A stretch of 64,000 bases of DNA, from NCBI GenBank assembly GCA_944393695.1, contig CALYAY010000001.1:1-64000 (forward strand), given 5' to 3'. Numbering within the stretch: position 1 is the first letter of the stretch; the number at the start of each line of letters is the position of its first letter. The translations under genes and the position numbers were made by a program. Shown here piece by piece: positions 1-64,000 of this stretch. The notes below the pieces were generated by a model. The model saw only the letters and a list, made by a program, of their open reading frames with translations. It did no database searches and was not told where the DNA came from. The DNA is from an uncultured Alphaproteobacteria bacterium. GTDB lineage: Bacteria > Pseudomonadota > Alphaproteobacteria > RF32 > CAG-239.

Positions 1-459
1 CAGATTAATCAGCTGGCCGCCGACTCGTCTTACAAAGGTGTTAACCTGTTGAAAGACGGCGAAAGCCTGAAGATTGTCTTCAACGAAGACCGTTCTTCTT
101 CGATCACGGTTCAGGGTAAATCTGCCGACGTGACCGGTTTAGGTCTGGCCAACGTTTCTGCTGAAGATTGGTCAACCAATGACGGTGTTGATGCAACGAT
201 TACCGCAATTGAAGGTGCTGTTTCCAAACTGCGTGATATGGCGAGCGAGTTCGGTAACAACTACTCCATCGTTCAGACCCGTCAGGATTTCACCGAAAAC
301 CTGATTAACGTTCTGGAAGAAGGCGCAGATAACCTGACATTGGCCGACATGAACGAAGAATCCGCCAACATGCTGGCTCTGCAGACCAGACAGCAGCTGG
401 CCATCAACTCTCTGAGTTTGGCTTCTCAGGCTGCCCAGTCCGTGTTGAGCTTGTTCTAA
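1..459 (+). CDS. Flagellin, C-terminal part (cut by window edge)
   Basis: This is the 3' end of a flagellin gene; frame 1 is open from base 1, so the true start lies before the window. The last ~135 residues nearly match the C-terminal D0/D1 region of the complete flagellin at 30812-31969, ending in the same SQAAQSVLSLF tail. The flagellin C-terminus forms the inner coiled-coil core of the filament and the export/chaperone contact surface. The differences sit in the segment around residues 15-60, the outer part of the retained region. A strong terminator follows 28 bases after the stop. The two flagellin genes are about 31 kb apart. Confidence 0.93.
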   Translation, partial: QINQLAADSSYKGVNLLKDGESLKIVFNEDRSSSITVQGKSADVTGLGLANVSAEDWSTNDGVDATITAIEGAVSKLRDMASEFGNNYSIVQTRQDFTENLINVLEEGADNLTLADMNEESANMLALQTRQQLAINSLSLASQAAQSVLSLF

Positions 460-486
460 TCATTCGGTTGATAACAAGAAATGTGA

Positions 487-513
487 GGCTGTCCGAAAGG
501 ACAGCCTTTTTTT
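487..513 (+). terminator. Intrinsic terminator of flagellin gene
   Basis: GGCTGTCC, loop GAAA, GGACAGCC, then seven T residues. It lies directly downstream of the flagellin stop and points in the same direction. Confidence 0.9.
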
Positions 514-514
514 A

Positions 515-750
515 TCCCCCTCAACCTCCTCTCCCCCTAAAATCTTAGGGGGAGTTAGAGAGGGTTTCATATTCAAACAAAATAAAACTGTCATCCCTCG
601 TTCAGCGCCAGTCTGAACGTCAAGGGATCTTCAAATTTGTCACCCTCTCATAGATGAGAGGGCCGGGGAGAGCAAATCCTGCCTTACCCCCTCCCTAAAG
701 AGTTAGGGAGGGCAAGGGAGGGTTTGATAACATCTGCCTATCTTCCCCCC
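515..750. repeat. Palindromic repeat cluster 1
   Basis: This gene-free stretch consists of short palindromes that recur elsewhere in the window: a CCCCCTAAAATCTTAGGGGG unit, the CCCTCGTTCAG/CTGAACG unit, a CCCTCTCAT/ATGAGAGGG unit and a second CCCTCCCTAA/TTAGGGAGGG unit. The same order recurs at 32218-32436, and part of it at 30441-30590. The short frames crossing it have no start signals and are not genes. Confidence 0.85.
588..677. repeat. Two-part palindromic module, copy 1
   Basis: About 90 bases made of a GTTCAG/CTGAAC imperfect palindrome enclosed by ATCCCT/AGGGAT, followed by CCCTCTCAT/ATGAGAGGG and a CCGGGGAGAGC tail. Near-identical copies occur at 30496-30586 and 32275-32364, and the first half alone at 55251-55294. 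Confidence 0.85.
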
Positions 751-751
751 C

Positions 752-985
752 TCACTTAATCAAAATCTTAACCCGAACCCCGTACACCGACGCCAACATC
801 AAAAGATGCTTCAAAGAAAACGAACGCCCGTTTTCTATCATCTCAATCCGGCTGACTGAAATTCCGCAGACCTCCGACACTTCGGGCAGACTCAACTCTT
901 TCTTATTACGCAAAAACTTCAAACGAACGCCCATATCCCGTTTGATACAAAAAATCCGATATTTAATTTTCTTTTTGGAAACCAT
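752..985 (-). CDS. Small XRE-type HTH regulator, copy 1
   Basis: A 77-residue basic protein. Residues ~20-65 look like a Cro/CI (XRE) helix-turn-helix: RLKFLRNKKELSLPEVSE, then CGISVSRIEMIENGRSFSL. It therefore probably binds DNA, or possibly the adjacent RNA. The start is ATG 985, because AAAGGAG lies 8 bases upstream; a GTG at 994 falls inside that ribosome-binding site and would make the two paralogs unequal. The second copy (32439-32672) is also 77 residues and differs at only about three positions. The gene follows the terminator of a structured RNA, so its expression probably needs read-through. It is convergent with the flagellin gene. Confidence 0.75.
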   Translation of the reverse strand: MVSKKKIKYRIFCIKRDMGVRLKFLRNKKELSLPEVSEVCGISVSRIEMIENGRSFSLKHLLMLASVYGVRVKILIK

Positions 986-1010
986 AATTCTCACTCCTTT
1001 AATCTGTTAC

Positions 1011-1047
1011 CCAAAACAAAACCTGCCTCACATAATCGCAAAGCAGG
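1011..1047 (-). terminator. Terminator between structured RNA and HTH gene, copy 1
   Basis: On the minus strand CCTGC and GCAGG form a short stem followed by TTTTGTTTT. It ends about 26 bases before the HTH start codon. Confidence 0.65.
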
Positions 1048-1173
1048 CGGAGCTCAAAAGCTGTAAACATACAGTCGTCCCTATTCAATATATTCAGGAC
1101 ACTCCGCCCCATAGCGGAGAATATCATCGTTTAGATGCTTTTGAGACACCACCGGCGACCTCTCGCCGGCAAC
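1011..1173 (-). ncRNA. Candidate structured RNA upstream of HTH gene, copy 1
   Basis: About 160 nt between a consensus-like promoter (1178-1206) and an intrinsic terminator (1011-1047). Helices, in plus coordinates: 1152-1158 with 1163-1169 (7 bp, 4-nt loop); 1053-1061 with 1137-1145 (9 bp), enclosing three hairpins at 1102-1119, 1077-1100 and 1061-1074. The second copy at 32702-32859 keeps these helices with paired base changes. The GGCGGAG in the 1102-1119 hairpin could instead pair with CTCCGCC just before the terminator, which would allow an alternative fold. I do not recognise it as a known RNA family. It could be a small RNA or a leader controlling the HTH gene. Confidence 0.65.
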
Positions 1174-1177
1174 ACCT

Positions 1178-1206
1178 ATGATAAAAGAACATCCCTAAAT
1201 TTGCAA
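1178..1206 (-). promoter_or_regulatory. Sigma-70-type promoter of structured RNA, copy 1
   Basis: On the minus strand -35 TTGCAA (1201-1206), 17-base spacer, -10 TATCAT (1178-1183). The predicted start is near 1173. The second copy has the same TTGCAA and the same 17-base spacing. Confidence 0.7.
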
Positions 1207-1211
1207 GCCAT

Positions 1212-1249
1212 AAAAAAATTCCCCCTTCTTTCAAAGAAGGGGGAAAAAC
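1212..1249 (-). terminator. Terminator of ettA
   Basis: A 13-bp stem TTCCCCCTTCTTT/AAAGAAGGGGGAA with a T-run on either strand. It separates ettA from the promoter of the structured RNA. Confidence 0.85.
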
Positions 1250-1261
1250 ACCAAACACCGC

Positions 1262-2941
1262 CTAGCGGCTCAACGGCTTATATTTAATTGCATGCGGATT
1301 ACAGGCATCATCACCCAGACGGCGGCGCTTGTCCTTTTCATACTCCTCAAAGTTGCCCTCAAACCACACCACCTGTGAATCTCCTTCATAAGCCAGAATA
1401 TGCGTCGCCAACCTGTCCAAAAACCAACGGTCGTGCGAAGTCACCAGCACACACCCCGGATAAGCCATAATCCCCTCTTCCAGCGAACGCAGCGTATCCA
1501 CATCCAAATCATTCGTCGGCTCGTCCAGCAGCAAAACATTAGCCCCTTTGCGCAGCATTTTCGCCAAATGCACGCGGTTTCGCTCACCGCCGGAAAGCTG
1601 CCCCACTTTTTTCTGCTGGTCGGCGCCCTTAAAGTTAAACTGCCCCACATAAGCCCGGGAAGGCATTTCTTTTTTGCCCAGCTGAATAATATCCAGCCCG
1701 TCCGAAATCTCCTCCCACACGGTTTTATCCGGATTCAGCTCGTCACGGGTCTGATCGACATATCCCAGATCAACCGTCTCACCGATACGGATTTCCCCGG
1801 AATCCGGCTTTTCCTGACCGGTAATCATGCGGAACAAAGTCGTCTTACCGGCACCATTCGGCCCGATAATGCCGACAATCGCCCCCTTGGGAATCTTAAA
1901 CGACAAATCATCAATCAACAGCCTGTCGCCATATCCTTTGCTGAGATGATTCGCCTCAATCACCAGATCTCCCAAACGCTCCGTCATCGGAATACTGATA
2001 TGAGCCTGAGTAATTTTCTCCTTAGTTGCCACCGACAACAGCTCATCATAAGCGTTAATACGGGCTTTTGACTTTGCCTGTCTGGCCTTGGGATTCTTGC
2101 GTATCCATTCCAGTTCGTTGGCCAGGGTCCGCTGCCGGGCGCTTTCTTCTTTGGCTTCCTGCGCCAGACGTTTTTCCTTCTGTTCCAGCCACGAACTGTA
2201 ATTTCCCTCATACGGAATTCCCTGTCCCCGGTCAAGCTCCAGAATCCACCCGGTCACATTATCCAAAAAGTAGCGGTCATGCGTCACCATCACCACCGTG
2301 CCGCGATAATCCTTCAAATGCTTTTCCAGCCAGGCCACCGATTCTGCATCCAGATGGTTGGTTGGCTCATCCAACAGGAGCATATCCGGCTTTTGCAACA
2401 GCAGACGGCACAAGGCCACCCGGCGCTTTTCTCCGCCCGAAAGCTTGGTAACATCGGCATCCGCCGGCGGACAGCGCAGCGCATCCATGGCAATCTGGAT
2501 AGTCCGCTCCAAATCCCATCCCTCACAGGCGTCAATCTGTTCCTGCAGCGCGGCCTGTTCCTCAATCAGCGCATTCATCTCCTCGTCCGACATCGGCTCG
2601 GCAAATTTCATCGACACTTCTTCATAGCGCTTCAGCAAATCGCGCACTTCGCCCACGCCGTCCATAATATTTTCCATCACGTTTTTAGACGGATCAAGCT
2701 GCGGTTCCTGTTCCAGATACCCCACCTTCACGCCTTCTGCCGGCCAGGCCTCGCCGTTAAATTCCTTGTCAACCCCGGCCATAATCTTCAACAATGTTGA
2801 TTTACCGGCACCATTCACGCCCAACACGCCGATTTTTGCTCCCGGCAGAAAAGAAAGAGTAATCCCCTTAAACAGCTCGCGACCGTTTGGAAAGACTTTG
2901 GTCAGATTTTGCATCACGAAAATATATTGATATGCGGCCAT
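1262..2941 (-). CDS. ettA: Energy-dependent translational throttle protein EttA (ABC-F ATPase)
   Basis: A 559-residue soluble ABC-F ATPase that binds the ribosomal E site and gates the first elongation step according to ATP/ADP. Two ABC domains are visible: Walker [10 protein letters not shown] near residue 41 with LSGGE near 165, and GPNGAGKTT near 360 with LSGGE near 455. The EttA-type linker region ([19 protein letters not shown]) lies between them. Length matches E. coli EttA (555). ATG 2941 is chosen because AGGAG precedes it and the protein then begins [10 protein letters not shown], like known EttA; an upstream in-frame codon at 3007 would add 22 residues without homology. It is divergent from the gene at 3053. 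Confidence 0.96.
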
Positions 2942-3052
2942 ATTGCCCTTTCTCCTTAAATTAAAATTAACCTGCGCCGAGTATAGCGGAATTTTTAGAA
3001 GTTGCAATCATTAAAAAAAACAGATATTATGGATATAGAGCAGGAGCGCGTT

Positions 3053-3814
3053 ATGAACCGAGAGAAAAGCATTATACTGAAATCCAAATTATACAAAGCC
3101 ATCCCCCGCGAAAATTATGACTTTCTGACCGAACTTTACGGTTGCGTTGACTACCGGAACTATTCTCCCGTAAAACGGCTGGAAAAAGCCATCGGCATCC
3201 GCGGCATTTATCACCGTTACCGCTTTCCCGGCGATGTTTCGCCCGAAGATTATGAAGACATGATGAAACCCATCCGCGTATTTGAAATGATAGAACGCGG
3301 CTTAACGCCTGAAACCCCGCAAACCTCCGCCGTCATCAACGGCCTGGCTCAGATAAAGCCCCAGTTTTTAAACGAAATCCGCGCCATGCACCGGGAACTC
3401 ATCCGCCTCAATCCCGAATTACAGGATATTGTTCCCCTGCGCCCCAACGAAATCCGCAGTTATGTAGCCATAATTTCCGGTGCCTGCTCGGGTTTTCCGC
3501 CGGAAGACATTGCCTCCTTCAACCATGCTTCAGAATCCCCCGAAGCCAATCAGCGGCTCAACCGGCGCAAACGTGAAATGTCAGATGAAATCGAAAAAAT
3601 CAGCGGCCAAAAAGGCGACAGCTTCACCAACCGCGACGGCAAAGTCTGCTATCGGGGCTTAATCGAAAACTGGTGCCCTTCCGAAAAAACTTTCCAGGAA
3701 ATTTTGCGCAAAACCAAAATCCGCTACCCGGACAAAGAAAAACACCCGGCCCCAACCGCCGACATCCGAGGCTATCAAAGCTTCCTGGAAAACCGAGGAT
3801 ATTACGACGACTGA
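3053..3814 (+). CDS. Hypothetical protein, 253 aa
   Basis: I do not recognise the family. The protein is soluble, with no signal peptide or membrane segment, and rich in charged residues and prolines. Its parts are a helical N-terminus (MNREKSIILKSKLYKAIP), a central basic stretch RLNRRKREMSDEIEKISG, and a C-terminus ending RGYYDD. ATG 3053 is used because AGGAG lies 6 bases upstream; an in-frame ATG at 3029 lacks such a site. It stands alone between ettA (divergent) and a convergent secreted protein. Codon use resembles the neighbours. Confidence 0.75.
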   Translation: MNREKSIILKSKLYKAIPRENYDFLTELYGCVDYRNYSPVKRLEKAIGIRGIYHRYRFPGDVSPEDYEDMMKPIRVFEMIERGLTPETPQTSAVINGLAQIKPQFLNEIRAMHRELIRLNPELQDIVPLRPNEIRSYVAIISGACSGFPPEDIASFNHASESPEANQRLNRRKREMSDEIEKISGQKGDSFTNRDGKVCYRGLIENWCPSEKTFQEILRKTKIRYPDKEKHPAPTADIRGYQSFLENRGYYDD

Positions 3815-3820
3815 AAAATC

Positions 3821-4483
3821 CTAACGCCAACGCCCCTTAACATGACCGATACCTCCGGAATCCGGAGCCGGAGCCACCCTCTGCGAAGGCTTGACGCTTG
3901 GCATACCCGAAGCACCGGCAGCCTCTGCCCCGCCTGAAGCATTTTGATATACCGTCTGCACCGCACCGTCTTCACCCAGCGCCTTAATCTGAATATCGCC
4001 CACTTTCAGCTTGGCTCCGCCGTCATAAATACTTTTGGCATTATCCGCCGGATTTCCCTCCTTGCGATAAATCAGGCTGGCATCATAAGGCTGCCGCGGC
4101 GTCACGATTGTTCCGTCAGGCATCTTCAGCGTCCCGTCGGCATACAGCGTCATTTTAAAAATCGCCTGCCGGTCAAACCGCCGGTTAATCTCGTCGCAAT
4201 CATACAAACCATCATATTGCTTCGACATATAGGCGTTGGCTTTTTCCTCATTATAGGCATACATCCCTTCCGCCTGCATATTATTGCTGACCGCCTTTGA
4301 AATCAAAATCGCCCGGGCCAGCAGCTCAAACGTATCATACTTTGACGCCCCGCAGGCCAGACCCTGTCCGGCCACGGCCCCCAAAGCCCGCACTTCATCC
4401 AGATAAGCCATCTGTGCCCAACCCCGCACCGGCGCCAGACACAACCCGCAACCCAAAATAAATGCCGCTGTTTTTTTCATCAT
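3821..4483 (-). CDS. Secreted hypothetical protein
   Basis: About 220 residues with a clear signal peptide (MKKTAAFILGCGLCLAPV, cleavage near GWAQ), so it probably acts in the periplasm. The mature part has two cysteines near residues 45 and 95 that could form a disulfide, a small beta-like section (LYADGTLKMPDGTIVTP), and a low-complexity Gly/Ala/Ser/Pro tail. AGGAG lies 4 bases before ATG 4483 and 7 before ATG 4480; either may be used. No enzyme motif is visible. It is convergent with the preceding gene, with 6 bases between the stops. Confidence 0.72.
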   Translation of the reverse strand: MMKKTAAFILGCGLCLAPVRGWAQMAYLDEVRALGAVAGQGLACGASKYDTFELLARAILISKAVSNNMQAEGMYAYNEEKANAYMSKQYDGLYDCDEINRRFDRQAIFKMTLYADGTLKMPDGTIVTPRQPYDASLIYRKEGNPADNAKSIYDGGAKLKVGDIQIKALGEDGAVQTVYQNASGGAEAAGASGMPSVKPSQRVAPAPDSGGIGHVKGRWR

Positions 4484-4562
4484 GTTTCTCCTGAAAAACA
4501 TTGCCGATTATATCCGATTATAAAGGAATATCAAGTTTTTTGCCTGTTTTCCAAAATTTTGG

Positions 4563-4591
4563 TTGACAAATCCGCCTTTTTATCATAAGTT
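4563..4591 (+). promoter_or_regulatory. Possible promoter of rpmJ
   Basis: -35 TTGACA (4563-4568), 17-base spacer, weak -10 TAAGTT (4586-4591), upstream of the rpmJ ribosome-binding site AAAGGAAG. The -10 is a poor match. Confidence 0.4.
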
Positions 4592-4620
4592 TCAGGCAAA
4601 TCTTAAAAAAAGGAAGAAAA

Positions 4621-4746
4621 ATGAAAGTATACAGCTCTTTAAAATCTAAGAAACTGCGCGGCAAAGGCTGCAAAATTGTACGCCGCCACGGCCGTATTTA
4701 TGTTATCAATAAGCAAAATCCCAAACTGAAAGCCCGTCAGGGATAA
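4621..4746 (+). CDS. rpmJ: 50S ribosomal protein L36
   Basis: A 41-residue protein, [11 protein letters not shown] ... KARQG, typical of L36 at both ends (MK start, RQG end, central [10 protein letters not shown]). L36 sits in the large subunit and stabilises 23S rRNA domains. This is the zinc-independent form: the CxxC...C...H zinc ligands of the classic form are mostly absent, leaving a single Cys. This form is common in Alphaproteobacteria. AAAGGAAG lies upstream. The gene is a single unit ended by the terminator at 4781-4807. It is next to rpmH rather than in a ribosomal protein operon. Confidence 0.93.
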
Positions 4747-4780
4747 TTTATTGCATACGGTTTCAGATAATTTGTAAAAA

Positions 4781-4807
4781 GCCTGCAGTAATCAAGCAGG
4801 CTTTTTT
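4781..4807 (+). terminator. Terminator of rpmJ
   Basis: GCCTGC / GCAGGC stem followed by six T residues. Confidence 0.88.
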
Positions 4808-4838
4808 CATGTCCCCTGAAGCAAAAAACATATTTTTC

Positions 4839-4867
4839 TTGACAATTCAGGCATTCACCGTTATAAA
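4839..4867 (+). promoter_or_regulatory. Promoter of the rpmH-rnpA-yidD-yidC group
   Basis: -35 TTGACA (4839-4844), 17-base spacer, -10 TATAAA (4862-4867), giving a leader of about 75 bases before rpmH. A near-consensus promoter fits a highly expressed ribosomal protein gene. Confidence 0.75.
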
Positions 4868-4949
4868 CAGGCTGTTCCGAGGCCTGATAAATATCAGGCT
4901 TAAATAATCAATAACCGGGGATTAACCCCATTTTAACCGGAGAAAATAA

Positions 4950-5084
4950 ATGAAACGCACTTATCAGCCGAGCAAATTGGTTAGAACGCGCCGCCACGGT
5001 TTTCGTGCCCGCATGGCTACCAAAAGCGGACGCAAGGTATTGGCAGCCCGCCGTGCCAGAGGTCGTGCTAAAATTTCTGCTTAA
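4950..5084 (+). CDS. rpmH: 50S ribosomal protein L34
   Basis: A 44-residue, strongly basic protein starting [12 protein letters not shown] with the family signature [19 protein letters not shown]34 is a small large-subunit protein. GGAG lies 7 bases before the ATG. rnpA begins 10 bases after its stop, the conserved rpmH-rnpA pair. Confidence 0.97.
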
Positions 5085-5094
5085 TCGTTGACTT

Positions 5095-5520
5095 ATGGAA
5101 ATTTTAACCCTCAAAAAGCGTAAAGATTTTGTAAGAGTCGCCGCGCAAGGACTGAAAATGGTCACATCTTCGGTCATTGTGCAGGCGGCTCAAAATCTAT
5201 CCGGAGAAGACGATAAAATCTACGTCGGCTACACCACCACCCGCAAACTGGGCAAAGCCCACACCCGCAACCGCATCCGCCGGCGCCTGCGTGCTGCCGT
5301 GCGTGAACTTTTCCCTGCTCATGCCGCCGCCGGTTACACTTATGTTCTGATCGGCCGCTACAACACCGAAGACTGCCCCTATAAAACTCTGTGCAAAGAC
5401 CTTCGCTGGGGCTTAAAAAAGATTTTTGCCCTTCCTTCCGCCCACACCCAACCTGTCGTTGCCTCCGATGATAAAACTGTTGAAACATTTTCTGCAAAAC
5501 CTTCTGATTCTGCCGATTAA
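5095..5520 (+). CDS. rnpA: Ribonuclease P protein component
   Basis: A 141-residue protein partner of RNase P RNA, helping it bind and cut the 5' leader of tRNA precursors. The family signature [14 protein letters not shown] lies at residues 53-66, the RNA-binding RNR helix; the N-terminal [10 protein letters not shown] segment is also typical. The last ~25 residues (after position 115) are a low-complexity tail beyond the usual ~115-120, and its coding region overlaps yidD by 53 bases. The order rpmH-rnpA-yidD-yidC is the classic arrangement. Confidence 0.95.
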
Positions 5521-5731
5521 ACTTTATCAATACGGCATATCTCCCCTGTTACCGGGGGTCTGCCGCTATCGTCCGACTTGTTCTCAATACATGATTGAAG
5601 CCATCAAAATCCACGGCCCGTTCAAAGGCCTTTGGCTGGGCATTAAACGTCTGCTGCGCTGCCATCCTTGGGGCGGCTCGGGCTATGACCCCGTCCCTCC
5701 CCGGGATAAAAAGACTGACAACCGCGGATAA
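5468..5731 (+). CDS. yidD: Membrane protein insertion efficiency factor YidD
   Basis: An 87-residue protein with the complete YidD signature: [20 protein letters not shown], then [13 protein letters not shown] and [16 protein letters not shown]. The three conserved cysteines are present. It is a small inner-membrane-associated protein that assists YidC. The start at 5468 ([11 protein letters not shown]) gives normal family length; it lies inside the rnpA coding end, in another frame, implying translational coupling. A codon at 5426 would add 14 atypical Pro-rich residues. Confidence 0.94.
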
Positions 5732-5829
5732 TTCCTTGCTTTTACAAAAAATATAGATTAAATAATCTATTAATTAAATTTCAGACAATAAACCGCCCGT
5801 ACTGTTCAGCGGTTTTAACGGAGTAACTA

Positions 5830-7506
5830 ATGAACGAAGACGAAAATACAAATTTCAAAAGCCTGTTTTTGGCCATTATCTTATGCGTAGGCGTCATTAT
5901 GCTAAGCAACTACCTGTTTCCCGTAAAGCATACCCCGCCCCGGCCGCAGCCGGAAGCCACCTCTCAAGTGCAGGAAATCCCGGCCGGACAACCGGAAGAA
6001 CAGCCGGCAGCGCCTCTTGAGGTTTCTCAGGCCCTGGAACAGGATTCCCGCATCAACATACAAAACGAAGCCCTCAGCGGCTCAATCCGCTTAAAAGGCG
6101 CCCGCTTTGACAACATCGTTCTCCGCAAATACAAACAAGGCCTGGAAAAAGACAGTCCCGAAATTGAGCTTTTATCACCTTCGCAGACAGCTCATCCTTA
6201 TTATGCCGAATTTGGCTGGCTATCTTCCGACAACTCGCTGAAACTGCCAAATTCGGAAACCCGCTGGACGGCAAAAGGCAAAGAACTCTCTCCCGACACC
6301 CCAATAATTCTGGAATGGAACAACGGTCAGGGATTCCGTTTTATCCGCAGCATAAAGCTTGATAAAAACTACATGTTTACCATCACTGACAGTGTCGAAA
6401 ACAACACCGGGCGGAAAGTTTCGCTGTTTCCTTACGGCCTCATCTCCCGCACCCCCGATGCTTCGGCCGCCGCTTCCGGCATTGTCCACAGCGGAATCAG
6501 CAGCGTCGTTGATAACACCCTGCACGAACTCAAGTACGACAGCTTGGACCGGGGCGAAAGCAAAGACTTCACCACTTCCGGCGGCTGGGCCGGATTCTCG
6601 GATCATTACTGGTTCAGCGCCCTGGTTCTTGACAACAATCAGGAAAGCCTGCTCAACCTGAGAAACACCAACGGCAAAAATTATCAGATTGACTACCGCG
6701 GACAAGCCATGCAGCTCCAGCCCGGCAGCATCATTTCCAACTCCGTCCGCTTTTTTGCCGGCGCCAAGGAAATCAAATTGCTGGATGACTACAAAAACAA
6801 CCTTGGCATTCCCAAGTTTGACCTGGCTGTTGATTTTGGCTGGTACTACTTCCTGACCAAACCCTTCTTCTATATTCTGGACTTTTTGTTTAATCTCATC
6901 GGCAATATGGGCTGGGCCATTTTGTTATTTGCCGCTCTGTTGCGTCTGGCCATGTTCCCCATCGCCGGCAAATCTTTCGAAAGCATGTCCAAGATGAAAA
7001 AACTCCAGCCCAAACTGGAAGTCTTAAAAGAACGCTATGGCGATGACAAAATGAAACTCCAGCAGGAAACCATGAATCTCTATCGCAAGGAAAAAATAAA
7101 CCCGGCAGCGGGCTGCCTGCCTTTGCTGATTCAAATCCCGGTATTTTTCTCCTTGTACAAAGTCCTGAATATTGCCATTGAAATCCGCCACGCCCCCTTC
7201 ATTGGCTGGATAAAAGACCTTTCGGCTCCGGATCCGCTGACCTTGTCGGTCATCACTCACCTGCCGGTTCCCGGACTGCTCGACATCGGCGTCTGGCCGA
7301 TTATCATGGGCCTGACCATGTATATTCAGCAAAAGCTTAACCCGTCTCCCGCCAACAAAGATCAGGCGCGCATGTTCGCCATGCTGCCGGTCATCTTCAC
7401 TTTCATGCTCGGGCATTTTGCTTCCGGTCTGGTCATCTATTGGACACTCAGCAACATCTTGTCCATCATTCAGCAAAAAGCCATCATGAAAAAGAACGGA
7501 GTATAA
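5830..7506 (+). CDS. yidC: Membrane protein insertase YidC
   Basis: A 558-residue inner-membrane insertase that folds proteins into the membrane alone or with SecYEG. It has an N-terminal membrane segment (residues ~10-30), a Pro/Glu/Gln-rich linker, a large periplasmic beta domain to about 340, then the conserved core. Membrane segments include LFNLIGNMGWAILLFAALLR and the QIPVFFSLYKVL region; the basic loop KLQPKLEVLKERYGDDKMK is typical. GGAG precedes the start. The length is normal for a Gram-negative YidC. engB follows after 6 bases. Confidence 0.97.
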   Translation: MNEDENTNFKSLFLAIILCVGVIMLSNYLFPVKHTPPRPQPEATSQVQEIPAGQPEEQPAAPLEVSQALEQDSRINIQNEALSGSIRLKGARFDNIVLRKYKQGLEKDSPEIELLSPSQTAHPYYAEFGWLSSDNSLKLPNSETRWTAKGKELSPDTPIILEWNNGQGFRFIRSIKLDKNYMFTITDSVENNTGRKVSLFPYGLISRTPDASAAASGIVHSGISSVVDNTLHELKYDSLDRGESKDFTTSGGWAGFSDHYWFSALVLDNNQESLLNLRNTNGKNYQIDYRGQAMQLQPGSIISNSVRFFAGAKEIKLLDDYKNNLGIPKFDLAVDFGWYYFLTKPFFYILDFLFNLIGNMGWAILLFAALLRLAMFPIAGKSFESMSKMKKLQPKLEVLKERYGDDKMKLQQETMNLYRKEKINPAAGCLPLLIQIPVFFSLYKVLNIAIEIRHAPFIGWIKDLSAPDPLTLSVITHLPVPGLLDIGVWPIIMGLTMYIQQKLNPSPANKDQARMFAMLPVIFTFMLGHFASGLVIYWTLSNILSIIQQKAIMKKNGV

Positions 7507-7512
7507 ATTTTC

Positions 7513-8157
7513 ATGACCAATGCAAACGATAAATTCAGCCCCGCTGAACTGAAAGCTGCCGATTCCCTTTTTCAGGAACCCGTTTCTTTCATGCTCAGCG
7601 TGGCGGACTTATCGCAGCTTCCGCCCGATTCCGGCCTGCCGGAAATCGCCTTTTGTGGCCGTTCTAATGTAGGAAAATCCAGCCTGATAAATGCCCTGTT
7701 TCACCAGAAAAAACTGGCCAAAACATCCAACACGCCGGGACGCACTCAACAGCTGAATTACTTTAATCTCAACAACAAACTTTATCTGGTTGACCTTCCG
7801 GGCTACGGCTATGCCGAAGCGCCGGAAAAAACCGTCAGCCGCTGGCAAAAGCTGATTTTTGACTACCTGCGCGGCCGTGTAAATCTCTCCCGGATCTTTT
7901 TACTGATAGATTCGCGCCACGGTCTGAAAAAAAACGACCTGGAAATCATGGAAACTCTGGACAAAGCCGCTGTCACCTACCAGCTGATTTTAACCAAAAT
8001 TGACAAAATAAGCACAAGCGAATACCAAATCCGGCAGCAAAATCTCCTTACCGAAATCAAAAAACACGCCGCCGCTTATCCCGAAATAATTGCCGTCAGC
8101 TCCCTCAAAAACCGGGGCCTTGACCAACTGCGTGCCGAAATCGCTTCCCTGATCTGA
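7513..8157 (+). CDS. engB: Ribosome biogenesis GTPase EngB/YsxC
   Basis: A 214-residue cytoplasmic GTPase needed for 50S assembly. Motifs in order: G1 GRSNVGKS (residues 49-56), G2 TPGRTQQLN, G3 DLPGYGYA, G4 TKID and G5 SSL near the C-terminus. It follows yidC closely, a common arrangement, and is ended by the terminator at 8204-8232. GGAG lies about 11 bases before the ATG, a rather long spacing. Confidence 0.96.
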   Translation: MTNANDKFSPAELKAADSLFQEPVSFMLSVADLSQLPPDSGLPEIAFCGRSNVGKSSLINALFHQKKLAKTSNTPGRTQQLNYFNLNNKLYLVDLPGYGYAEAPEKTVSRWQKLIFDYLRGRVNLSRIFLLIDSRHGLKKNDLEIMETLDKAAVTYQLILTKIDKISTSEYQIRQQNLLTEIKKHAAAYPEIIAVSSLKNRGLDQLRAEIASLI

Positions 8158-8203
8158 ACATCATCTTCATTTTGTCCGCAAACAGCTTTCATCCGGACAA
8201 ACA

Positions 8204-8232
8204 AAAACCGGCAGAAACTCCTGCCGGTTTTA
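8204..8232 (+). terminator. Terminator of engB
   Basis: AAAACCGGCAG / CTGCCGGTTTT stem with short A and T runs; it can work on both strands and also lies after the convergent small gene at 8286. Confidence 0.85.
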
Positions 8233-8285
8233 TAAAACTTCAAGTTATGCCCTAATCAATAACTTTACGGTTTCAAGATAATAAA

Positions 8286-8570
8286 TTATCTCTCTTGCCC
8301 TTTATTCATTGCTACTACATTAGCTGCGTTACCTTCTTTCTCAGCCCGCTCAACGGCCCTCGTGGCAACATCCTCAGAAACATACTTCAATTCACCGAGC
8401 CAGGACTTCCCGCCGGCAGATAAAATTTTATTGCTGATATACGAACGCTGAGCATCAGCCTTCTTAACCTCAGCCGTAGACAGAATACTTGTTCCGGATT
8501 TAAGGAAGAAATCTTTCCTTTCTCCACCGGCGAATACTTTTGCAGCATTCTCTTTATTAAGGTTCGACAT
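8286..8570 (-). CDS. Small hypothetical protein, 94 aa
   Basis: I do not recognise the family. A soluble, helical, Ala/Lys/Glu-rich protein without Cys, signal peptide or membrane segment (MSNLNKENAAKVFAGGERK ... VVAMNKGQER). The start at 8570 is set by AGGAG 7 bases upstream; the upstream in-frame sequence is A/T-rich leader. It has its own near-consensus promoter (8620-8648), so a sizeable transcript level is likely. It could be a small abundant or stress-related protein, but nothing in the sequence shows that. Confidence 0.68.
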   Translation of the reverse strand: MSNLNKENAAKVFAGGERKDFFLKSGTSILSTAEVKKADAQRSYISNKILSAGGKSWLGELKYVSEDVATRAVERAEKEGNAANVVAMNKGQER

Positions 8571-8619
8571 AACTTTTCTCCTAATACTTATTGTTATTAT
8601 TTTTGCCTCTCTTTTGTCT

Positions 8620-8648
8620 ATTATCTCAATAAAATAAAACTTTGTCAA
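8620..8648 (-). promoter_or_regulatory. Promoter of the 94-aa gene
   Basis: On the minus strand -35 TTGACA (8643-8648), 17-base spacer, -10 GATAAT (8620-8625). Confidence 0.7.
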
Positions 8649-8686
8649 CAGCAAAAAACAAAAAAATTATGCAAAAATAACACTTA

Positions 8687-8715
8687 TTGTCTTTATTTAT
8701 AGGGCATTTTATGCT
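8687..8715 (+). promoter_or_regulatory. Possible promoter of murJ
   Basis: -35 TTGTCT (8687-8692), 17-base spacer, -10 TATGCT (8710-8715), about 60 bases upstream of murJ. Moderate match only. Confidence 0.4.
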
Positions 8716-8773
8716 TAATTCAATAAAGAAAAGCTTAACATTACAAAAAAATATAATTTAAGAGGCAAAACCC

Positions 8774-10366
8774 ATGTCTTTAATGAAATCGGTCGCCACT
8801 TTCGGCGGCTTCACCCTCATCAGCCGCGTCACCGGTTTCATCCGCGATATGGTCTTGGCAAATTTTCTGGGCGCCGGCAGCATTGCCGATGCCTTTTTTG
8901 TTGCATTCAAACTCCCCAACCTGTTCCGCAATCTTTTTGCCGAAGGAGCTTTTTCCAGTGCCTTTGTCCCCATGCTTTCGCACAAAATGGTATCCGACGG
9001 CCGCGACCAAGCCATCCGTTTCGCCTCCCGGGCCATTTCCGTTCTGGCCTTTTTCCTGCTGATATTTGTAATTATCATGGAATTTTTCATGCCGGAACTT
9101 ATTAATCTTCTGGCCCCCGGCTTCCGCAATGACCCGGAAAAAATTGCCCTGGCGGCAGACCTCTCCCGCATTACGTTTCCTTTTTTGCTGTTCATCTCAA
9201 TTGTATCTTTCCAGTCCGGTATCCTCAATTCGCTCAACAAATTTGCCGCCCCGGCTGCCGCTCCCGTTATTTTAAACCTGATGATGATACTCTCGGTTTT
9301 CATTTTCACGCCCTTTGGCGAAACCCCGGCCCACGGCATAGCTGTCGGCATCTCGGTCGCCGGTTTTCTTGAAATTTTATGGCTCCATTGGTTTTTAAAA
9401 CACGCCGGTGTCAAAATCCGGCTGCAGTTTAATATTTTCCGTCTGATAAAAACCCCCGACATCAAAACCCTGTTTAAGCGCATCGCTCCGGGTGTACTGG
9501 GCTCCGGCATTTATCAGATAAACATGATGATTGACACCATCATTGTTTCCCTGGTCGGCACCGGCGCCATCTCCTGGCTTTATTACGCCAACCGCCTGCA
9601 ACAGCTTCCCCTTGGCGTCATCGGAGCAGCCATCAGCGTCGCCCTGCTGCCGATTCTTTCCAAACACATCAAAGCCGGAGCCGATTCTGAAGCCTTTGCC
9701 ACCCAAAACCGTGCCGTGGAATACGGAGCCTTATTCTCGATTCCCGCCGCCCTGGCTCTGATAATTTTAGCCGAACCGATTATTAACCTGCTCTTCCAGC
9801 ACGGTGCCTTTGGCGAATTTCAAACCCGGATGACGGCTCTGGCAGTTATCACCTATTCCGTCAGCCTGCCGGTATACGTCCTGGTCAAGGCCCTCACTCC
9901 GAACTTTTTTGCCCGGGGCGATACCAAAACCCCTGTCAAATACAGCATTGTCGTACTCATTTCCAATATGATACTGGCCATTTTGCTGGTAAAACCCTTC
10001 GGTCATGTCGGCGTCGCTGCCGCCACCACCATTGCCGCCTTTATTTCCTTCGAACAATACCGCCGCGGCCTCAAAAAACGCGGATACTGGAACTTCACCC
10101 CCGAACTTCGCGGCAAAATCAACCGCATTTTCCTGAGTACCCTGGTCATGGGACTAATCCTCTACGCCGGAAAACAGCTTGCTTTCCGCATTTATCCCGA
10201 CTGGTTAAGCGCCAATTATACGCTGAAAATCGGTCTTTTGGGAGGTTTATGCATTTTGGGTGTTGCAAGTTTCGGGTTTATGGCTAAACTAACAGGAGTA
10301 CTGAACATCAACGACTTTCTCCGGCTGTTGCCGCACAAAGGAAAAAAGCATGTTGACCAAAATTAA
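8774..10366 (+). CDS. murJ: Lipid II flippase MurJ
   Basis: A 530-residue polytopic membrane protein of the MviN/MurJ family, which moves lipid II across the inner membrane for peptidoglycan synthesis. The N-terminus carries the family hallmark: TLISRVTGFIRDMVLANFLG, then ADAFFVAFKLPNLFRNLFAEGAF. About 14 hydrophobic segments follow, with a normal length for the family. A short AGAGG lies 8 bases before the ATG. The next gene begins 17 bases before its stop, so the two are probably cotranscribed. It fits the wall-synthesis genes elsewhere in the window. Confidence 0.96.
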   Translation: MSLMKSVATFGGFTLISRVTGFIRDMVLANFLGAGSIADAFFVAFKLPNLFRNLFAEGAFSSAFVPMLSHKMVSDGRDQAIRFASRAISVLAFFLLIFVIIMEFFMPELINLLAPGFRNDPEKIALAADLSRITFPFLLFISIVSFQSGILNSLNKFAAPAAAPVILNLMMILSVFIFTPFGETPAHGIAVGISVAGFLEILWLHWFLKHAGVKIRLQFNIFRLIKTPDIKTLFKRIAPGVLGSGIYQINMMIDTIIVSLVGTGAISWLYYANRLQQLPLGVIGAAISVALLPILSKHIKAGADSEAFATQNRAVEYGALFSIPAALALIILAEPIINLLFQHGAFGEFQTRMTALAVITYSVSLPVYVLVKALTPNFFARGDTKTPVKYSIVVLISNMILAILLVKPFGHVGVAAATTIAAFISFEQYRRGLKKRGYWNFTPELRGKINRIFLSTLVMGLILYAGKQLAFRIYPDWLSANYTLKIGLLGGLCILGVASFGFMAKLTGVLNINDFLRLLPHKGKKHVDQN

Positions 10367-11378
10367 AAATTTCTTATCACGCACCTTCTCCCGCTCCCCG
10401 GCTTTTCCCCGAAAAGCAACACCCGTTTCATGGCCGTTGCGTCTGTTGCAAAGTCTGATAACCTTTCTGCGTTCCTGGTGGCGGCTGCTGATTATAGCCT
10501 TTGCGGCATTTGTCATTTTATACTATCCCCTCGGCGGCTGCCTGACCCAGAACATCGACACTTCGGTTAATTATGAAATCACTCCTGTCCTGCCGGAACA
10601 ATCGGCAACGGTTGAAACCATGGCCTTTTTGATAAACCGTGAAGTCAACGACCATCTCTGGACGCCCAACCTGCCGTTTTTCTTCCCGGCTTATTTTCTC
10701 GACAACATGCCTTCTTTCCAGTCCGGCATAATCAAAGCCACGGAAACCATGGCTTCGGCCTTTGCCCGCCGGCTCTCCCCCGGGGTCATCTCATCAGCGG
10801 AAGACGTTTCCCTGCAAAATGCCGCCAAGCTGCTGAAATATCCGGGCAATATCTGGATGTTTGCCCCCGGCAGCACACTCAAACCCGCACCATCATCGTC
10901 CAAACAATACCGCAAAGCCCGCCGGCAGCTGCTAAACTACAATGCCGCCGTTGCCGAAAAACAATTGACTTTTTCCCGCAGCGCCCAAGACCTTGAATAT
11001 TTTCTGTTACAAATTGCCGTCAGTCTCAGCCGGAGCACCGCCGAAATTGAAAATCAAATTCGCGAACACAGTTCCTCATGGCTTGATACCAAAGCTGATA
11101 ACATATTTTTCTATAATCAGGGAAAAAGCTATGCCTGGTATCTGCTGATTAAAGCTCTCGGCAATGACTATAAAAACATCATTGTTGAAACCGGAGAATA
11201 CGAAAACTGGACCCGGCTGTTAAAAGCTCTGGAAGAGGCATCTTCCCTCTCTCCTTTCCTGATTCGCAATGCCGAACTGAACGACAGCCTTGCCCCCAAT
11301 CATCTGAGCTATCTTGGCTTTTACCTTCAGAAAGCCGAAAATATAACCCGCCAAATTGCCGGACGCATTAACCGATAA
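10350..11378 (+). CDS. DUF2333 family protein
   Basis: A 342-residue protein matching the alphaproteobacterial DUF2333 family: a basic cytoplasmic N-terminus, one membrane segment near residues 44-62 (LLIIAFAAFVILYYPLGGCL) and a helical domain with the typical motifs YYPLGG and WTPNLPFFFPAYFLDNMP. The later section FFYNQGKSYAWYLLIKALG is also characteristic. The function is unknown; the topology suggests a periplasmic domain anchored in the inner membrane. It overlaps murJ by 17 bases, with GGAAAAAAGC upstream of the ATG, and is followed 9 bases on by the NifU-like gene. Confidence 0.85.
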   Translation: MLTKIKNFLSRTFSRSPAFPRKATPVSWPLRLLQSLITFLRSWWRLLIIAFAAFVILYYPLGGCLTQNIDTSVNYEITPVLPEQSATVETMAFLINREVNDHLWTPNLPFFFPAYFLDNMPSFQSGIIKATETMASAFARRLSPGVISSAEDVSLQNAAKLLKYPGNIWMFAPGSTLKPAPSSSKQYRKARRQLLNYNAAVAEKQLTFSRSAQDLEYFLLQIAVSLSRSTAEIENQIREHSSSWLDTKADNIFFYNQGKSYAWYLLIKALGNDYKNIIVETGEYENWTRLLKALEEASSLSPFLIRNAELNDSLAPNHLSYLGFYLQKAENITRQIAGRINR

Positions 11379-11387
11379 GAGGAAAAC

Positions 11388-11927
11388 ATGTTAATTGAAA
11401 CCCAAACCACGCCCGATGCTGATGTCATTAATTTTTATCCGGATCAAGCTCTTCCCGGCGGCAGCCGTAGTGAATTTGCCGAAGCCAAAACCTTGCGCAA
11501 ATCACCTCTGGCCGAACGCATTTTTGACCTTGGCGGCATAAAATCGCTTTTCATCACCGCCGAAATGGTTTCCGTCACCAAAGAGCCGAAAAGTTCCTGG
11601 GATGACCTCAAACCTCTCATCCTGGCCGAAATTATGGACTTTATGGCCACCGGAGAAACCGCCGTCATCACCCCGCCGGAATCCTCTTCCGATGAAGAAA
11701 TCATCAGCAAAATCAAAGGCCTGCTTGATGCCCGCATTCGTCCTGCCGTCAAACAGGACGGCGGCGACATTGCCTTTTGCCGCTATGAAAACGGCATTGT
11801 TTACGTAGAACTCCGCGGAGCCTGCGCCGGCTGTCCCTATGCCATGATAACATTAAAAGAAGGCGTCGAAAAAATGCTTAAAACCTATATTCCCGAGGTC
11901 AAAGCGGTTGAAAACGAAAAAGCTTAA
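11388..11927 (+). CDS. NifU-like Fe-S scaffold/carrier protein (Nfu type)
   Basis: A 179-residue protein with an N-terminal Nfu_N domain (MLIETQTTPDADVINFYP ... GGIKSLFITAEMVSVTK) and a C-terminal NifU domain with the CxxC cluster ligand GACAGCPYAM near residues 145-150. Such proteins carry 4Fe-4S clusters to target enzymes. The two-domain layout is that of alphaproteobacterial and mitochondrial Nfu1. GAGGAAAAC precedes the start. The next gene begins inside its last codons. Confidence 0.94.
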   Translation: MLIETQTTPDADVINFYPDQALPGGSRSEFAEAKTLRKSPLAERIFDLGGIKSLFITAEMVSVTKEPKSSWDDLKPLILAEIMDFMATGETAVITPPESSSDEEIISKIKGLLDARIRPAVKQDGGDIAFCRYENGIVYVELRGACAGCPYAMITLKEGVEKMLKTYIPEVKAVENEKA

Positions 11928-12837
11928 AATTTTTGCTTTCGTTTTTTGGGTGGCATTCACCTGCCTCTGCCGCCCGTTTTGTGCTTTGGGCAAAGAGACG
12001 GAAATCGGCAAAATCTCCGCAATCCGGCTGGAACAAATATTTAAAAACAACAACTATACCAATTACCTTCAGAAACCTGACTACGCCTACCCGCAGATTT
12101 TCGTACAAACCATGCCCGAAGGATTCTCCGAAATAAAATCCCGGTTGCAGCGGCAGAAATTATTTATGATGATTCTTATTCCCCTCACCCTGCGCCTCAA
12201 TGCCGAACTGGAAGAAGAGCGGGGAGCAATTGAATACATCACTTACAAATTCAACCAAAACCTGCTTGATGACTCTGATATAAAAATTATTGAAGACCTG
12301 GCCCGCCGTTACGATATTTTCACCCGCATGCAGGGCGAACGCCGTTACGCCGTTTTGTTAAAACACCTGCAGCGCAAAATAGACATCATCCCGCCCTCAA
12401 TCCTCATCGCCGCTGCCGCCATCGGCACCAACTGGGGAGACGCCTATTTTCTGCCCCCCACCAACTCTCTTTACCGGGAACTCGTCTGGTACACGGACGA
12501 CGGCTTCAAACCCTGGGAAGAAACCGAAGATGATTCCTACCGGATAAAGATTTACCCGTCTTTATACGATTCCATGAAAGATTATGCCCTCAAACTCAAT
12601 TCTTCCCCTGACTTTGAGGAATTCCGTTACTTTCGCAGCCGGTTGCGGCAGCGCGGCGGCGTCATCTCCGGAAAATTCATGGCGCCTTACCTGCTGCTCG
12701 GAGCCCAATTTCCCAATTATGCCGGCCTGATTGACTACACCATAACCTTTTACCGGCTCTCCGACCTTGATGCCAAGGCCAAATTCAGGGAATCTCCGCC
12801 GGCAAACACCCCCGCGGAAAATGTTACAAAAAATTAA
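11908..12837 (+). CDS. Bax-like (glucosaminidase-fold) exported protein lacking the catalytic Glu
   Basis: A 309-residue protein with a signal peptide (MKTKKLKIFAFVFWVAFTCL). Residues ~95-220 resemble the Bax/glucosaminidase family of peptidoglycan hydrolases: PLTLRLNAELEEERG, then VDIIPPSILIAAAA-like context, then a W-G pair and a Leu/Tyr segment. In family members known to me the segment is E-S-G-W-G with a catalytic Glu; here it is IGTNWGD (residues ~170-176), with Gly where Glu is expected, so hydrolysis is doubtful. The start is TTG 11908 with GAGG 9 bases upstream, overlapping the NifU-like gene by 20 bases. Confidence 0.72.
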   Translation: MKTKKLKIFAFVFWVAFTCLCRPFCALGKETEIGKISAIRLEQIFKNNNYTNYLQKPDYAYPQIFVQTMPEGFSEIKSRLQRQKLFMMILIPLTLRLNAELEEERGAIEYITYKFNQNLLDDSDIKIIEDLARRYDIFTRMQGERRYAVLLKHLQRKIDIIPPSILIAAAAIGTNWGDAYFLPPTNSLYRELVWYTDDGFKPWEETEDDSYRIKIYPSLYDSMKDYALKLNSSPDFEEFRYFRSRLRQRGGVISGKFMAPYLLLGAQFPNYAGLIDYTITFYRLSDLDAKAKFRESPPANTPAENVTKN

Positions 12838-12897
12838 CAAAACATTATATAAAATTATTATAAGATAAAACATAGCGTAACCTAGTCGAGAAACAAC

Positions 12898-14007
12898 ATG
12901 CAGAATAACAAGCAACTTTCCAAGGATGACGTAATTAAGCTTTCCCAAAGTCCGAATACGGAAAACAAAATTACGACCATCAATAAGCTGTCGACACTGT
13001 ATAACATGCCGAACATATCTCTGCAGGAACGTAAGCTGACAGAAGATATTTTCCGTATTATTGTTGAAGATGTCGAAGTCAAAGTCCGTCAGATTTTATC
13101 CGAATGCCTCAAAAAAAGCAAAGACATCCCTCAGGACATTGTCAAAAAGGTAATCAGCGACGAAAACAGCGTTTCGATTCCTTTCATTAAATACTATGAA
13201 AACCTGACCGACAAAGAACTGATGGGCATTATCGACACCCAAAGTCTCGACAAGCAAAAAGCCGTAGCCCAGCGGCGCAATCTTTCCGACGGCGTTTCCG
13301 GCTACATTGTCGACAAATGCCCGGAAGAAATCGTCGTCACCCTGATTTCCAACAACTCGGCCAACATTTCTGAAAACACCTATCAAAACATCATCACCCG
13401 TTTTCCCAAAAGCGAAGACATCAAACGCGGCATGGTTTATCGTCAGGAGCTTCCGGTCACGATTATCACCAAAATTCTGGATTCTCTGTCGGCAGATTTA
13501 CAAAAACGGCTCATTCTGCTGCATAACCTGCCCACCGACATCGCTTCCGACATCATTGAACAGGTAAAAGAAAAAGCCACACTTCAGGTTTCTGCAGAAT
13601 ACAGTTCCGACAAACAAATAGAAAACCTGGTGCATGAGCTTTACAGTTCCAACAAACTGACCCCCTCGCTGGTTGTCCGCTCCATTTGCATGGGTGACTT
13701 GAAATTCTTTGAATATTCAATTGTTTACCTATCAAACACCCCCATCACCGAAGTCCGCAAAATCCTTTTCAACACCCAGGTAGACTTCGTTGTCCGCAAC
13801 CTTTTGCGTAAAGCTTTCATTCCCAAAACCTTCTTCCCGGCCGTCTTTGTTGCCCTTAAAGTAATCAAGGACATCCGCTTTGACATGAAGAACAATTCGC
13901 GCAAAGCCTTTTCACATAAAGTAATTGAACGGATTCTTTCTTACGCCAATGCTGAAGAAGAACTCGGAAAAGACGATATCGAATACCTGATTTCAAAAAT
14001 TAACTAA
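12898..14007 (+). CDS. DUF2336 family protein
   Basis: A 369-residue soluble, all-helical protein matching DUF2336, a family found widely in Alphaproteobacteria. Repeated helix pairs with the pattern VRQILSECLKKSKDIPQDI, then QRRNLSDGVSGYIVDKCP, suggest a HEAT-like array of short alpha repeats, probably for protein-protein contacts. No enzyme motif is visible. No strong ribosome-binding site is seen (CGAGAAACAAC precedes the ATG). It lies upstream of an HD-GYP gene, and a link to signalling is possible but unproven. Confidence 0.8.
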   Translation: MQNNKQLSKDDVIKLSQSPNTENKITTINKLSTLYNMPNISLQERKLTEDIFRIIVEDVEVKVRQILSECLKKSKDIPQDIVKKVISDENSVSIPFIKYYENLTDKELMGIIDTQSLDKQKAVAQRRNLSDGVSGYIVDKCPEEIVVTLISNNSANISENTYQNIITRFPKSEDIKRGMVYRQELPVTIITKILDSLSADLQKRLILLHNLPTDIASDIIEQVKEKATLQVSAEYSSDKQIENLVHELYSSNKLTPSLVVRSICMGDLKFFEYSIVYLSNTPITEVRKILFNTQVDFVVRNLLRKAFIPKTFFPAVFVALKVIKDIRFDMKNNSRKAFSHKVIERILSYANAEEELGKDDIEYLISKIN

Positions 14008-14030
14008 AATTGCCGCCGCTCCCGCACTTG

Positions 14031-14058
14031 TTGATTAAAAATTAAGAATATTTATATA
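14031..14058 (+). promoter_or_regulatory. Possible promoter of the HD-GYP gene
   Basis: -35 TTGATT (14031-14036), 16-base spacer, -10 TATATA (14053-14058). Confidence 0.5.
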
Positions 14059-14094
14059 CCATACAAACAAGAATTATAAAAGGGAGCAACAAAA

Positions 14095-15774
14095 GTGGCG
14101 GAAAACGATTCATTATTATCCGATATCATGGAACTCAACAATATTATTTTCACCGAAAGAGATTCCAACAACATCATCAAGTCAATTGTTGATTTTGCCC
14201 AGAAAATGAGCCGGACAGACGGAATTTTTCTTTACATCATCAACGATGACGACTATTTCAGCCTTGATTTCTGCCGCATAAACAGCATCGGTTTCATGAA
14301 AAACGGCAGCGATAACATCTCGCTTTATCCCACAGCCTACCTCCCCGACCTCAAGAACAAAACATCCAAATCTCTGGCCGAAAGCTGCGCCCTCTACGGT
14401 GAATTGTTAAACACCTCCGATGTCTACGCCGCTTCCGAATACGACCATAGCCTGTTCAAACGCTTTGAAAACGAATATAATTACACGGTTGTTTCCTGCC
14501 TCACCATGCCCGTCATCAATCGCAAAGACAACACCATTGCCGTTTTCCAGCTGATTAATCCCAAAGATTCCAACGGAAAAATCCTCACTTTCACCCCGGA
14601 AATGCAAAAAAAGCTTCAATCCGTCTGTTCGCTCATCGGCACCACTCTGGAAAACCGCTCGCTTCGTGCAGCCTACAATCAGCTTCTGGAATCCTTTATT
14701 GAGGTTCTGGCCCGCGCCATTGATGCCAAATCGCCCTACACCGGCGCCCACTGCCAGCGTGTTCCGGTCATCGCCCGCATGCTGACCACCGCCGCCGTAC
14801 AGCAGGATACCGGCCCCTTAAAAAACTTCGAAATGAGCCGCGACGACTGGTATGCCCTGAACATCGCTTCCTGGCTGCATGACTGCGGCAAAGTCACCAC
14901 CCCCGAATATATTGTTGACAAAGCCACCAAACTTGAAACCATTTACAATCGGATTCACGAAATCCGCGACCGTTTCGAAATTCTCCGCCGCGATGCCCAT
15001 ATCGAATACCTCAAAAAACGCCTGGCCGGCGAAAAGAGCAAAGAAGAACTCCAGGCCGAATTCGTTAATGCGGTCAAAATCCTGGAAGATGATTTCTCTT
15101 TCATTGCCCAATGCAACACCGGCGACACTCCGCTGAGCGATGCCGACATCACCCGCCTGGAAAAACTCACCAAAATCAAATTCATTCGTTACTTTGACCG
15201 CACCAAAGGGCTTTCCTGGGCCGAACGTGACAATATCAAAGACCTGACCAAATACCAGAAGCCCGGCTATGAAAACCTGCTGCAAGACCGCCCCGACCTG
15301 CTTTATAAGGGATATAACTACGGCGAGCTCTACAATCTTGAAATCCGCAAGGGAACCATCAACAAAGAAGAACGCGAAAAAATCAACGAACACATCATTG
15401 TCACCATTGACATGCTCAAAGCCATTCATTTTCCCAAAGAGCTTTCCAACGTGGTTGAATACGCCGGAGCCCACCACGAACGCATTGACGGCCGGGGCTA
15501 TCCCTACGGCCTGACCGGTGACCAGATGTCCATTCCTGCCAAAATCATGGCCATTGCCGACATCTTTGAAGCCCTGACCTCAAACGACCGCCCCTACAAA
15601 GAACCCAAAAAACTGAGCGAAGTTTTATCCATCATGAAAGACATGAAAGACAACGGCCACATCGACCCCGATCTCTACCGCGTCTTCATAACCAGTGAGG
15701 TTTACAAAGAATACGCCGAACAATATATTTCGCCCGAACAAATCGACGATGTCCGCCCGGAGGATTATTTATAA
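14095..15774 (+). CDS. GAF/HD-GYP domain cyclic-di-GMP phosphodiesterase-like protein
   Basis: A 559-residue cytoplasmic protein. Residues ~15-195 look like a GAF sensor domain (IVDFAQKMSRTDGIFLYII ... LCSLIGTTLENRSL type end). From ~200 the HD-GYP domain follows: HD pair LHDCGK near 262, then HHERIDGRGYP near 460 and IADIFEALTSNDRPYKEP, the GYP signature. Such domains degrade cyclic di-GMP. About 115 residues rich in Lys/Glu are inserted between the HD pair and the next conserved His. The start is GTG 14095 with AGGGAG 8 bases upstream. Its stop overlaps the gloB start (TAATG), so the two are coupled. Confidence 0.9.
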   Translation: MAENDSLLSDIMELNNIIFTERDSNNIIKSIVDFAQKMSRTDGIFLYIINDDDYFSLDFCRINSIGFMKNGSDNISLYPTAYLPDLKNKTSKSLAESCALYGELLNTSDVYAASEYDHSLFKRFENEYNYTVVSCLTMPVINRKDNTIAVFQLINPKDSNGKILTFTPEMQKKLQSVCSLIGTTLENRSLRAAYNQLLESFIEVLARAIDAKSPYTGAHCQRVPVIARMLTTAAVQQDTGPLKNFEMSRDDWYALNIASWLHDCGKVTTPEYIVDKATKLETIYNRIHEIRDRFEILRRDAHIEYLKKRLAGEKSKEELQAEFVNAVKILEDDFSFIAQCNTGDTPLSDADITRLEKLTKIKFIRYFDRTKGLSWAERDNIKDLTKYQKPGYENLLQDRPDLLYKGYNYGELYNLEIRKGTINKEEREKINEHIIVTIDMLKAIHFPKELSNVVEYAGAHHERIDGRGYPYGLTGDQMSIPAKIMAIADIFEALTSNDRPYKEPKKLSEVLSIMKDMKDNGHIDPDLYRVFITSEVYKEYAEQYISPEQIDDVRPEDYL

Positions 15775-16490
15775 TGAAAATCATTACCATACTCTGCCGT
15801 CCCGGAACCATGAATAACTACGCTTACCTGTTGATAGACGAAAAAACGGGAACAAGCGCCGTCGTTGATCCCTCCGAAGCCGCCCCCGTCATTGCCGCCT
15901 GCCAACAGCATGACACCCGCCCGGCCTACATTCTGAATACTCATCACCACTTTGACCACACCGACGGCAATCTTGAAGTCAAACAATTTTTTAAGGCCAA
16001 AGTCATTGGCCATGATGCCGATGCCGGCCGCATTCCGGGAATCGACCTTCCCCTCAAAGACGGCGACACTTTTTCCCTCGGCGCTTCTCAGGCCCAAATC
16101 ATCAGCGTCGACGGACACACCCTCGGCCATATTCTCTGGTATTTTCCCGGCTCAAAAGCCGTCTTCACCGGCGATATGTTGTTTAATTTGTGCATTGGCG
16201 GCATTTTTGAAGGAACCCCGGATCAAATGTGGCAATCCGTACAAAAACTAAAAGCCCTGCCCGACGACACTTTGTTTTATCCCGGACACGAATACACCCT
16301 TTACGGCGCGCGGGAAGCCCTTTACTTCAGCCATAACGCCCCGGAAGTTGTTGCTTATCTGGACAATGCCCGCCATCGCTTGGAACAGGACCTGCCTGCC
16401 GGACCGATAACTCTTGAAATTGAAAAGAAATGTAATCCTTACCTCTCAGCATCAACCAAAGAAGAATTTTTACAACGCCTGCAGCATTAA
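15774..16490 (+). CDS. gloB: Hydroxyacylglutathione hydrolase (glyoxalase II) family
   Basis: A 238-residue metallo-beta-lactamase-fold enzyme that splits S-D-lactoylglutathione to lactate and glutathione in methylglyoxal detoxification. Metal-binding signature THHHFDH near residues 56-62, second-site residues in GHTLGHI and TGD, and the glyoxalase II motif PGHEYT near 170. A short C-terminal domain ends NPYLSASTKEEFLQRL, like the HAGH C-terminal domain. It is slightly shorter than the usual ~250. It overlaps the HD-GYP stop by one base. Confidence 0.9.
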   Translation: MKIITILCRPGTMNNYAYLLIDEKTGTSAVVDPSEAAPVIAACQQHDTRPAYILNTHHHFDHTDGNLEVKQFFKAKVIGHDADAGRIPGIDLPLKDGDTFSLGASQAQIISVDGHTLGHILWYFPGSKAVFTGDMLFNLCIGGIFEGTPDQMWQSVQKLKALPDDTLFYPGHEYTLYGAREALYFSHNAPEVVAYLDNARHRLEQDLPAGPITLEIEKKCNPYLSASTKEEFLQRLQH

Positions 16491-16502
16491 GATTAATAAC
16501 GC

Positions 16503-17642
16503 TTATTCCTTACCCACAGTCACATTACGATTGATGTGTACAGACAGCAAAATGCCAAAGCTGGCCATAATCGACAGCATCACCGTCCCGCCGTAAGAAA
16601 TCAGCGGCAAAGGAATACCCACCACCGGAATCAACCCCAAAACCATGGCTGTATTAATAAAGACATACAAAAAATAATTCGTCGTCAAACCGATAGCCAC
16701 CAGCTTTCCGAAATAACTTGTACTTTTCATCGCAAAAGAATATCCATAGGCAATAATGCAGAAATTAACCAGAATAATCATCACCGCCCCGATCATTCCC
16801 AATTCTTCCGACAACATTGTAAAAATAAAATCCGTATGTTTCTCCGGCAAAAAATTCAAATGGCTCTGCGTTCCGTTCAAAAATCCTTTTCCGAAAACGC
16901 CGCCCGACCCCAGAGCAATTTTCGACTGAATAATATGATAACCGGCCCCCAGCGGATCCCTTTCCGGATTCAAAAAGGTCAGCACCCTGTCTTTCTGATA
17001 ATCATGCAGAAAATGCCAGGCAATCGGCGCCATGATAATCCCCGCGGCAAACACCACACCGAATTTCCACAACTGCACCCCGACGGCAAAAAAGATGGCT
17101 CCCGCGGTCATAATCAGCATCAACCCTGTTCCCAAATCCGGTTGAATAATAACCAGCCCCGCCGGAATCAACACCAGCAGCAAAGGCTGTATCAACCCCT
17201 TTGAACTTTCAATCGTTGACAGCGGCACGCTGTGAAAATACCGGGCCAACACCAGCACCAGCGCAATTTTCATCAATTCCGACGGCTGCAGCTTGAAAAA
17301 ACCGAAATTAATCCACCTCTGGGCCCCCATGCCCACATGCCCGGTCACATCCACCACCACCAGCAGCAACAACGTAAAAAAATAAAAAGCATAAGAAAAA
17401 CGCATTAACAGCCTGATGTCCACCAGGGCAAAAAAGATCATCACTCCCAGCCCCATGCCGAAGCGCACCAGCTGGTTAACCGCCCAGGGCTTCCAATGCC
17501 CGTTGGCCGCGGAATAAAGCATGGTAATCCCCACCGCCGCCAGAATACAAATAAACATCACATACCAGAAGCTGATATTCATCAGTTTTTCTTTAATGCT
17601 CATTCTCTGGCTTCTAAAGCCGGTTTCATAGGTTTTATACAT
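16503..17642 (-). CDS. rodA: Peptidoglycan glycosyltransferase RodA
   Basis: A 379-residue SEDS-family polymerase with about 10 membrane segments. It forms glycan strands of the lateral wall with PBP2. Typical motifs: GMGAQRWINFGFFKLQPSE, LIQPDLGTGLM-type QPDLGTG, and GIPLPLISYGGT near the C-terminus. The start at 17642 has GGGGAAAAGGC upstream; an internal ATG at 17603 is possible. It is the last gene of the mre-mrd group, 15 bases after mrdA, and is convergent with gloB. Confidence 0.96.
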   Translation of the reverse strand: MYKTYETGFRSQRMSIKEKLMNISFWYVMFICILAAVGITMLYSAANGHWKPWAVNQLVRFGMGLGVMIFFALVDIRLLMRFSYAFYFFTLLLLVVVDVTGHVGMGAQRWINFGFFKLQPSELMKIALVLVLARYFHSVPLSTIESSKGLIQPLLLVLIPAGLVIIQPDLGTGLMLIMTAGAIFFAVGVQLWKFGVVFAAGIIMAPIAWHFLHDYQKDRVLTFLNPERDPLGAGYHIIQSKIALGSGGVFGKGFLNGTQSHLNFLPEKHTDFIFTMLSEELGMIGAVMIILVNFCIIAYGYSFAMKSTSYFGKLVAIGLTTNYFLYVFINTAMVLGLIPVVGIPLPLISYGGTVMLSIMASFGILLSVHINRNVTVGKE

Positions 17643-17657
17643 GCCTTTTCCCCAACC

Positions 17658-19484
17658 TTACTTTTTCCTGATAACACCCAGCGGATCAAGTTTCAGACTC
17701 TCCAGCAAAATTTTGCTGGCAATCGGAGCTGCGGCCGAAGAACCGCCGCCCCCGTGTTCCACCAGCACCGCCACGGCATATTTCGGATTATCCGCCGGCG
17801 CATAGCCGATAAAAATACCGTGATCACGATACTTCCAGGGCAGGTCCTCCTGCTTGATAATACCGCTTTGCCTTTCTTTAAGCGTAATCCGCCGCACCTG
17901 AACCGATCCGGTTTTTCCGGCCATCCGGTGCCCCTGATAATCAAACTGCGAGCGCCAGGCCGTTCCGCCGGGAATATTCACCACATCAAACATTCCCTCT
18001 TTAACCAGATCCAGATATTCCTTGTTAACGCTTATTTTCTTAATATTATCCTTTTGCTCGGCACTCAGCGGGAAAAACGTCGGCACCACTTCATAACCGC
18101 CGTTGGCAATGCGCGCAGTCATTGTGGCCAGCTGCAGCGGGGTCACTAAAATATACCCCTGTCCGATTCCCGAAATCAAACTTTCCCCCAATTGCCATGG
18201 CTCGCCAAAACGGCGGTATTTCCAGGCCTTGTCCGGAATCAGCCCAGATTTTTCGTTTTCCAGTCCGATCCCGACGGCTTTTCCCAGCCCGAAACGCCGC
18301 GCCACCTCGGCAATCTTGTCGATTCCCCCCCTCAGCGCCGTTTCATAAAAGAAAATATCACAGGAATGCATCAAAGCTTCCACCACGTTCAAATACCCGT
18401 GTCCGACATGCTTCCAGCAGTGAAAAGGATGATTGCCCAAAAACATTTTTCCGGCACAGAAAAAGCGTGTTTCCGGCTTAATCACGCCGGATTCCAACCC
18501 GGCCAGCGCCACAATCGGCTTAAACACCGATCCCGGGGAATACTGCCCCTGAATTGCCTTGTTAATCAGCGGATGTTTTTCATTTTCCACCAAAGCCTTC
18601 CACTTTTCATTGCTCAGCCCCTGGGTAAAATCATTCGGATCAAAGGCCGGTGTAGAGACAAAAGCCAGAATCTCGCCGCTGTCCACATCCAGCAGCACCG
18701 CCGCCCCGCTCTGCTCGCCAAAAGCCTCGTAAGCCTTTTCCTGTAACCTGGCATCCAGAGTCAACACCACATTTTCACCGGGAACGCCCTCAATTTCCTC
18801 AATTTCTTTCATCACCCGGCCATAAGCGTTAACCTCCATTTTCAGGATTCCCCCTTTACCGCGCAGACGATGTTCCAGATATTTTTCAATTCCCGATTTT
18901 CCGATTTTAAACCCCGGCACCTCCAGCAGTGAATCATCTTTCACATCCCCGTCGGAAACTGCCGCCACATAACCGATAACCTGGGCCGTTTTTTCACCGT
19001 ACGGATAAGCCCGGTTTAACCCGTCATCAATAATAATTCCCGGCAGATCCGAAGCATTAAGCTGGATTTTGGCCACCTCTTCCCAGCTCAGATTATCTTT
19101 CACCTTAATCGGCACAAAACTGCGGTTGCGTTTCAAATCCCGGCGAATTCGTTCCTCCTCGGCTTCGGTCAGCGGCATAATTTTTTTAAACGCATCCAGA
19201 GTATCCTGCACATTCGGCGCCTGTTCCGCCACAATCAAAGCCTGAAAATTTTGTTCATTCGTAGCCAAAACCCGGTGATTTCGGTCATAAATAATTCCCC
19301 TCTGCGGAATCAAAAGTCGGGTTGAAATCCGGTTTTCATCCGCCAGCATTTTAAACTTGTCCGCCTGATACACCTGCAGATAATACAGCCGTCCGATAAT
19401 GCATAACAGTAAAAAAGCCTTAGTCGCCGCCATAATCAGCGAGCGGTTAATCAGAACTTTTCCCTTGTCATTATCGCGATTCAT
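17658..19484 (-). CDS. mrdA: Penicillin-binding protein 2
   Basis: A 608-residue class B transpeptidase for lateral wall synthesis. One N-terminal membrane segment (AATKAFLLLCIIGRLYYLQ), a dimerisation domain with LIPQRGIIYDRN, then the penicillin-binding domain: active-site Ser in SPGSVFKP near residue 317, SCD motif (the PBP2 form of SxN) and KTG in AGKTGSVQV near 520. ATG 19484 is used because GAGG lies 7 bases upstream; an in-frame TTG at 19490 overlaps the mreD stop. It is probably cotranscribed with mreBCD and rodA. Confidence 0.97.
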   Translation of the reverse strand: MNRDNDKGKVLINRSLIMAATKAFLLLCIIGRLYYLQVYQADKFKMLADENRISTRLLIPQRGIIYDRNHRVLATNEQNFQALIVAEQAPNVQDTLDAFKKIMPLTEAEEERIRRDLKRNRSFVPIKVKDNLSWEEVAKIQLNASDLPGIIIDDGLNRAYPYGEKTAQVIGYVAAVSDGDVKDDSLLEVPGFKIGKSGIEKYLEHRLRGKGGILKMEVNAYGRVMKEIEEIEGVPGENVVLTLDARLQEKAYEAFGEQSGAAVLLDVDSGEILAFVSTPAFDPNDFTQGLSNEKWKALVENEKHPLINKAIQGQYSPGSVFKPIVALAGLESGVIKPETRFFCAGKMFLGNHPFHCWKHVGHGYLNVVEALMHSCDIFFYETALRGGIDKIAEVARRFGLGKAVGIGLENEKSGLIPDKAWKYRRFGEPWQLGESLISGIGQGYILVTPLQLATMTARIANGGYEVVPTFFPLSAEQKDNIKKISVNKEYLDLVKEGMFDVVNIPGGTAWRSQFDYQGHRMAGKTGSVQVRRITLKERQSGIIKQEDLPWKYRDHGIFIGYAPADNPKYAVAVLVEHGGGGSSAAAPIASKILLESLKLDPLGVIRKK

Positions 19485-19486
19485 CC

Positions 19487-20005
19487 TCAAACCTCATCCG
19501 TCATCAGCTTGTTCTGAACAAAAACATTTATCAACGTAATCAGCGGATACAAAGCCACGGTAACAAAAAAAGAAAACATAACCAGACTCAGCGGCAAAAA
19601 CTGCCCGTAATAAATCGACACCACCAGCCAGCGGACAAGCATTGAAATCAGCGCCGCCGGCACAAACCCTGCCCACATAACCTCAAACGGCTTACCGTTA
19701 AAAAATTTCAGCAAATTATTGACCAGCACATACAACACCAACAGCTGAAAAATATTCGACCCCCACGGAGCCGCCGTCACCACGTCATCAACAAAACCGA
19801 CCAGAAAGACCGAAAACAGGTTAAACACGTCCGAACGATGCAGCAGCCAGTAATAAACACAGATAAGCGAAATTTCCGGACGAATATTTTCCGGCACCAG
19901 AAACTTAAACGGCATATACGAAAACAACACCAGAACAATCGAAGACACCAGCGGCAACAGCTTTTGCAGATAATATCTGAGCGTTTCGTCCCAATCATCA
20001 TTCAT
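19487..20005 (-). CDS. mreD: Rod shape-determining protein MreD
   Basis: A 172-residue membrane protein with about five hydrophobic segments and the family pattern PEISLICVYYWLLHR ... LVGFVDDVVTAAPWGSN (MreD usually shows D-x-x-x-x-x-x-G here). It anchors the Rod complex in the inner membrane. ATG 20005 starts 8 bases before the mreC stop, with GGAG 9 bases upstream, so the two are translationally coupled. Longer versions starting at 20068 would run within mreC and add non-membrane residues. Confidence 0.9.
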   Translation of the reverse strand: MNDDWDETLRYYLQKLLPLVSSIVLVLFSYMPFKFLVPENIRPEISLICVYYWLLHRSDVFNLFSVFLVGFVDDVVTAAPWGSNIFQLLVLYVLVNNLLKFFNGKPFEVMWAGFVPAALISMLVRWLVVSIYYGQFLPLSLVMFSFFVTVALYPLITLINVFVQNKLMTDEV

Positions 20006-20873
20006 TGTCGCCAGCTCCGACACCATCTTCCTCCGGCCGCACATTTTCCGTTCCGGCAAAAGAAACAATCTTCACATATTCCACACTGTCCAAATCGGCA
20101 AACGGCCGGACGCGTATATCTCTCTTGCTCACTTCCGAAACCACCCCCACCGGCAGCCCCGACGGAAACACACCTGCCACCCCCGAAGTCACGATTCTGT
20201 CCCCGGGCTTGATTTCCGAAGCCAGCGGCGTAAACACCAGTTTGGGCCGCCGGGTATTATCCCCGGCCAAAATTCCCCGCACTCTCGTCGATTCGATCAT
20301 CACCGGAATACGCGAGTTAATATCCGTAATCAGCAAAACTTTGGCATATAGTTTTCCCACCTTGTCCAACCGGCCGACCACACCACGATCCGTCAGCACC
20401 ACCTGCCCTTTGGTTGCCGGCTTATCTCCCAGATACGCAATCAGCGAATGCGAAAAAGCATCTCCTTCCTCGCTCAGCACCCGGGCCGTCACCAGATTTA
20501 TTTCATCCGGACGGGAATAATTCAGCAGCCGGGCCAGCAGCTTGTTTTCAATTTCAAGCGCCTTGGCTCTTTCGCTCACCAGTCTCAGCTTCCGGTTCTC
20601 ATTTTTCAGATATTGGTTTTCTTCCCGGGCCAGCCTCATTTCTTTCAGATAATCATAAACCTCGGCAATTCCCCTGGCCGGCAGCATCAAAACATCCATC
20701 AACGGACTGACGACATCCGTCGCCACTGACGATGTCTTGTCAATCAGCACCGTATCGGTCTTGTTCACCAGCATCATGACAAAAGCCACCAAAAACAAAA
20801 TAACCAGCGCAAACTTTTTCACCAGCTGCCTGATGTGGCTCAATTGCATAAACAAAACTCTTCTGCGCTTCAT
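19998..20873 (-). CDS. mreC: Cell shape-determining protein MreC
   Basis: About 291 residues: one membrane segment near residues 22-40 (ALVILFLVAFVMMLVNK), a coiled coil (KEMRLAREENQYLKNENRKL) and two beta domains with DRGVVGRLDKVG, LITDINSRIPV and ITSGVAGVFPSGLPVGVV-type signatures. MreC is periplasmic and activates PBP2-RodA. The second ATG (20873) is chosen because AGGA lies 5 bases before it; ATG 20879 abuts the ribosome-binding site. The ~110 bases to mreB carry a CTGTTTT/AAAACAG hairpin. Confidence 0.95.
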   Translation of the reverse strand: MKRRRVLFMQLSHIRQLVKKFALVILFLVAFVMMLVNKTDTVLIDKTSSVATDVVSPLMDVLMLPARGIAEVYDYLKEMRLAREENQYLKNENRKLRLVSERAKALEIENKLLARLLNYSRPDEINLVTARVLSEEGDAFSHSLIAYLGDKPATKGQVVLTDRGVVGRLDKVGKLYAKVLLITDINSRIPVMIESTRVRGILAGDNTRRPKLVFTPLASEIKPGDRIVTSGVAGVFPSGLPVGVVSEVSKRDIRVRPFADLDSVEYVKIVSFAGTENVRPEEDGVGAGDNE

Positions 20874-20985
20874 GACCATCCTGTTTTGAATAAAGAAAAC
20901 AGCGGAGCAAACTCACCCGGGTTCACAATCCATTCATGCGTATAACAGACTGGTTTTCAATCCGTTACACGCACTATCGGGGAAA

Positions 20986-22056
<1,071 letters not shown>

Positions 22057-22069
22057 TTATTTATTCTTT

Positions 22070-22096
22070 TTTATAACCATATCATTTATTGTGCAA
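22070..22096 (-). promoter_or_regulatory. Possible promoter of mreB
   Basis: On the minus strand -35 TTGCAC (22091-22096), 15-base spacer, -10 TATAAA (22070-22075). The spacer is short; moderate support. Confidence 0.42.
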
Positions 22097-22105
22097 CATT
22101 TATAA

Positions 22106-23038
22106 TTATTTTTTAACACCCTTAATGACATTTTCCAAAATTTCTTTTTGCCCGTTGTAACAGGCCTCAACCGTTATCCATGCCTCAAACCGGTGATTAA
22201 ACCAGGTTCTCTGCCGTTTGGCATATTGCCGGGTATGCAGTTTTCCGAGCCTGACCGCCTCCTCCAGAGTACACCGGCCGGCCACATACTCACCCAGCTC
22301 CGGCACCCCGAGCGCCCGCATCGCCGGCAGTTTCGGATTCAGTCTCCGCTGCATCAGAGTCCGCACTTCCTCCACGGCGCCTTCCTCAACCATCATATCA
22401 AAACGCCGGAAACAACGCTCGTCAAGTTCGGACGCATTTGGCATAATTTTTACCGTCTCAAACACCGCCTCCGGCAGTTTTCTAATCATCGGCATCCGGT
22501 GCCACTCACTCAAAGTCTTTCCCGTATCAAAAAACACTTCCAGCGCCCGCCGCACCCGGGTAGTATCATTCGGGCTCAGCCTCTCGGCCGCCTCCCGGTC
22601 AATCTGCGCCAGCCGCGCATGCAACCGGTTCACCCCTTCTTCACCCAGCATTTGCGCCACTTTTTCCCGCACTTCGCCCTTTGTTTCCGGAATAGGACTG
22701 GTACCGTTAATCAGATTATCCAGATACAATCCCGTTCCCCCGGTCACCACCGGTATCCTGCCGTCATCCCAAATCCGGCGTATGGCAGTCTCCGCCTCAC
22801 CCAGCCAGTCGGCCACCGAACCGTTAAACGACGCATCCCACATTTCATACAACACATGCGGCACTTCCGCTTTTTCCGCGGCCGTCGGACAAGCCGAAAT
22901 CACCGGAATCCCCTTATACACCTGCATTGAATCGGCATTCACCACCACACCGTCAATTGCCTTGGCCGTCTCCAGCGCCAACCTTGATTTTCCCGAAGCC
23001 GTCGGCCCGGCAATAACCACCACCGGCTTATTTTTCAT
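22106..23038 (-). CDS. miaA: tRNA dimethylallyltransferase MiaA
   Basis: A 310-residue enzyme that adds a dimethylallyl group to A37 of tRNAs reading U-initial codons. P-loop GPTASGKS at residues 11-18, then NADSMQVYKG, TGGTGLYLDNLI, and the C-terminal KLHTRQYAKRQRTWFNH signature. It starts 11 bases inside the end of ddl, so they are translationally coupled. It precedes mreB by about 80 bases. Confidence 0.97.
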   Translation of the reverse strand: MKNKPVVVIAGPTASGKSRLALETAKAIDGVVVNADSMQVYKGIPVISACPTAAEKAEVPHVLYEMWDASFNGSVADWLGEAETAIRRIWDDGRIPVVTGGTGLYLDNLINGTSPIPETKGEVREKVAQMLGEEGVNRLHARLAQIDREAAERLSPNDTTRVRRALEVFFDTGKTLSEWHRMPMIRKLPEAVFETVKIMPNASELDERCFRRFDMMVEEGAVEEVRTLMQRRLNPKLPAMRALGVPELGEYVAGRCTLEEAVRLGKLHTRQYAKRQRTWFNHRFEAWITVEACYNGQKEILENVIKGVKK

Positions 23039-23957
23039 TTTCTCCCCGCTTCATCTCGCGGCAGGCAGCATTCTCCACCAGCCGGGCACATAAATCTTCA
23101 TAACTTATGCCGCAAAATTTTGCCTGTTCCGGCACCAGCGACAGCGGCGTCATCCCCGGATTGGTATTAATTTCCAAAAACACCGCCCCGTCCTTTTCGT
23201 TATAACGAAAATCCGAACGCGACAACATCCGGCAGCCCAGCGCCCGGTGCATTTGTTCGGCATAATATTTTATCTGCTTTTCGGCCTCAGACGGAATTTC
23301 TGCCGGCAGCACATGGGTGGTCATCCCTGCCGTATATTTTGAGCGGTAATCATAAAATCCCTCTTTCGGCCGCAGTTCCGTCACCGCCAGCGCCCGCCCG
23401 TCAAACACCGCACAGGTCAGCTCTTTTCCCCCGATAAATTTCTCAATCAAAACCTCACGGTTTTCATCGTCATACCAAACGCCGGCCTCATCTTCGGAAT
23501 TCTGCACGATAAACACCCCCACACTCGAACCGTCGGCCACCGGCTTAACCACATACGGAAGTGCAATTTTCGTTCCTTCCCGCTTATAATCACCGAAAGT
23601 CTTTTGCTCAGCCTCGGCGGTTTTCACCCCTGCGGCATAAGCAATCATCCGGGTCAGCCCTTTGTCCATTCCCAGCAGCGAAGCTTTCATCCCCGAATGA
23701 GTATACGGAATTTGCAACACATCCAGCAGCCCCTGAACTTCGCCGTCTTCGCCCCAGTTGCCGTGCAGGGCGTTAAACACCGCATCCGGCTTCTCTTCCG
23801 ACAATGCCCGGATCAGAGTCTTTCCGTCCCTAAAATCATGCTCACTCACCTCATATCCCTTGCCGCGCAGTGCCTCGACCACACCTTTACCTGTCACCAG
23901 ACTGACTTCCCGTTCGGCAGAAACACCCCCGGCCAGCACCATAACTTTTTTTGCCAT
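23028..23957 (-). CDS. ddl: D-alanine--D-alanine ligase
   Basis: A 309-residue ATP-grasp ligase that makes the D-Ala-D-Ala dipeptide for peptidoglycan. Motifs: MVLAGGVSAEREVSLVTG at the N-terminus, HGNWGEDGEVQGLLD, YVVKPVADGSSVGVFIV (ATP-binding Lys) and FLEINTNPGMTPLSLVP (Mg ligands) at the end. AAAGGG precedes the start. It lies divergent from the DUF3108 gene and upstream of miaA. It fits with murJ, mrdA and rodA as part of the wall machinery. Confidence 0.97.
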   Translation of the reverse strand: MAKKVMVLAGGVSAEREVSLVTGKGVVEALRGKGYEVSEHDFRDGKTLIRALSEEKPDAVFNALHGNWGEDGEVQGLLDVLQIPYTHSGMKASLLGMDKGLTRMIAYAAGVKTAEAEQKTFGDYKREGTKIALPYVVKPVADGSSVGVFIVQNSEDEAGVWYDDENREVLIEKFIGGKELTCAVFDGRALAVTELRPKEGFYDYRSKYTAGMTTHVLPAEIPSEAEKQIKYYAEQMHRALGCRMLSRSDFRYNEKDGAVFLEINTNPGMTPLSLVPEQAKFCGISYEDLCARLVENAACREMKRGENEK

Positions 23958-24026
23958 TTTTATCCCTTTAAAATTTAATTTTTTATGTTAGTATGCGAAA
24001 AAACATTTAAGGAAAAACTAAAAAAT

Positions 24027-24830
24027 ATGTTTAAAAGACTGCTTTTCGCAAGCTTTTTGCTTTGTGCTGCCCATTCTGCCGCCGCCAACGGCCTGAAACA
24101 CGACTTCATTGTCCACATCGGCCCTTTTGACGCCGGCCGCACCAGTTTTGAATATAACTTCACGCCCCGCACCTACGAAGCCCGCTCCTCGGTGGAAACC
24201 AACGGCCTTTTCGACCTTTTATACCCCTTCAAAGCCCAATACCTCACCTCCGGCCTCATCCGCGGCGATGAATCTTTTCAAACCCGGGTTTACAAATACC
24301 ATTCCCAAACCCGCAGCAACTACCGCACCAAGGAAATGATTTACGATGACAAAGGCCTCCCGGTTTACCGCCTCAGCAGCAAAAACGATTCTCATAGAAA
24401 AGTTGACATTTCCTACGACCCCAAAAACGAAGGCACCACCGACCTGCAAACCGTCTTTGCCAAAATCGCCCGGCAATACAAAGAATTGCGTTTCTGCGAT
24501 TCTCGCATGGAAGTCTTTGACGGCAAACACCGCTTTGCCGTTGTTTTCAAGGACGAAGGTGACGAAAACCTCACCGCTTCCGAAATTTCGCCTTTCGGCG
24601 GACGGGCGCATAAATGTTCGCTTTACATTGACAAACTCAACAACGAGGGCGACGATCTCCTCTGGCAGATAACCTCCGAACGCCCGATATATTTCTGGAT
24701 TCTTGAAGACCAAACTTCACGCCTGCCTTTCATCGCCCGGGTTAACATTCCCGACACACCGTTGGGCGAACTCAATGTTTACACCGGAAAAATCACCATT
24801 AAGGACACTCCTCATGATACCCAAAGCTGA
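24027..24830 (+). CDS. DUF3108 family exported protein
   Basis: About 267 residues with a signal peptide (MFKRLLFASFLLCAAHSAAA, cleavage near ANG), so periplasmic or outer-membrane-associated. The body is beta-rich with alternating charged and aromatic residues (SFEYNFTPRTYEARSSVET, then YDDKGLPVYRLSS), resembling DUF3108, whose function is not known. ATG 24027 starts a good signal peptide; the ATG at 23985 would put 14 odd residues in front. The U32 gene begins 17 bases before its stop. Confidence 0.72.
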   Translation: MFKRLLFASFLLCAAHSAAANGLKHDFIVHIGPFDAGRTSFEYNFTPRTYEARSSVETNGLFDLLYPFKAQYLTSGLIRGDESFQTRVYKYHSQTRSNYRTKEMIYDDKGLPVYRLSSKNDSHRKVDISYDPKNEGTTDLQTVFAKIARQYKELRFCDSRMEVFDGKHRFAVVFKDEGDENLTASEISPFGGRAHKCSLYIDKLNNEGDDLLWQITSERPIYFWILEDQTSRLPFIARVNIPDTPLGELNVYTGKITIKDTPHDTQS

Positions 24831-26211
24831 ACTTCTGCTGCCTGCCGGCTCGCTCATCAAGCTGAAAACCGCCCTTTTATACGGAGCCGATGCCGTCTAT
24901 GCCGGAACTCCGGACATGTGCCTGCGCTCCCAATCCAAATTTTCCGTAGAAGACTTGCAGAAAGGCATAGAATTCACCCACCGCTACGGCAAAAAGATTT
25001 ATTTAACGCTCAACCTCTTCATGCATAACCAAGATGTTGAAAAACTGCCTGTCTTTGTTGAAACCCTTCGCCGGCTGCGGCCCGACGGCGTGCTGATTGC
25101 CGATCCCGGCGTTTTCATGTATGTCCGCGAACACGCACCGGAACTGAACCTCTTTGTCTCCACCCAGGCCAACATCTGCTCGTCTCTGGCCGTTCGGTTC
25201 TGGCAAAACCAGGGAGCAAAACTTTGCGTTCTCGGGCGCGAGGTCACCTTTGCCGAAATGAAGGAAATCCGCCGCCAATGCCCGGACATTTTGCTTGAAT
25301 GCTTCATGCACGGCGCCATGTGTATGTCTTATTCCGGCCGTTGTCTGATATCCAATTACCTGGCTGACCGCAGCGCCAATCAGGGAAAATGCGCTCACTG
25401 CTGCCGTTGGCACTACAAATTGCACCTCCGCCTCAAAGACGGCACGGTTAAAGAACTTTTAATTGATGAAAACAACAAAGATTCTTTTGAATTTTTACTG
25501 GAAGAAGACTTCCGCCCCGGCGAATATTATGAAATTGTCGAAGATGAGCACGGCGGCTACATGCTCAATTCCAAAGACATGTGTCTTCTGCCGCGCCTGC
25601 CTGACCTGCTCGGCATCGGCATGGATTCGCTCAAAGTCGAAGGACGCAACAAAACCGAATATTACGCAGGTGTCGTCGCCCGTGCCTACCGCCTGGCTAT
25701 TGATGACTGGTACCAGTCGCCCCAAACCTGGGACTGGCACAAATACATGGATGACCTCAACACTCTGCAAAACCGCGGCTATTGCCTGGGTTTTCACGAC
25801 GGAAAACTCACCAACATCAGCCAAAACTATGAATACACCCGCACTTTGGGCGACTGGCTTTTTGCCGGCTCCATTGTCGAATGGCAGGGCGACGACGCCG
25901 TTTTTGAAATCCGCAATTACATCAACAGCGGCGAATTTATCGAATTTTTAATCCCCGGCACGCTTGACAACCTGCGCCTCACTCTCACCGAATTTGAAGA
26001 CGCCCTCAGCGGTGAAATAACACCCCGTGTTTCCGCCGGACAAAACAAACGCATCCGCCTGCGTCCGCAGGTCTGGAACCGCGATATTAACGAGATAAAA
26101 AAACTCCTGCCGCAATATGTCATCGCCCGCAAACCGGCCCCGCCGGAAGGTGAAAACGCCCGTTTTCTGGCTCATAAAAAATCAGAATTCCAGCAGTTAA
26201 TTCAAAAATAA
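24814..26211 (+). CDS. U32 family protein, TrhP/YegQ-like tRNA hydroxylation factor
   Basis: A 465-residue protein of the U32 'peptidase' family. The N-terminus ELLLPAGSLIKLKTALLYGADAVY and the Cys cluster region HGAMCMSYSGRC ... QGKCAHCCRW (residues ~165-200) are the family hallmark; these Cys are thought to bind an Fe-S cluster. YegQ/TrhP acts in prephenate-dependent 5-hydroxylation of U34 in tRNA; closely related members modify 23S rRNA, so the exact target is inferred. AAGGA lies 8 bases before ATG 24814. It overlaps the DUF3108 gene by 17 bases. Confidence 0.88.
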   Translation: MIPKAELLLPAGSLIKLKTALLYGADAVYAGTPDMCLRSQSKFSVEDLQKGIEFTHRYGKKIYLTLNLFMHNQDVEKLPVFVETLRRLRPDGVLIADPGVFMYVREHAPELNLFVSTQANICSSLAVRFWQNQGAKLCVLGREVTFAEMKEIRRQCPDILLECFMHGAMCMSYSGRCLISNYLADRSANQGKCAHCCRWHYKLHLRLKDGTVKELLIDENNKDSFEFLLEEDFRPGEYYEIVEDEHGGYMLNSKDMCLLPRLPDLLGIGMDSLKVEGRNKTEYYAGVVARAYRLAIDDWYQSPQTWDWHKYMDDLNTLQNRGYCLGFHDGKLTNISQNYEYTRTLGDWLFAGSIVEWQGDDAVFEIRNYINSGEFIEFLIPGTLDNLRLTLTEFEDALSGEITPRVSAGQNKRIRLRPQVWNRDINEIKKLLPQYVIARKPAPPEGENARFLAHKKSEFQQLIQK

Positions 26212-26227
26212 AACCGGCTCAAACTTA

Positions 26228-26695
26228 TCACCGCCCGCTCCGCCTCAGCTGACGCAGAGCCTCTGCCGTCACGATTGCCGCAGATATGGCCATATTAATA
26301 GAACGCGCATTGGGATTCATCGGAATCAACAACCGCGCATCTGCCTGCCGGTGCACTTCTTCCGGCACTCCGGCGCTTTCCCGCCCCATCAGAATCACAT
26401 CGTTAGTCCGAAATTCAAAATCCGTATAAGGCTCTGAAGCATGCGTCGTCATCAACACCAGCCGCCCGTATTCTTCGGGATGAGCCTGTCGGTACGCCAG
26501 AAAATCCTGCCAGGAATTATGCCGCCGGTAAGAAACCTGCTCCAGATAATCCATCCCGGCACGACGCATGGCCTTGTCGTTAAACACAAAACCGCAGGGC
26601 TCAATAATATCCAATGCAAAATCCAGACACGCCCCCAGACGCAGCAGCGTCCCCGTATTTTGCGGAATATCCGGTTGAAACAGTGCCAAACGCAT
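26228..26695 (-). CDS. trmL: tRNA (cytidine(34)-2'-O)-methyltransferase TrmL
   Basis: A 155-residue SPOUT methyltransferase, normal TrmL length. Motif 1 LFQPDIPQNTGTLLRLGACL at the N-terminus, motif 2 DVILMGRESAGVP and motif 3 LLIPMNPNARSINMAIS at the C-terminus form the knotted SAM site. It methylates the wobble base of tRNA-Leu isoacceptors. It lies 9 bases after ychF on the same strand. Confidence 0.95.
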   Translation of the reverse strand: MRLALFQPDIPQNTGTLLRLGACLDFALDIIEPCGFVFNDKAMRRAGMDYLEQVSYRRHNSWQDFLAYRQAHPEEYGRLVLMTTHASEPYTDFEFRTNDVILMGRESAGVPEEVHRQADARLLIPMNPNARSINMAISAAIVTAEALRQLRRSGR

Positions 26696-26704
26696 TTTTC
26701 CGGC

Positions 26705-27817
26705 CTACACATTAAACAGGAACAACATCACGTCCCCGTCCTGCACCACATAATCCTTGCCTTCGGAACGCACCTTTCCGGCCTCTTTGCAGCCTTGTTC
26801 CCCGCCATATTTAATAAAATCATCAAAAGCGATTGTCTCGGCGCGGATAAACCCTTTTTCAAAATCCGAGTGAATAATCCCGGCGCACTGCGGAGCTTTT
26901 GAACCTTTGACAAACGTCCAGGCGCGAACCTCTTTCGGACCGCAGGTAAAATACGTCTGCAACCCCAAAAGCTTATACCCCGCACGGATAATTTTGGCCA
27001 GACCGGTTTCTTCCAGCCCCAGAGATTCCAAAAACTCTTTCTTTTCTTCTTCACTATCCAACTGCGCCACTTCCGATTCGATAGCTGCGGAAATAATCAC
27101 CGCTTCTGTTCCCTCTGCCTTGGCCCGCTCAGCCACTTGCTTAGAATATTCGTTGCCCGAAGCAGCCGATTCCTCATCAACATTGCATACATACAGCACC
27201 GGCTTTGAAGTCAGCAACTGCAGCATTTCATATTGTTTCCAGGCCTCTTTATCCGCTTTATCCGGAGCCGCCGCCCGTGCCGGCTTTCCGGCTCTCAGCG
27301 CCTCAATTACCGGCTCCATCACCTGTGCACGGATTTTTGCTTCCTTATCGCCGCCGGTTTGTGCTTTTTTCTTGGTTTGTTCAAAACGCTTTTCCAGAGA
27401 TTCCAAATCAGCAATCATCAGTTCTGTTTCCACAATATCGGCATCACGTATCGGATCGACAGAACCTTCGACATGAGTAATATTGTCATCGTCAAAACAG
27501 CGCAAAACATGAATAATCGCATCCACTTCACGGATATTGGCCAAAAACTGGTTACCCAGCCCCTCGCCTTTGGAAGCCCCCTTCACCAAACCGGCAATAT
27601 CCACAAATTCCAGCTGCGTCGGCGTCACCATCCGCGGCTTGACGATTTCGGTCAGCTTTGTCAGCCGCTCATCCGGAACCGCCACCCGGCCGGTATTCGG
27701 CTCAATCGTGCAAAACGGAAAATTAGCCGCCTGCGCCGCAATTGTCTGCGTCAGGGCATTAAACAGGGTCGATTTTCCCACATTCGGCAAACCGACAATT
27801 CCGCAATTAAATCCCAT
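26705..27817 (-). CDS. ychF: Redox-regulated ATPase YchF (OLA1 family)
   Basis: A 370-residue P-loop protein of the Obg-related YchF family, which prefers ATP to GTP and binds ribosomes. G1 [15 protein letters not shown] at residues 8-22, G3 [17 protein letters not shown], then a coiled-coil insertion and the C-terminal TGS domain ([20 protein letters not shown] ... VMLFLFNV). Length matches E. coli YchF (363). AAGGAG lies upstream. The order pth-ychF is conserved in many Proteobacteria. Confidence 0.97.
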
Positions 27818-27840
27818 AAAAAAACTCCTTATAACAAACT

Positions 27841-28413
27841 TTACTTTTTGTTTTTCATCCCGATAAGATTGGAATACTGAGCCATTCCCTGCTTCAGCAA
27901 CACCGGCAGCGTCTCGGCCGCCAAATTGATAATTTCGCTGATAACCTCGCGGTCTGCCTTCGAAAAACCGCCCAACACATAGTTCACCACGGCCTCACCG
28001 CCGCCCTGGGGATGTCCCACGCCGATACGGATTCGGTTATAATTCGGTGAAATCGCCGCATCAATGGATTTCAATCCGTTATGCCCGCCGGCCCCGCCGC
28101 CGGTTTTAGCCTTCAGCTTGCCCACCGGCAAATCCATATCATCATGGATGACCACCACGTTCTGCGGCAAAATTTTATAAAACTGCGCCGCCTTAACCAC
28201 TGAATTTCCCGAAAGATTCATAAACGTCTGTGGCTTAAGCAGATAAACTTTTTCCCCTTCGATGTTTCCCTCGGCAATCAACCCGTCAAACTTTGCCCGG
28301 AAAGCGCCAAAGCCATACTTTTCATGCACCGCATCTGCCGCCATAAAACCCACATTATGACGGGTTCCGGCATATTCTGCTCCCGGATTTCCCAAACCGA
28401 CAACCAGAAACAT
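27841..28413 (-). CDS. pth: Peptidyl-tRNA hydrolase
   Basis: A 190-residue enzyme that recycles peptidyl-tRNA released from stalled ribosomes. [22 protein letters not shown] carries the catalytic His and conserved Asn; [10 protein letters not shown] and [11 protein letters not shown] follow. ATG 28413 is chosen because the purine-rich AGAGAGAG lies just upstream; a TTG at 28431 would add six charged residues. It lies between rplY and ychF on the same strand. Confidence 0.96.
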
Positions 28414-28431
28414 CTCTCTCTCTTTCAACAA

Positions 28432-28477
28432 AAACGGAGACTGCCGCCTGCATTTGTTCAGGCCTCAGTCCCCGTTT
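28432..28477 (-). terminator. Hairpin between rplY and pth
   Basis: AAACGGAGACTG and CAGTCCCCGTTT form an imperfect 12-bp stem with T residues following on the minus strand, ending about 18 bases before the pth start. It may be a terminator of rplY or an attenuator of pth. Confidence 0.5.
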
Positions 28478-28609
28478 AAATTCTGTTATAAAAAATAGTT
28501 TGGAGAACCCGGAAAAACAACAAGATTCAAAGCTGAAAAAAGCAAAATGCACCCATGGCACACAAGCACTTCCCCCCTCAAAATCTGTATCGGTTCCCCG
28601 TTATAAAAA

Positions 28610-28900
28610 CTATTTTCTGAGGAAGTCCACGTGAATGGCCATATCCGACACCGGATGGAATTGAACATCCTGGCATTTAACGGAATATTTCTTGCCTTCA
28701 ACATCAACTTCAATGGCAAACTTATACAAGCCCGTCATGTTCAAAGCCTTTTCAACTTCCACCGGATCCAGACTAATCATAACCGGTTCTTGTTTTCCTC
28801 CATAAATAACGGCAGGAATACGGCCCTCACGACGACATGCGCGAGCTGCCCCCTTACCTGCTGTTTCACGCTTTTTAGCATTAAAAATCAAATCAGCCAT
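28610..28900 (-). CDS. rplY: 50S ribosomal protein L25, short form
   Basis: A 96-residue 5S rRNA-binding protein. It matches the N-terminal domain of Ctc-type L25 (KKRETAGKGAARACRREGRIPAVIYGG ... at its start, HVDFLRK at its end), but stops where the longer proteins continue into a second beta domain. The length is thus like E. coli L25 (94). No remnant of the second domain is seen in the 130 bases after the stop. AAAGGAATAAAAAA lies upstream of the ATG. rplY-pth-ychF is a common order. Confidence 0.93.
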   Translation of the reverse strand: MADLIFNAKKRETAGKGAARACRREGRIPAVIYGGKQEPVMISLDPVEVEKALNMTGLYKFAIEVDVEGKKYSVKCQDVQFHPVSDMAIHVDFLRK

Positions 28901-29013
28901 TTTTTTATTCCTTAAAAATTTTTACATTTACTTGCGTCTGCCAGCCTCCAGGGGTGCCTGCAGACACAAAGCACTTATACACCATTTTTCTGATTTTACA
29001 AGCATTTTCTCAC

Positions 29014-29044
29014 AAAAAAAGAGCCCGGCTCCGGACTCTTTTTT
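29014..29044. terminator. Bidirectional terminator
   Basis: A-run, GAG-CCGG / CCGG-CTC interrupted stem, T-run at 29014-29044. It serves the minus-strand membrane gene that ends at 29052. Confidence 0.75.
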
Positions 29045-29051
29045 CTTTCTG

Positions 29052-29555
29052 TCAGGAAAAAGCGACAACTTTCAAACGGCTTGTCTTTTTGGGCCAGACC
29101 TCCTTTATGCTCGGATAAAGGATTCCCACCGTTAAAATATCGCCCTTTTTATACTCTTTGTGCCGGCACACCAGCTCTGCCGGAAAAGCATCTTCAAGCA
29201 CCCAAACTTCTCCCAGCACCTCATCCGCTCCCGCATCCGTCACCACAAACAGATAACGCCCGGATAGCAGCCGGTTGACAAACCCTATTCTTGCAAATGC
29301 CACCGCATAAAACGAAAACAAAAAAGTCCATGCGACATACATCGCCCAAAACCATTCATCCGCCCAGTCCGGTGCTCTGCCGTATTCCCAGATAAAAATA
29401 AGCCCGATGGCAAACACGCACCAAACCCAGACAAACCAAACTCTTTGCTTTTTATAGTTCATAAACGGATTGCAAAGAACAACATACGACACATTCGCAA
29501 AGCTGATAATAAACAGCCCCGCAAAAAGCCAAAACCAATAATTTTCCATAATCAT
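29052..29555 (-). CDS. Small membrane protein of unknown function (pair member 2)
   Basis: About 167 residues. Three hydrophobic segments (LFAGLFIISFANVSYVVL near 10-28, VWFVWVWCVFAIGLIFIW near 38-57, WAMYVAWTFLFSFYAVAF near 70-88), then a ~70-residue soluble beta-like domain (GRYLFVVTDAGADEVLGEVW) somewhat like the OB domain of NfeD proteins. Start may be 29555 or 29549. There is no Shine-Dalgarno; the leader is AAAAAATTTATGATT. It shares its layout with the gene immediately upstream (29571-30071), suggesting an old duplication. Unknown function. Confidence 0.68.
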   Translation of the reverse strand: MIMENYWFWLFAGLFIISFANVSYVVLCNPFMNYKKQRVWFVWVWCVFAIGLIFIWEYGRAPDWADEWFWAMYVAWTFLFSFYAVAFARIGFVNRLLSGRYLFVVTDAGADEVLGEVWVLEDAFPAELVCRHKEYKKGDILTVGILYPSIKEVWPKKTSRLKVVAFS

Positions 29556-29570
29556 AAATTTTTTAAGTTT

Positions 29571-30071
29571 CTACTCGTCTTCTTCGGAATACAAACCCTC
29601 CGGAGAAACAAACACGACATCGCGGTCATAATCAAAAAAGAAAGCTCTCACTTTCAAGTCCTCTCCTTCATGATATTCTTTCCTCATTCCCCGCAATTCG
29701 GCTTTATAAAACTCTCCGGCAAACAAAATCTTACCTCTGATTTTATTTTTCAAAACTTCCTCAGCCATAAAATCAAATACCGAAGAAAACAAAGCCTTTT
29801 CAAAACGATATTCAACAATAATACAGGAAGAATACATCGCAATAACCGACAACACCCCCAGTATTACGCCGAGCCCGAGGGCCAGATTCCCGTGCAGTTG
29901 CTGACCGCTCCACACCAAAATCACGACCATGGTTAACACACTCATTGCCAACATAAAGCGCCAGCATTTTCGTTGTTTTTTAAAATTCAACAAACAACCC
30001 CGAAACGCCCCGGCAAAAAAACCGAAATTGACAAGAACAAAAATCATCAGAATAACATCAAAAATACTCAT
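29571..30071 (-). CDS. Small membrane protein of unknown function (pair member 1)
   Basis: A 166-residue protein with three hydrophobic segments (FDVILMIFVLVNFGFFAGAF, FMLAMSVLTMVVILVW, LGLGVILGVLSVIAMYSS) and a C-terminal beta-like domain (GKILFAGEFYKAELRG, then EGEDLKVRAFFFDYDRD) with the rhythm of an NfeD OB domain. No family is firmly recognised. The leader before ATG 30071 is almost pure A/T without a Shine-Dalgarno. A promoter of the TTGACTTTTG type lies at 30118-30145. It is probably cotranscribed with the following gene. Confidence 0.68.
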   Translation of the reverse strand: MSIFDVILMIFVLVNFGFFAGAFRGCLLNFKKQRKCWRFMLAMSVLTMVVILVWSGQQLHGNLALGLGVILGVLSVIAMYSSCIIVEYRFEKALFSSVFDFMAEEVLKNKIRGKILFAGEFYKAELRGMRKEYHEGEDLKVRAFFFDYDRDVVFVSPEGLYSEEDE

Positions 30072-30117
30072 AATAATTTTATTTTTTAATTAAACATAAA
30101 TATAAATTTTCACCACC

Positions 30118-30145
30118 AACATACACTTTTTTTGTCAAAAGTCAA
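30118..30145 (-). promoter_or_regulatory. TTGACT-type promoter of the membrane-protein pair
   Basis: On the minus strand -35 TTGACT (30140-30145), 16-base spacer, -10 TATGTT (30118-30123). The context TTGTTGACTTTTG recurs at 60674-60683. Confidence 0.55.
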
Positions 30146-30495
30146 CAAATCTTCCTTACCTCTCCCTCCGAGGGACAGGAGGAAAGAAAACAATCCGGTG
30201 AATTTATTTCTGCCCCTGTCTTACCTCGCCCTTGAGGGGCAGGAGGAAAGAAAACAATCCAGTGAATTATTTTCTGACGACTGGGGCAGAACTGTTAATT
30301 TGCGCCCCAGCAACAGCGACGGAAGCAAATGTTACAGTTGCTGCTGACCGCAGCAAGTTAGTGTTGCCCTTTCGGCAACACTTACACCGCCAGACGGTCG
30401 GAGCGCAAGCTCCGGGTGAGGGTGACAACCAACCATCCCTATATCCTCCCCCTAAAGATTTAGGGGGAGTTAGAGAGGGTTTCATATTCAAAAAA

Positions 30496-30586
30496 ACTGT
30501 CATCCCTCGTTCAGCGCCAGTCTGAACGTCAGGGGATCTTCAAATTTGTCACCCTCTCATAGATGAGAGGGCCGGGGAGAGCAAAT
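30496..30586. repeat. Two-part palindromic module, copy 2
   Basis: Matches the module at 588-677 apart from a few bases, for example CAGGGGATC for CAAGGGATC. Confidence 0.85.
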
Positions 30587-30624
30587 CCTGCCTTACCTTT
30601 CTCACCCTCGGCCCTCCTCTTATA

Positions 30625-30656
30625 TGTCATCCTCGGGTTAAACCCGAGGATCCAGG
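30625..30656. repeat. GTCATCCTCGGG palindrome, copy 1
   Basis: CCTCGGGTTaaACCCGAGG followed by ATCCAGG. This type of palindrome ending in ATCCAGG is widespread in Alphaproteobacteria. Further copies are at 32135-32165 and 55072-55103. Confidence 0.8.
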
Positions 30657-30725
30657 TAACAAATCATCCTATTATCCTCCCCCTGAAATATTTGCCATTA
30701 TCCCGTCCATTCCTAAAAATATTTA

Positions 30726-30754
30726 TTGACTCATAAAGAAAAGCATTATATACT
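30726..30754 (+). promoter_or_regulatory. Promoter of flagellin gene
   Basis: -35 TTGACT (30726-30731), 17-base spacer, -10 TATACT (30749-30754). It is sigma-70-like; no sigma-54 or sigma-28 flagellar promoter was seen nearby. Confidence 0.7.
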
Positions 30755-30760
30755 AACCTT

Positions 30761-30777
30761 ATCGTCAGGAAGACGAT
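30761..30777 (+). promoter_or_regulatory. Hairpin in flagellin 5' leader
   Basis: ATCGTC and GACGAT form a 6-bp stem with a 5-base loop near the predicted 5' end of the mRNA. In Caulobacter FlbT acts on the flagellin leader; a similar role here is only a possibility. Confidence 0.45.
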
Positions 30778-30811
30778 ATTGTCTTAAACCACAGTAAATG
30801 GGAGAAAAACC

Positions 30812-31969
30812 ATGTCAGATATATCTTTAACCGCAAGTATGCGTTCTAACCTGCTGTCTTTGCAGAACACTCAGTCTTTGATGGATCAGACACAGGACAG
30901 ACTTTCTACCGGTAAAAAAGTTAACTCGGCCATTGATAATCCGTCGTCTTACTACACGGCTCAAAGCTTAACCAACCGCGCTTCCGACCTGGAAAGCCTG
31001 TTGGACAGCATGGGTCAGGGTATTCAGACCATTCAGGCTGCCAACGAAGGTATTGAGGCCATCACGTCTTTTGTTCAGCAGGCCAAAGCTGTTGCCAACT
31101 CCGCCCGTGACACTTCTTACAAAGAAAATATGAAACCCGGCACTGATGCAAAAAAAGAATTTACCAGTACCGACGCGGTTGGAACCATCACCGCAGGAAA
31201 ACAAACTATTAAAGTGGGAGATGCTGAATTTGAAGTCACACTCGAAGCCGGAGACAATGCTGAAACAGCTGTCGAAAAATTAAACACTGCAGCCCAAAAG
31301 GCCGGCGTTAAAAACGTCACCTTCTCGGCAACCGATGATAATAAAATCACTGTTTCTGCCGTAGGAGACATAACAGAACCTTTAACAATTACCGGAACAA
31401 TCGGAACTGCCAATATAGGAACAACTCTTGACACCGACGGCACACCGGTTCCTGACGGCACCAGCAACCGCACCAGTTACATCAATCAGTTCAACGATAT
31501 TTTGGATCAGATTGACCAGCTGGCAGCCGATTCGTCTTACAAAGGTGTTAACCTGTTGAAAGCTGACGAAAGCTTAAAGATTGTCTTCAACGAAGACCGT
31601 TCTTCTTCTATCACCATTCAGGGTCGCGCGGCAGATACCGAAGGATTAGGTTTGGGAACAAGAGTTGACGAAGACGCCTGGTCAACCAATGAAGGTGTTG
31701 ACGCAACCATCGAACTTATTGATGAAGCTGTTTCCAAACTGCGTGATATGGCGAGCGAGTTCGGTAACAACTACTCCATCGTTCAAACCCGTCAGGATTT
31801 CACTGAAAACCTGATTAATGTTCTGGAAGAAGGTGCCGACAACCTGACATTGGCCGATATGAACGAAGAATCCGCCAACATGCTGGCTCTGCAGACCAGA
31901 CAGCAGCTGGCCATCAACTCTTTGAGCTTGGCTTCTCAGGCCGCCCAGTCAGTTTTGAGCCTGTTCTGA
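30812..31969 (+). CDS. Flagellin
   Basis: A 385-residue filament protein. The N-terminal D0/D1 domain (residues ~1-100: SMRSNLLSLQNTQSLMDQTQ, LSTGKKVNSAIDNPSSYYTA) and the C-terminal D1/D0 domain (~260-385) are well conserved. In between, residues ~115-215 hold a variable beta-rich segment (GKQTIKVGDAEFEVTLEAGD, then TAVEKLNTAAQKAGVKNVTF) that resembles a flagellin IN-motif domain. Flagellins are exported by the type III flagellar apparatus, so there is no signal peptide. GGGAG lies 7 bases before the ATG. The gene is monocistronic. No other flagellar gene is in the window. Confidence 0.97.
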   Translation: MSDISLTASMRSNLLSLQNTQSLMDQTQDRLSTGKKVNSAIDNPSSYYTAQSLTNRASDLESLLDSMGQGIQTIQAANEGIEAITSFVQQAKAVANSARDTSYKENMKPGTDAKKEFTSTDAVGTITAGKQTIKVGDAEFEVTLEAGDNAETAVEKLNTAAQKAGVKNVTFSATDDNKITVSAVGDITEPLTITGTIGTANIGTTLDTDGTPVPDGTSNRTSYINQFNDILDQIDQLAADSSYKGVNLLKADESLKIVFNEDRSSSITIQGRAADTEGLGLGTRVDEDAWSTNEGVDATIELIDEAVSKLRDMASEFGNNYSIVQTRQDFTENLINVLEEGADNLTLADMNEESANMLALQTRQQLAINSLSLASQAAQSVLSLF

Positions 31970-32034
31970 TTTTTAGAAAGCCCCGCTTTCTAAAAAGAAC
32001 GCATATTATTATGAACAATGAAATATCTGAAAAA

Positions 32035-32069
32035 AGAAAGGTTGCTCCGGCAACCTTTCTCCTTTTTTT
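32035..32069 (+). terminator. Terminator of flagellin gene
   Basis: AGAAAGGTTGC / GCAACCTTTCT stem followed by CC and seven T residues. A second hairpin, AGAAAGC/GCTTTCT, lies just after the stop (31975-31993). Confidence 0.88.
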
Positions 32070-32079
32070 ACCTCCTCCC

Positions 32080-32436
32080 CTAAAGCCTTAAACCCTAAAC
32101 CTACCCTCTGTCATCCCCGAGCCACCAATTTTATATATCATTCCCGGCTTGACCGGGAATCCAGGTCAAACCAACTATCCCCATATTTCCCCTCCCTGAA
32201 AACTCAGATCCCTCTATATCTCCCTCCCTAAAGTCTTAGGGAGGGGTGGGGAGGGTTTCATATTCAAATAAAAACTGTCATCCCTCGTTCAGCGCCAGTC
32301 TGAACGTCAAGGGATCTTCAAATTTGTCACCCTCTCATAAATGAGAGGGCCGGGGAGAGCAAATACCGCCTTACCCCCTCCCTAAAGAATTAGGGAGGGC
32401 AAGGGAGGGTTTGATAACATCTGCCTATCTTCCCCC
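32080..32436. repeat. Palindromic repeat cluster 3
   Basis: This gene-free stretch holds a CATTCCCGG/CCGGGAAT palindrome (32135-32165), a CCCTCCCTAAA/TTAGGGAGGG unit, the two-part module (32275-32364) and a second CCCTCCCTAA/TTAGGGAGGG unit. From about 32260 to 32436 it is nearly identical to 575-750. Confidence 0.85.
32275..32364. repeat. Two-part palindromic module, copy 3
   Basis: Matches 588-677 with one or two base changes (CATAAATGAG for CATAGATGAG). Confidence 0.85.
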
Positions 32437-32438
32437 CC

Positions 32439-32672
32439 TCACTTAATCAAAATCTTCACCCGAACCCCATACACCGACGCCAACATCAAAAGATGCTTCA
32501 AAGAAAACGAACGCCCGTTTTCTATCATCTCAATATGACAGACTGAAATCCCGCAGGCCTCCGACACTTCAGGCAAACTCAACTCTTTCTTATTACGCAA
32601 AAACTTCAAACGAACACCCATATCCCGTTTGATACAAAAAATCCGATATTTTATTTTCTTTTTGGAAACCAT
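32439..32672 (-). CDS. Small XRE-type HTH regulator, copy 2
   Basis: A 77-residue paralog of the protein at 752-985, differing at a few residues: SEACGISVCHIEM here against SEVCGISVSRIEM. Two changes lie in the presumed recognition-helix region, so the two copies may bind different sites. AAAGGAG lies 9 bases before the ATG. As with copy 1, it follows a terminator-ended structured RNA with its own promoter and faces a flagellin gene. It may regulate DNA targets or its own leader. Confidence 0.75.
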   Translation of the reverse strand: MVSKKKIKYRIFCIKRDMGVRLKFLRNKKELSLPEVSEACGISVCHIEMIENGRSFSLKHLLMLASVYGVRVKILIK

Positions 32673-32694
32673 AACCTTAAACTCCTTTAATCTG

Positions 32695-32731
32695 TTAAAA
32701 ACAAAACCTGCTTTACCAAATGCAAAGCAGG
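32695..32731 (-). terminator. Terminator between structured RNA and HTH gene, copy 2
   Basis: CCTGCTTT / AAAGCAGG 8-bp stem followed by TTTTGTTTTT on the minus strand, stronger than in copy 1. Confidence 0.8.
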
Positions 32732-32859
32732 CGGAGCTAACAAACTGTCAAAGTACAGTCGCCGTTATTCAACATATTACCGGCACCCCGCCCCAAACAG
32801 CGGAGATTTTAACCTTTGAGATGTTTGTTAGACACCACCGATGACCTCTCACCGGCAAC
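32702..32859 (-). ncRNA. Candidate structured RNA upstream of HTH gene, copy 2
   Basis: About 158 nt with the same architecture as copy 1: helix 32838-32844 with 32849-32855; long helix 32737-32745 with 32823-32831, where CTAACAAAC pairs with GTTTGTTAG while copy 1 has CTCAAAAGC with GCTTTTGAG; three enclosed hairpins (CTCCGC/GCGGGG, GCCG/CGGC, CTGT/ACAG); then a terminator. Pairing is kept in spite of sequence changes on both strands. The promoter is TTGCAA, 17 bases, TATAAT. Whether it is a free small RNA or a leader is open. Confidence 0.68.
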
Positions 32860-32863
32860 AGAA

Positions 32864-32892
32864 ATTATAACCAACAAAAAAAGAGATTGCAA
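32864..32892 (-). promoter_or_regulatory. Promoter of structured RNA, copy 2
   Basis: On the minus strand -35 TTGCAA (32887-32892), 17-base spacer, perfect -10 TATAAT (32864-32869). The -35 box lies within the pnp terminator stem. Confidence 0.78.
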
Positions 32893-32902
32893 CCGGCAAT
32901 CT
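32875..32902 (-). terminator. Terminator of pnp
   Basis: GAGATTGC / GCAATCTC stem followed by seven or more T residues on the minus strand. Confidence 0.75.
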
Positions 32903-32913
32903 CAAAAGCAGAC

Positions 32914-32981
32914 AATAAAAAAATCAGAAAAAGCAACAGAAACATACACCATGGTACCCAACTGAACTTTTTCTGATTTTT
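32914..32981. repeat. Inverted repeat after pnp
   Basis: AAAAATCAGAAAAAG and CTTTTTCTGATTTTT, 15 bp, with a loop of about 33 bases. It lies just downstream of pnp and may protect or end its mRNA. Confidence 0.65.
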
Positions 32982-33007
32982 ACCTTAAATGCACCTAAAG
33001 CACATTT

Positions 33008-35128
33008 TTATTTTTCGAGGTCTTCACCCGTTTCCTGGTTAACCCTCTTCGCCGACAACTTAATCTTGCCGCGATTATCGGTTCCCAGACATTTAACCCA
33101 GATTTGGTCGCCTTCCTTATAAAAATCGGAAACAGAGGCAATACGCTCGTTCTTGATTTCCGAAATATGAACCAGACCCTCGGTTGACCCCAGGAAGCGG
33201 ACAAATGCACCAAAATCCATAATCTTGGTAATCACGCCGTGATAGATTTTGCCTTCTTCCGGCTCGGCCACAATTCCCATAATCCATTCCAGCGCGGCAT
33301 CGCCGTTTTCCTTTTTCAGGGAAGCAATCTTAATCACGCCGTCATCACTGATATCGATTTTGCAATGCGTGGTATCGGTAATCTCGCGGATAACCTTACC
33401 GCCGGAACCGATAACTTCACGGATTTTGTCAACCGGAATCTTAATTGCGACAATCCTCGGCGCCTTATCGGAAACATGCGGACGCGGCTCAGAAATTGCC
33501 TTAGCCATTTCACCCAGAATATGAATGCGTCCTTCATGAGCCTGAGCCAGAGCCGTTTGCATAATCTCTTTGGTAATGGACGTAATTTTAATATCCATCT
33601 GCAAAGCGGTCACACCGTCCTTTGTACCGGCAACCTTAAAGTCCATGTCGCCCAGATGATCCTCATCACCCAGAATATCGGTCAGCACGGCAACCCGTCC
33701 GTCATCTTCCTTAATCAACCCCATGGCAATACCGGCCACCGGCTTAGCCAGCGGCACACCGGCCGACATCAGAGACATGGTTGTTCCGCAGACCGTCGCC
33801 ATCGAAGACGAACCGTTTGATTCCAAAATCTCCGAAACTACCCGCACCGTATAAGGAAACGTATCTTTATTTTTCGGCATCATCGGATGAATAGCGCGCC
33901 AGGCCAATTTTCCGTGACCGATTTCGCGCCGTCCCGGGCTCCCCAGACGTCCGCATTCACCGACGGAAAACGGCGGGAAGTTATAGTTCAGCATAAAGTC
34001 TTCTTTATATTCATCCATCAGACCGTCAACAATCTGTGCATCTTCGCCTGTTCCCAGAGTTGTAACTACCAGAGCCTGCGTTTCACCGCGGGTAAAGATA
34101 GCCGAACCGTGAGCCATCGGCAAAACATCAACTTCGCACCAAATCGGCCGCACCGTCTTGGTATCGCGGCCGTCAATACGGTGTCCCGTTGTCAAAACCT
34201 TTTCCCGGACAACCTTATGCATCAGCTTCTCAATCGCATCCTGAGCATATTTCTGTTCAAATTCGTTTTCCGGATCCAGCGTCGCCTTAAACTCTTCCGA
34301 AGCCTGGGCAACCAGATCACCGCGTTTCAGCTTGTCGGTTTCTTTGAAAGCTTCTTCAAACTTGCCGCGGAAACCTTTTTCCAGTTTTTCATACAAAGCA
34401 TCAAATTCCGGCGGAAACTTCGGCATTTCCCAACGCGGTTTTCCGGCTTCTTTCACCATTTCGTTAATCATGGCAATCACCGGCTGGAAATTTTCAAAAC
34501 CAAACATAACCGCGCCCAGCATGGTTTCTTCCGAAAGCTCCTGCGCTTCGGATTCAACCATCAGCACGCCTTCTGAAGTACCGGCCACCGAAAGCTCAAG
34601 CTGAGATTCCTTTTGCTGGTCGACTGTCGGATTCAAAATATATTCGCCGTCCTTATAACCGATTTTGGCAGCCCCGATCGGCCCCAGGAACGGAATCCCC
34701 GAAATCGCCAGCGCGGCAGAAGCGGCAATCATCGCCACCACATCAGAATCCGTCTGCTGGTCATGGGAAAGAACCGTACAAATAACCTGAACTTCATTCT
34801 TAAAAGCATCGGGAAACAGCGGACGGATAGGCCGATCAATCAGACGCGAAATCAACACTTCGCGCTCGGAAGGTTTGCCCTCTCTTTTCATAAAACCGCC
34901 GGGAACCTTACCCGTTGCATAATATTTTTCTTGGTAATTAACCGTCAAAGGAAAGAAATCCTGATCCGGAGCAGCTTCTTTTGCCGCACATACCGTTGCC
35001 AAAACGGTTGTTCCTCCGTAGGTTGCCTCCACGGCTCCCTGGGCCTGTTTGGCCAGCTTGCCTGTTTCTAACACCAGCTTTCTGCCGCCCCATTCCATTT
35101 CTTTGCGGCATATATTCAATTCGACCAT
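33008..35128 (-). CDS. pnp: Polyribonucleotide nucleotidyltransferase (PNPase)
   Basis: A 706-residue phosphorolytic 3'-5' exoribonuclease. Two RNase PH domains (residues ~1-225 and ~310-545; [20 protein letters not shown] is the catalytic-core signature), a KH domain with the [11 protein letters not shown] loop near 565, and an S1 domain near 620-690 ([28 protein letters not shown]). Length is normal. AAAGGTAAAGAA precedes the ATG. It follows rpsO after 222 bases of folded leader, as in many bacteria. Confidence 0.98.
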
Positions 35129-35270
35129 ATTTCTTTACCTTTCATTCATCTTTCAACATCTTTATAAAACCTCACCCGAATTGGCCTGAACCCGGGATTT
35201 TTAATATAAAGCACAATAATCAACACTAAAAAAACGCAATTCCGCCAACCTTGCGGCAAACGGCCTTAGC

Positions 35271-35345
35271 CGGTTTTATAAAGGCAGACAGAAAAACCTT
35301 CCGGCCTTAAAACCTGCGGATTTTTCCGGCTGCCTCATAAAACCG
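35271..35345 (-). other. Long imperfect stem between rpsO and pnp
   Basis: CGGTTTTATaAAGGCAG (35271-35287) pairs with CTGCCTcATAAAACCG (35330-35345), enclosing a GC-rich hairpin. In other bacteria this spacer holds the rpsO terminator and an RNase III site that controls pnp; the long stem fits such a role by analogy. Another small hairpin, CCGC/GCGG, followed on the minus strand by a T-run, lies at 35235-35257. Confidence 0.6.
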
Positions 35346-35351
35346 TTTTTT

Positions 35352-35621
35352 TTACTTACGCAGATCCAGCTTTTTGATAATCGCCTGATATCTGTCGTTA
35401 TTTTTTGCTTTCAGATAATCCAGCAGATGACGACGGCGGCTGACCATCTTCATCAAACCCAGACGGGAATGCAAATCTTTGTTATGAACGTTAAAATGTT
35501 CAATCAACTTGTTAATACGGGCGGTCCAGATAGCAATCTGAACTTCCGGCGAACCGGTATCATTCGGATTCAGACCATAAGCATTAACAATTTCTTTTTT
35601 CTCTTCGTTACTAATCGACAT
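35352..35621 (-). CDS. rpsO: 30S ribosomal protein S15
   Basis: An 89-residue primary 16S rRNA-binding protein of exactly the usual length. Signatures: [39 protein letters not shown] 35621 has AAAGGA upstream; the longer frame to 35735 lies within truB. It starts 13 bases after truB, the standard truB-rpsO-pnp order. Confidence 0.98.
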
Positions 35622-35634
35622 CGTATTTCCTTTT

Positions 35635-36546
35635 TTAACTAAGATTAAAAACCCGAACCGGTGAAATTTTATCTTCATCGATTCGCACAACTGCCGCCAA
35701 TTTGCCGTTAAACATTGCCACGGCCTCTTCCCCATAATGTCCCTTAACGTTATAAGCCCGGGGAGAAAGCCGCTGCCCCATTCTCAGCCTGGCAGCATCC
35801 GCTTCCGAAACAGCAATAACCGTGATGTCGCACAGAAATGTTTCTAACGGAAGCAAAAACTTTATTGGAGCTTCACCATACACTACATTTTCCAAATTTT
35901 CCAGCAAAATCTTTTGGCTCAGGTCAAAATTTCCGCATTTTGTCCGCCGCAGCTCTTGTAAGTAGCCACAAGTTCCCAATTTCCGGGCAATATCCCGGCC
36001 CAAAGTGCGGATATATGTTCCCTTGGAACAAACCACCCGGAATTTTGCCCGATTCTCCGGCATTTCCGCCAGCAGTTCCAGCTCATAAATATCCACCTCA
36101 CGGGCCGGCATCTCCACCGCCACGCCTTTGCGTGCCAGCTCATAAGCTCTTTGCCCGTTAATCTTAATCGCCGAATAAACCGGCGGGACCTGCATAATCC
36201 GCCCCGTAAACTGCGGAATAACCGCTGAAATCTCTGCTTTTGAAGGAATTTTCCCGCACCGGGAAATAACTTCACCTTCAGAATCCCCGGTATCCGTTTC
36301 CGCCCCCCACTGAACAATAAACTCATATTCCTTCCGCCCTTCCGTGACAAAAGGCAAAAGCTTAGTCGCCTCACCGAAAGCTATCGGCAACACTCCCGTT
36401 GCAAAAGGATCAAGTGTCCCCGCATGCCCGTTCTTTTGCGCGTTAAAAATCCGTTTTGTCCGCCGCACCACCTCGGTTGACCCCATACCCCGCGGCTTGT
36501 CCACCACCAGCCAGCCGTTTATTTCTTCGCCTTTACGATGTTTCAT
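35635..36546 (-). CDS. truB: tRNA pseudouridine(55) synthase TruB
   Basis: A 303-residue enzyme that makes pseudouridine 55 in the T loop of tRNAs. Catalytic motif [20 protein letters not shown] near residues 40-59 (Asp), then [20 protein letters not shown] and [14 protein letters not shown]. Length is normal for the TruB group. In most bacteria it follows rbfA; here three unknown genes, an ankyrin gene and their terminators lie between rbfA (41246) and truB, so it must have its own promoter. Confidence 0.97.
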
Positions 36547-36617
36547 TTCTCAATCCCGTTGTTTTTTCTGATTACACCCGATAATCCCGCCGCTGTCAAC
36601 TTCTTACTTTTTCGCAA

Positions 36618-36655
36618 AAAGAAAGGGCTCCGAAAATTTTCGGAACCCTTTTCAA
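36618..36655 (-). terminator. Terminator of the 36659 gene
   Basis: A stem of AAGGGcTCCGAAAA with TTTTCGGAaCCCTT between the unknown gene and truB. It has T-rich flanks and should stop read-through into truB. Confidence 0.75.
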
Positions 36656-36658
36656 TAC

Positions 36659-37273
36659 CTAGCCTTCTAAAAAGCTGTACACAAAATCGCAAACGACTTT
36701 TTCTTCATGCCCCTGCCCGTCAGACAAAACAAACTCTCTGTCTCCCGTCCGGCAAAAACTCTTGCATGGCCAGGATTCAATGGCGTAAAAATAGCTGTCC
36801 CCGTCCTTTGAAAAGCAGCGAACCGCATAAAAAGCCTCACCGTCAAAATAAGCATAAAGCCCTTTCGCCAGGCCGGAAATTTTCTTTCCCAGACAAACGG
36901 CTCTTTGCGGAAGATAATGGTCAGATTGCGGCGCACCCCATATCTGCTTATTATTCCACGGCTGTTTTTGAACCCCGAAAGCATAAAAGCTGCCATCGCA
37001 TTCCAAAACCGCAAAACTCCCGATCAAACCGTCCACCCGGCAGCGTCCGCTGATCTCAGAAACTTCCCGCAAATACTCCATGTCTTTGCTGAGCCAGAAC
37101 ACCCGCATATTGCTTCCCAACTGGTTGCCAAAACACAAAATGTTCTGTTGGAAAAGAAATTGCGAACTCCCGATAATAACCTCATACTTGAAATCAAGCG
37201 AGTTAAACTTTGCCAGATACCCTGCCTTTCCGAAAAGAAACACTCTGTACTTGCTGATACGCGTCAATTTCAT
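36659..37273 (-). CDS. Unknown beta-rich protein, 204 aa (family B, member 1)
   Basis: Not recognised. A soluble protein, very rich in aromatic residues and glycine, with short beta-strand-like segments (MRVFWLSKDMEYLREVSEIS, DGLIGSFAVLECDGSFYAFG, AVCLGKKISGLAKGLYAYFD). No signal peptide or membrane segment. The FW-S-D and CLGK motifs are shared with the upstream gene (FWMSNDFNSVARY, KCLGKRL), so the two are likely paralogs. The repeated strand pattern could be a propeller- or WG-repeat-like fold. The leader AAAATTTAAGTATT lacks a Shine-Dalgarno. It is probably cotranscribed with 37302-37970. Confidence 0.66.
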   Translation of the reverse strand: MKLTRISKYRVFLFGKAGYLAKFNSLDFKYEVIIGSSQFLFQQNILCFGNQLGSNMRVFWLSKDMEYLREVSEISGRCRVDGLIGSFAVLECDGSFYAFGVQKQPWNNKQIWGAPQSDHYLPQRAVCLGKKISGLAKGLYAYFDGEAFYAVRCFSKDGDSYFYAIESWPCKSFCRTGDREFVLSDGQGHEEKVVCDFVYSFLEG

Positions 37274-37301
37274 AATACTTAAATTTTAATAATTTTTAAT
37301 T

Positions 37302-37970
37302 TCAAAATAATCCCGGGGAATTATAAACGTCAAACTTCTCCTCACCGGCTCCGGGCCATTTACTTTTATGCCAGATTAATGTCATCTTCTTAAACAATCG
37401 CTCTTTTTTAAACAATTGCAGTCCGAATTCATCTGTCTCGCAGATTTCGCCCGGCGTAATAAATCCGCCCGGAAAAACCTTTTCTTCAAAAGTATACGAA
37501 ATTCCCTCGCCGTGGCAAACGCCTCGTCCCGGCCTCATAAACAGATCACGGGAATTATCATGCGGCTCCGGATAAGAAACAACAAGTTGTCCCTCTTTCT
37601 GACAAACAAACACCCAGAAATCAGGCCTGTTAATCAACCTTTTCCCCAGACATTTAACCTCGCCCGGCTGTTTTTCATCAGGCTCTATCGTATAAAAGAC
37701 TTCCCCCTCCGAAAACAACGGCCGCTGCCTGATAAAACCGAAAAAATGCATTTCTCCGTCGCATTCTTCATAACGGGCAACCGAATTAAAATCGTTGCTC
37801 ATCCAGAAGAGTCCGCAACCTTCAAAATACATCAGATTTCCTGCCGTCTCAAAACGTTTGTCCGTCGAAGCGATTGTCTTATACGCCTCCGTTTCCCGGT
37901 CAAATTTTTTCAGCCAGACTTGTGAACCGTTACGGCACAAATCATAATTTTTAATTTCTCGTACTTTCAT
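37302..37970 (-). CDS. Unknown beta-rich protein, 222 aa (family B, member 2)
   Basis: Not recognised. Soluble, with many aromatic and charged residues in short alternating strands: AGNLMYFEGCGLFWMSNDFN, DGEMHFFGFIRQRPLFSEGE, KCLGKRLINRPDFWVFVCQK, GQLVVSYPEPHDN. It shares the FW-S-D and CLGK motifs with 36659-37273, and general style with 40249-41151. There is no signal peptide. The leader CATTATAATT has no Shine-Dalgarno. Its promoter is TTGCAA, 17 bases, TATAAG (38004-38032). It stands between rbfA and truB in an otherwise conserved operon. Confidence 0.66.
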   Translation of the reverse strand: MKVREIKNYDLCRNGSQVWLKKFDRETEAYKTIASTDKRFETAGNLMYFEGCGLFWMSNDFNSVARYEECDGEMHFFGFIRQRPLFSEGEVFYTIEPDEKQPGEVKCLGKRLINRPDFWVFVCQKEGQLVVSYPEPHDNSRDLFMRPGRGVCHGEGISYTFEEKVFPGGFITPGEICETDEFGLQLFKKERLFKKMTLIWHKSKWPGAGEEKFDVYNSPGLF

Positions 37971-38003
37971 AATTATAATGTTTAATAATTAATAATCAAA
38001 CAT

Positions 38004-38032
38004 CTTATAAAATATTTTTGTCAATTTTGCAA
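38004..38032 (-). promoter_or_regulatory. Promoter of the family B pair
   Basis: On the minus strand -35 TTGCAA (38027-38032), 17-base spacer, -10 TATAAG (38004-38009). The -35 box is the same as for the two structured RNAs. Confidence 0.6.
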
Positions 38033-38033
38033 C

Positions 38034-38066
38034 AAAAAAACATTGCCGTTTAAAGCAATGTTTTTT
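38034..38066 (-). terminator. Terminator of the ankyrin gene
   Basis: AAAAAACATTGC / GCAATGTTTTTT, a symmetrical hairpin with T-runs on both strands, directly after the ankyrin stop. Confidence 0.85.
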
Positions 38067-38086
38067 CTTTTGGCGCCAAAGTCCCG

Positions 38087-40129
38087 TTATCCTCGAAATT
38101 CCTGCTGCCGCTGTTGAATAAGACGCCGGGCGGCGGCATATTTTTCCGCATCAGCCTGCCCGTTTTGGCGTCCGTTCCGGATAGTCTGCCTTACTTCTTC
38201 CGCTTTCTGTTTCTTCACCTTGGCTTCAGCGCCCAGACTGTTATAACTCTTGTCTTTGGCCACTTTTCTCAACAGTTTCACTTTCTGTTTCATCAACCGC
38301 TGCCTGGTTTCCGCTTCAATATTCTTCATTGAAGACAAATCGGGCAGTTCCTTAATATTTATATCATTTTCCAAACAAGCCAACAGCAGCCGGGCCCTAA
38401 ATTCTTCAGATTTAATGTCTCCAAACGTAATCTTCTTGTTTTGCTGTTTGGCAAACTTTACCAAATCATCAAAATCCTTATAATCCGGAACTTTGTTTTT
38501 ATCGTCTTTATCTTTGGCGTTCAAACTCACATTCAGCTGGGGCGTAGCCGTAATTTGCAGTTTTTCGCCATTGGAACGCGCAATTTCCGCCTTAAAATAC
38601 GGAGACTTTTCATCTTCGCTGTAAACAGATTTTTCTCTTGCCGCCACTCCCTGATAATACTCGCGCCATGGCTCGGCAAATTTTTTACCCGTTTCTTTTG
38701 CTTGCGTTTGCGGCTCCGGAACACTCTCTCCTGCAATAATCCTCTGCCCTCCGGATGTTTTTTGCTCAGCCTTTCCTTGCCCGGTTGATCCGGACCGGAC
38801 AGCCGTCGTTTTTTCCTTTGTCTGTTTCTTTGATGTATCAAAAGAATCCAACAGCTTCTCAACCTTTTTTAACATCTCACCATTTTTAATATTTTCTTTC
38901 GCATAATCTCTGACCGTACGTCCCTTTTTATCCTGCGCATTAATATTAGCCCCTGCCTTTAATAAATTTTCTATCTGTTCCGTATTTCTTTCATAATCAC
39001 ACCCTACCACAGACCACATTAAAGCAGTCATTCCTTCATTATTCGCTGCCTCCGTATCAGCTCCGGCGCTTAACAACATCCGTTGTACATCATAAGATTT
39101 CCCTGCGTTTATCATTGATGCCCACATCAAAGCCGTATCACCATTCTTATCCGCAGCATCAATTCTTACCCCGTTCTTCAGCAATATTTCGGCACAACTT
39201 CTGAGACCATACTTAGCAACCTCCATCAAAACTGTCTGACCCTCGTTATTCACCACAGCATTAACATCCGCCCCAGCATTTACCAAATCAGTCAGCGACC
39301 AGAAAGAATGTCCCGTTATGTTTTTAACCAAAGAAACCAATTCAGACGTCGCTTTTGCATTTATTTCCTTCTTTGAAGTATCCCAAGACCCCAACAATTT
39401 CTCAAGCTTCTTTTTAAGCCCGTCACTTTTAATATATTTTTTGGCATAATCTCTGACCGTGCGTCCCTCTTTATCCTGCGCATTAATATCAGCCCCAGCC
39501 TTTAACAACTTCTCTATATAATACGTATCTCTATTTCTACAGCATTCAGCAAACTCCACGGCAACCATTAAAGGTGTCTTTCCTTTATCATCCGGTATAT
39601 TCACATCCGCTCCGGCATCTATCAAATTAGACACCAGCTTCTTGGGAACATAATCCCCCTCAATAAAATAACACCTTGTAGAATCGCTCACCGCTTCTAT
39701 AACAGCCTTCAAAGCTGTCATGCCGCGCCCATTCTGCACATTAACATCCGCTCCGGCATTCAACAAATTCTCCTGTGCCTTCAAATTATGACAATTCATC
39801 AAAGCTGTCATGCCGCCTATATCCCGCTCATTAACATTCGCTCCGGCATCTATCAAATCTGACACCAGCTTTTCTACATGTTCTCCTCCCTGAACAACAG
39901 CTACCATCAACGGTGTTCTTTTTAAAAAATCAGATAGATTCGGATTTGCTTGCAATTTCAGTAAATATTCCACTTGCTCCGCACAACCCTGCTCAGCTGC
40001 CCACCACAAAGCTGTCCGTTCCTCACCATCAATACTGTTTATATCAATCCCTGATTTTACTAATCTCTCAAGTTCTTCTTTCCAGTTCACACTGTCCATC
40101 GCCTTTATAAGCGGATTCTCATTTACCAT
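38087..40129 (-). CDS. Ankyrin-repeat protein
   Basis: A 680-residue protein without signal peptide. Residues ~20-430 carry about ten ankyrin repeats (TALWWAAEQGCAEQVEYLLK, AGADVNVQNGRGMTALKAVI, AGADTEAANNEGMTALMWSV), a scaffold for protein binding. A ~60-residue unit beginning NAQDKEGRTVRDYAKKYIK and ending SWDTSKK occurs twice, evidence of internal duplication. The rest (~450-680) is a Lys/Glu/Gln-rich linker, a small domain (VPDYKDFDDLVKFAKQQNKK, FRARLLLACLENDINI) and a basic helical tail. GGAGG lies 5 bases before ATG 40129; a GTG at 40144 is less likely. Its target is unknown; host interaction is possible but not shown. Confidence 0.9.
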   Translation of the reverse strand: MVNENPLIKAMDSVNWKEELERLVKSGIDINSIDGEERTALWWAAEQGCAEQVEYLLKLQANPNLSDFLKRTPLMVAVVQGGEHVEKLVSDLIDAGANVNERDIGGMTALMNCHNLKAQENLLNAGADVNVQNGRGMTALKAVIEAVSDSTRCYFIEGDYVPKKLVSNLIDAGADVNIPDDKGKTPLMVAVEFAECCRNRDTYYIEKLLKAGADINAQDKEGRTVRDYAKKYIKSDGLKKKLEKLLGSWDTSKKEINAKATSELVSLVKNITGHSFWSLTDLVNAGADVNAVVNNEGQTVLMEVAKYGLRSCAEILLKNGVRIDAADKNGDTALMWASMINAGKSYDVQRMLLSAGADTEAANNEGMTALMWSVVGCDYERNTEQIENLLKAGANINAQDKKGRTVRDYAKENIKNGEMLKKVEKLLDSFDTSKKQTKEKTTAVRSGSTGQGKAEQKTSGGQRIIAGESVPEPQTQAKETGKKFAEPWREYYQGVAAREKSVYSEDEKSPYFKAEIARSNGEKLQITATPQLNVSLNAKDKDDKNKVPDYKDFDDLVKFAKQQNKKITFGDIKSEEFRARLLLACLENDINIKELPDLSSMKNIEAETRQRLMKQKVKLLRKVAKDKSYNSLGAEAKVKKQKAEEVRQTIRNGRQNGQADAEKYAAARRLIQQRQQEFRG

Positions 40130-40167
40130 ATTATCCTCCGACACAGAATTAAAGATAAAACATAATT

Positions 40168-40196
40168 TTTATACCACATTGCCAAAAATTTGTCAA
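40168..40196 (-). promoter_or_regulatory. Promoter of the ankyrin gene
   Basis: On the minus strand -35 TTGACA (40191-40196), 17-base spacer, -10 TATAAA (40168-40173). Confidence 0.75.
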
Positions 40197-40209
40197 AAGA
40201 AATTTGTCA

Positions 40210-40243
40210 AAAAAAACACTGCTTCCCTCAGGAAACAGTGTTT
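40210..40243 (-). terminator. Terminator of the 40249 gene
   Basis: AACACTGcTTCC / GGAAaCAGTGTT stem with a T-rich run on the minus strand. Confidence 0.8.
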
Positions 40244-40248
40244 CTCTC

Positions 40249-41151
40249 TTAATCCGCGGCAACATCCTTAGGTTCATCACTCAAGACAAACCCGCCGCCC
40301 ATACTGTCAAACATCACGCTGCCCACTTGAACAAACGATTTTTCCGGCTGGCAGTCGTCAATAAAATAATCCCTGCCCTCACCCAGTTTTTGCCTGATAT
40401 TCTCCTTAAAGCCGTAAAGAACAAACCGGCCGTCATCACGCACAAAGCCCACGCTGTTCATCCACAGGGTCTCGTCTTTACCTCTGTACAAGCAGACAAA
40501 CTGCCTGCCGCCATTCCAGCCCAGCAAAATCACATCATCAGGATTATCTGCCGATTTCAGATAGCAATGCCGGCGCGGCTGATACCACCGGCCGACCGGT
40601 GTTAACACCTCATAACTGCCGTTGGGAAGCTTGCCGATGACAAATTCACCCTGATGTCCGATAAAACAGCGTTTCTCATAGCTTTCCCAGAAAAATTGCT
40701 CCACCCGGCCCTTGTTCAACCGTGACATAAGCAGAACACCGTCTTGCGTCCTCTCACAATAAAGACCGGGAACAACCCGTTCTTTTCCCAGAAAAACATT
40801 CAGACTGTCGCTCTGAAAACGCCAATTGCCCCGATAATTCCGATAAACAAAACCATAAGGACAATAAACATAATCAACGGCGTTTTCCTTCAACATCACA
40901 AACCCTGTTCCCGGATTGGCATAGCGATAAAGCCTCAAGCGGCCTCTTTCCTCTTCAAAAACCAGCAAATCTCCCACCTGAAAGACAATTTTTCCACTGA
41001 GTGCTCCTGTTTGCTTTTCAAGCTTTCCGTTCGCCGGATTGTGATAAAAAAATGCTTTAAACTTTCCGCAAAATTCCTGCTTTCCGTAAAGACTTCTAAA
41101 CACCGTAACAATTTTTGTTGTCACTGTGGTTCTTATCTGACTTCTCTTCAT
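40249..41151 (-). CDS. Unknown beta-rich protein, 300 aa (family B-like)
   Basis: Not recognised. A soluble protein of 300 residues made of many short strands rich in Tyr, Phe, Trp and Gly (GKIVFQVGDLLVFEEERGRL, YGFVYRNYRGNWRFQSDSLN, GEFVIGKLPNGSYEVLTPVG, YFIDDCQPEKSFVQVGSVMF). The rhythm suggests a repeat fold such as a propeller or WG repeats, and resembles the genes at 36659 and 37302. There is no signal peptide. The leader before ATG 41151 is over 25 bases of A/T without a Shine-Dalgarno. A promoter-like pair lies at 41197-41225. It has its own terminator. Confidence 0.66.
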   Translation of the reverse strand: MKRSQIRTTVTTKIVTVFRSLYGKQEFCGKFKAFFYHNPANGKLEKQTGALSGKIVFQVGDLLVFEEERGRLRLYRYANPGTGFVMLKENAVDYVYCPYGFVYRNYRGNWRFQSDSLNVFLGKERVVPGLYCERTQDGVLLMSRLNKGRVEQFFWESYEKRCFIGHQGEFVIGKLPNGSYEVLTPVGRWYQPRRHCYLKSADNPDDVILLGWNGGRQFVCLYRGKDETLWMNSVGFVRDDGRFVLYGFKENIRQKLGEGRDYFIDDCQPEKSFVQVGSVMFDSMGGGFVLSDEPKDVAAD

Positions 41152-41196
41152 AATAAAAAAATAATTATAAATAAAAAAATTACGTTATCAGCGCAA

Positions 41197-41225
41197 ATCC
41201 TAACGATTCGCCGACAAAATGTCAA
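41197..41225 (-). promoter_or_regulatory. Promoter of the 40249 gene
   Basis: On the minus strand -35 TTGACA (41220-41225), 17-base spacer, -10 TAGGAT (41197-41202). Confidence 0.5.
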
Positions 41226-41226
41226 A

Positions 41227-41262
41227 CAAAAAAACTTCCCGAAATTCACTCGGGAAGTTTTT
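41227..41262 (-). terminator. Terminator overlapping the rbfA stop codon
   Basis: AACTTCCCGA / TCGGGAAGTT 10-bp stem with a T-run on the minus strand. The rbfA TGA (41246-41248) lies in its loop, so the last codons form one arm. Confidence 0.85.
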
Positions 41263-41650
41263 CCGTTTCATCCGTTTTTTGCAAATCTCTGACCACCTTC
41301 GGATTGCGCAACAGCCTTTCTATCTTGTCCACTTCCTCAAAACTCTTGTCCAACCTGAAATTCAGCTCCGGCACATACCGCAATTCTGTTTTAGACATAA
41401 TCACCTTGCGCAGATAATTGGCTGCCAGCTGCAATCCGCCGATAACTTCCTGCTCGGCACTTTTATCCGAGGTAATCACATAAACCGAGGCATACTTCAA
41501 ATCCGGCGACACCTTAACTTCCATAATCGTCACCAGCGTATCTATACCTTGCAGATTACGGATTTCATCCCGCTCAATCTGCCGGGCAATAATCTTTTTT
41601 ATCTCCTGCCCCACTCTCAGCTGCCGTTGCGACGGCTCTTTTTCTGCCAT
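41246..41650 (-). CDS. rbfA: 30S ribosome-binding factor RbfA
   Basis: A 134-residue KH-type assembly factor for the small subunit. Signatures: RQLRVGQEIKKIIARQI at the N-terminus and YVPELNFRLDKSFEEVDKIERLL at the C-terminus. ATG 41650 is chosen because AGGAG lies 9 bases upstream. In most bacteria it follows infB; here it follows rplI and is followed by an unknown gene. A terminator overlaps its end, so it is cut off from truB. Confidence 0.95.
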   Translation of the reverse strand: MAEKEPSQRQLRVGQEIKKIIARQIERDEIRNLQGIDTLVTIMEVKVSPDLKYASVYVITSDKSAEQEVIGGLQLAANYLRKVIMSKTELRYVPELNFRLDKSFEEVDKIERLLRNPKVVRDLQKTDETEKLPE

Positions 41651-41716
41651 AGCCAACTTCTCCTTGCTCATTAAAATCAAACAAACATATCATTTAATCT
41701 GTTGAAAATCAAGCAC

Positions 41717-41751
41717 AAAAAAAGCGGAACGCATTCACGCCCCGCCTTTTT
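41717..41751 (-). terminator. Terminator of rplI
   Basis: GCGG / CCGC stem with an inner GC pairing and a T-run on the minus strand, between rplI and rbfA. Confidence 0.7.
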
Positions 41752-41768
41752 AATACCAAAAAAACAAA

Positions 41769-42254
41769 TTAATTGTTTTCAAAAGCCTTGGCCTGTTTTC
41801 TGGCTTCATCATCTGTTCTGGCCACATTTACCAGAATAGTCTGAGCCACTTCCGGATGCAAATTCAGCTTCACCTGATATACACCCAGATCTTTAATCGG
41901 TCTTTCAAGGAAAACGCTGCGGCGTTCAACCTCAAAACCGGCATCTTTAATTGCCGCGGCAATATCGCGAATGGTAACAGAGCCATACAGCTGACCGGTT
42001 TCGGCGGCCTGACGAATCAAAACAGCGCTGAATCCCTTCAAAGCTTCGGCTTTCTTTGAAGCCTCTTCAAGCAAAGCTTTGTTATGAGCTTCCAGCTCGG
42101 CTTTTTTCTTTTCATAAAAGGCAATATTGGCTTCGGTAGCACGCAAAGCTTTTTTCGCCGGCAGCAGATAGTTGCGGGCATATCCGTTCTTAACGGTTAC
42201 CTTGTCACCCATTTTGCCAAGTTTATCAACATGTTCCAGAAGAATTATTTCCAT
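41769..42254 (-). CDS. rplI: 50S ribosomal protein L9
   Basis: A 161-residue protein with two domains joined by a long helix. N-terminal signature LLEHVDKLGKMGDKVTVKNGYARNYLLP, linker helix FYEKKKAELEAHNKALLEEA and a C-terminal domain with GQLYGSVTIRDIAAAI. ATG 42254 has AAGGAG 8 bases upstream; an earlier in-frame codon at 42263 overlaps that site. It forms the standard rpsF-rpsR-rplI group. Confidence 0.97.
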   Translation of the reverse strand: MEIILLEHVDKLGKMGDKVTVKNGYARNYLLPAKKALRATEANIAFYEKKKAELEAHNKALLEEASKKAEALKGFSAVLIRQAAETGQLYGSVTIRDIAAAIKDAGFEVERRSVFLERPIKDLGVYQVKLNLHPEVAQTILVNVARTDDEARKQAKAFENN

Positions 42255-42272
42255 ATTTCTCACTCCTTCCGA

Positions 42273-42500
42273 TTAATCAGCCACAAACGGGAGCAAAGCG
42301 ATATAGCGGGCGCGTTTGATGGCGCGGGCCAGTTCTCTCTGCTTCTTTACGGACACCGCGGTAATGCGGCTGGGAATAATTTTTCCTTTCTCGGAAATAT
42401 ATCTGGAAAGGAGCTTAACATCTTTGTAGTCAATCTTCAAAGCGCCTTCGCCTGAAAACGGACAAGCTTTTTTTCTTCTAAAAAATACCTGTTTAGCCAT
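42273..42500 (-). CDS. rpsR: 30S ribosomal protein S18
   Basis: A 75-residue basic protein with the S18 signature [20 protein letters not shown] and the [11 protein letters not shown] end. The N-terminus [11 protein letters not shown] is also typical. It forms a dimer with S6 on the 30S platform. It lies 12 bases after rpsF and 18 bases before rplI. Confidence 0.97.
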
Positions 42501-42512
42501 AATCCTGTCTCC

Positions 42513-42854
42513 TTATTCTTCAACAGCAACTTCTTTGTCGGCTTCGGATTCACCGTTAGCATCGCTGAATTCTTCAACCTTAACGGTCATATAGCGGATA
42601 ATGTCTTCATTAACCCGCATAACGCGTTCAAATTCGGCAATCGCCGTTGCCGGAGCTGAAATGTTCAAAAGAACATAATGGCCCTTGCGATTTTTCTTAA
42701 TACGGTAAGCCAGATTTTTCAGACCCCAGTTGTCAACCCGGACAACTTCGCCGCCTTCTTTTTTCAGGACATTGGTCAGATCTTCGACAATGCCGCTGAC
42801 CTGGGAAGCTCCCAGATCCTGACGTGCAATCAGCACGCTTTCATATTTATTCAT
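42513..42854 (-). CDS. rpsF: 30S ribosomal protein S6
   Basis: A 113-residue protein starting MNKYESVLIARQDL with the conserved GLKNLAYRIKKNRKGHYVLL segment and an acidic C-terminal tail (ESEADKEVAVEE). S6 pairs with S18 in the small subunit. ATG 42854 has AAGGAG upstream; an ATG-like codon at 42860 would fall in the spacer. The GC-rich leader at 42882-42930 may be the site where the S6-S18 pair represses its own mRNA. Confidence 0.96.
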   Translation of the reverse strand: MNKYESVLIARQDLGASQVSGIVEDLTNVLKKEGGEVVRVDNWGLKNLAYRIKKNRKGHYVLLNISAPATAIAEFERVMRVNEDIIRYMTVKVEEFSDANGESEADKEVAVEE

Positions 42855-42881
42855 AAACAAAACTCCTTATGGATTCTCAAC

Positions 42882-42930
42882 AAAAGCCGCCCCGGCTTCA
42901 AAAAAAAACTTCTGCCGCCGGCCGGCCTGT
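42882..42930 (-). promoter_or_regulatory. GC-rich leader of rpsF
   Basis: Contains an AGCCG/CGGCT hairpin (42882-42900) and a GCCGGCCGGC palindrome (42914-42927) with several CCG triplets. In many bacteria the S6-S18 complex binds a CCG-bearing hairpin in this leader; a match here is plausible but not proven. Confidence 0.4.
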
Positions 42931-43118
42931 TCTTGTATAGCCCGAAACACATTTCGAGCAAGGAACGAACGCACTATACACGAATTTCCCCGAATTGCAA
43001 GCCCTTAATTACGCCAAATGTCCGGTTTTTTTAAATTTTGTAAAAAAAATTTAAGATATCTTAATTATTTTCCCCTACGATAAACGACAATACAGAAAGT
43101 TTTTAGAGTAAACACAAT

Positions 43119-43457
43119 ATGTTAAAAGGCAGAACCATATTTGCCGCCATCGTCATGCTGAGCCTGGGCTCATGCGGCTGGTTCAAAACTGGAGGTGTCA
43201 TCAAATACATTCCGGCCCCTCCCGGTTATGCCAATGAAGAAGAAAAAATCAGCCTGCTCAATCCCCGCTCCCGCTATATGATTCATTGCTACGCCACGCC
43301 TTTCGGCAGCGCGGAGGACTGTGCCCGCAAATACGAACGCCAAAACTACGTCCGTTACCGCAACCTGCCTTACAAAACCGCCAACTATGACTTTTTAACC
43401 CGTGAAACCTACCCCACGCGGCGTTGGCGCGAACATGACCGTACCCCCTGGTGGTAA
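43119..43457 (+). CDS. Small lipoprotein
   Basis: A 112-residue protein with a lipoprotein signal peptide (MLKGRTIFAAIVMLSLGSCG, lipobox LGSC, lipidated Cys near residue 19). The mature part is basic and Tyr/Arg-rich (CARKYERQNYVRYRNLPYKT, PTRRWREHDRTPWW), with two further cysteines that could pair. Family unknown; it should sit on a membrane facing the periplasm. Only a weak AGAG lies before the ATG. comM starts 2 bases after its stop. Confidence 0.8.
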   Translation: MLKGRTIFAAIVMLSLGSCGWFKTGGVIKYIPAPPGYANEEEKISLLNPRSRYMIHCYATPFGSAEDCARKYERQNYVRYRNLPYKTANYDFLTRETYPTRRWREHDRTPWW

Positions 43458-43459
43458 CC

Positions 43460-44983
43460 ATGCTTTCCCGGATTAACACCATAGCTTTTAACGGACTGGA
43501 AACTCTTGACGTTGACCTGCAGGTTCAAATAGCCTCCGGCCTTCCGGCTTTTTCGATAGTCGGTTTGCCGGACAAAGCCGTTGGCGAAAGCCGCGAGCGC
43601 GTCCGTGCAGCACTCAACTCTCTGGGACTTTCCCTGCCGGCCAAACGCATCATCATTAATCTGGCCCCGGCTGACCTTGTAAAAGAAGGCTCTCACTTTG
43701 ACCTCCCCGTTGCCCTGGGAATTCTGGCCTGCATGAACCTTGTTCCTCTGGAAGAATTAAACAACTACATTGTCCTGGGCGAACTCGGACTTGACGGTTC
43801 GATTTTGCCGGTAAACGGCATTCTGCCGGTTGCCGTTCATGCCAATGCCGTCGGCAAAGGCCTTATCTGCCCGCAAAAGCAGGGAACCGAAGCGCTTTGG
43901 TCCGGGCTGGAAAGCATTTTGGCCGCCGGCAGCCTGTTGGAACTGATTAATCATTTTAAGGGGACACAGCTCATCCCCGCCCCCAAACCACACACCGGCA
44001 CCCTTCCGCACAAATATCCCGATATGCGTGATGTCAAAGGTCAGGAATCCGCCAAACGCGCGCTGGAAATTGCCGCTGCCGGCGGCCACAACATGCTGAT
44101 GATCGGCCCTCCCGGCTCCGGAAAATCCATGCTGGCAGCCCGTCTGCCGGGAATCCTGCCACCCATGACACCGGAAGAAGCACTTGAAACCAGCATGATT
44201 CACTCCATTGCCGGTGAACTGAAAGACGGCCGCATCTGCCTGGAGCGTCCGTTCCGCACACCGCACCATAACGCCTCCACCCCGGCCTTAATCGGCGGTG
44301 GCCGTCGTGCCGAACCCGGCGAAATATCCCTGGCTCACAACGGAGTCTTGTTTCTTGATGAATTACCTGAGTTTAACCGCGCCACCCTTGAAGCCCTGCG
44401 ACAACCTCTGGAAAACGGAGAAATTTCCATATCCCGGGTCAATGCCCACACCACCTACCCGGCTCGTTTCCAGTTGATTGCCGCCATGAACCCCTGTCGC
44501 TGCGGAAATCTCGGACAACCTAACTTTGAATGCGCCCGTGCACCACTCTGTGCGCTTGAATACCAGTCTAAAATTTCCGGCCCTCTGCTTGACAGAATTG
44601 ATATCCAGATTGAAGTTCATGCTGTCAGCCCCTGGGAACTGGCTGATGTCAAAACCGGTGAAAGCTCCGAGACCATCCGCAAAAGAGTAGTCCGCGCCCG
44701 CAAAATTCAGCAGGAACGTTTCAACTCTTTCGGACATCCGGAAAAACACACCAATGCCCAGCTTTCGGGAGATATGTTGGAAACCGCTGTTTCTCTGGAT
44801 AACGACGCCGAAAAACTTCTGATATCTTTTGCCGGTAAAAATAATCTCTCAGCCCGGGCTTATCACCGCACTTTACGGTTAGCAAGAACAATTGCAGACT
44901 TGCAAAATAGCGAAAAAGTGCTTAAACTGCACATAGCTGAAGCGTTGTCTTACCGCCGCGCCATGCCCAACCGGAGAATTTAA
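43460..44983 (+). CDS. comM: YifB/ComM family AAA+ ATPase (Mg-chelatase-like)
   Basis: A 507-residue AAA+ protein of the YifB family. The N-terminal domain carries FSIVGLPDKAVGESRERVRAAL; the ATPase core has Walker A GPPGSGKS near residue 217 and Walker B-like LFLDELPEF near 300. The C-terminal Mg-chelatase section ends with RAYHRTLRLARTIADL. In Vibrio cholerae ComM is a branch-migration helicase in natural transformation. The start is ATG 43460; a GTG at 43451 overlaps the lipoprotein stop. Other competence genes are not in view. Confidence 0.93.
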   Translation: MLSRINTIAFNGLETLDVDLQVQIASGLPAFSIVGLPDKAVGESRERVRAALNSLGLSLPAKRIIINLAPADLVKEGSHFDLPVALGILACMNLVPLEELNNYIVLGELGLDGSILPVNGILPVAVHANAVGKGLICPQKQGTEALWSGLESILAAGSLLELINHFKGTQLIPAPKPHTGTLPHKYPDMRDVKGQESAKRALEIAAAGGHNMLMIGPPGSGKSMLAARLPGILPPMTPEEALETSMIHSIAGELKDGRICLERPFRTPHHNASTPALIGGGRRAEPGEISLAHNGVLFLDELPEFNRATLEALRQPLENGEISISRVNAHTTYPARFQLIAAMNPCRCGNLGQPNFECARAPLCALEYQSKISGPLLDRIDIQIEVHAVSPWELADVKTGESSETIRKRVVRARKIQQERFNSFGHPEKHTNAQLSGDMLETAVSLDNDAEKLLISFAGKNNLSARAYHRTLRLARTIADLQNSEKVLKLHIAEALSYRRAMPNRRI

Positions 44984-44996
44984 TGGAGATACTTGA

Positions 44997-47933
44997 ATGA
45001 AAAACAACAAATATTTCAAACCCTTAGCCTGGTCCATGCTGGCTCTGACTGTCAGCAGTCTGGCTTTCTCCGCGGCTTACGCTTCCCAATACTCCAATTC
45101 TTATCCGGAAGACGAAGACGGTTCCCGGATTGTCCGGGTAGAATACACCGGGCTCAGCAAATCAATGGGCTTTTTTGATGAAACCAACCGCCCTGCACAA
45201 CCGGCTTATGCCGGTGAAGCCGACACCCGGCTACAACGGCGGAAGCAAATTCTCCAACCCGTTGAAGTCAAACACAGTGGCAAAACCTATCGTGACGGCA
45301 GCATTTTCGGCGGCACCTGCTGTGAAGCAACCAAAGAACAAGACAACAGCATGGTACCAGGCCTGGGCTGTGGCAGTCATGGCAAAAGCTGCGACCGCGT
45401 CGTTCCGGTCAAACCTGCTCCTTGCGTCAAGACCAAAAACTGCCCCGTATCCCGCAAACCGGTTGATGTTGAAACCCCGGACAGTATTCGCTACAATTTT
45501 GTGCAAAATTACATTACCCGTCCACGTCGCGATGTTTATACCAGCATTCACCAACGCTGCAATAAATATGCTCCCATCCAGCTGGAATGGGTTGACTTCC
45601 GCCTCAATGAAGAAGACATTAACGGAACCCTGGCGCAAAAACTCGGCAATTACCGCTTCCGTATTTTCGGTTGCCGTCGTTTCACCAAAGAAGCATTCCT
45701 CAACCAAGGGCGCCTGATGGAAAAGAATATCCGTCTCATCTCCGTCTTTGATAATGAAATGAAGGATTGCTTCAAAATCACTAAGATTCCCAACGACTTA
45801 TGTACTGAAGTCACCCCCAGTCCCCTGCCTGAATACCTGATTACCGCAGAAATTACCAATTATTTCATGAACATCTGTGACAAATACAACTGGGACGAAA
45901 ACATTCGGGAAGAACGCCGCATTGGTTCCTCGGAAATCACTGTTAGATGGATTATCACCGACATCAACCATACCAAAATCTACTGGAGCGGCGAAACCGA
46001 CGGTTACGGAGAACTTAACCGCGGTGAACCTAACGGCGAAGTTCTGCTGGTTGAAAAAGCCTTTGCCGATGCTGTTAACAACTTACGCAATCACCCAGGC
46101 TTCCTGAGGCAGGTCAGCCATCGCTTCAGCCCATCCGAACGAGAAAACCAGCGCATTCAGCTGATTGATTACGAGCGGGCAAACAATCCTGTTAAATGCC
46201 AGTATACCCGTCACGAAACTGAAGCCAACCAGGTTTCCAAATACGTTTACACCCCCGAAAAAACGACCGTCACCACCACAACCACGACAGTCATTGAGAA
46301 AACCCCGCCGCAACAACCGCCGGCACCTGTTGAACAACCCCGTTCACCAGTCATTATCCGTGAACCTCAGGCTACCGTACCAGAAAGAATTCCGGCGCCT
46401 AAAATCGTCGCCAAAATGCCGGACGGAGCAGTTGTAACCAAACACACTGACGGCTCAGTAACTACAACCGTCACCCAAACACCGCAGCCGGCACCCAAAC
46501 CGCTTCCAACTCCTCAGATAAAAGAGCAAAGCACCATTAAAACCACTGTTACCACCACAATAGATACCGGGGAACCAACAAACTCGGCCGAAACGGAAGA
46601 AATCGTTCTCGACAGCCTCCCGGTAGAAATCCCGGCTCCTGTACCAACACCGGCTCCAATACCGGCACCGCTGCCGCCGCTTCCCGAGCCCGAACCTGTT
46701 GCTTCGGCTCAGCCGGCTGATATTTTACTCAGCAAAGAACCGGCTCCCGAACCTTTTGACCCCAGCCTTAATCCACAGTCACCGGAAAAACGCTATGGTA
46801 ATATCGAAGAAACCGCTGAGGTTAAAGTAGATTTAACCACCACTGACCTGGAAAATCCGGCTGGTATTCTGCCCGGAACCGAATGTCCGATAGCCCAGCC
46901 CAAACCCTGCAACAATATGACTTTTTTCGGCCCGGACTGTGATTGTGACAATAAGATTTACCGCGGCTGCGAAGACAACAAACTTGACTGGAAATGCGAA
47001 GATAACCGCTTATTCGGCTGCGATAAATGCGGCGGATTGTTCAGCTCCTGCGGTACGGAAGAAGAACCAGTCAAAGCCTGCAAACTTCCGCTTGATGTTG
47101 TCGAAGACGGCGGCGTCCGTGCGCTCGGCACATCTTCCGACGGAGACACCGCCGGAACCGTCAGCAAAGAAACCTGGATTAGTGTTCCGGTTGACAACAA
47201 AGGCGCCATCGAAGCTCAGAACAAACTCTGCATTATCGACCGTCAGCCTTATGATGCACCGCTTTCACCGGAAGATATTTACAAGATTCGTGCTTCCGTC
47301 ATTTCCATCACCAACCACAATGGCAAGGAAGGTGCAGGTCTGATTGTTTCCGATCAATTTGTCTTAACATCGGCAGACCTCATTACCAAAGAATATAATT
47401 CTTATGACCTGCGCACCATCAACGGCGGTCGCTTCACCGGTCAAGCCGTTCGGATTAATCCGGATAAAAACACGGCGCTTATCTTCATGGACAAACCGAC
47501 AACCTACACGCCGTTGTCCCTGAACCTGAGCCTGCCGCCGATTAGCCAGGAAACATACCTGACACTTGGAATTTTGGACTTTGATACCGGCGAAGGTTAT
47601 CTTGAAGATTCCGGAAAAGTCAGAGGCTACCGCTATTCTGAAAACCGCGGAACTGAAATTCTGGTTGACACTTATGTTCAAAACGTCACTTTGGGCGGTG
47701 CTTTGATTAATAAATACGGTACCATCAGCGGATTTGCACACTCCGGCAGCAACAGCAGCGAAAACACTGACCTGTTCCTGCCGATAACCACCGCGCTCAA
47801 GAGTGTCGGACTTGAAATTTGCGGCAAACAGCTCACGGATATCCCGGTACGCAATACCGAAATCAGCGAAGCCATTTTGTTCAATAGCGGTTCAAAAGAA
47901 CCCCTGCCCATGGACAAAGCCGAACGCAAATAA
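44997..47933 (+). CDS. Large exported protein: CsgG-like domain plus trypsin-fold pseudoprotease
   Basis: A 978-residue protein with a signal peptide (LAWSMLALTVSSLAFSAAYA). Residues ~165-365 resemble a CsgG-like periplasmic domain (PEYLITAEITNYF, VRWIITDINHTKIYWSGETD). A Thr/Pro/Gln-rich linker (~420-620) and a Cys-rich stretch (~630-700, about 15 Cys) follow. The C-terminus (~770-960) has the layout of an HtrA/trypsin protease: GAGLIVSDQFVLTSADL, NPDKNTALI, VTLGGALINKYGTISG. The catalytic His, Asp and Ser positions hold Asp, Asn and Leu, so it is probably inactive. GGAG lies before the start. It lies 13 bases after comM and has a strong terminator. Envelope scaffold or binding role is inferred. 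Confidence 0.8.
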   Translation: MKNNKYFKPLAWSMLALTVSSLAFSAAYASQYSNSYPEDEDGSRIVRVEYTGLSKSMGFFDETNRPAQPAYAGEADTRLQRRKQILQPVEVKHSGKTYRDGSIFGGTCCEATKEQDNSMVPGLGCGSHGKSCDRVVPVKPAPCVKTKNCPVSRKPVDVETPDSIRYNFVQNYITRPRRDVYTSIHQRCNKYAPIQLEWVDFRLNEEDINGTLAQKLGNYRFRIFGCRRFTKEAFLNQGRLMEKNIRLISVFDNEMKDCFKITKIPNDLCTEVTPSPLPEYLITAEITNYFMNICDKYNWDENIREERRIGSSEITVRWIITDINHTKIYWSGETDGYGELNRGEPNGEVLLVEKAFADAVNNLRNHPGFLRQVSHRFSPSERENQRIQLIDYERANNPVKCQYTRHETEANQVSKYVYTPEKTTVTTTTTTVIEKTPPQQPPAPVEQPRSPVIIREPQATVPERIPAPKIVAKMPDGAVVTKHTDGSVTTTVTQTPQPAPKPLPTPQIKEQSTIKTTVTTTIDTGEPTNSAETEEIVLDSLPVEIPAPVPTPAPIPAPLPPLPEPEPVASAQPADILLSKEPAPEPFDPSLNPQSPEKRYGNIEETAEVKVDLTTTDLENPAGILPGTECPIAQPKPCNNMTFFGPDCDCDNKIYRGCEDNKLDWKCEDNRLFGCDKCGGLFSSCGTEEEPVKACKLPLDVVEDGGVRALGTSSDGDTAGTVSKETWISVPVDNKGAIEAQNKLCIIDRQPYDAPLSPEDIYKIRASVISITNHNGKEGAGLIVSDQFVLTSADLITKEYNSYDLRTINGGRFTGQAVRINPDKNTALIFMDKPTTYTPLSLNLSLPPISQETYLTLGILDFDTGEGYLEDSGKVRGYRYSENRGTEILVDTYVQNVTLGGALINKYGTISGFAHSGSNSSENTDLFLPITTALKSVGLEICGKQLTDIPVRNTEISEAILFNSGSKEPLPMDKAERK

Positions 47934-47935
47934 CC

Positions 47936-47968
47936 AAAAAAGCTTCGGGAAAGTCCCGAAGCTTTTTT
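47936..47968. terminator. Bidirectional terminator
   Basis: AAAAAAGCTTCGGGA / TCCCGAAGCTTTTTT, strong stem with runs on both sides, between two convergent genes. Confidence 0.92.
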
Positions 47969-47974
47969 CTTACC

Positions 47975-48514
47975 TCAAATTTTAAACCGGCCGGATGCAA
48001 AGACAGCTCTCTTTAAATTAAAAACCGGTCTGACATACAAAAGCTTATGCTTTGAAGCCAGACCCAAGTCACAAAAAAGACACCTGTTATAATAAACAGC
48101 CTGATCTTTATCAAACTCATTCTCACACCAGAGACTGCGGTCAAAACGCAATCCGTCTCCTCCCAGGCGGATTAAAAGATTGCTGAGTCCATCCTGTTCT
48201 CTGTTTAGAATAATTTTTGAAAAAAAACTTTTATCACCGGCTGTCGCCGGAATTCCCTCCACCGTAAAATTCTCACAATACGCCATAGCCCGACGCCAGG
48301 TCATAGGAACCGGAGAATCATGAAGTGTCACCAGATAATCCTCGCAAATAACACCAAGCGGCTTTTTATCCGGTATCGGTTTCCACGAGCCAAGCATCCC
48401 CTCATACACAATTTTAAAAGGATACTTCTTTCGCAAATAGGCCAGCATCTCCTCGGGAAGAATTCCCTTTTGATCCATGACCTGTTCAACAAATGCAAAA
48501 TCTTTTTCTTCCAT
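47975..48514 (-). CDS. DUF1566-like cytoplasmic protein (family A, member 1)
   Basis: A 179-residue protein without signal peptide. It shares with the genes at 56675 and 60062 the order PLGVI...L-HD (KKPLGVICEDYLVTLHDSP), a WRRAMAYCENF helix, LLIRLGGD, a W-x-E-type segment (LWCENE) and a final VRPV (LLYVRPVFNL). That resembles the DUF1566/Lcl-type C-terminal domain of surface proteins, here cytoplasmic. The leader CAGTTTATT before ATG 48514 has no Shine-Dalgarno; the frame could extend to 48559 but those codons are A/T leader. It sits between infB and a convergent gene. Confidence 0.68.
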   Translation of the reverse strand: MEEKDFAFVEQVMDQKGILPEEMLAYLRKKYPFKIVYEGMLGSWKPIPDKKPLGVICEDYLVTLHDSPVPMTWRRAMAYCENFTVEGIPATAGDKSFFSKIILNREQDGLSNLLIRLGGDGLRFDRSLWCENEFDKDQAVYYNRCLFCDLGLASKHKLLYVRPVFNLKRAVFASGRFKI

Positions 48515-48608
48515 AATAAACTGTTTTATAAAATTATACTTAAAATAATAACATATCATTTTAAAGCTACCACCGGCCGCTCAAAAGTCAAACAAATTCT
48601 TCCTCAAC

Positions 48609-48644
48609 AAAAAAAACAACCGCAGACCTTCTTCCGGTCTGCGG
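48609..48644 (-). terminator. Terminator of infB
   Basis: CCGCAGACC / GGTCTGCGG 9-bp stem with TTG and eight T residues on the minus strand. Confidence 0.88.
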
Positions 48645-48680
48645 CACAAAAAGCTTTGCTGTGGCTCAATATGGCCTGTT

Positions 48681-51158
48681 TTACAAAGTAGCGGCAATTT
48701 CCTCCACTTCATAACACTCAATAAAGTCACCCACCTGAATATCGTTATAGTTTTCAAAACTCATACCGCATTCATAACCGGACTTAACTTCTTTGACATC
48801 GTCTTTAAAACGCTTAAGCTGAGCCAGAGAACCATCATGAATAACCACGTTGTCACGCAGCAGACGCACTTTGGCCCCGCGCTTGACATAACCTTCGGTA
48901 ACCATACATCCGCCGACTTTACCGACACCGGTAATATTAAAGACATTGCGGATTTCGGCATAACCGATAATTTTCTCGCGTAATTCCGGAGAAAGCATGC
49001 CTTCCAGCGCTTTCTTAATATCATCGACCACATCGTAAATAATCGAATAATAACGAATATCCACGCCGTCCTGTCGAGCCATATCGCGGGCATGCGGAAT
49101 GGCACGCACATTAAATCCGATAATAAAGGCATTGGACGCCTTGGCCAGCGTAACGTCAGAATCAGAAATCGGCCCCACGGCAGAATGCAAAATCTGCACC
49201 GTAACCTCATCATTCGAAAGCTTCTTGAGCGTTCCCTCAATTGCCTCAATAGACCCCTGAACGTCTGCCTTGATAATCACCGGCAAATGCTTAACCTCAC
49301 CGGACTTAATCTTATCCAGCATCTGTTCCATAGCCGACTTGGCGCTCTTAACCAGCTTGGCATCGCGTTCTTTCCGGATACGGTAACTGGTCACTTCTTT
49401 GGCCTGGTTTTCATCTTTGACAATCACAAAATCATCACCGGCCGCCGGCGTTCCCTGCAAACCGAGAATTTCAACCGGCGTGGCCGGCCCGGCTTCTGTC
49501 ATTTTCTTGCCGTGTTCGTTAAACATGGCACGGACATGGCCCCATTCCTTGCCGGCAATACAAATATCCCCGACATGCAGCGTGCCGTTCTGAACCAAAA
49601 CCGTTGCCACCGACCCGCGGCCTTTTTCCATTTTAGCTTCAATAACCGCACCTTTGGCCATCCGGTTCGGATTAGCCTTCAGATCCAGAATTTCCGCCTG
49701 CAACAAAATAGCATCAACCAGCTTATCGATATTAATGCGTTTTTTTGCCGAAACTTCCGCACACAGATATTCGCCGCCCATTTCTTCAACGGCAATCCCC
49801 TGTTGCAGCAAAGCGGTTTTAACTCTCATCGGATCGGCACCGGGCAAATCAATTTTATTAATCGCCACCACAATCGGCACTTCCGCCGCCTGAGCATGAC
49901 GAATGGCCTCGATTGTCTGCGGCATAATTCCGTCATTGGCCGCCACCACCAAAACCACAATATCCGTAACCTTCGCCCCGCGGGCGCGCATTTCGGAAAA
50001 AGCCTCATGTCCCGGCGTATCAATAAAGGTAATTTTCTTTCCGCCGGCCACTTCAATCTGATATGCACCGATATGCTGCGTAATTCCGCCGGCCTCATGC
50101 GAAGCCACATTCGTCTCGCGCAAAGCATCCAACAGCGATGTTTTACCATGGTCAACATGGCCCATAACCGTCACCACCGGTGCTCTCGGCTGTAAATCGG
50201 CCTCGGTATCTTCCGGCCCGGTCAGTCCCTGTTCCACATCACTGTCCGCCACGCGCTTAACTTTATGACCGAATTCTTCAACCACGATTTGTGCCGTATC
50301 AGCATCAATCGGCTGGTTAATCGTTGCCATAACCCCCAGCGACATCAGTTTTTTAATCACCTCGGCGCTTTTCTCGGCCATACGGTTGGCCAGTTCCTGC
50401 ACGGTAATAATCTCCGGCACCACCACTTCCTTAACCACCTTTTCGGTCGGCTGCTGGAAGACCTGCTGCTTGGGCTGTTTTTTCTTAAACCGGCGACGCG
50501 GCTGTCCGTAGCCGTAATCATCATCGTCATCATCCATCCCGCCCATAACATTATGCAGGTTAACCTTCCCGTTACGGCGCTGCGGCTCAAAACTCCGCTT
50601 CATGATTTTCTTACGCTCTTGCTCAAAGACTTCTTCTTTAGTCAAAGACTTCTTATAACGACCGTAATCCCGGCTGTCGCCGTCGTCATCATCCTCGTCG
50701 GCATCATCAAAATCCTTGCTTTTCTTAGTTTTAAAGCCATGAACATCTTCCGGCTTTGCCTCCGTAATCACATTCTGCACCGGTTCGACAGCTTCTTCCG
50801 CCGCCTTTTTCTCCTCTTCTTTTTTCGCGGCTTCGGCAGCCAGACGGGCTTTCTCGGCCTCATCCTGTTCACGTTTCAGCTGACGCTGTCTTTCTTTTTC
50901 TTCCTCTTCCTGACGGCGGCGGGCTTCATGCTCGCGGGCTTCGGCAATAAGCTTAAGCTTGGCAGCCGTTGCCTCGTCTATTTTCACTTTCGGCTCTTCC
51001 GTTTCGCCCTTGGATATTACCCTCTTTTTGCGCACCTCGACCTGAACCACTTTCTTTCCGTCACTATTGCGCGTTCTGGAAGCATCTCCCAGATTCTTAA
51101 GAGTAAGGGTAGATTTACCCGATAATGTCAATCTGCTTTTTACATTATCTTCTGTCAT
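48681..51158 (-). CDS. infB: Translation initiation factor IF-2
   Basis: An 825-residue GTPase that places initiator tRNA on the ribosome. The N-terminal third is a highly charged Lys/Glu/Arg helix and linker ([20 protein letters not shown]), with an IF2_N-type section near 250 ([20 protein letters not shown]). G1 GHVDHGKTS near residue 331, G3 DTPGHEAF, G4 NKIDLPGAD, then the C-terminal IF2 domains with [19 protein letters not shown] precedes the ATG. Order rimP-nusA-ylxR-infB is standard; a terminator ends it here, so rbfA is separated. Confidence 0.98.
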
Positions 51159-51186
51159 TAACTTTTTTCTCCGTATTCATCCTTGG

Positions 51187-51759
51187 TTATGAATTCAAAA
51201 ATTGTTCATAACGTTTTAATTCCTGATAAACTGCCTTCGCCATCTCGTTTTTCAAAAACGCGGCATGAACTGTATTCACTCTGTTTAATGCCGTATCCAA
51301 CTCCTCAACGCTATATAACATAAAAATCTTCAAATCTCCCGCTGCCGCCTTTATTTTTTCATGCCCGTCGGCTCCGGCATCACTGGCCTCCAGAATAAAA
51401 GCCGCTTTACCCTTTGCCGCTGCTTCTCTGACCTTCTCAAATCCGGTAACCAGATCCCCGGCCTTGCGGGCCAGATTAATCATCTCCAGCCCCCGGCGTT
51501 TCAGCAGCAGTTCGGCCGTCTCCGCCAACATCGGCAGTGCTTGGGCTTTTCCTCTGGTTGCCTTTGCAAAAAAGTTCTTATCCAGTGCCTGCTGCAAAAT
51601 CTTTTTGGAATTTGAAACATAAATCCCCCGTCCCGGCAGTTTTTTCATAAAATCCGGCACCACCTTGTTTCCCGGAATAAGGGTAAAGCGCAACAATTCT
51701 TCCTTAGGCTTCACCTCTCCGGTCACAATGCATTTTCGGTCTTCGTCTTCACGTTTCAT
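51187..51759 (-). CDS. YlxR-L7Ae RNA-binding fusion protein
   Basis: A 190-residue protein. The N-terminal YlxR (DUF448) domain, residues ~5-80, has RKCIVTGEVKPKEELLRF and LPGRGIYVSNSKK; the C-terminal L7Ae-like domain, ~85-185, has LLKRRGLEMINLARKAGDLVTGFEKV and AAFILEASDAG. YlxR proteins bind RNA; the fusion to the L7Ae domain is typical for Alphaproteobacteria, where other bacteria have two genes. It lies between nusA and infB, as usual. Confidence 0.92.
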   Translation of the reverse strand: MKREDEDRKCIVTGEVKPKEELLRFTLIPGNKVVPDFMKKLPGRGIYVSNSKKILQQALDKNFFAKATRGKAQALPMLAETAELLLKRRGLEMINLARKAGDLVTGFEKVREAAAKGKAAFILEASDAGADGHEKIKAAAGDLKIFMLYSVEELDTALNRVNTVHAAFLKNEMAKAVYQELKRYEQFLNS

Positions 51760-51852
51760 GTTTCACTTCCGATATTATCCGCAAACAGTTTTTCAAGCTG
51801 CCGGAAGGTAAAAGCAAAATCACGGCCTTTCCCTCCCGGCTCCTGTTCCAAA

Positions 51853-53376
51853 CTATTTGTCTTCGTCCGCAAACCAGTGTTCACGGGCTTCCATGATAAT
51901 CTTATTGGCTTCCGTTTGCGAAATAACATTTTCGCCCAGAATGTCAATAAGTTCATCAGCCGCCAAATCGCCCAGATCATCAAGGGTCTTAACCCCTTTT
52001 TCGGCCAGAGCGATAATCATATCCTGATCCAGCCCTTCAATCGTCATCAGCTGTTCGTCAATACCCAGCGACTTCTTCTTGTTGGCAAAATCGGCATCTC
52101 TCTTGGCCACAAACTCTTTGGCACGGTTCTGCAGTTCTTTGGCCACATCCTCGTCAAAGCCCTCGATTTCCGAAAGCTCGGACAAATCAACCAAAGCCAC
52201 TTCGTCAACCGTGGAGAAACCTTCGGCAATCAACAGATGGGCAATCATCTCGTCCACATCCAGAGCTTCCATAAACCGCTGCGAGCGAACCTTGTTTTCG
52301 TTAGAGCGGCGTTCCTGCTCCTGTTCTTCGGTCAACACGTCAATATCGCATCCCAGCAGCTGCGAAGCCAGTTTGACATTTTGCCCGCGGCGACCGATAG
52401 CCGTTGAGAACTGATCCTGCGGCACCACAGCCTCAATCCGGTTGTTTTCCTCATCCAGCACCACTTTAGTAACTTCGGCCGGCGCCAGCGCGCTGACAAT
52501 ATACTGAGCCTTGTCTTCGGAATAGGGAACAACGTCGATTTTTTCGCCCTGCAGCTCGTTAACCACGGCCTGAACGCGAATACCGCGCAATCCGACACAG
52601 GCGCCGACGGCATCAACCGTCACATCTTCGGCCTTAACCGCAATCTTGGCCTTTGAACCGGGATCCCGGGCCACAGCCATAATCTTGACAATCCCGTCAT
52701 AAATTTCCGGAACTTCCTGCGTAAAGAGCTTGGCCATAAATTCGGGACAAGTCCGGGACAAAAAGATTTGCGGACCTTTGTTTTCACGCCGGACATCCAG
52801 AACATACGCCCGGATTCTGTCGCCGTTTTTAAACTTTTCTCTCGGAATAATCTCTTCCCGGCGCAAAATGGCTTCCGTCTTGCCGATATCCAGAATAACA
52901 CTGCCAAATTCGATTCTCTTAACCGTCCCGTTGATAATCGTTCCGATTTTTTCCTTATATTCTTCAAACTGCTTGTTGCGTTCCGCCTCGCGGACTTTCT
53001 GCACAATAACCTGTTTAGCCGTCTGAGCCGCAATACGCCCGAAGTCAATCGGCGGCAGCTGATCAATCAGAAAATCACCGACTTTGGCATCTGCCTTATA
53101 TGTTTTGGCCAGCTTCAAAGGAATTTGCGCCGCTTCATTTTCAATCAGCGCATCATCCGCCACCACTTCCCGGTAGCGCGACAAAGAAATCGCCCCCGTT
53201 TTGCGGTCGATTACCGCCCGGATATCATGCTCCATACCATACTTGGAACGGGCGCCTTTCTGAATAGCAACTTCCATCGCCGTAAACACGTCTTCCCGGT
53301 CAATGTTTTTTTCTCTTGCCACGGTATCTGCAACCAAAACAATTTCCGGTCTCGGCATACTTTCCATATTTTCCAT
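51853..53376 (-). CDS. nusA: Transcription termination/antitermination factor NusA
   Basis: A 507-residue RNA polymerase-binding factor. The N-terminal domain (residues ~1-130), S1 domain (~135-200; GTVKRIEFGSVILDIGKTEA), two KH domains (~210-350; VDAVGACVGLRGIRVQAVVN, IGRRGQNVKLASQLLG) and two C-terminal acidic repeats (~375-500; AEGFSTVDEVALVDLSEL, EKGVKTLDDLGDLAADEL). GAGGACAAA lies before the ATG. It is second in the rimP-nusA-ylxR-infB group and may control the hairpin leader before rimP. Confidence 0.97.
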   Translation of the reverse strand: MENMESMPRPEIVLVADTVAREKNIDREDVFTAMEVAIQKGARSKYGMEHDIRAVIDRKTGAISLSRYREVVADDALIENEAAQIPLKLAKTYKADAKVGDFLIDQLPPIDFGRIAAQTAKQVIVQKVREAERNKQFEEYKEKIGTIINGTVKRIEFGSVILDIGKTEAILRREEIIPREKFKNGDRIRAYVLDVRRENKGPQIFLSRTCPEFMAKLFTQEVPEIYDGIVKIMAVARDPGSKAKIAVKAEDVTVDAVGACVGLRGIRVQAVVNELQGEKIDVVPYSEDKAQYIVSALAPAEVTKVVLDEENNRIEAVVPQDQFSTAIGRRGQNVKLASQLLGCDIDVLTEEQEQERRSNENKVRSQRFMEALDVDEMIAHLLIAEGFSTVDEVALVDLSELSEIEGFDEDVAKELQNRAKEFVAKRDADFANKKKSLGIDEQLMTIEGLDQDMIIALAEKGVKTLDDLGDLAADELIDILGENVISQTEANKIIMEAREHWFADEDK

Positions 53377-53414
53377 TTTGTCCTCTTTTAAGTTATTGTA
53401 AAATTAAAATATAA

Positions 53415-53912
53415 TTATTCTTCGGCCTGAATCTCGGCATATTTTTGCAAAAGCTCATCAGTTATCAAAATCTTAGCCTTTGCCACCTCGTCAAACGGAA
53501 TGACATATTCCGTGCCATCCATTTCAAAAGCAATGTTATTTTTATCGTCTATCCCCGAAATCCGTCCCTTAAAACGTTTCCGTCCTTCAATCACGGTTGA
53601 AGTTTCAATCTTCGCTTCATATCCGCTGAAACGGGCAAAATGCTCCGGCTTGGTCAGCGGCCGGTCGATTCCCGGTGAACTCACTTCCAGAGAATACTGG
53701 CTCTCTATCGGATCTTTTTCATCCAAAACATCCGACAACCGGCGGCTCACCGCGGCACAGTCATCAACCGTCACTTCTTTGCCGTCTTTGCGGTCAATCA
53801 TAACCTGCAGCGTCGGATTCTTTGCCCCGATGGTCAGCACCCGGACAAGCTCATAGCCCATCCCGTCCACCACCGGTTCCAGCATACCCTCCAGAGGATG
53901 TTTGTTCATCAT
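53415..53912 (-). CDS. rimP: Ribosome maturation factor RimP
   Basis: A 165-residue 30S assembly factor of normal length. Signatures: GYELVRVLTIG, LQVMIDRKDG, DCAAVSRRLSDVLDEKDPI and YSLEVSSPGIDRPL. AAGGA lies 7 bases before a double ATG. It is the first gene of the rimP-nusA-ylxR-infB operon, with a promoter at 53992-54019 and a terminator-like hairpin in its leader. Confidence 0.96.
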   Translation of the reverse strand: MMNKHPLEGMLEPVVDGMGYELVRVLTIGAKNPTLQVMIDRKDGKEVTVDDCAAVSRRLSDVLDEKDPIESQYSLEVSSPGIDRPLTKPEHFARFSGYEAKIETSTVIEGRKRFKGRISGIDDKNNIAFEMDGTEYVIPFDEVAKAKILITDELLQKYAEIQAEE

Positions 53913-53940
53913 CAGCGATTCCTTCTTATTCTCTTAACAA

Positions 53941-53967
53941 AAAAGCGGGGTTTTAAACCCCACTTCA
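53941..53967 (-). terminator. Terminator-like hairpin in the rimP leader
   Basis: On the minus strand GGGGTTT / AAAACCCC followed by GC and six T residues, about 30 bases before rimP and downstream of a good promoter. It may act as an attenuator, or end transcripts from the upstream gene. Confidence 0.65.
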
Positions 53968-53991
53968 AACTAATATTTTCAATATGCCACC

Positions 53992-54019
53992 TTTATACCA
54001 TAAAAAAATTAAAAATCAA
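53992..54019 (-). promoter_or_regulatory. Promoter of the rimP-nusA-infB operon
   Basis: On the minus strand -35 TTGATT (54014-54019), 16-base spacer, -10 TATAAA (53992-53997). The predicted start is near 53985. Confidence 0.6.
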
Positions 54020-54062
54020 GTCCCAAAAAAACTCTCGTTTGCAACGGAAGTTTTTCCAGCCC

Positions 54063-54884
54063 TCAAAACTCCAGCACCGGCCGGACTCCGTGGAGATCAT
54101 CCTTATAGCCATTATTAGCCACCCCATCGTTGCTGTCAAAATCTGACATCATCGCATTATCGCTGTTATATTCAGAAGACGACCAGATATACGTATACCC
54201 GCCTATCTGGGTGCCCCCGGCGTTCGTCATACCAGTATTAACCGATTGTCGGTTATTGTAATAAGAAGTAAATACACCGGCCGCCGGCAAACACCAGTCC
54301 CCGGCATTCGTTCCCTCTGTCTTGTATTCGTAAGCGGCCCAGGCTGCCGGATAGGTACTTTTATCACCGGCGGCCATAATTTTCTGAGTATTTACACAAC
54401 TGTTCAAATCATAACTGGCACTTCCCTCACCACTAAAGTTAAATAAGGTTGGAATATCAACTTTCCTTGGTCCCCATTCATAATTGCCAATACTATTCAA
54501 AGCCATCACCTGCCCGCGTCCTTCCCCGTTAGTATAGACCACCACACCGATAGGTGTTTTTCCAGGTGTCAGACTGCCGGACGAACAAGTCTGATCAGAA
54601 TAAAAAATTGAGCCGATAACACAGTTTTTTAAAGCATTTTCCTTTTCTATCGTTGTAATTTTGTTTTCAATCTCAGTAACTTTGTTGGTAATTTCCGTTA
54701 CTTTGTTTTTTATGTCTGTTAAAGTGCAGTTCCAGGCATTGCCAAACGGACACTTAATTCCGCCCTCACAAGATGACGAACTTTCATAACCCAAACTCGA
54801 ACAACTCGGCGTCGGAATGCAGGCCGCATATCCTGTTCCTGTACTTATTATAATTCCTACACCCGCTAATAATATCTTTCTCAT
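54063..54884 (-). CDS. Secreted coiled-coil protein with DUF1566-like domain
   Basis: A 273-residue protein with signal peptide (MRKILLAGVGIIISTGTGYA). After a short Cys-rich section (~20-50) a heptad coiled coil (VTEITNKVTEIENKITTIEK, ~58-80) leads to a DUF1566-like C-terminal domain: KTPIGVVVYTNGEGRGQVMA, then WCLPAAGVFTSYYNN, YIWSSSEYN and the terminal GVRPVLEF. Coiled coil plus head domain suggests a surface trimer. AAGGTTATG: AGGAG lies upstream of the start. It lies upstream of rimP with its own transcript. Confidence 0.8.
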   Translation of the reverse strand: MRKILLAGVGIIISTGTGYAACIPTPSCSSLGYESSSSCEGGIKCPFGNAWNCTLTDIKNKVTEITNKVTEIENKITTIEKENALKNCVIGSIFYSDQTCSSGSLTPGKTPIGVVVYTNGEGRGQVMALNSIGNYEWGPRKVDIPTLFNFSGEGSASYDLNSCVNTQKIMAAGDKSTYPAAWAAYEYKTEGTNAGDWCLPAAGVFTSYYNNRQSVNTGMTNAGGTQIGGYTYIWSSSEYNSDNAMMSDFDSNDGVANNGYKDDLHGVRPVLEF

Positions 54885-55071
54885 AACCTTTCTCCTTATT
54901 ATATTAGTTGTTAATAATATTTGTTTCTCCTCCTATCCTCTCCCTAAAACCTTAGGACTCTACCCCTCTTCTTTTCCCTCCCTGAAAACTCAGGGAGGGT
55001 CAGGGTGGGTTTCATTATTCTTTTCTCTGTTTTTCCCTCTCTCTTCTCTGTCATCCTCCCCCCCCTCTCTT

Positions 55072-55103
55072 TGTCATCCTCGGGCTTGACCCGAGGATCC
55101 AGG
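55072..55103. repeat. GTCATCCTCGGG palindrome, copy 3
   Basis: CCTCGGGCTTGACCCGAGG followed by ATCCAGG, the commonest form of this alphaproteobacterial palindrome. Copy 2 (32135-32165) is CATTCCCGGCTTGACCGGGAATCC in shape. Confidence 0.8.
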
Positions 55104-55250
55104 CTAGGAAAGAAGCTGCTTTATCTAACCTGGATACTCCAATCAAGTTGGAGTATGACAGTGCTTATTTCTTCTCCTTTCTCCCTTTACCTCTCCCTAT
55201 GAGAGGAGAGAGGTCGGAGCGTAAGCTCCGGGTGAAGGTGATAAAATAAA

Positions 55251-55294
55251 CTGTCATCCCTCGTTCAGCGCCAGTCTGAACGTCAAGGGATCTT
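55251..55294. repeat. First half of the two-part module, copy 4
   Basis: The ATCCCT...GTTCAG/CTGAAC...AGGGAT unit alone, without the ATGAGAGGG half. Confidence 0.8.
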
Positions 55295-55475
55295 CCTTAT
55301 TGCTCTCTCCCCTTTCAAAAGGGGAGCCGGAGGGGTCAAATAGCGCCGCTTCATTCTCCCCAATATAACAAGGGATTGATATTTGGGCGGGCTGCGCCGC
55401 ATATTTTCGACGAAGTGTACAACAACGGGTACATGAGGAGAAAATACGCAAGCATGACGCCCGAAAAGCAATTCC

Positions 55476-56534
55476 TCACCCTCCGCAGAAGTCACAATAA
55501 TCCGTACAATTCGTGGCACAGCCGGTGGCGTACCAAAGGCCCGAGCATTCCTCATACTGACATATGGTGCAGCTCGGACAGGTGGTGTATTCTCCCAAGT
55601 TCGGGCAGGCCTTACAATTGTCATACATCGTGGTTGTTCCCGACAAACAAGTCGAGGCTCCGGCTTCACCGCCCATAGAACCGCAGTCCATAAAACCGTC
55701 GCAGGGATTGGGTTTTATCTTGTAATGCTCTTGCCCGTCACAACCGGTACAGCTTTCCCCATCTTGGACATAGCCGTCGGGAATGGTGGTGTTATCATAA
55801 CCCGCACAGGCGTTGCAGCAAGTGCCGTAAGAACTGTCATAAGAACATCTGTCATCACTTAATTGCTGGCCGGTTCCGCATTCGTCAACATAACCGGGGT
55901 TTAATTCCTGACAGGCACGCTCAGTATCTTTTTCACATGAGGCATATTTCCCGTCGCACGCCTCACCAACCCCATAATAAGGAACTTCACAGGTCACATA
56001 ATTTGAGGGACAGGAGGAAACACATTTTTCGAAATAATCACTATCGTAGGGGCAGGTGTTGACGGGTTCTTGGCCTTCGGGGCAGGAGGTTTGGGTATAG
56101 CCTTCCTGACGACAGCGCTCCTCATTATCCAAATCATAATCATCACCTCCGGGACCGCCGGGAGCCCTGTGTCCGTCATCATCGGCATTGTTGCCGCTAA
56201 ACTCATTCCCCGAACAGGCCGAGGTATCGGTTACAAAACAGGTGGCCGCGAGTTGGATGAGGGTGGTGTTGTGAAACCCTCCCCACCCCCTCCCTAAGTC
56301 TTTAGGGAGGGGATAGAATAGAGAGCTCCCTGAGTTTTCAGGGAGAGGACAAAAGGCAGAAGACAACAACACTTCCTCCGGATGAGAGGTGTGTGTGAAG
56401 TGTGTGTTATAGACAGATGTAATCGCATCTGGAAGAGATGACTGAGGGGAATAAGCCGCCTGAGCTATGCCACAGGGCATAAGCAGCAGCCCTGATGCTG
56501 AAATAAGCAATAATGCTTTGTTACTGTTCATCAT
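55476..56534 (-). CDS. Secreted Cys-rich protein with an in-frame palindromic repeat
   Basis: A 352-residue protein with a signal peptide (LLISASGLLLMPCGIAQA). From residue ~140 to the end it has about 45 Cys in repeated short loops (CPEGQEPVNTCPYDSDYFEK, CDGKYASCEK, CKACPNLGEYTTCPSCTICQ), probably paired in disulfides and exposed outside the cell. Residues ~62-88 (CPLPENSG ... PLPKDLGRGWGGF) are encoded by a repeat otherwise found between genes. AAGGTG lies before a double ATG (56534/56531). Family unknown; adhesin or surface role is a guess. Confidence 0.76.
   Translation of the reverse strand: MMNSNKALLLISASGLLLMPCGIAQAAYSPQSSLPDAITSVYNTHFTHTSHPEEVLLSSAFCPLPENSGSSLFYPLPKDLGRGWGGFHNTTLIQLAATCFVTDTSACSGNEFSGNNADDDGHRAPGGPGGDDYDLDNEERCRQEGYTQTSCPEGQEPVNTCPYDSDYFEKCVSSCPSNYVTCEVPYYGVGEACDGKYASCEKDTERACQELNPGYVDECGTGQQLSDDRCSYDSSYGTCCNACAGYDNTTIPDGYVQDGESCTGCDGQEHYKIKPNPCDGFMDCGSMGGEAGASTCLSGTTTMYDNCKACPNLGEYTTCPSCTICQYEECSGLWYATGCATNCTDYCDFCGG
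56272..56352. repeat. Palindromic repeat inside a coding sequence
   Basis: Two units, CCCTCCCTAAGTCTTTAGGG and CTCCCTGAGTTTTCAGGGAG, adjoining GAAACCCTCCCC. They match the repeats at 520-571, 32218-32265 and 54960-55015 but here lie in frame in the gene at 55476-56534. Confidence 0.85.
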
Positions 56535-56632
56535 AATATCACCTTTGTCTTGTTGTTGTCTTCACGAATCTTATATTAGCAGAAAATTTTACAAGTGTAA
56601 ATCACTATTTTAATCAAAAGACCATAATTTAA

Positions 56633-56660
56633 ACAAAAAAACTCCCGCTGTTGCGAGAGT
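56633..56660 (-). terminator. Terminator of the 56675 gene
   Basis: An ACTC-CGC / GCG-GAGT interrupted stem with seven T residues on the minus strand. Confidence 0.75.
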
Positions 56661-56674
56661 TATGCAAAAAAAAT

Positions 56675-57139
56675 TCAAGCCACCCGGACCACCGGATAAA
56701 ACTTAACAAAAAGCATATCGCCTTCTGCCGCATAATACCGGTCAATAAAAGCTGAAGACCCTTTAAAAACAGTATAAAAACTCCAACAAGAACAAATATC
56801 TTTTCGTTCCGGTTCCCACCAGTATTCTTCTCCGGGAATCAAAGGTCTTTTACCCAGCAGGCGCATTGTTTCGTTAAACTTAAAAACATCTCCGCCTTTC
56901 ACCAGTCCCGACCAAAAAGATATTGTCCCCAAATTAGCCTTTCTGTTCTTAAACTTAAAAGAAGCACAATAAGCCTTTGCCCGGCTCAGACACATTTTTT
57001 CAGTTCCGCCGTTCACAAAAACCATAAAATCACCAACGATGACTCCCAGCGGTTCTTTTTCCGGCAACAGAAATTCTGAAACTTTTCCTCCTTTATACTT
57101 AACTTTTAAAGGAAGTTTTACTTGCTCTATTTTACCCAT
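56675..57139 (-). CDS. DUF1566-like cytoplasmic protein (family A, member 2)
   Basis: A 154-residue protein without signal peptide. It has the family A order: EPLGVIVGDFMVFVNGG, a SRAKAYCASFKF helix, an FW segment (TISFWSGLVKGGD), MRLLGKRP, EYWWEPE and a final FYPVVRVA. Paralogs at 47975 and 60062 share these landmarks at low identity. The order resembles DUF1566 surface domains. The leader TTAGTTATTATT before the ATG lacks a Shine-Dalgarno. Promoter at 57172-57199 and its own terminator make it a single-gene unit beside lptG. Confidence 0.68.
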   Translation of the reverse strand: MGKIEQVKLPLKVKYKGGKVSEFLLPEKEPLGVIVGDFMVFVNGGTEKMCLSRAKAYCASFKFKNRKANLGTISFWSGLVKGGDVFKFNETMRLLGKRPLIPGEEYWWEPERKDICSCWSFYTVFKGSSAFIDRYYAAEGDMLFVKFYPVVRVA

Positions 57140-57171
57140 AATAATAACTAAAAAATATTAATAACTGCTTC

Positions 57172-57199
57172 ATATTAGCCAATTTTAGACAAAAGTCAA
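57172..57199 (-). promoter_or_regulatory. TTGACT-type promoter of family A member 2
   Basis: On the minus strand -35 TTGACT (57194-57199), 16-base spacer, -10 TAATAT (57172-57177). The TTGACTTTTGTCTAA context recurs at 60665-60679. Confidence 0.65.
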
Positions 57200-57208
57200 A
57201 CAAAAAAG

Positions 57209-58321
57209 CTAACCGTCTTCCAGATGAAGCAAAACCGACACGCTGATTAAAGCCGTTATCAAAATCGGCGTCCAAATCGCCATATCAATCGGAATATATC
57301 CGTTCAGCCCGAAAGCATAAATAACCTGCGAGGAAAAATAAACCACAAATCCGGCAATAATTCCCCCCACAATCAAAAACATCACGCCGCCCCGCCGGCT
57401 GTTGGGACGCAGGGCAAACACCGCCGCCACCAGCACCATGGCACACAACAAAAACGGCGATGACAACAGCGACAAATAGCGTAACTGATGTTTAATCGCC
57501 GAAAATCCCGACTTTTTATAAAAATTAATCGTTTCCGGCAAATCCCAGAAAGAAATCGCTTCCGGATCAATAAAGTTTTCCTTAATCCGATCCGGAGTAA
57601 TTGACGTTTTATATTTAACGCTGCCAACGCTCGTCCGCTCCTTGCCGGCCTCATAAACCTTCACATCCTTCAGCTCAAAGCTGTTATTCTGCAAAACCGC
57701 CATAAAAGCATCAACACTGCGCAAAATCTGGGAATCCCTGTCCAGTTCCAAAATCGAAACATCATACAGATACAGGGTATCCTCATCCTTCTGCCGGACA
57801 GATTTCGCCTGCATAACCAGCACATGATTCTCATCTGCGGCTTCCCTGATCCACAGCCCCTTGTCCGAAAACAGCACCGCTTTCGGATTTTTGGTTTTCA
57901 GCCGATAATCCATTGTTTCATACATCTCATACATTTTCGAGGCAATCGGATTAACCAGCATGATATTAATCAGCCCAATGACAAACACCGCAAACAAAAT
58001 CGGCGTTAAAAATCCCCACACCGAAACACCGGCTGCCCGCACGATAACAAACTCGCTGTTTTTGCTGAAACGCCAAAACGTCACCATCGCCGCAATCATC
58101 ATCACAAACGGAAACACCATATCCATCGTGCGGGGAATTTTCATCAACACCATTTCCAGAACAAATCCCCAGCCGATATCCGGACGGTCAGACACCCTGC
58201 GCAACAGGTCTATAACCTCAAACATAAACACAATCGCCAGAACCATCAGCAGAACAGCAAAAAAATTCCACACAATCTGCCTGATCAGATAAGTTCCTAA
58301 AATGGTATTCGGCTTCATCAA
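57209..58321 (-). CDS. lptG: LPS export ABC transporter permease LptG
   Basis: A 370-residue inner-membrane subunit of the LptB2FG exporter that lifts lipopolysaccharide from the inner membrane. Three N-terminal and three C-terminal membrane segments flank a periplasmic beta-jellyroll (residues ~130-265). Signatures: GTYLIRQIVWNFF, DLLRRVSD, KIPRTMDMVFPFVMMIAAM, NSEFVIVRAAGVSVW. AGGGA lies 6 bases before a double ATG. lptF is not adjacent. Its presence shows an outer membrane with LPS. Confidence 0.94.
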   Translation of the reverse strand: MMKPNTILGTYLIRQIVWNFFAVLLMVLAIVFMFEVIDLLRRVSDRPDIGWGFVLEMVLMKIPRTMDMVFPFVMMIAAMVTFWRFSKNSEFVIVRAAGVSVWGFLTPILFAVFVIGLINIMLVNPIASKMYEMYETMDYRLKTKNPKAVLFSDKGLWIREAADENHVLVMQAKSVRQKDEDTLYLYDVSILELDRDSQILRSVDAFMAVLQNNSFELKDVKVYEAGKERTSVGSVKYKTSITPDRIKENFIDPEAISFWDLPETINFYKKSGFSAIKHQLRYLSLLSSPFLLCAMVLVAAVFALRPNSRRGGVMFLIVGGIIAGFVVYFSSQVIYAFGLNGYIPIDMAIWTPILITALISVSVLLHLEDG

Positions 58322-58389
58322 ACGTCCCTAAAAAATTTCTTTATAGCGTTAACATAAACAAAAACGATTTATTTCGCAATTATTTATTT

Positions 58390-59316
58390 TCAAATAATTC
58401 CCGTTGAAAAATACCTCTCCGCGGCATCCGGCAGAATAACAACGATGTTTTTACGCCGGAAAGCAGGCCTTTCCGCCAGTTTAACCGCGGCACACAAAGC
58501 CGCTCCGGCCGATATTCCCAGCGGCAGCCCCTCGGTTTCGGCCGCTTCATGCACCATTGCCGCCGCCTCATCATCGGTAATATCAAACACCTCGTTGACC
58601 AACGCCTTATCATAAAAAGGCGGCACAAACCCCGCCCCGATGCCCGGAATTTTATGCTCACCAGCCTTTCCGCCGTTCAAAACCGGACTGGAAGCCGGCT
58701 CCACTGCCGCCACATACAAATCCGGATTACAGCTTTTCAAAGCCGAAGCTATGCCCGTCAAAGTTCCCGAAGTTCCCACCGCACTCACCAAAACATCAAT
58801 ATTTCCGCCGGTATCTTCCATCAGCTCCATACTCGTCCCCAGCCGGTGGGCTGCCGGATTGGCCTCATTTTCAAACTGCTTGAGCATCAATGCGTTGGCA
58901 TTTTTCTCAATCAGGATTTCCGCCTTTTTGATTGCCCCGTCCATTCCGTCTTCCGCCGGTGTCAGAATAACCTCCGCCCCGAACAGCTCCATCAGCTTAA
59001 TTCTCTCCCGGCTCATGTTCTCCGGCATCACAATCACCAGCTTATAATTCTTGGCCGCGCACATAGCCGCCAGTGCAATCCCCGTATTCCCGGAAGTTGC
59101 CTCCACAAAAACCGTCTCCGGCGTAATTTTACCGGCCTTTTCCGCCTCTTCCAACATTTTCAGCGCCACTCTGTCCTTAACCGAAAACAACGGATTGTAA
59201 GCCTCGCATTTTCCCAGAAGAACCGCCCCCAGCTTATATTTTTTCATCAGCCGGTTAAGTCTCAGCAGCGGCGTATGCCCCACCATCTCGGTAATCGAAT
59301 TATAAATCTTCCGCAT
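58390..59316 (-). CDS. cysK: Cysteine synthase A
   Basis: A 308-residue PLP enzyme that makes cysteine from O-acetylserine and sulfide. PLP Lys47 in NPLFSVKDRVA, substrate loop TSGNTGIALAAM near 75, and the phosphate-binding turn SAVGTSGTLTGIA near 180. Length fits CysK. The start MRKIYNSITEMVGHTPLLRL is typical. It is divergent from the Sel1 gene at 59424; the 107 bases between hold A/T-rich sequence for two promoters. Confidence 0.95.
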   Translation of the reverse strand: MRKIYNSITEMVGHTPLLRLNRLMKKYKLGAVLLGKCEAYNPLFSVKDRVALKMLEEAEKAGKITPETVFVEATSGNTGIALAAMCAAKNYKLVIVMPENMSRERIKLMELFGAEVILTPAEDGMDGAIKKAEILIEKNANALMLKQFENEANPAAHRLGTSMELMEDTGGNIDVLVSAVGTSGTLTGIASALKSCNPDLYVAAVEPASSPVLNGGKAGEHKIPGIGAGFVPPFYDKALVNEVFDITDDEAAAMVHEAAETEGLPLGISAGAALCAAVKLAERPAFRRKNIVVILPDAAERYFSTGII

Positions 59317-59423
59317 AGGATACCTCTTAAACTTCTTAATTTGTTCATAAGCCGTAAAATAAACTTCTTTTATCCGCTTATTTTGCTATTATAAATCAGA
59401 TTTAAAATTTAAACCTTAAAGAA

Positions 59424-60002
59424 ATGATAAAAACGGCTGTAATTCTCAGTTTATTTTTTGCCTGCGGCTTTAACATATCTTCTGCCGCCGCCATCGGACT
59501 TGATGAAATCTACCGCGACATCGTCCGCTCCGACAACCGCGGCTATCTTCCTTTATACATAAAAAACCGCGAAGCCCCCGACTTTTTATTTGACGATGCC
59601 GAAATAAAAAAATCACAGCAAAATCAGGATATTATAAAACCTCCCGTCGATGAAAACCTGATGATTGATTTTCAAAACCACCGTCTTCTGCACGAACTCG
59701 AAAAAAAAGAAGCAGAACAACGCTGGCAGCAAACACTGGATAATGTCAAAAAAAACCGGGTCACTCCGGCCGACCTTAACGAAATCGAAACCCGCGCGGC
59801 TCAAAATGATCCCGTTGCGGTAGAAGTCAATGCCTTTATGTTTGCCCGCGGCATCGGCGTTAAACCGGATATGATTAAAGCCTTTCACCTCTATCAACAG
59901 GCGGCAAAGCTCAACATTCCCCATGCCGAAGAAAACGCTGCCAAAGTTTATAAAGCCATGACCCCGGCCCAAAAAGAAACGCTTTCTCCCTTTCATAATT
60001 AA
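59424..60002 (+). CDS. Exported protein with a Sel1-like repeat
   Basis: A 192-residue protein with a signal peptide (MIKTAVILSLFFACGFNISS, cleavage near AAA). The middle is charged and helical (HRLLHELEKKEAEQRWQQTL). The C-terminus holds a Sel1/TPR-like repeat: DPVAVEVNAFMFARGIGVKP, then AFHLYQQAAKLNIPHAEENAA. Such repeats bind proteins, often in the envelope. AAAG lies before the ATG. Partner unknown. Confidence 0.78.
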   Translation: MIKTAVILSLFFACGFNISSAAAIGLDEIYRDIVRSDNRGYLPLYIKNREAPDFLFDDAEIKKSQQNQDIIKPPVDENLMIDFQNHRLLHELEKKEAEQRWQQTLDNVKKNRVTPADLNEIETRAAQNDPVAVEVNAFMFARGIGVKPDMIKAFHLYQQAAKLNIPHAEENAAKVYKAMTPAQKETLSPFHN

Positions 60003-60061
60003 AAAAAACCCGGCATCAAACTGTCTCTCTTAAAACAGTTCAAAAGCCAAGGTTTTTTAAC

Positions 60062-60613
60062 TCACTCAAAATCACTAATCGGCCGCACCCGGTGTTTTAT
60101 CCTTTTATAAAACTCAGTGCGTTCATCTTCGTCCTGCCCGCCGAAATAATACGCGGCATTGGAAACCAATTCGGTAGCCGTCCAGTATTTTTCATTCAAA
60201 TCTATCGGATCTCCGCCCAGACGCAGCAGCAAAATATTCAAACGATCCACATTCGGGGCAATAGCCTTTGTCCAAAAAGCATCTTCACCCATTGTTGTCC
60301 GCAATGAAAATCCCGGAAAATCGAGCTTCCGGCAATAATCCCGCCCGTCTTCCCAGCAATATTTTCCGGGAGCATCATGCAAATGAATCAGCTTTCCCAC
60401 CAAAATAATTCCCAAAGGCTTCACTCCTGCAAGTTTCCAACGGGAAATCTTTTTGTTTTCATACAACACATCAAAGGGAAACTGCATGTTATTCCCGTCC
60501 GCCTCCGACAAATCCACAAAAACACCGCCCTCATGCCGGCATAAATCCTGAATTGTACAACCCGAACGAACAAGGATTTTAGCCATTGCCGATAAAACAA
60601 TATCTTTTCTCAT
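60062..60613 (-). CDS. DUF1566-like cytoplasmic protein (family A, member 3)
   Basis: A 183-residue protein without signal peptide. Landmarks shared with 47975 and 56675: VKPLGIILVGKLIHLHDAPG, GRDYCRKLDFPGF, AFWTKAI, LLLRLGGDPIDL, then KYWTATE and RVRPISDFE. The YWTATE...VRPI end is the most DUF1566-like of the three. An extra ~45-residue N-terminal part (CTIQDLCRHEGGVFVDLSEA) is unique. The A/T leader ends TTTATCATT before the ATG and has no Shine-Dalgarno. Promoter at 60651-60679. Confidence 0.7.
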   Translation of the reverse strand: MRKDIVLSAMAKILVRSGCTIQDLCRHEGGVFVDLSEADGNNMQFPFDVLYENKKISRWKLAGVKPLGIILVGKLIHLHDAPGKYCWEDGRDYCRKLDFPGFSLRTTMGEDAFWTKAIAPNVDRLNILLLRLGGDPIDLNEKYWTATELVSNAAYYFGGQDEDERTEFYKRIKHRVRPISDFE

Positions 60614-60650
60614 AATGATAAATTTTATAATTATAATTTCAATGACAATT

Positions 60651-60679
60651 AAAATACGCCGACATTAGACAAAAGTCAA
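60651..60679 (-). promoter_or_regulatory. TTGACT-type promoter of family A member 3
   Basis: On the minus strand -35 TTGACT (60674-60679), 17-base spacer, -10 TATTTT (60651-60656), in the same TTGACTTTTGTCTAA context as 57185-57199. Confidence 0.6.
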
Positions 60680-60684
60680 CAAAA

Positions 60685-61173
60685 TTACATATCCGACAGC
60701 AAATTCTTCGCCGCCGCCAAATGCCAGACATTCATTTTAATATTTCCGGCAGCCACATCTTTAATCTTTGCCCAGACTGCCCAGCCGTTTTCCGGTGTCT
60801 TCCGGATTTCTTCGCTCATCCTCAAACCATACTTTTCGCAGTCATACTTCAGAAAAACCTGATGATAACGATAAAATCCGCCGTCCTCATCATCCGCGTA
60901 ATAATCCGCTTCCTGTTCAAAAACCCGCCCGCTTTTATCCAACATGAGTTCAATTCCCGTTTCTTCATACAACTTGCGAAACAGACAGGCTCTGAAATCT
61001 TCCTGACGCTTCTGCCCGCCGCCGGGAAATTCCCAAACCTCCGCCTGCGGCGGACAAGTCAGCAAAACTCTTCCCTCCTGACACAACACGGCAAAATACC
61101 CCGTTTTCTTTTCGGGAATAACATCATCGGCAAACTTCCGCCGCCCGTATCGGTCGATAAAAAATTCACTCAT
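60685..61173 (-). CDS. Nudix hydrolase
   Basis: A 162-residue protein with a Nudix box starting GGGQKRQEDFRACLF and ending RKLYEETGI (residues ~50-75). The pattern is GX5EX7REUXEEXGU, but the first Glu of the REUXEE part is Lys here; the EE pair that binds Mg is kept. Substrate cannot be told. ATG 61173 overlaps the gmk stop by 8 bases, with AAGG upstream, so translation is coupled. Preceding WEFPGGG is typical of the NTP-cleaving group. Confidence 0.88.
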   Translation of the reverse strand: MSEFFIDRYGRRKFADDVIPEKKTGYFAVLCQEGRVLLTCPPQAEVWEFPGGGQKRQEDFRACLFRKLYEETGIELMLDKSGRVFEQEADYYADDEDGGFYRYHQVFLKYDCEKYGLRMSEEIRKTPENGWAVWAKIKDVAAGNIKMNVWHLAAAKNLLSDM

Positions 61174-61828
61174 CCTTGGCTTCTTTAACCAGTTGCGCCA
61201 CAAAATCCTTCAATCCCGTCTGCCTGACGCGTTTCATCCGCTCTCCGGAAATAATTTTTTGCACTTTGCAAACCGTCTCATCCAGGTTCACATTGACAAT
61301 CACATAGTCAAACTCGTTCCAATGGCTGACTTTTTCACAAAACTGCGCCATCCGCTTGCTGATAGTTTCCTCACTGTCTGTTCCTCTTCCGGTCAGACGC
61401 CGGCGCAATTCCTTGATTGACGGCGGCAGCAGATAAATCGTCACCACATCATCGGGAGCCTTTTCCCTCATCTGACGGGCACCGGCCCAGTCCATGTCAA
61501 ACAACACGTCTTCGCCCACATTCAAAAAACTGTCCACTTCCGAACGCAACGTTCCGTAACGATGTCCGTACTGGGAATCAACCCTTTCATAAAAAGCATC
61601 TTCCTTCACCAGTTTGTCATATTCCTCATCGCTGATAAAATAATAATCAACGCCGTCAACCTCACCTTCGCGTTTTTCGCGGGTCGTAACCGAAACTGAA
61701 AACTTGATATGCTCGTCTTGCGCCAAAACCTCGCGGCAAACCGCTCCTTTTCCGGTTCCCGAAGGCCCTTCGATAATAAACATTGCCCCGCGGCGCACCT
61801 TTTTCAAATGGTCGATAATATTATCCAT
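61166..61828 (-). CDS. gmk: Guanylate kinase
   Basis: A 220-residue enzyme that phosphorylates GMP to GDP. P-loop EGPSGTGKG at residues ~19-27, then VTTREKREGEVDGVDYYFIS (GMP-binding) and VDSQYGHRYGTLRSEV. ATG 61828 has GGGAGAG just upstream; an earlier frame to 61864 adds 12 residues with no matching family. It is the first gene of a gmk-Nudix pair and is divergent from the SDR gene. Confidence 0.97.
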   Translation of the reverse strand: MDNIIDHLKKVRRGAMFIIEGPSGTGKGAVCREVLAQDEHIKFSVSVTTREKREGEVDGVDYYFISDEEYDKLVKEDAFYERVDSQYGHRYGTLRSEVDSFLNVGEDVLFDMDWAGARQMREKAPDDVVTIYLLPPSIKELRRRLTGRGTDSEETISKRMAQFCEKVSHWNEFDYVIVNVNLDETVCKVQKIISGERMKRVRQTGLKDFVAQLVKEAKDE

Positions 61829-61946
61829 GGCTCTCTCCCTTTTAATTCTGCCCGCAGTGTGCAAAATATCGCCAACCGATTTGCATTTTACGGATAAATG
61901 ATTAAGATAATTATTAGTATGGACATATTATAAGGGATTTACGAAA

Positions 61947-62726
61947 ATGGCAAGTTCAACATCCAAACGCACGCAAAATATTTTAATCACCGGAGCTTCC
62001 AGCGGCATAGGCGAAGCCTTGGCCGTTCAATATGCCAAAAGCACCGCCAAGACCCTGTTTCTCTGCGGTCGCAACGAAGAACGCCTGCAGGATGTTGCAA
62101 GACGTTGCGAAAATCTTGGTTCTAAAGTTTATACCCAGATTATCGATGTCACCGACCGCGAAAAAATGCAGGACTGGATAAAATCCTGTTTCAAAAAAGC
62201 CGTCCCCGACACGATTATTGCCAATGCCGGCATCGGCAGCATCATAGAAACCACCGATTCAATCTATAATACCTTCAACACCAATGTCTTCGGTGTCATC
62301 AATACAATCCTCCCGGCCATAGACTTTTATAAAAAGAAAAAAGACACCCCGGAAGAAAAAAGCATTGTCATCATCAGTTCCCTGGCCGGTTACCACGGTC
62401 TGGCCACCTGTCCGTCATACAGCGCCAGCAAAGCCGCGGTTAAAGCCTACGGCGAAGCCCTGCGCGTCAAGCTGAAATCAGAAAAAATAAATGTAAATGT
62501 TGTTTGCCCGGGGTTTGTACGCTCCCGTTTAACCGACCAAAACACCTGCCCCATGCCTTTTTTCATGGAAGCTCCCGAGGCGGCAAAACTCATCATCGCC
62601 GGCATCCGCCAAAACAAAGCCGTCATATCATTTCCGCTGCCGCTGCGTTTTGCCACCTGGCTGGTTTCAATCCTGCCCAACTGCCTGAGCGACTTTATTT
62701 ACGGCCGGCTTCCGAATAAAGCATAA
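61947..62726 (+). CDS. Short-chain dehydrogenase/reductase
   Basis: A 259-residue NAD(P)-binding oxidoreductase of the classical SDR family. Cofactor motif TGASSGIG (residues ~15-22), NAG near 94, catalytic Ser in VIISSLAG, and YSASK with the Tyr/Lys pair near 155. The C-terminus is hydrophobic (FATWLVSILPNCLSDFIYG), which suggests membrane association, as in KDSR-like or DltE-like SDRs. Substrate unknown. It is convergent with the ampG-like gene and overlaps it by 60 bases. Confidence 0.93.
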   Translation: MASSTSKRTQNILITGASSGIGEALAVQYAKSTAKTLFLCGRNEERLQDVARRCENLGSKVYTQIIDVTDREKMQDWIKSCFKKAVPDTIIANAGIGSIIETTDSIYNTFNTNVFGVINTILPAIDFYKKKKDTPEEKSIVIISSLAGYHGLATCPSYSASKAAVKAYGEALRVKLKSEKINVNVVCPGFVRSRLTDQNTCPMPFFMEAPEAAKLIIAGIRQNKAVISFPLPLRFATWLVSILPNCLSDFIYGRLPNKA

Positions 62727-63971
62727 AATAATCAACCCCGGAACAACCATCAGCGACGTAATAACAAAAAACATCGGCCAGCCGGCAAGTTCAACCATTT
62801 TCCCAGATGTCGCCGCCACCGCATCCCGGGCCAGACTCATCAGGGACGATAACAAAGCATATTGCGTTGCCGTATACGCCACACTGCACAAAGATGACAG
62901 ATAAGCCACAAAAGCCGCCACGCTCATCCCGCCGGAAACATTGTCCAGCGTAATACAGCCGGTTAAAACATAAATATTATGTCCGGCATATGCCTGCCCG
63001 ACAAATACCAGTGTTGTCAGCCCTTGCAAAACACCGCATATCCACAACGATTTATAAATTCCGCAGCGGTTAACCAGCACCCCGCCGGCCAAACCGCCCA
63101 AAATCGTCGCCAGCATCCCGAAGCCTTTTGAAATATACGCGATTTCCGCCGTTGAAAATCCCATTTTCACATAAAACACATTCGCCATCGGTCCCATATA
63201 AGCATCGCTCATCTTATACAAAAACACAAACAACAGCACCAACTTCCAGTCCGAACGCCGCATAAAATCCCTAAACGGTGCCACCACCGCCTTTTCCGTA
63301 AAAGCCTTAAACCTTTCCCGCCGGGTTCCCTCAAACGATTCTTCCTTATAATGACGGTCTTTCGCCGGCTCCCGGCAGCACAAAACCGTTACAATACCGA
63401 CCGATGCCCCGCCGGCCATAATCAGATAAACCTGTTGCCAGCTCATATGCGCCGCCAGCCACAGCGCTATTGCTCCCGAAAAAATAAGCCCCAGCCTGTA
63501 TCCCAAAACAAAAACAGCAGCAGCCGCTCCTTGTTCCTTATCTCTGAAACTTTCCACCCGGAAAGCATCCAGTACCACATCTTGCGAAGCCGAAGCAAAA
63601 ACCACCACCAGCGCCACTGCCGCCAGCCAACAGGTATGCTCTGCCGGATTTATTGACGCCATCATCGCAATAGCGGCCATCATCACCAGTTGCGTAAACA
63701 AAGCCCATCCCCGGCGCCGTCCCAAACGTCCGAACAACGGCAGATTCACCCGGTCAATAACCGGCGCCCACAGCCACTTAAAACTATACGGCGTCTTCAC
63801 CAGAGAAAACACGCCGATAAGCGCATAAGAAATCTGCGCCGCATCCAGCCACAGACTGAGCGTCCCGCTCACCAGCATCAGCGGAAAACCGCTCGAAAAT
63901 CCTAATCCGGTCATCACCAGCATACGCCGGTCGGCATAAATGCTTAATGCCTTCAGCCATTTTTGCAACAT
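62667..63971 (-). CDS. ampG: AmpG-like MFS permease
   Basis: A 434-residue MFS transporter of the AmpG family, which imports anhydro-muropeptides for wall recycling. About 12 membrane segments; signatures: MTGLGFSSGFPLMLVSGTLS, SFKWLWAPVIDRVNLPLFGR, GRRRGWALFTQL, and SQDVVLDAFRVE. ATG 63971 has GGA 6 bases upstream; a TTG at 63989 is less likely. Its 3' end overlaps the SDR gene by 60 bases. The gene is complete, starting 29 bases before the window end. Confidence 0.9.
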   Translation of the reverse strand: MLQKWLKALSIYADRRMLVMTGLGFSSGFPLMLVSGTLSLWLDAAQISYALIGVFSLVKTPYSFKWLWAPVIDRVNLPLFGRLGRRRGWALFTQLVMMAAIAMMASINPAEHTCWLAAVALVVVFASASQDVVLDAFRVESFRDKEQGAAAAVFVLGYRLGLIFSGAIALWLAAHMSWQQVYLIMAGGASVGIVTVLCCREPAKDRHYKEESFEGTRRERFKAFTEKAVVAPFRDFMRRSDWKLVLLFVFLYKMSDAYMGPMANVFYVKMGFSTAEIAYISKGFGMLATILGGLAGGVLVNRCGIYKSLWICGVLQGLTTLVFVGQAYAGHNIYVLTGCITLDNVSGGMSVAAFVAYLSSLCSVAYTATQYALLSSLMSLARDAVAATSGKMVELAGWPMFFVITSLMVVPGLIILCFIRKPAVNKVAQAVGQD

Positions 63972-64000
63972 GTCACATCCAATTTTCAAAAAACTGTTTT

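Follow-up and report, generated by a model that had tools for sequence, protein, structure and literature searches.

Terminator-based riboswitch and attenuator leaders are the closest described systems: in these a promoter is followed by a structured, pseudoknot-bearing leader, an intrinsic terminator, and the regulated gene. Among the alphaproteobacterial examples are the SAM-II leaders, and the terminated metZ leader gives the small RNA RZ (PMC9373788). T-box leaders reuse one fold in many copies per genome, each with a copy-specific recognition segment and with terminator/antiterminator logic. HK022 put and Bacillus EAR are structured, cis-acting antitermination RNAs that lie at the transcript start, upstream of a terminator. 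A survey of the human microbiome reported 100 candidate structured RNAs, with HTH-XRE among the genes most often nearby; its text does not name Alphaproteobacteria (PMC8040213).

The leader RNA analysed here was found in a window of 64,000 nt (the whole stretch of DNA studied) from an uncultured alphaproteobacterium. It shares with terminator-based leaders the order of promoter, pseudoknot-bearing structured leader, intrinsic terminator, and gene, and like that of SAM-II metZ its terminated leader is a candidate stable small RNA. It differs from them in having no sequence or covariance match, in its tens of copies per genome, in a hypervariable, copy-specific pseudoknot (PK), and in its targets, which are regulators and surface proteins; its ligand is unidentified. 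Unlike that of the T-box, its variable segment pairs internally and not with a tRNA, and it has neither a T-box sequence nor an Rfam match. With put and EAR it shares the position before a terminator that has to be passed, but no homology was shown and the hypervariable PK has no counterpart there. As a 5' leader with a terminator it is unusual in its copy number and its hypervariable PK. It meets the definition of a 5' cis-regulatory leader (a structured, conserved RNA between a promoter and a same-strand gene start), the dependence of the gene on the RNA being inferred. Of the two marks of a transcription attenuator it has the intrinsic terminator between leader and gene; the alternative helix that would exclude this terminator is only a candidate.

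Anatomy and covariation of the leader RNA

A preliminary description, made without database searches, had claimed two copies of a structured RNA (1011-1173 and 32702-32859) sharing a promoter, helices and a terminator, with helix sequences that differ between the copies yet stay paired, and had taken this compensatory change as showing a functional RNA of an unrecognised family. Both copies, the quoted helix pairs and the shared elements are present; the strand, left unstated, is the minus strand. Missed were the xre gene directly downstream, the copy-specific PK, and 15 further copies (two of 17 had been seen). In both window copies, here A and B, the order is promoter, structured RNA, terminator, ribosome-binding site (RBS), and xre, and the RNA was assigned to the minus strand because promoter, helices, terminator, RBS and gene order fit that strand only. 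The features are as follows.

1178..1206, minus strand: copy A promoter; -35 TTGCAA, 17-nt spacer, -10 TATCAT
1013..1173, minus strand: copy A leader RNA, ~160 nt; 5' end approximate, inferred from the -10 box
1151..1170, minus strand: copy A P1 hairpin, GCCGGCGA-GAGG-TCGCCGGT; supported by covariation
1138..1145, minus strand: copy A P2 5' strand, CTCAAAAG; the long-range helix given as 9 bp in the preliminary description
1053..1060, minus strand: copy A P2 3' strand, CTTTTGAG; supported by covariation
1128..1133, minus strand: copy A PK 5' strand, TAAACG, copy-specific
1064..1069, minus strand: copy A PK 3' strand, TGTTTA, within the loop of the P6 hairpin (CTG...CAG)
1102..1119, minus strand: copy A P4 hairpin; 3' strand GGCGGAG at 1102-1108
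1102-1108 with 1046-1052, minus strand: copy A candidate antiterminator; GGCGGAG is complementary to CTCCGCC
1076..1101, minus strand: copy A P5 hairpin, whose loop is the most conserved part, GAATATATTGAATA
1021..1049, minus strand: copy A intrinsic terminator hairpin, followed by TTTGTTTT; the stem covaries
about 994-1000, minus strand: copy A RBS, AAGGAG
752..985, minus strand: copy A xre gene, 77 aa, HTH_3
32864..32892, minus strand: copy B promoter, TTGCAA-17-TATAAT
32698..32859, minus strand: copy B leader RNA
32706..32732, minus strand: copy B intrinsic terminator
32439..32672, minus strand: copy B xre gene, 77 aa

The RNAs of copies A and B measure 161-162 nt and their terminator hairpins end in TTTTGTTTT. 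Where copy A has the PK TAAACG/TGTTTA, copy B has TCAAAG/CTTTGA. The minimum free energy of the copy A fold is -67.6 kcal/mol, compared with -45.7 +- 4.0 kcal/mol for shuffled sequence (z = -5.4). Behind both xre genes (window 600-740 and 32270-32420) lie REP-like palindromic repeats (CCCTCTCATAGATGAGAGGG... and CCCTCCCTAAAGAGTTAGGGAGGG), dozens of copies of which are dispersed in the genome, some clustered on contig 4.

The conserved fold comprises seven helices: P1, P2, P4, P5, P6, the terminator, and the PK, which joins the strand after P2 to the loop of P6. In an alignment of 105 sequences 96.4% of the cells are paired and 44 of the 49 pairs have changed on both sides, values that none of 500 shuffles reached; with one side slid, pairing falls to about 40%. 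A more distant set of 50 sequences from across families gives 94.6% paired cells and changes on both sides in 48 of 49 pairs. Both alignments were fitted to models and the counts therefore lean towards structure, but the controls (shuffles and slides) were computed on that very alignment. Within the 105 sequences P1 is paired in 98% of cells and P2 in 98.6%, each with all eight pairs changed on both sides. The P6 stem and the PK each covary, so that they are compatible and not alternatives. The P5 loop is nearly invariant. The RNA is thus a real, structured, covarying family, for which there are no transcript data. Pairing is kept in the homologs that covariance models retrieved from related genomes and the covariation is strongly positive, so the claim of a functional structured RNA survives and is supported, transcription and function being inferred from sequence.

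Distribution and downstream genes

The source genome (1.75 Mb in 38 contigs) carries 17 copies of the leader RNA, 76-98% identical, and 16 xre genes, none with stops. No xre is visible behind two of the RNAs (L053 and L054; L numbers denote copies or loci, G numbers genomes): one lies at a contig end, and in the other the promoter is degenerate and P1 is broken. With a first covariance model, built from these 17 copies, the RNA was found in each of the 11 genomes that make up the genus, with as many as 27 copies in one genome, and in 108 of the 152 genomes and 14 of the 16 genera of the family. A second model, built from the 105 sequences, was run on 385 genomes of the class and gave 19 with the RNA; 15 of these belong not to this family but to about ten others, all with genomes of 0.9-2.3 Mb. 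In a phylum-wide draw of 398 genomes it occurred in only two, both of the same class. Exact matches to a 20-nt core came from records of uncultured Alphaproteobacteria and from Rhodospirillales MAGs.

No family of Rfam 15 reaches its gathering score in the window, so the preliminary view of an unrecognised family stands, and on 13 diverse homologous loci Rfam 15 gave nothing but two tRNAs. At permissive thresholds only chance-level matches appeared, the best at the RNA scoring 24.4 bits against a gathering score of 53. The literature searched yielded no description of the element; identity with unnamed candidates of PMC8040213 could not be checked. The leader RNA is absent from Rfam 15 and appears to be an undescribed bacterial RNA element.

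Several variants were seen. A longer form of ~215 nt, with an extra hairpin (AGUCG...CGACU) between the PK strand and P4, occurs at L150, L151, L230 and L234, and also at the distant L199 and L203. In two species (L175 and L182) a ~160-nt repeat (TTGGGGAGAATGAGTC...GACCCGCAGACAAC) interrupts the terminator loop of the leader, and related sequence follows the RNA copies L059, L076, L080 and L174.

In 86 of the 104 copies examined, a promoter with the same hexamers sits 31-34 nt ahead of the RNA start. The gene that follows is a small Xre-like ORF in 43 of the 104 and encodes a secreted Cys-rich protein in 34, the other copies being cut by contig ends, tandem, degenerate or other; where a gene was recognised (77 copies), its start codon lies 16-38 nt past the terminator. 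In distant families the downstream gene encodes Xre, a beta-barrel outer-membrane protein (OMP_b-brl, Surface_Ag_2), a prepilin-like protein (weak N_methyl), a lipoprotein-like protein, or a secreted Cys-rich protein. Its occurrence before unrelated genes is what would be expected of a regulatory leader, and not of a segment belonging to a single gene. The xre copies share 95.4% of their nucleotides overall and 90.7% at third positions and have no stops, which we take as evidence of purifying selection.

The secreted Cys-rich family (CVATxDCATLGYTETxC...) is very large: counted in four genomes (G000, G005, G006 and G010) it gave 64-152 matches per genome, with 64 in the source genome and 131 and 152 in two relatives. 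In its tested N-terminal part no match exceeded the cut-off of a Pfam family. The leader or its ~215-nt form precedes some members; others have a different promoter in the leader's place, some of them beside leader remnants. Tandem leaders occur at L086 (G121, 1012-1923) and L177 (G001, 471-844); every leader in them has a promoter and a terminator to itself, their PKs differ, and no recognisable gene lies directly behind the first leader of either tandem.

The copy-specific pseudoknot

The PK is 7-8 bp long and its sequence is almost private to each copy. MAFFT placed its 3' strand out of register (56% paired) and refitting to the model gave 96%; because the refit leans towards the model, an unaligned, per-copy test is the cleaner evidence. 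In that test the variable strand scores 14.1 against its own P6 loop and 8.3 +- 0.6 against swapped loops (0 of 5000 as high). Two of the 17 copies of the source genome, L047 and the degenerate L054, have lost the PK.

This helix changes faster than its surroundings. Where two copies have xre genes more than 93% identical (29 such pairs), PK identity is 43% (31% by chance) as against 91% at third codon positions, 90% in P1, 74% in P2, and 96% in the P5 loop. When all copies are considered, those pairs that agree in at least 95% of their other positions have 46% of PK bases in common (36% by chance) with the PK still paired, while P1, P2, P5 and the terminator agree at 94-100%. The pair L175 and L182, from sister species with alignable flanks, agrees with this: the two are near-identical through P1, P2, P5 and the repeat in the terminator loop and carry unrelated, fully paired PKs.

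Some PK sequences recur across several species, for instance TCACTATA/TATAGTGA. Avoidance of cross-pairing was not found among the PK sequences (barcodes) within a genome, which are no more incompatible than column-shuffled ones; shared barcodes are if anything commoner than in the shuffles, because of common descent. Copies of one genome that share a PK usually differ in P2 type (L154/L157/L158 in G005; L045/L052; L135/L138; L130/L136; L143/L144; L145/L146), with L037/L039 and L172/L174 as exceptions, and on account of these exceptions a strict two-part code of PK and P2 is not claimed. Two chimeras were seen in the source genome: in L047 the halves of P2, P5 and the PK are all mismatched, in L051 those of P2, and both have an intact xre. 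They would be natural broken-lock alleles if the inferred role of these helices as a lock is correct. Gene conversion may contribute to the PK pattern.

Proposed attenuation and rival explanations

The anatomy, the family, its covariation, its hypervariability and its association with genes are established. Our reading of them, to which we give a probability of about 0.6, is that the RNA represents a new family of cis-regulatory, transcription-attenuating 5' leaders with a copy-specific PK lock; transcription, attenuation, antitermination and trigger are all inferred. Transcription would start at the conserved promoter, and the ~160-nt leader would fold into P1, P2, P4, P5, P6 and the PK. The terminator at its end is predicted to stop most transcripts and to leave the gene off by default; as the anatomy leaves no room for a promoter of the gene's own, expression would need read-through. 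This would occur when P2 and the PK, which form the putative lock on the switch, are not formed or are opened, so that the 3' strand of P4 can pair with CUCCnCC at the terminator base. The near-invariant P5 loop would serve as the recognition site of a shared factor or ligand. With a lock sequence of its own in each copy, we propose that paralogs (xre here, surface-protein families in relatives) could be switched independently.

The 3' strand of P4 and the terminator-base strand show 7-9 nt of complementarity, in distant families too (GACUGGAAG/CUUCCAGUC in L204; GGCGAGAGG/CCUCUCGCC in L200), with more paired cells than in any shuffle. This covariation may be a by-product of that of P4, since both partners resemble each other. 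Under a nested energy model the forced antiterminator costs 7-18 kcal/mol, and it overlaps only about three of the 11 terminator pairs, so that eight of 11 can remain in some copies. Given this cost, and a terminator that can stay mostly intact, simple two-state attenuation has not been demonstrated, nor has antitermination through this pairing by itself; a protein, a ligand or a trans RNA would be needed. Also against the main reading, no recognisable gene immediately follows certain copies that are solitary or tandem (L086, L177), and there is no RNA-seq.

Neutral drift is the nearest rival, and we lean slightly against it: the PK would merely have to pair, compensatory changes would accumulate, and gene conversion would homogenise the rest of the cassette, without diversifying selection or a barcode role. 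The lack of mutual incompatibility among within-genome barcodes speaks for it, as do the chimeras L047 and L051, which show recombination shuffling halves, and conversion could make xre look less diverged than it is. Against it stand the 43% PK identity in the 29 xre-matched pairs (random 31%), set beside 91% at third positions and 74% in P2, and the unrelated, fully paired PKs of the otherwise near-identical L175 and L182. It is also possible that the terminated ~160-nt RNA is itself the product, a trans-acting sRNA that finds partners specific to each copy, either other RNAs or its own nascent leader, through its variable strand or loop, with expression of the downstream gene only secondary. 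The strong terminator ahead of the gene, the stand-alone tandem copies L086 and L177, the recurrence of certain PK sequences in several species, and a PK turnover faster than that of third codon positions, as befits recognition, favour this view; however, a perfect partner for each variable strand already lies inside the same RNA, no external partner was found (without a systematic search), and the leader-gene arrangement is kept across many genera with different genes. A bolder version, in which the PK is an address and terminated leaders act back in trans, each leader answering only to its own or a matched RNA, we consider unlikely.

A strict riboswitch, with the P5 internal loop as the core of a ligand-binding aptamer, cannot be excluded, ligand binding being inferred: a fold that covaries except for a single highly conserved loop, the terminator and the competing pairings would suit it, but the downstream genes have no common metabolic theme and such strong divergence of a single helix is not usual among riboswitch copies of one genome. 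Least credible is a non-autonomous mobile cassette, or an RNA and Xre pair such as a toxin-antitoxin or phage-derived immunity unit. In its favour are the 17 dispersed copies flanked by REP-like repeats and the frequency of Xre proteins in such units; against it, no match was found in phage or plasmid records and none in viral contigs with the 20-nt core, relatives carry surface or secreted proteins instead of Xre, and no toxin-like partner is present. The criterion for a type III toxin-antitoxin system (tandem RNA repeats and a ToxN-like gene) is not met, the downstream genes encoding HTH_3 or secreted and outer-membrane proteins.

If the attenuating leader is indeed a new class, it would be a regulatory RNA of broad distribution: most genomes of one uncultured alphaproteobacterial family have it, and it occurs in several other small-genome families. 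The divergence of RNA helices does not normally outpace that of synonymous sites, and the surprising part is that one helix, the PK, turns over much faster than its surroundings while staying paired; this needs either selection for distinct paralog sequences or an unusual exchange mechanism. Should the address reading, doubtful as it is, prove true, these bacteria would have an RNA-barcoded system that switches dozens of paralogous regulator and surface-protein genes one by one. The placement of the leader before large, variable families of surface proteins suggests a role in the choice of surface by host-associated bacteria.
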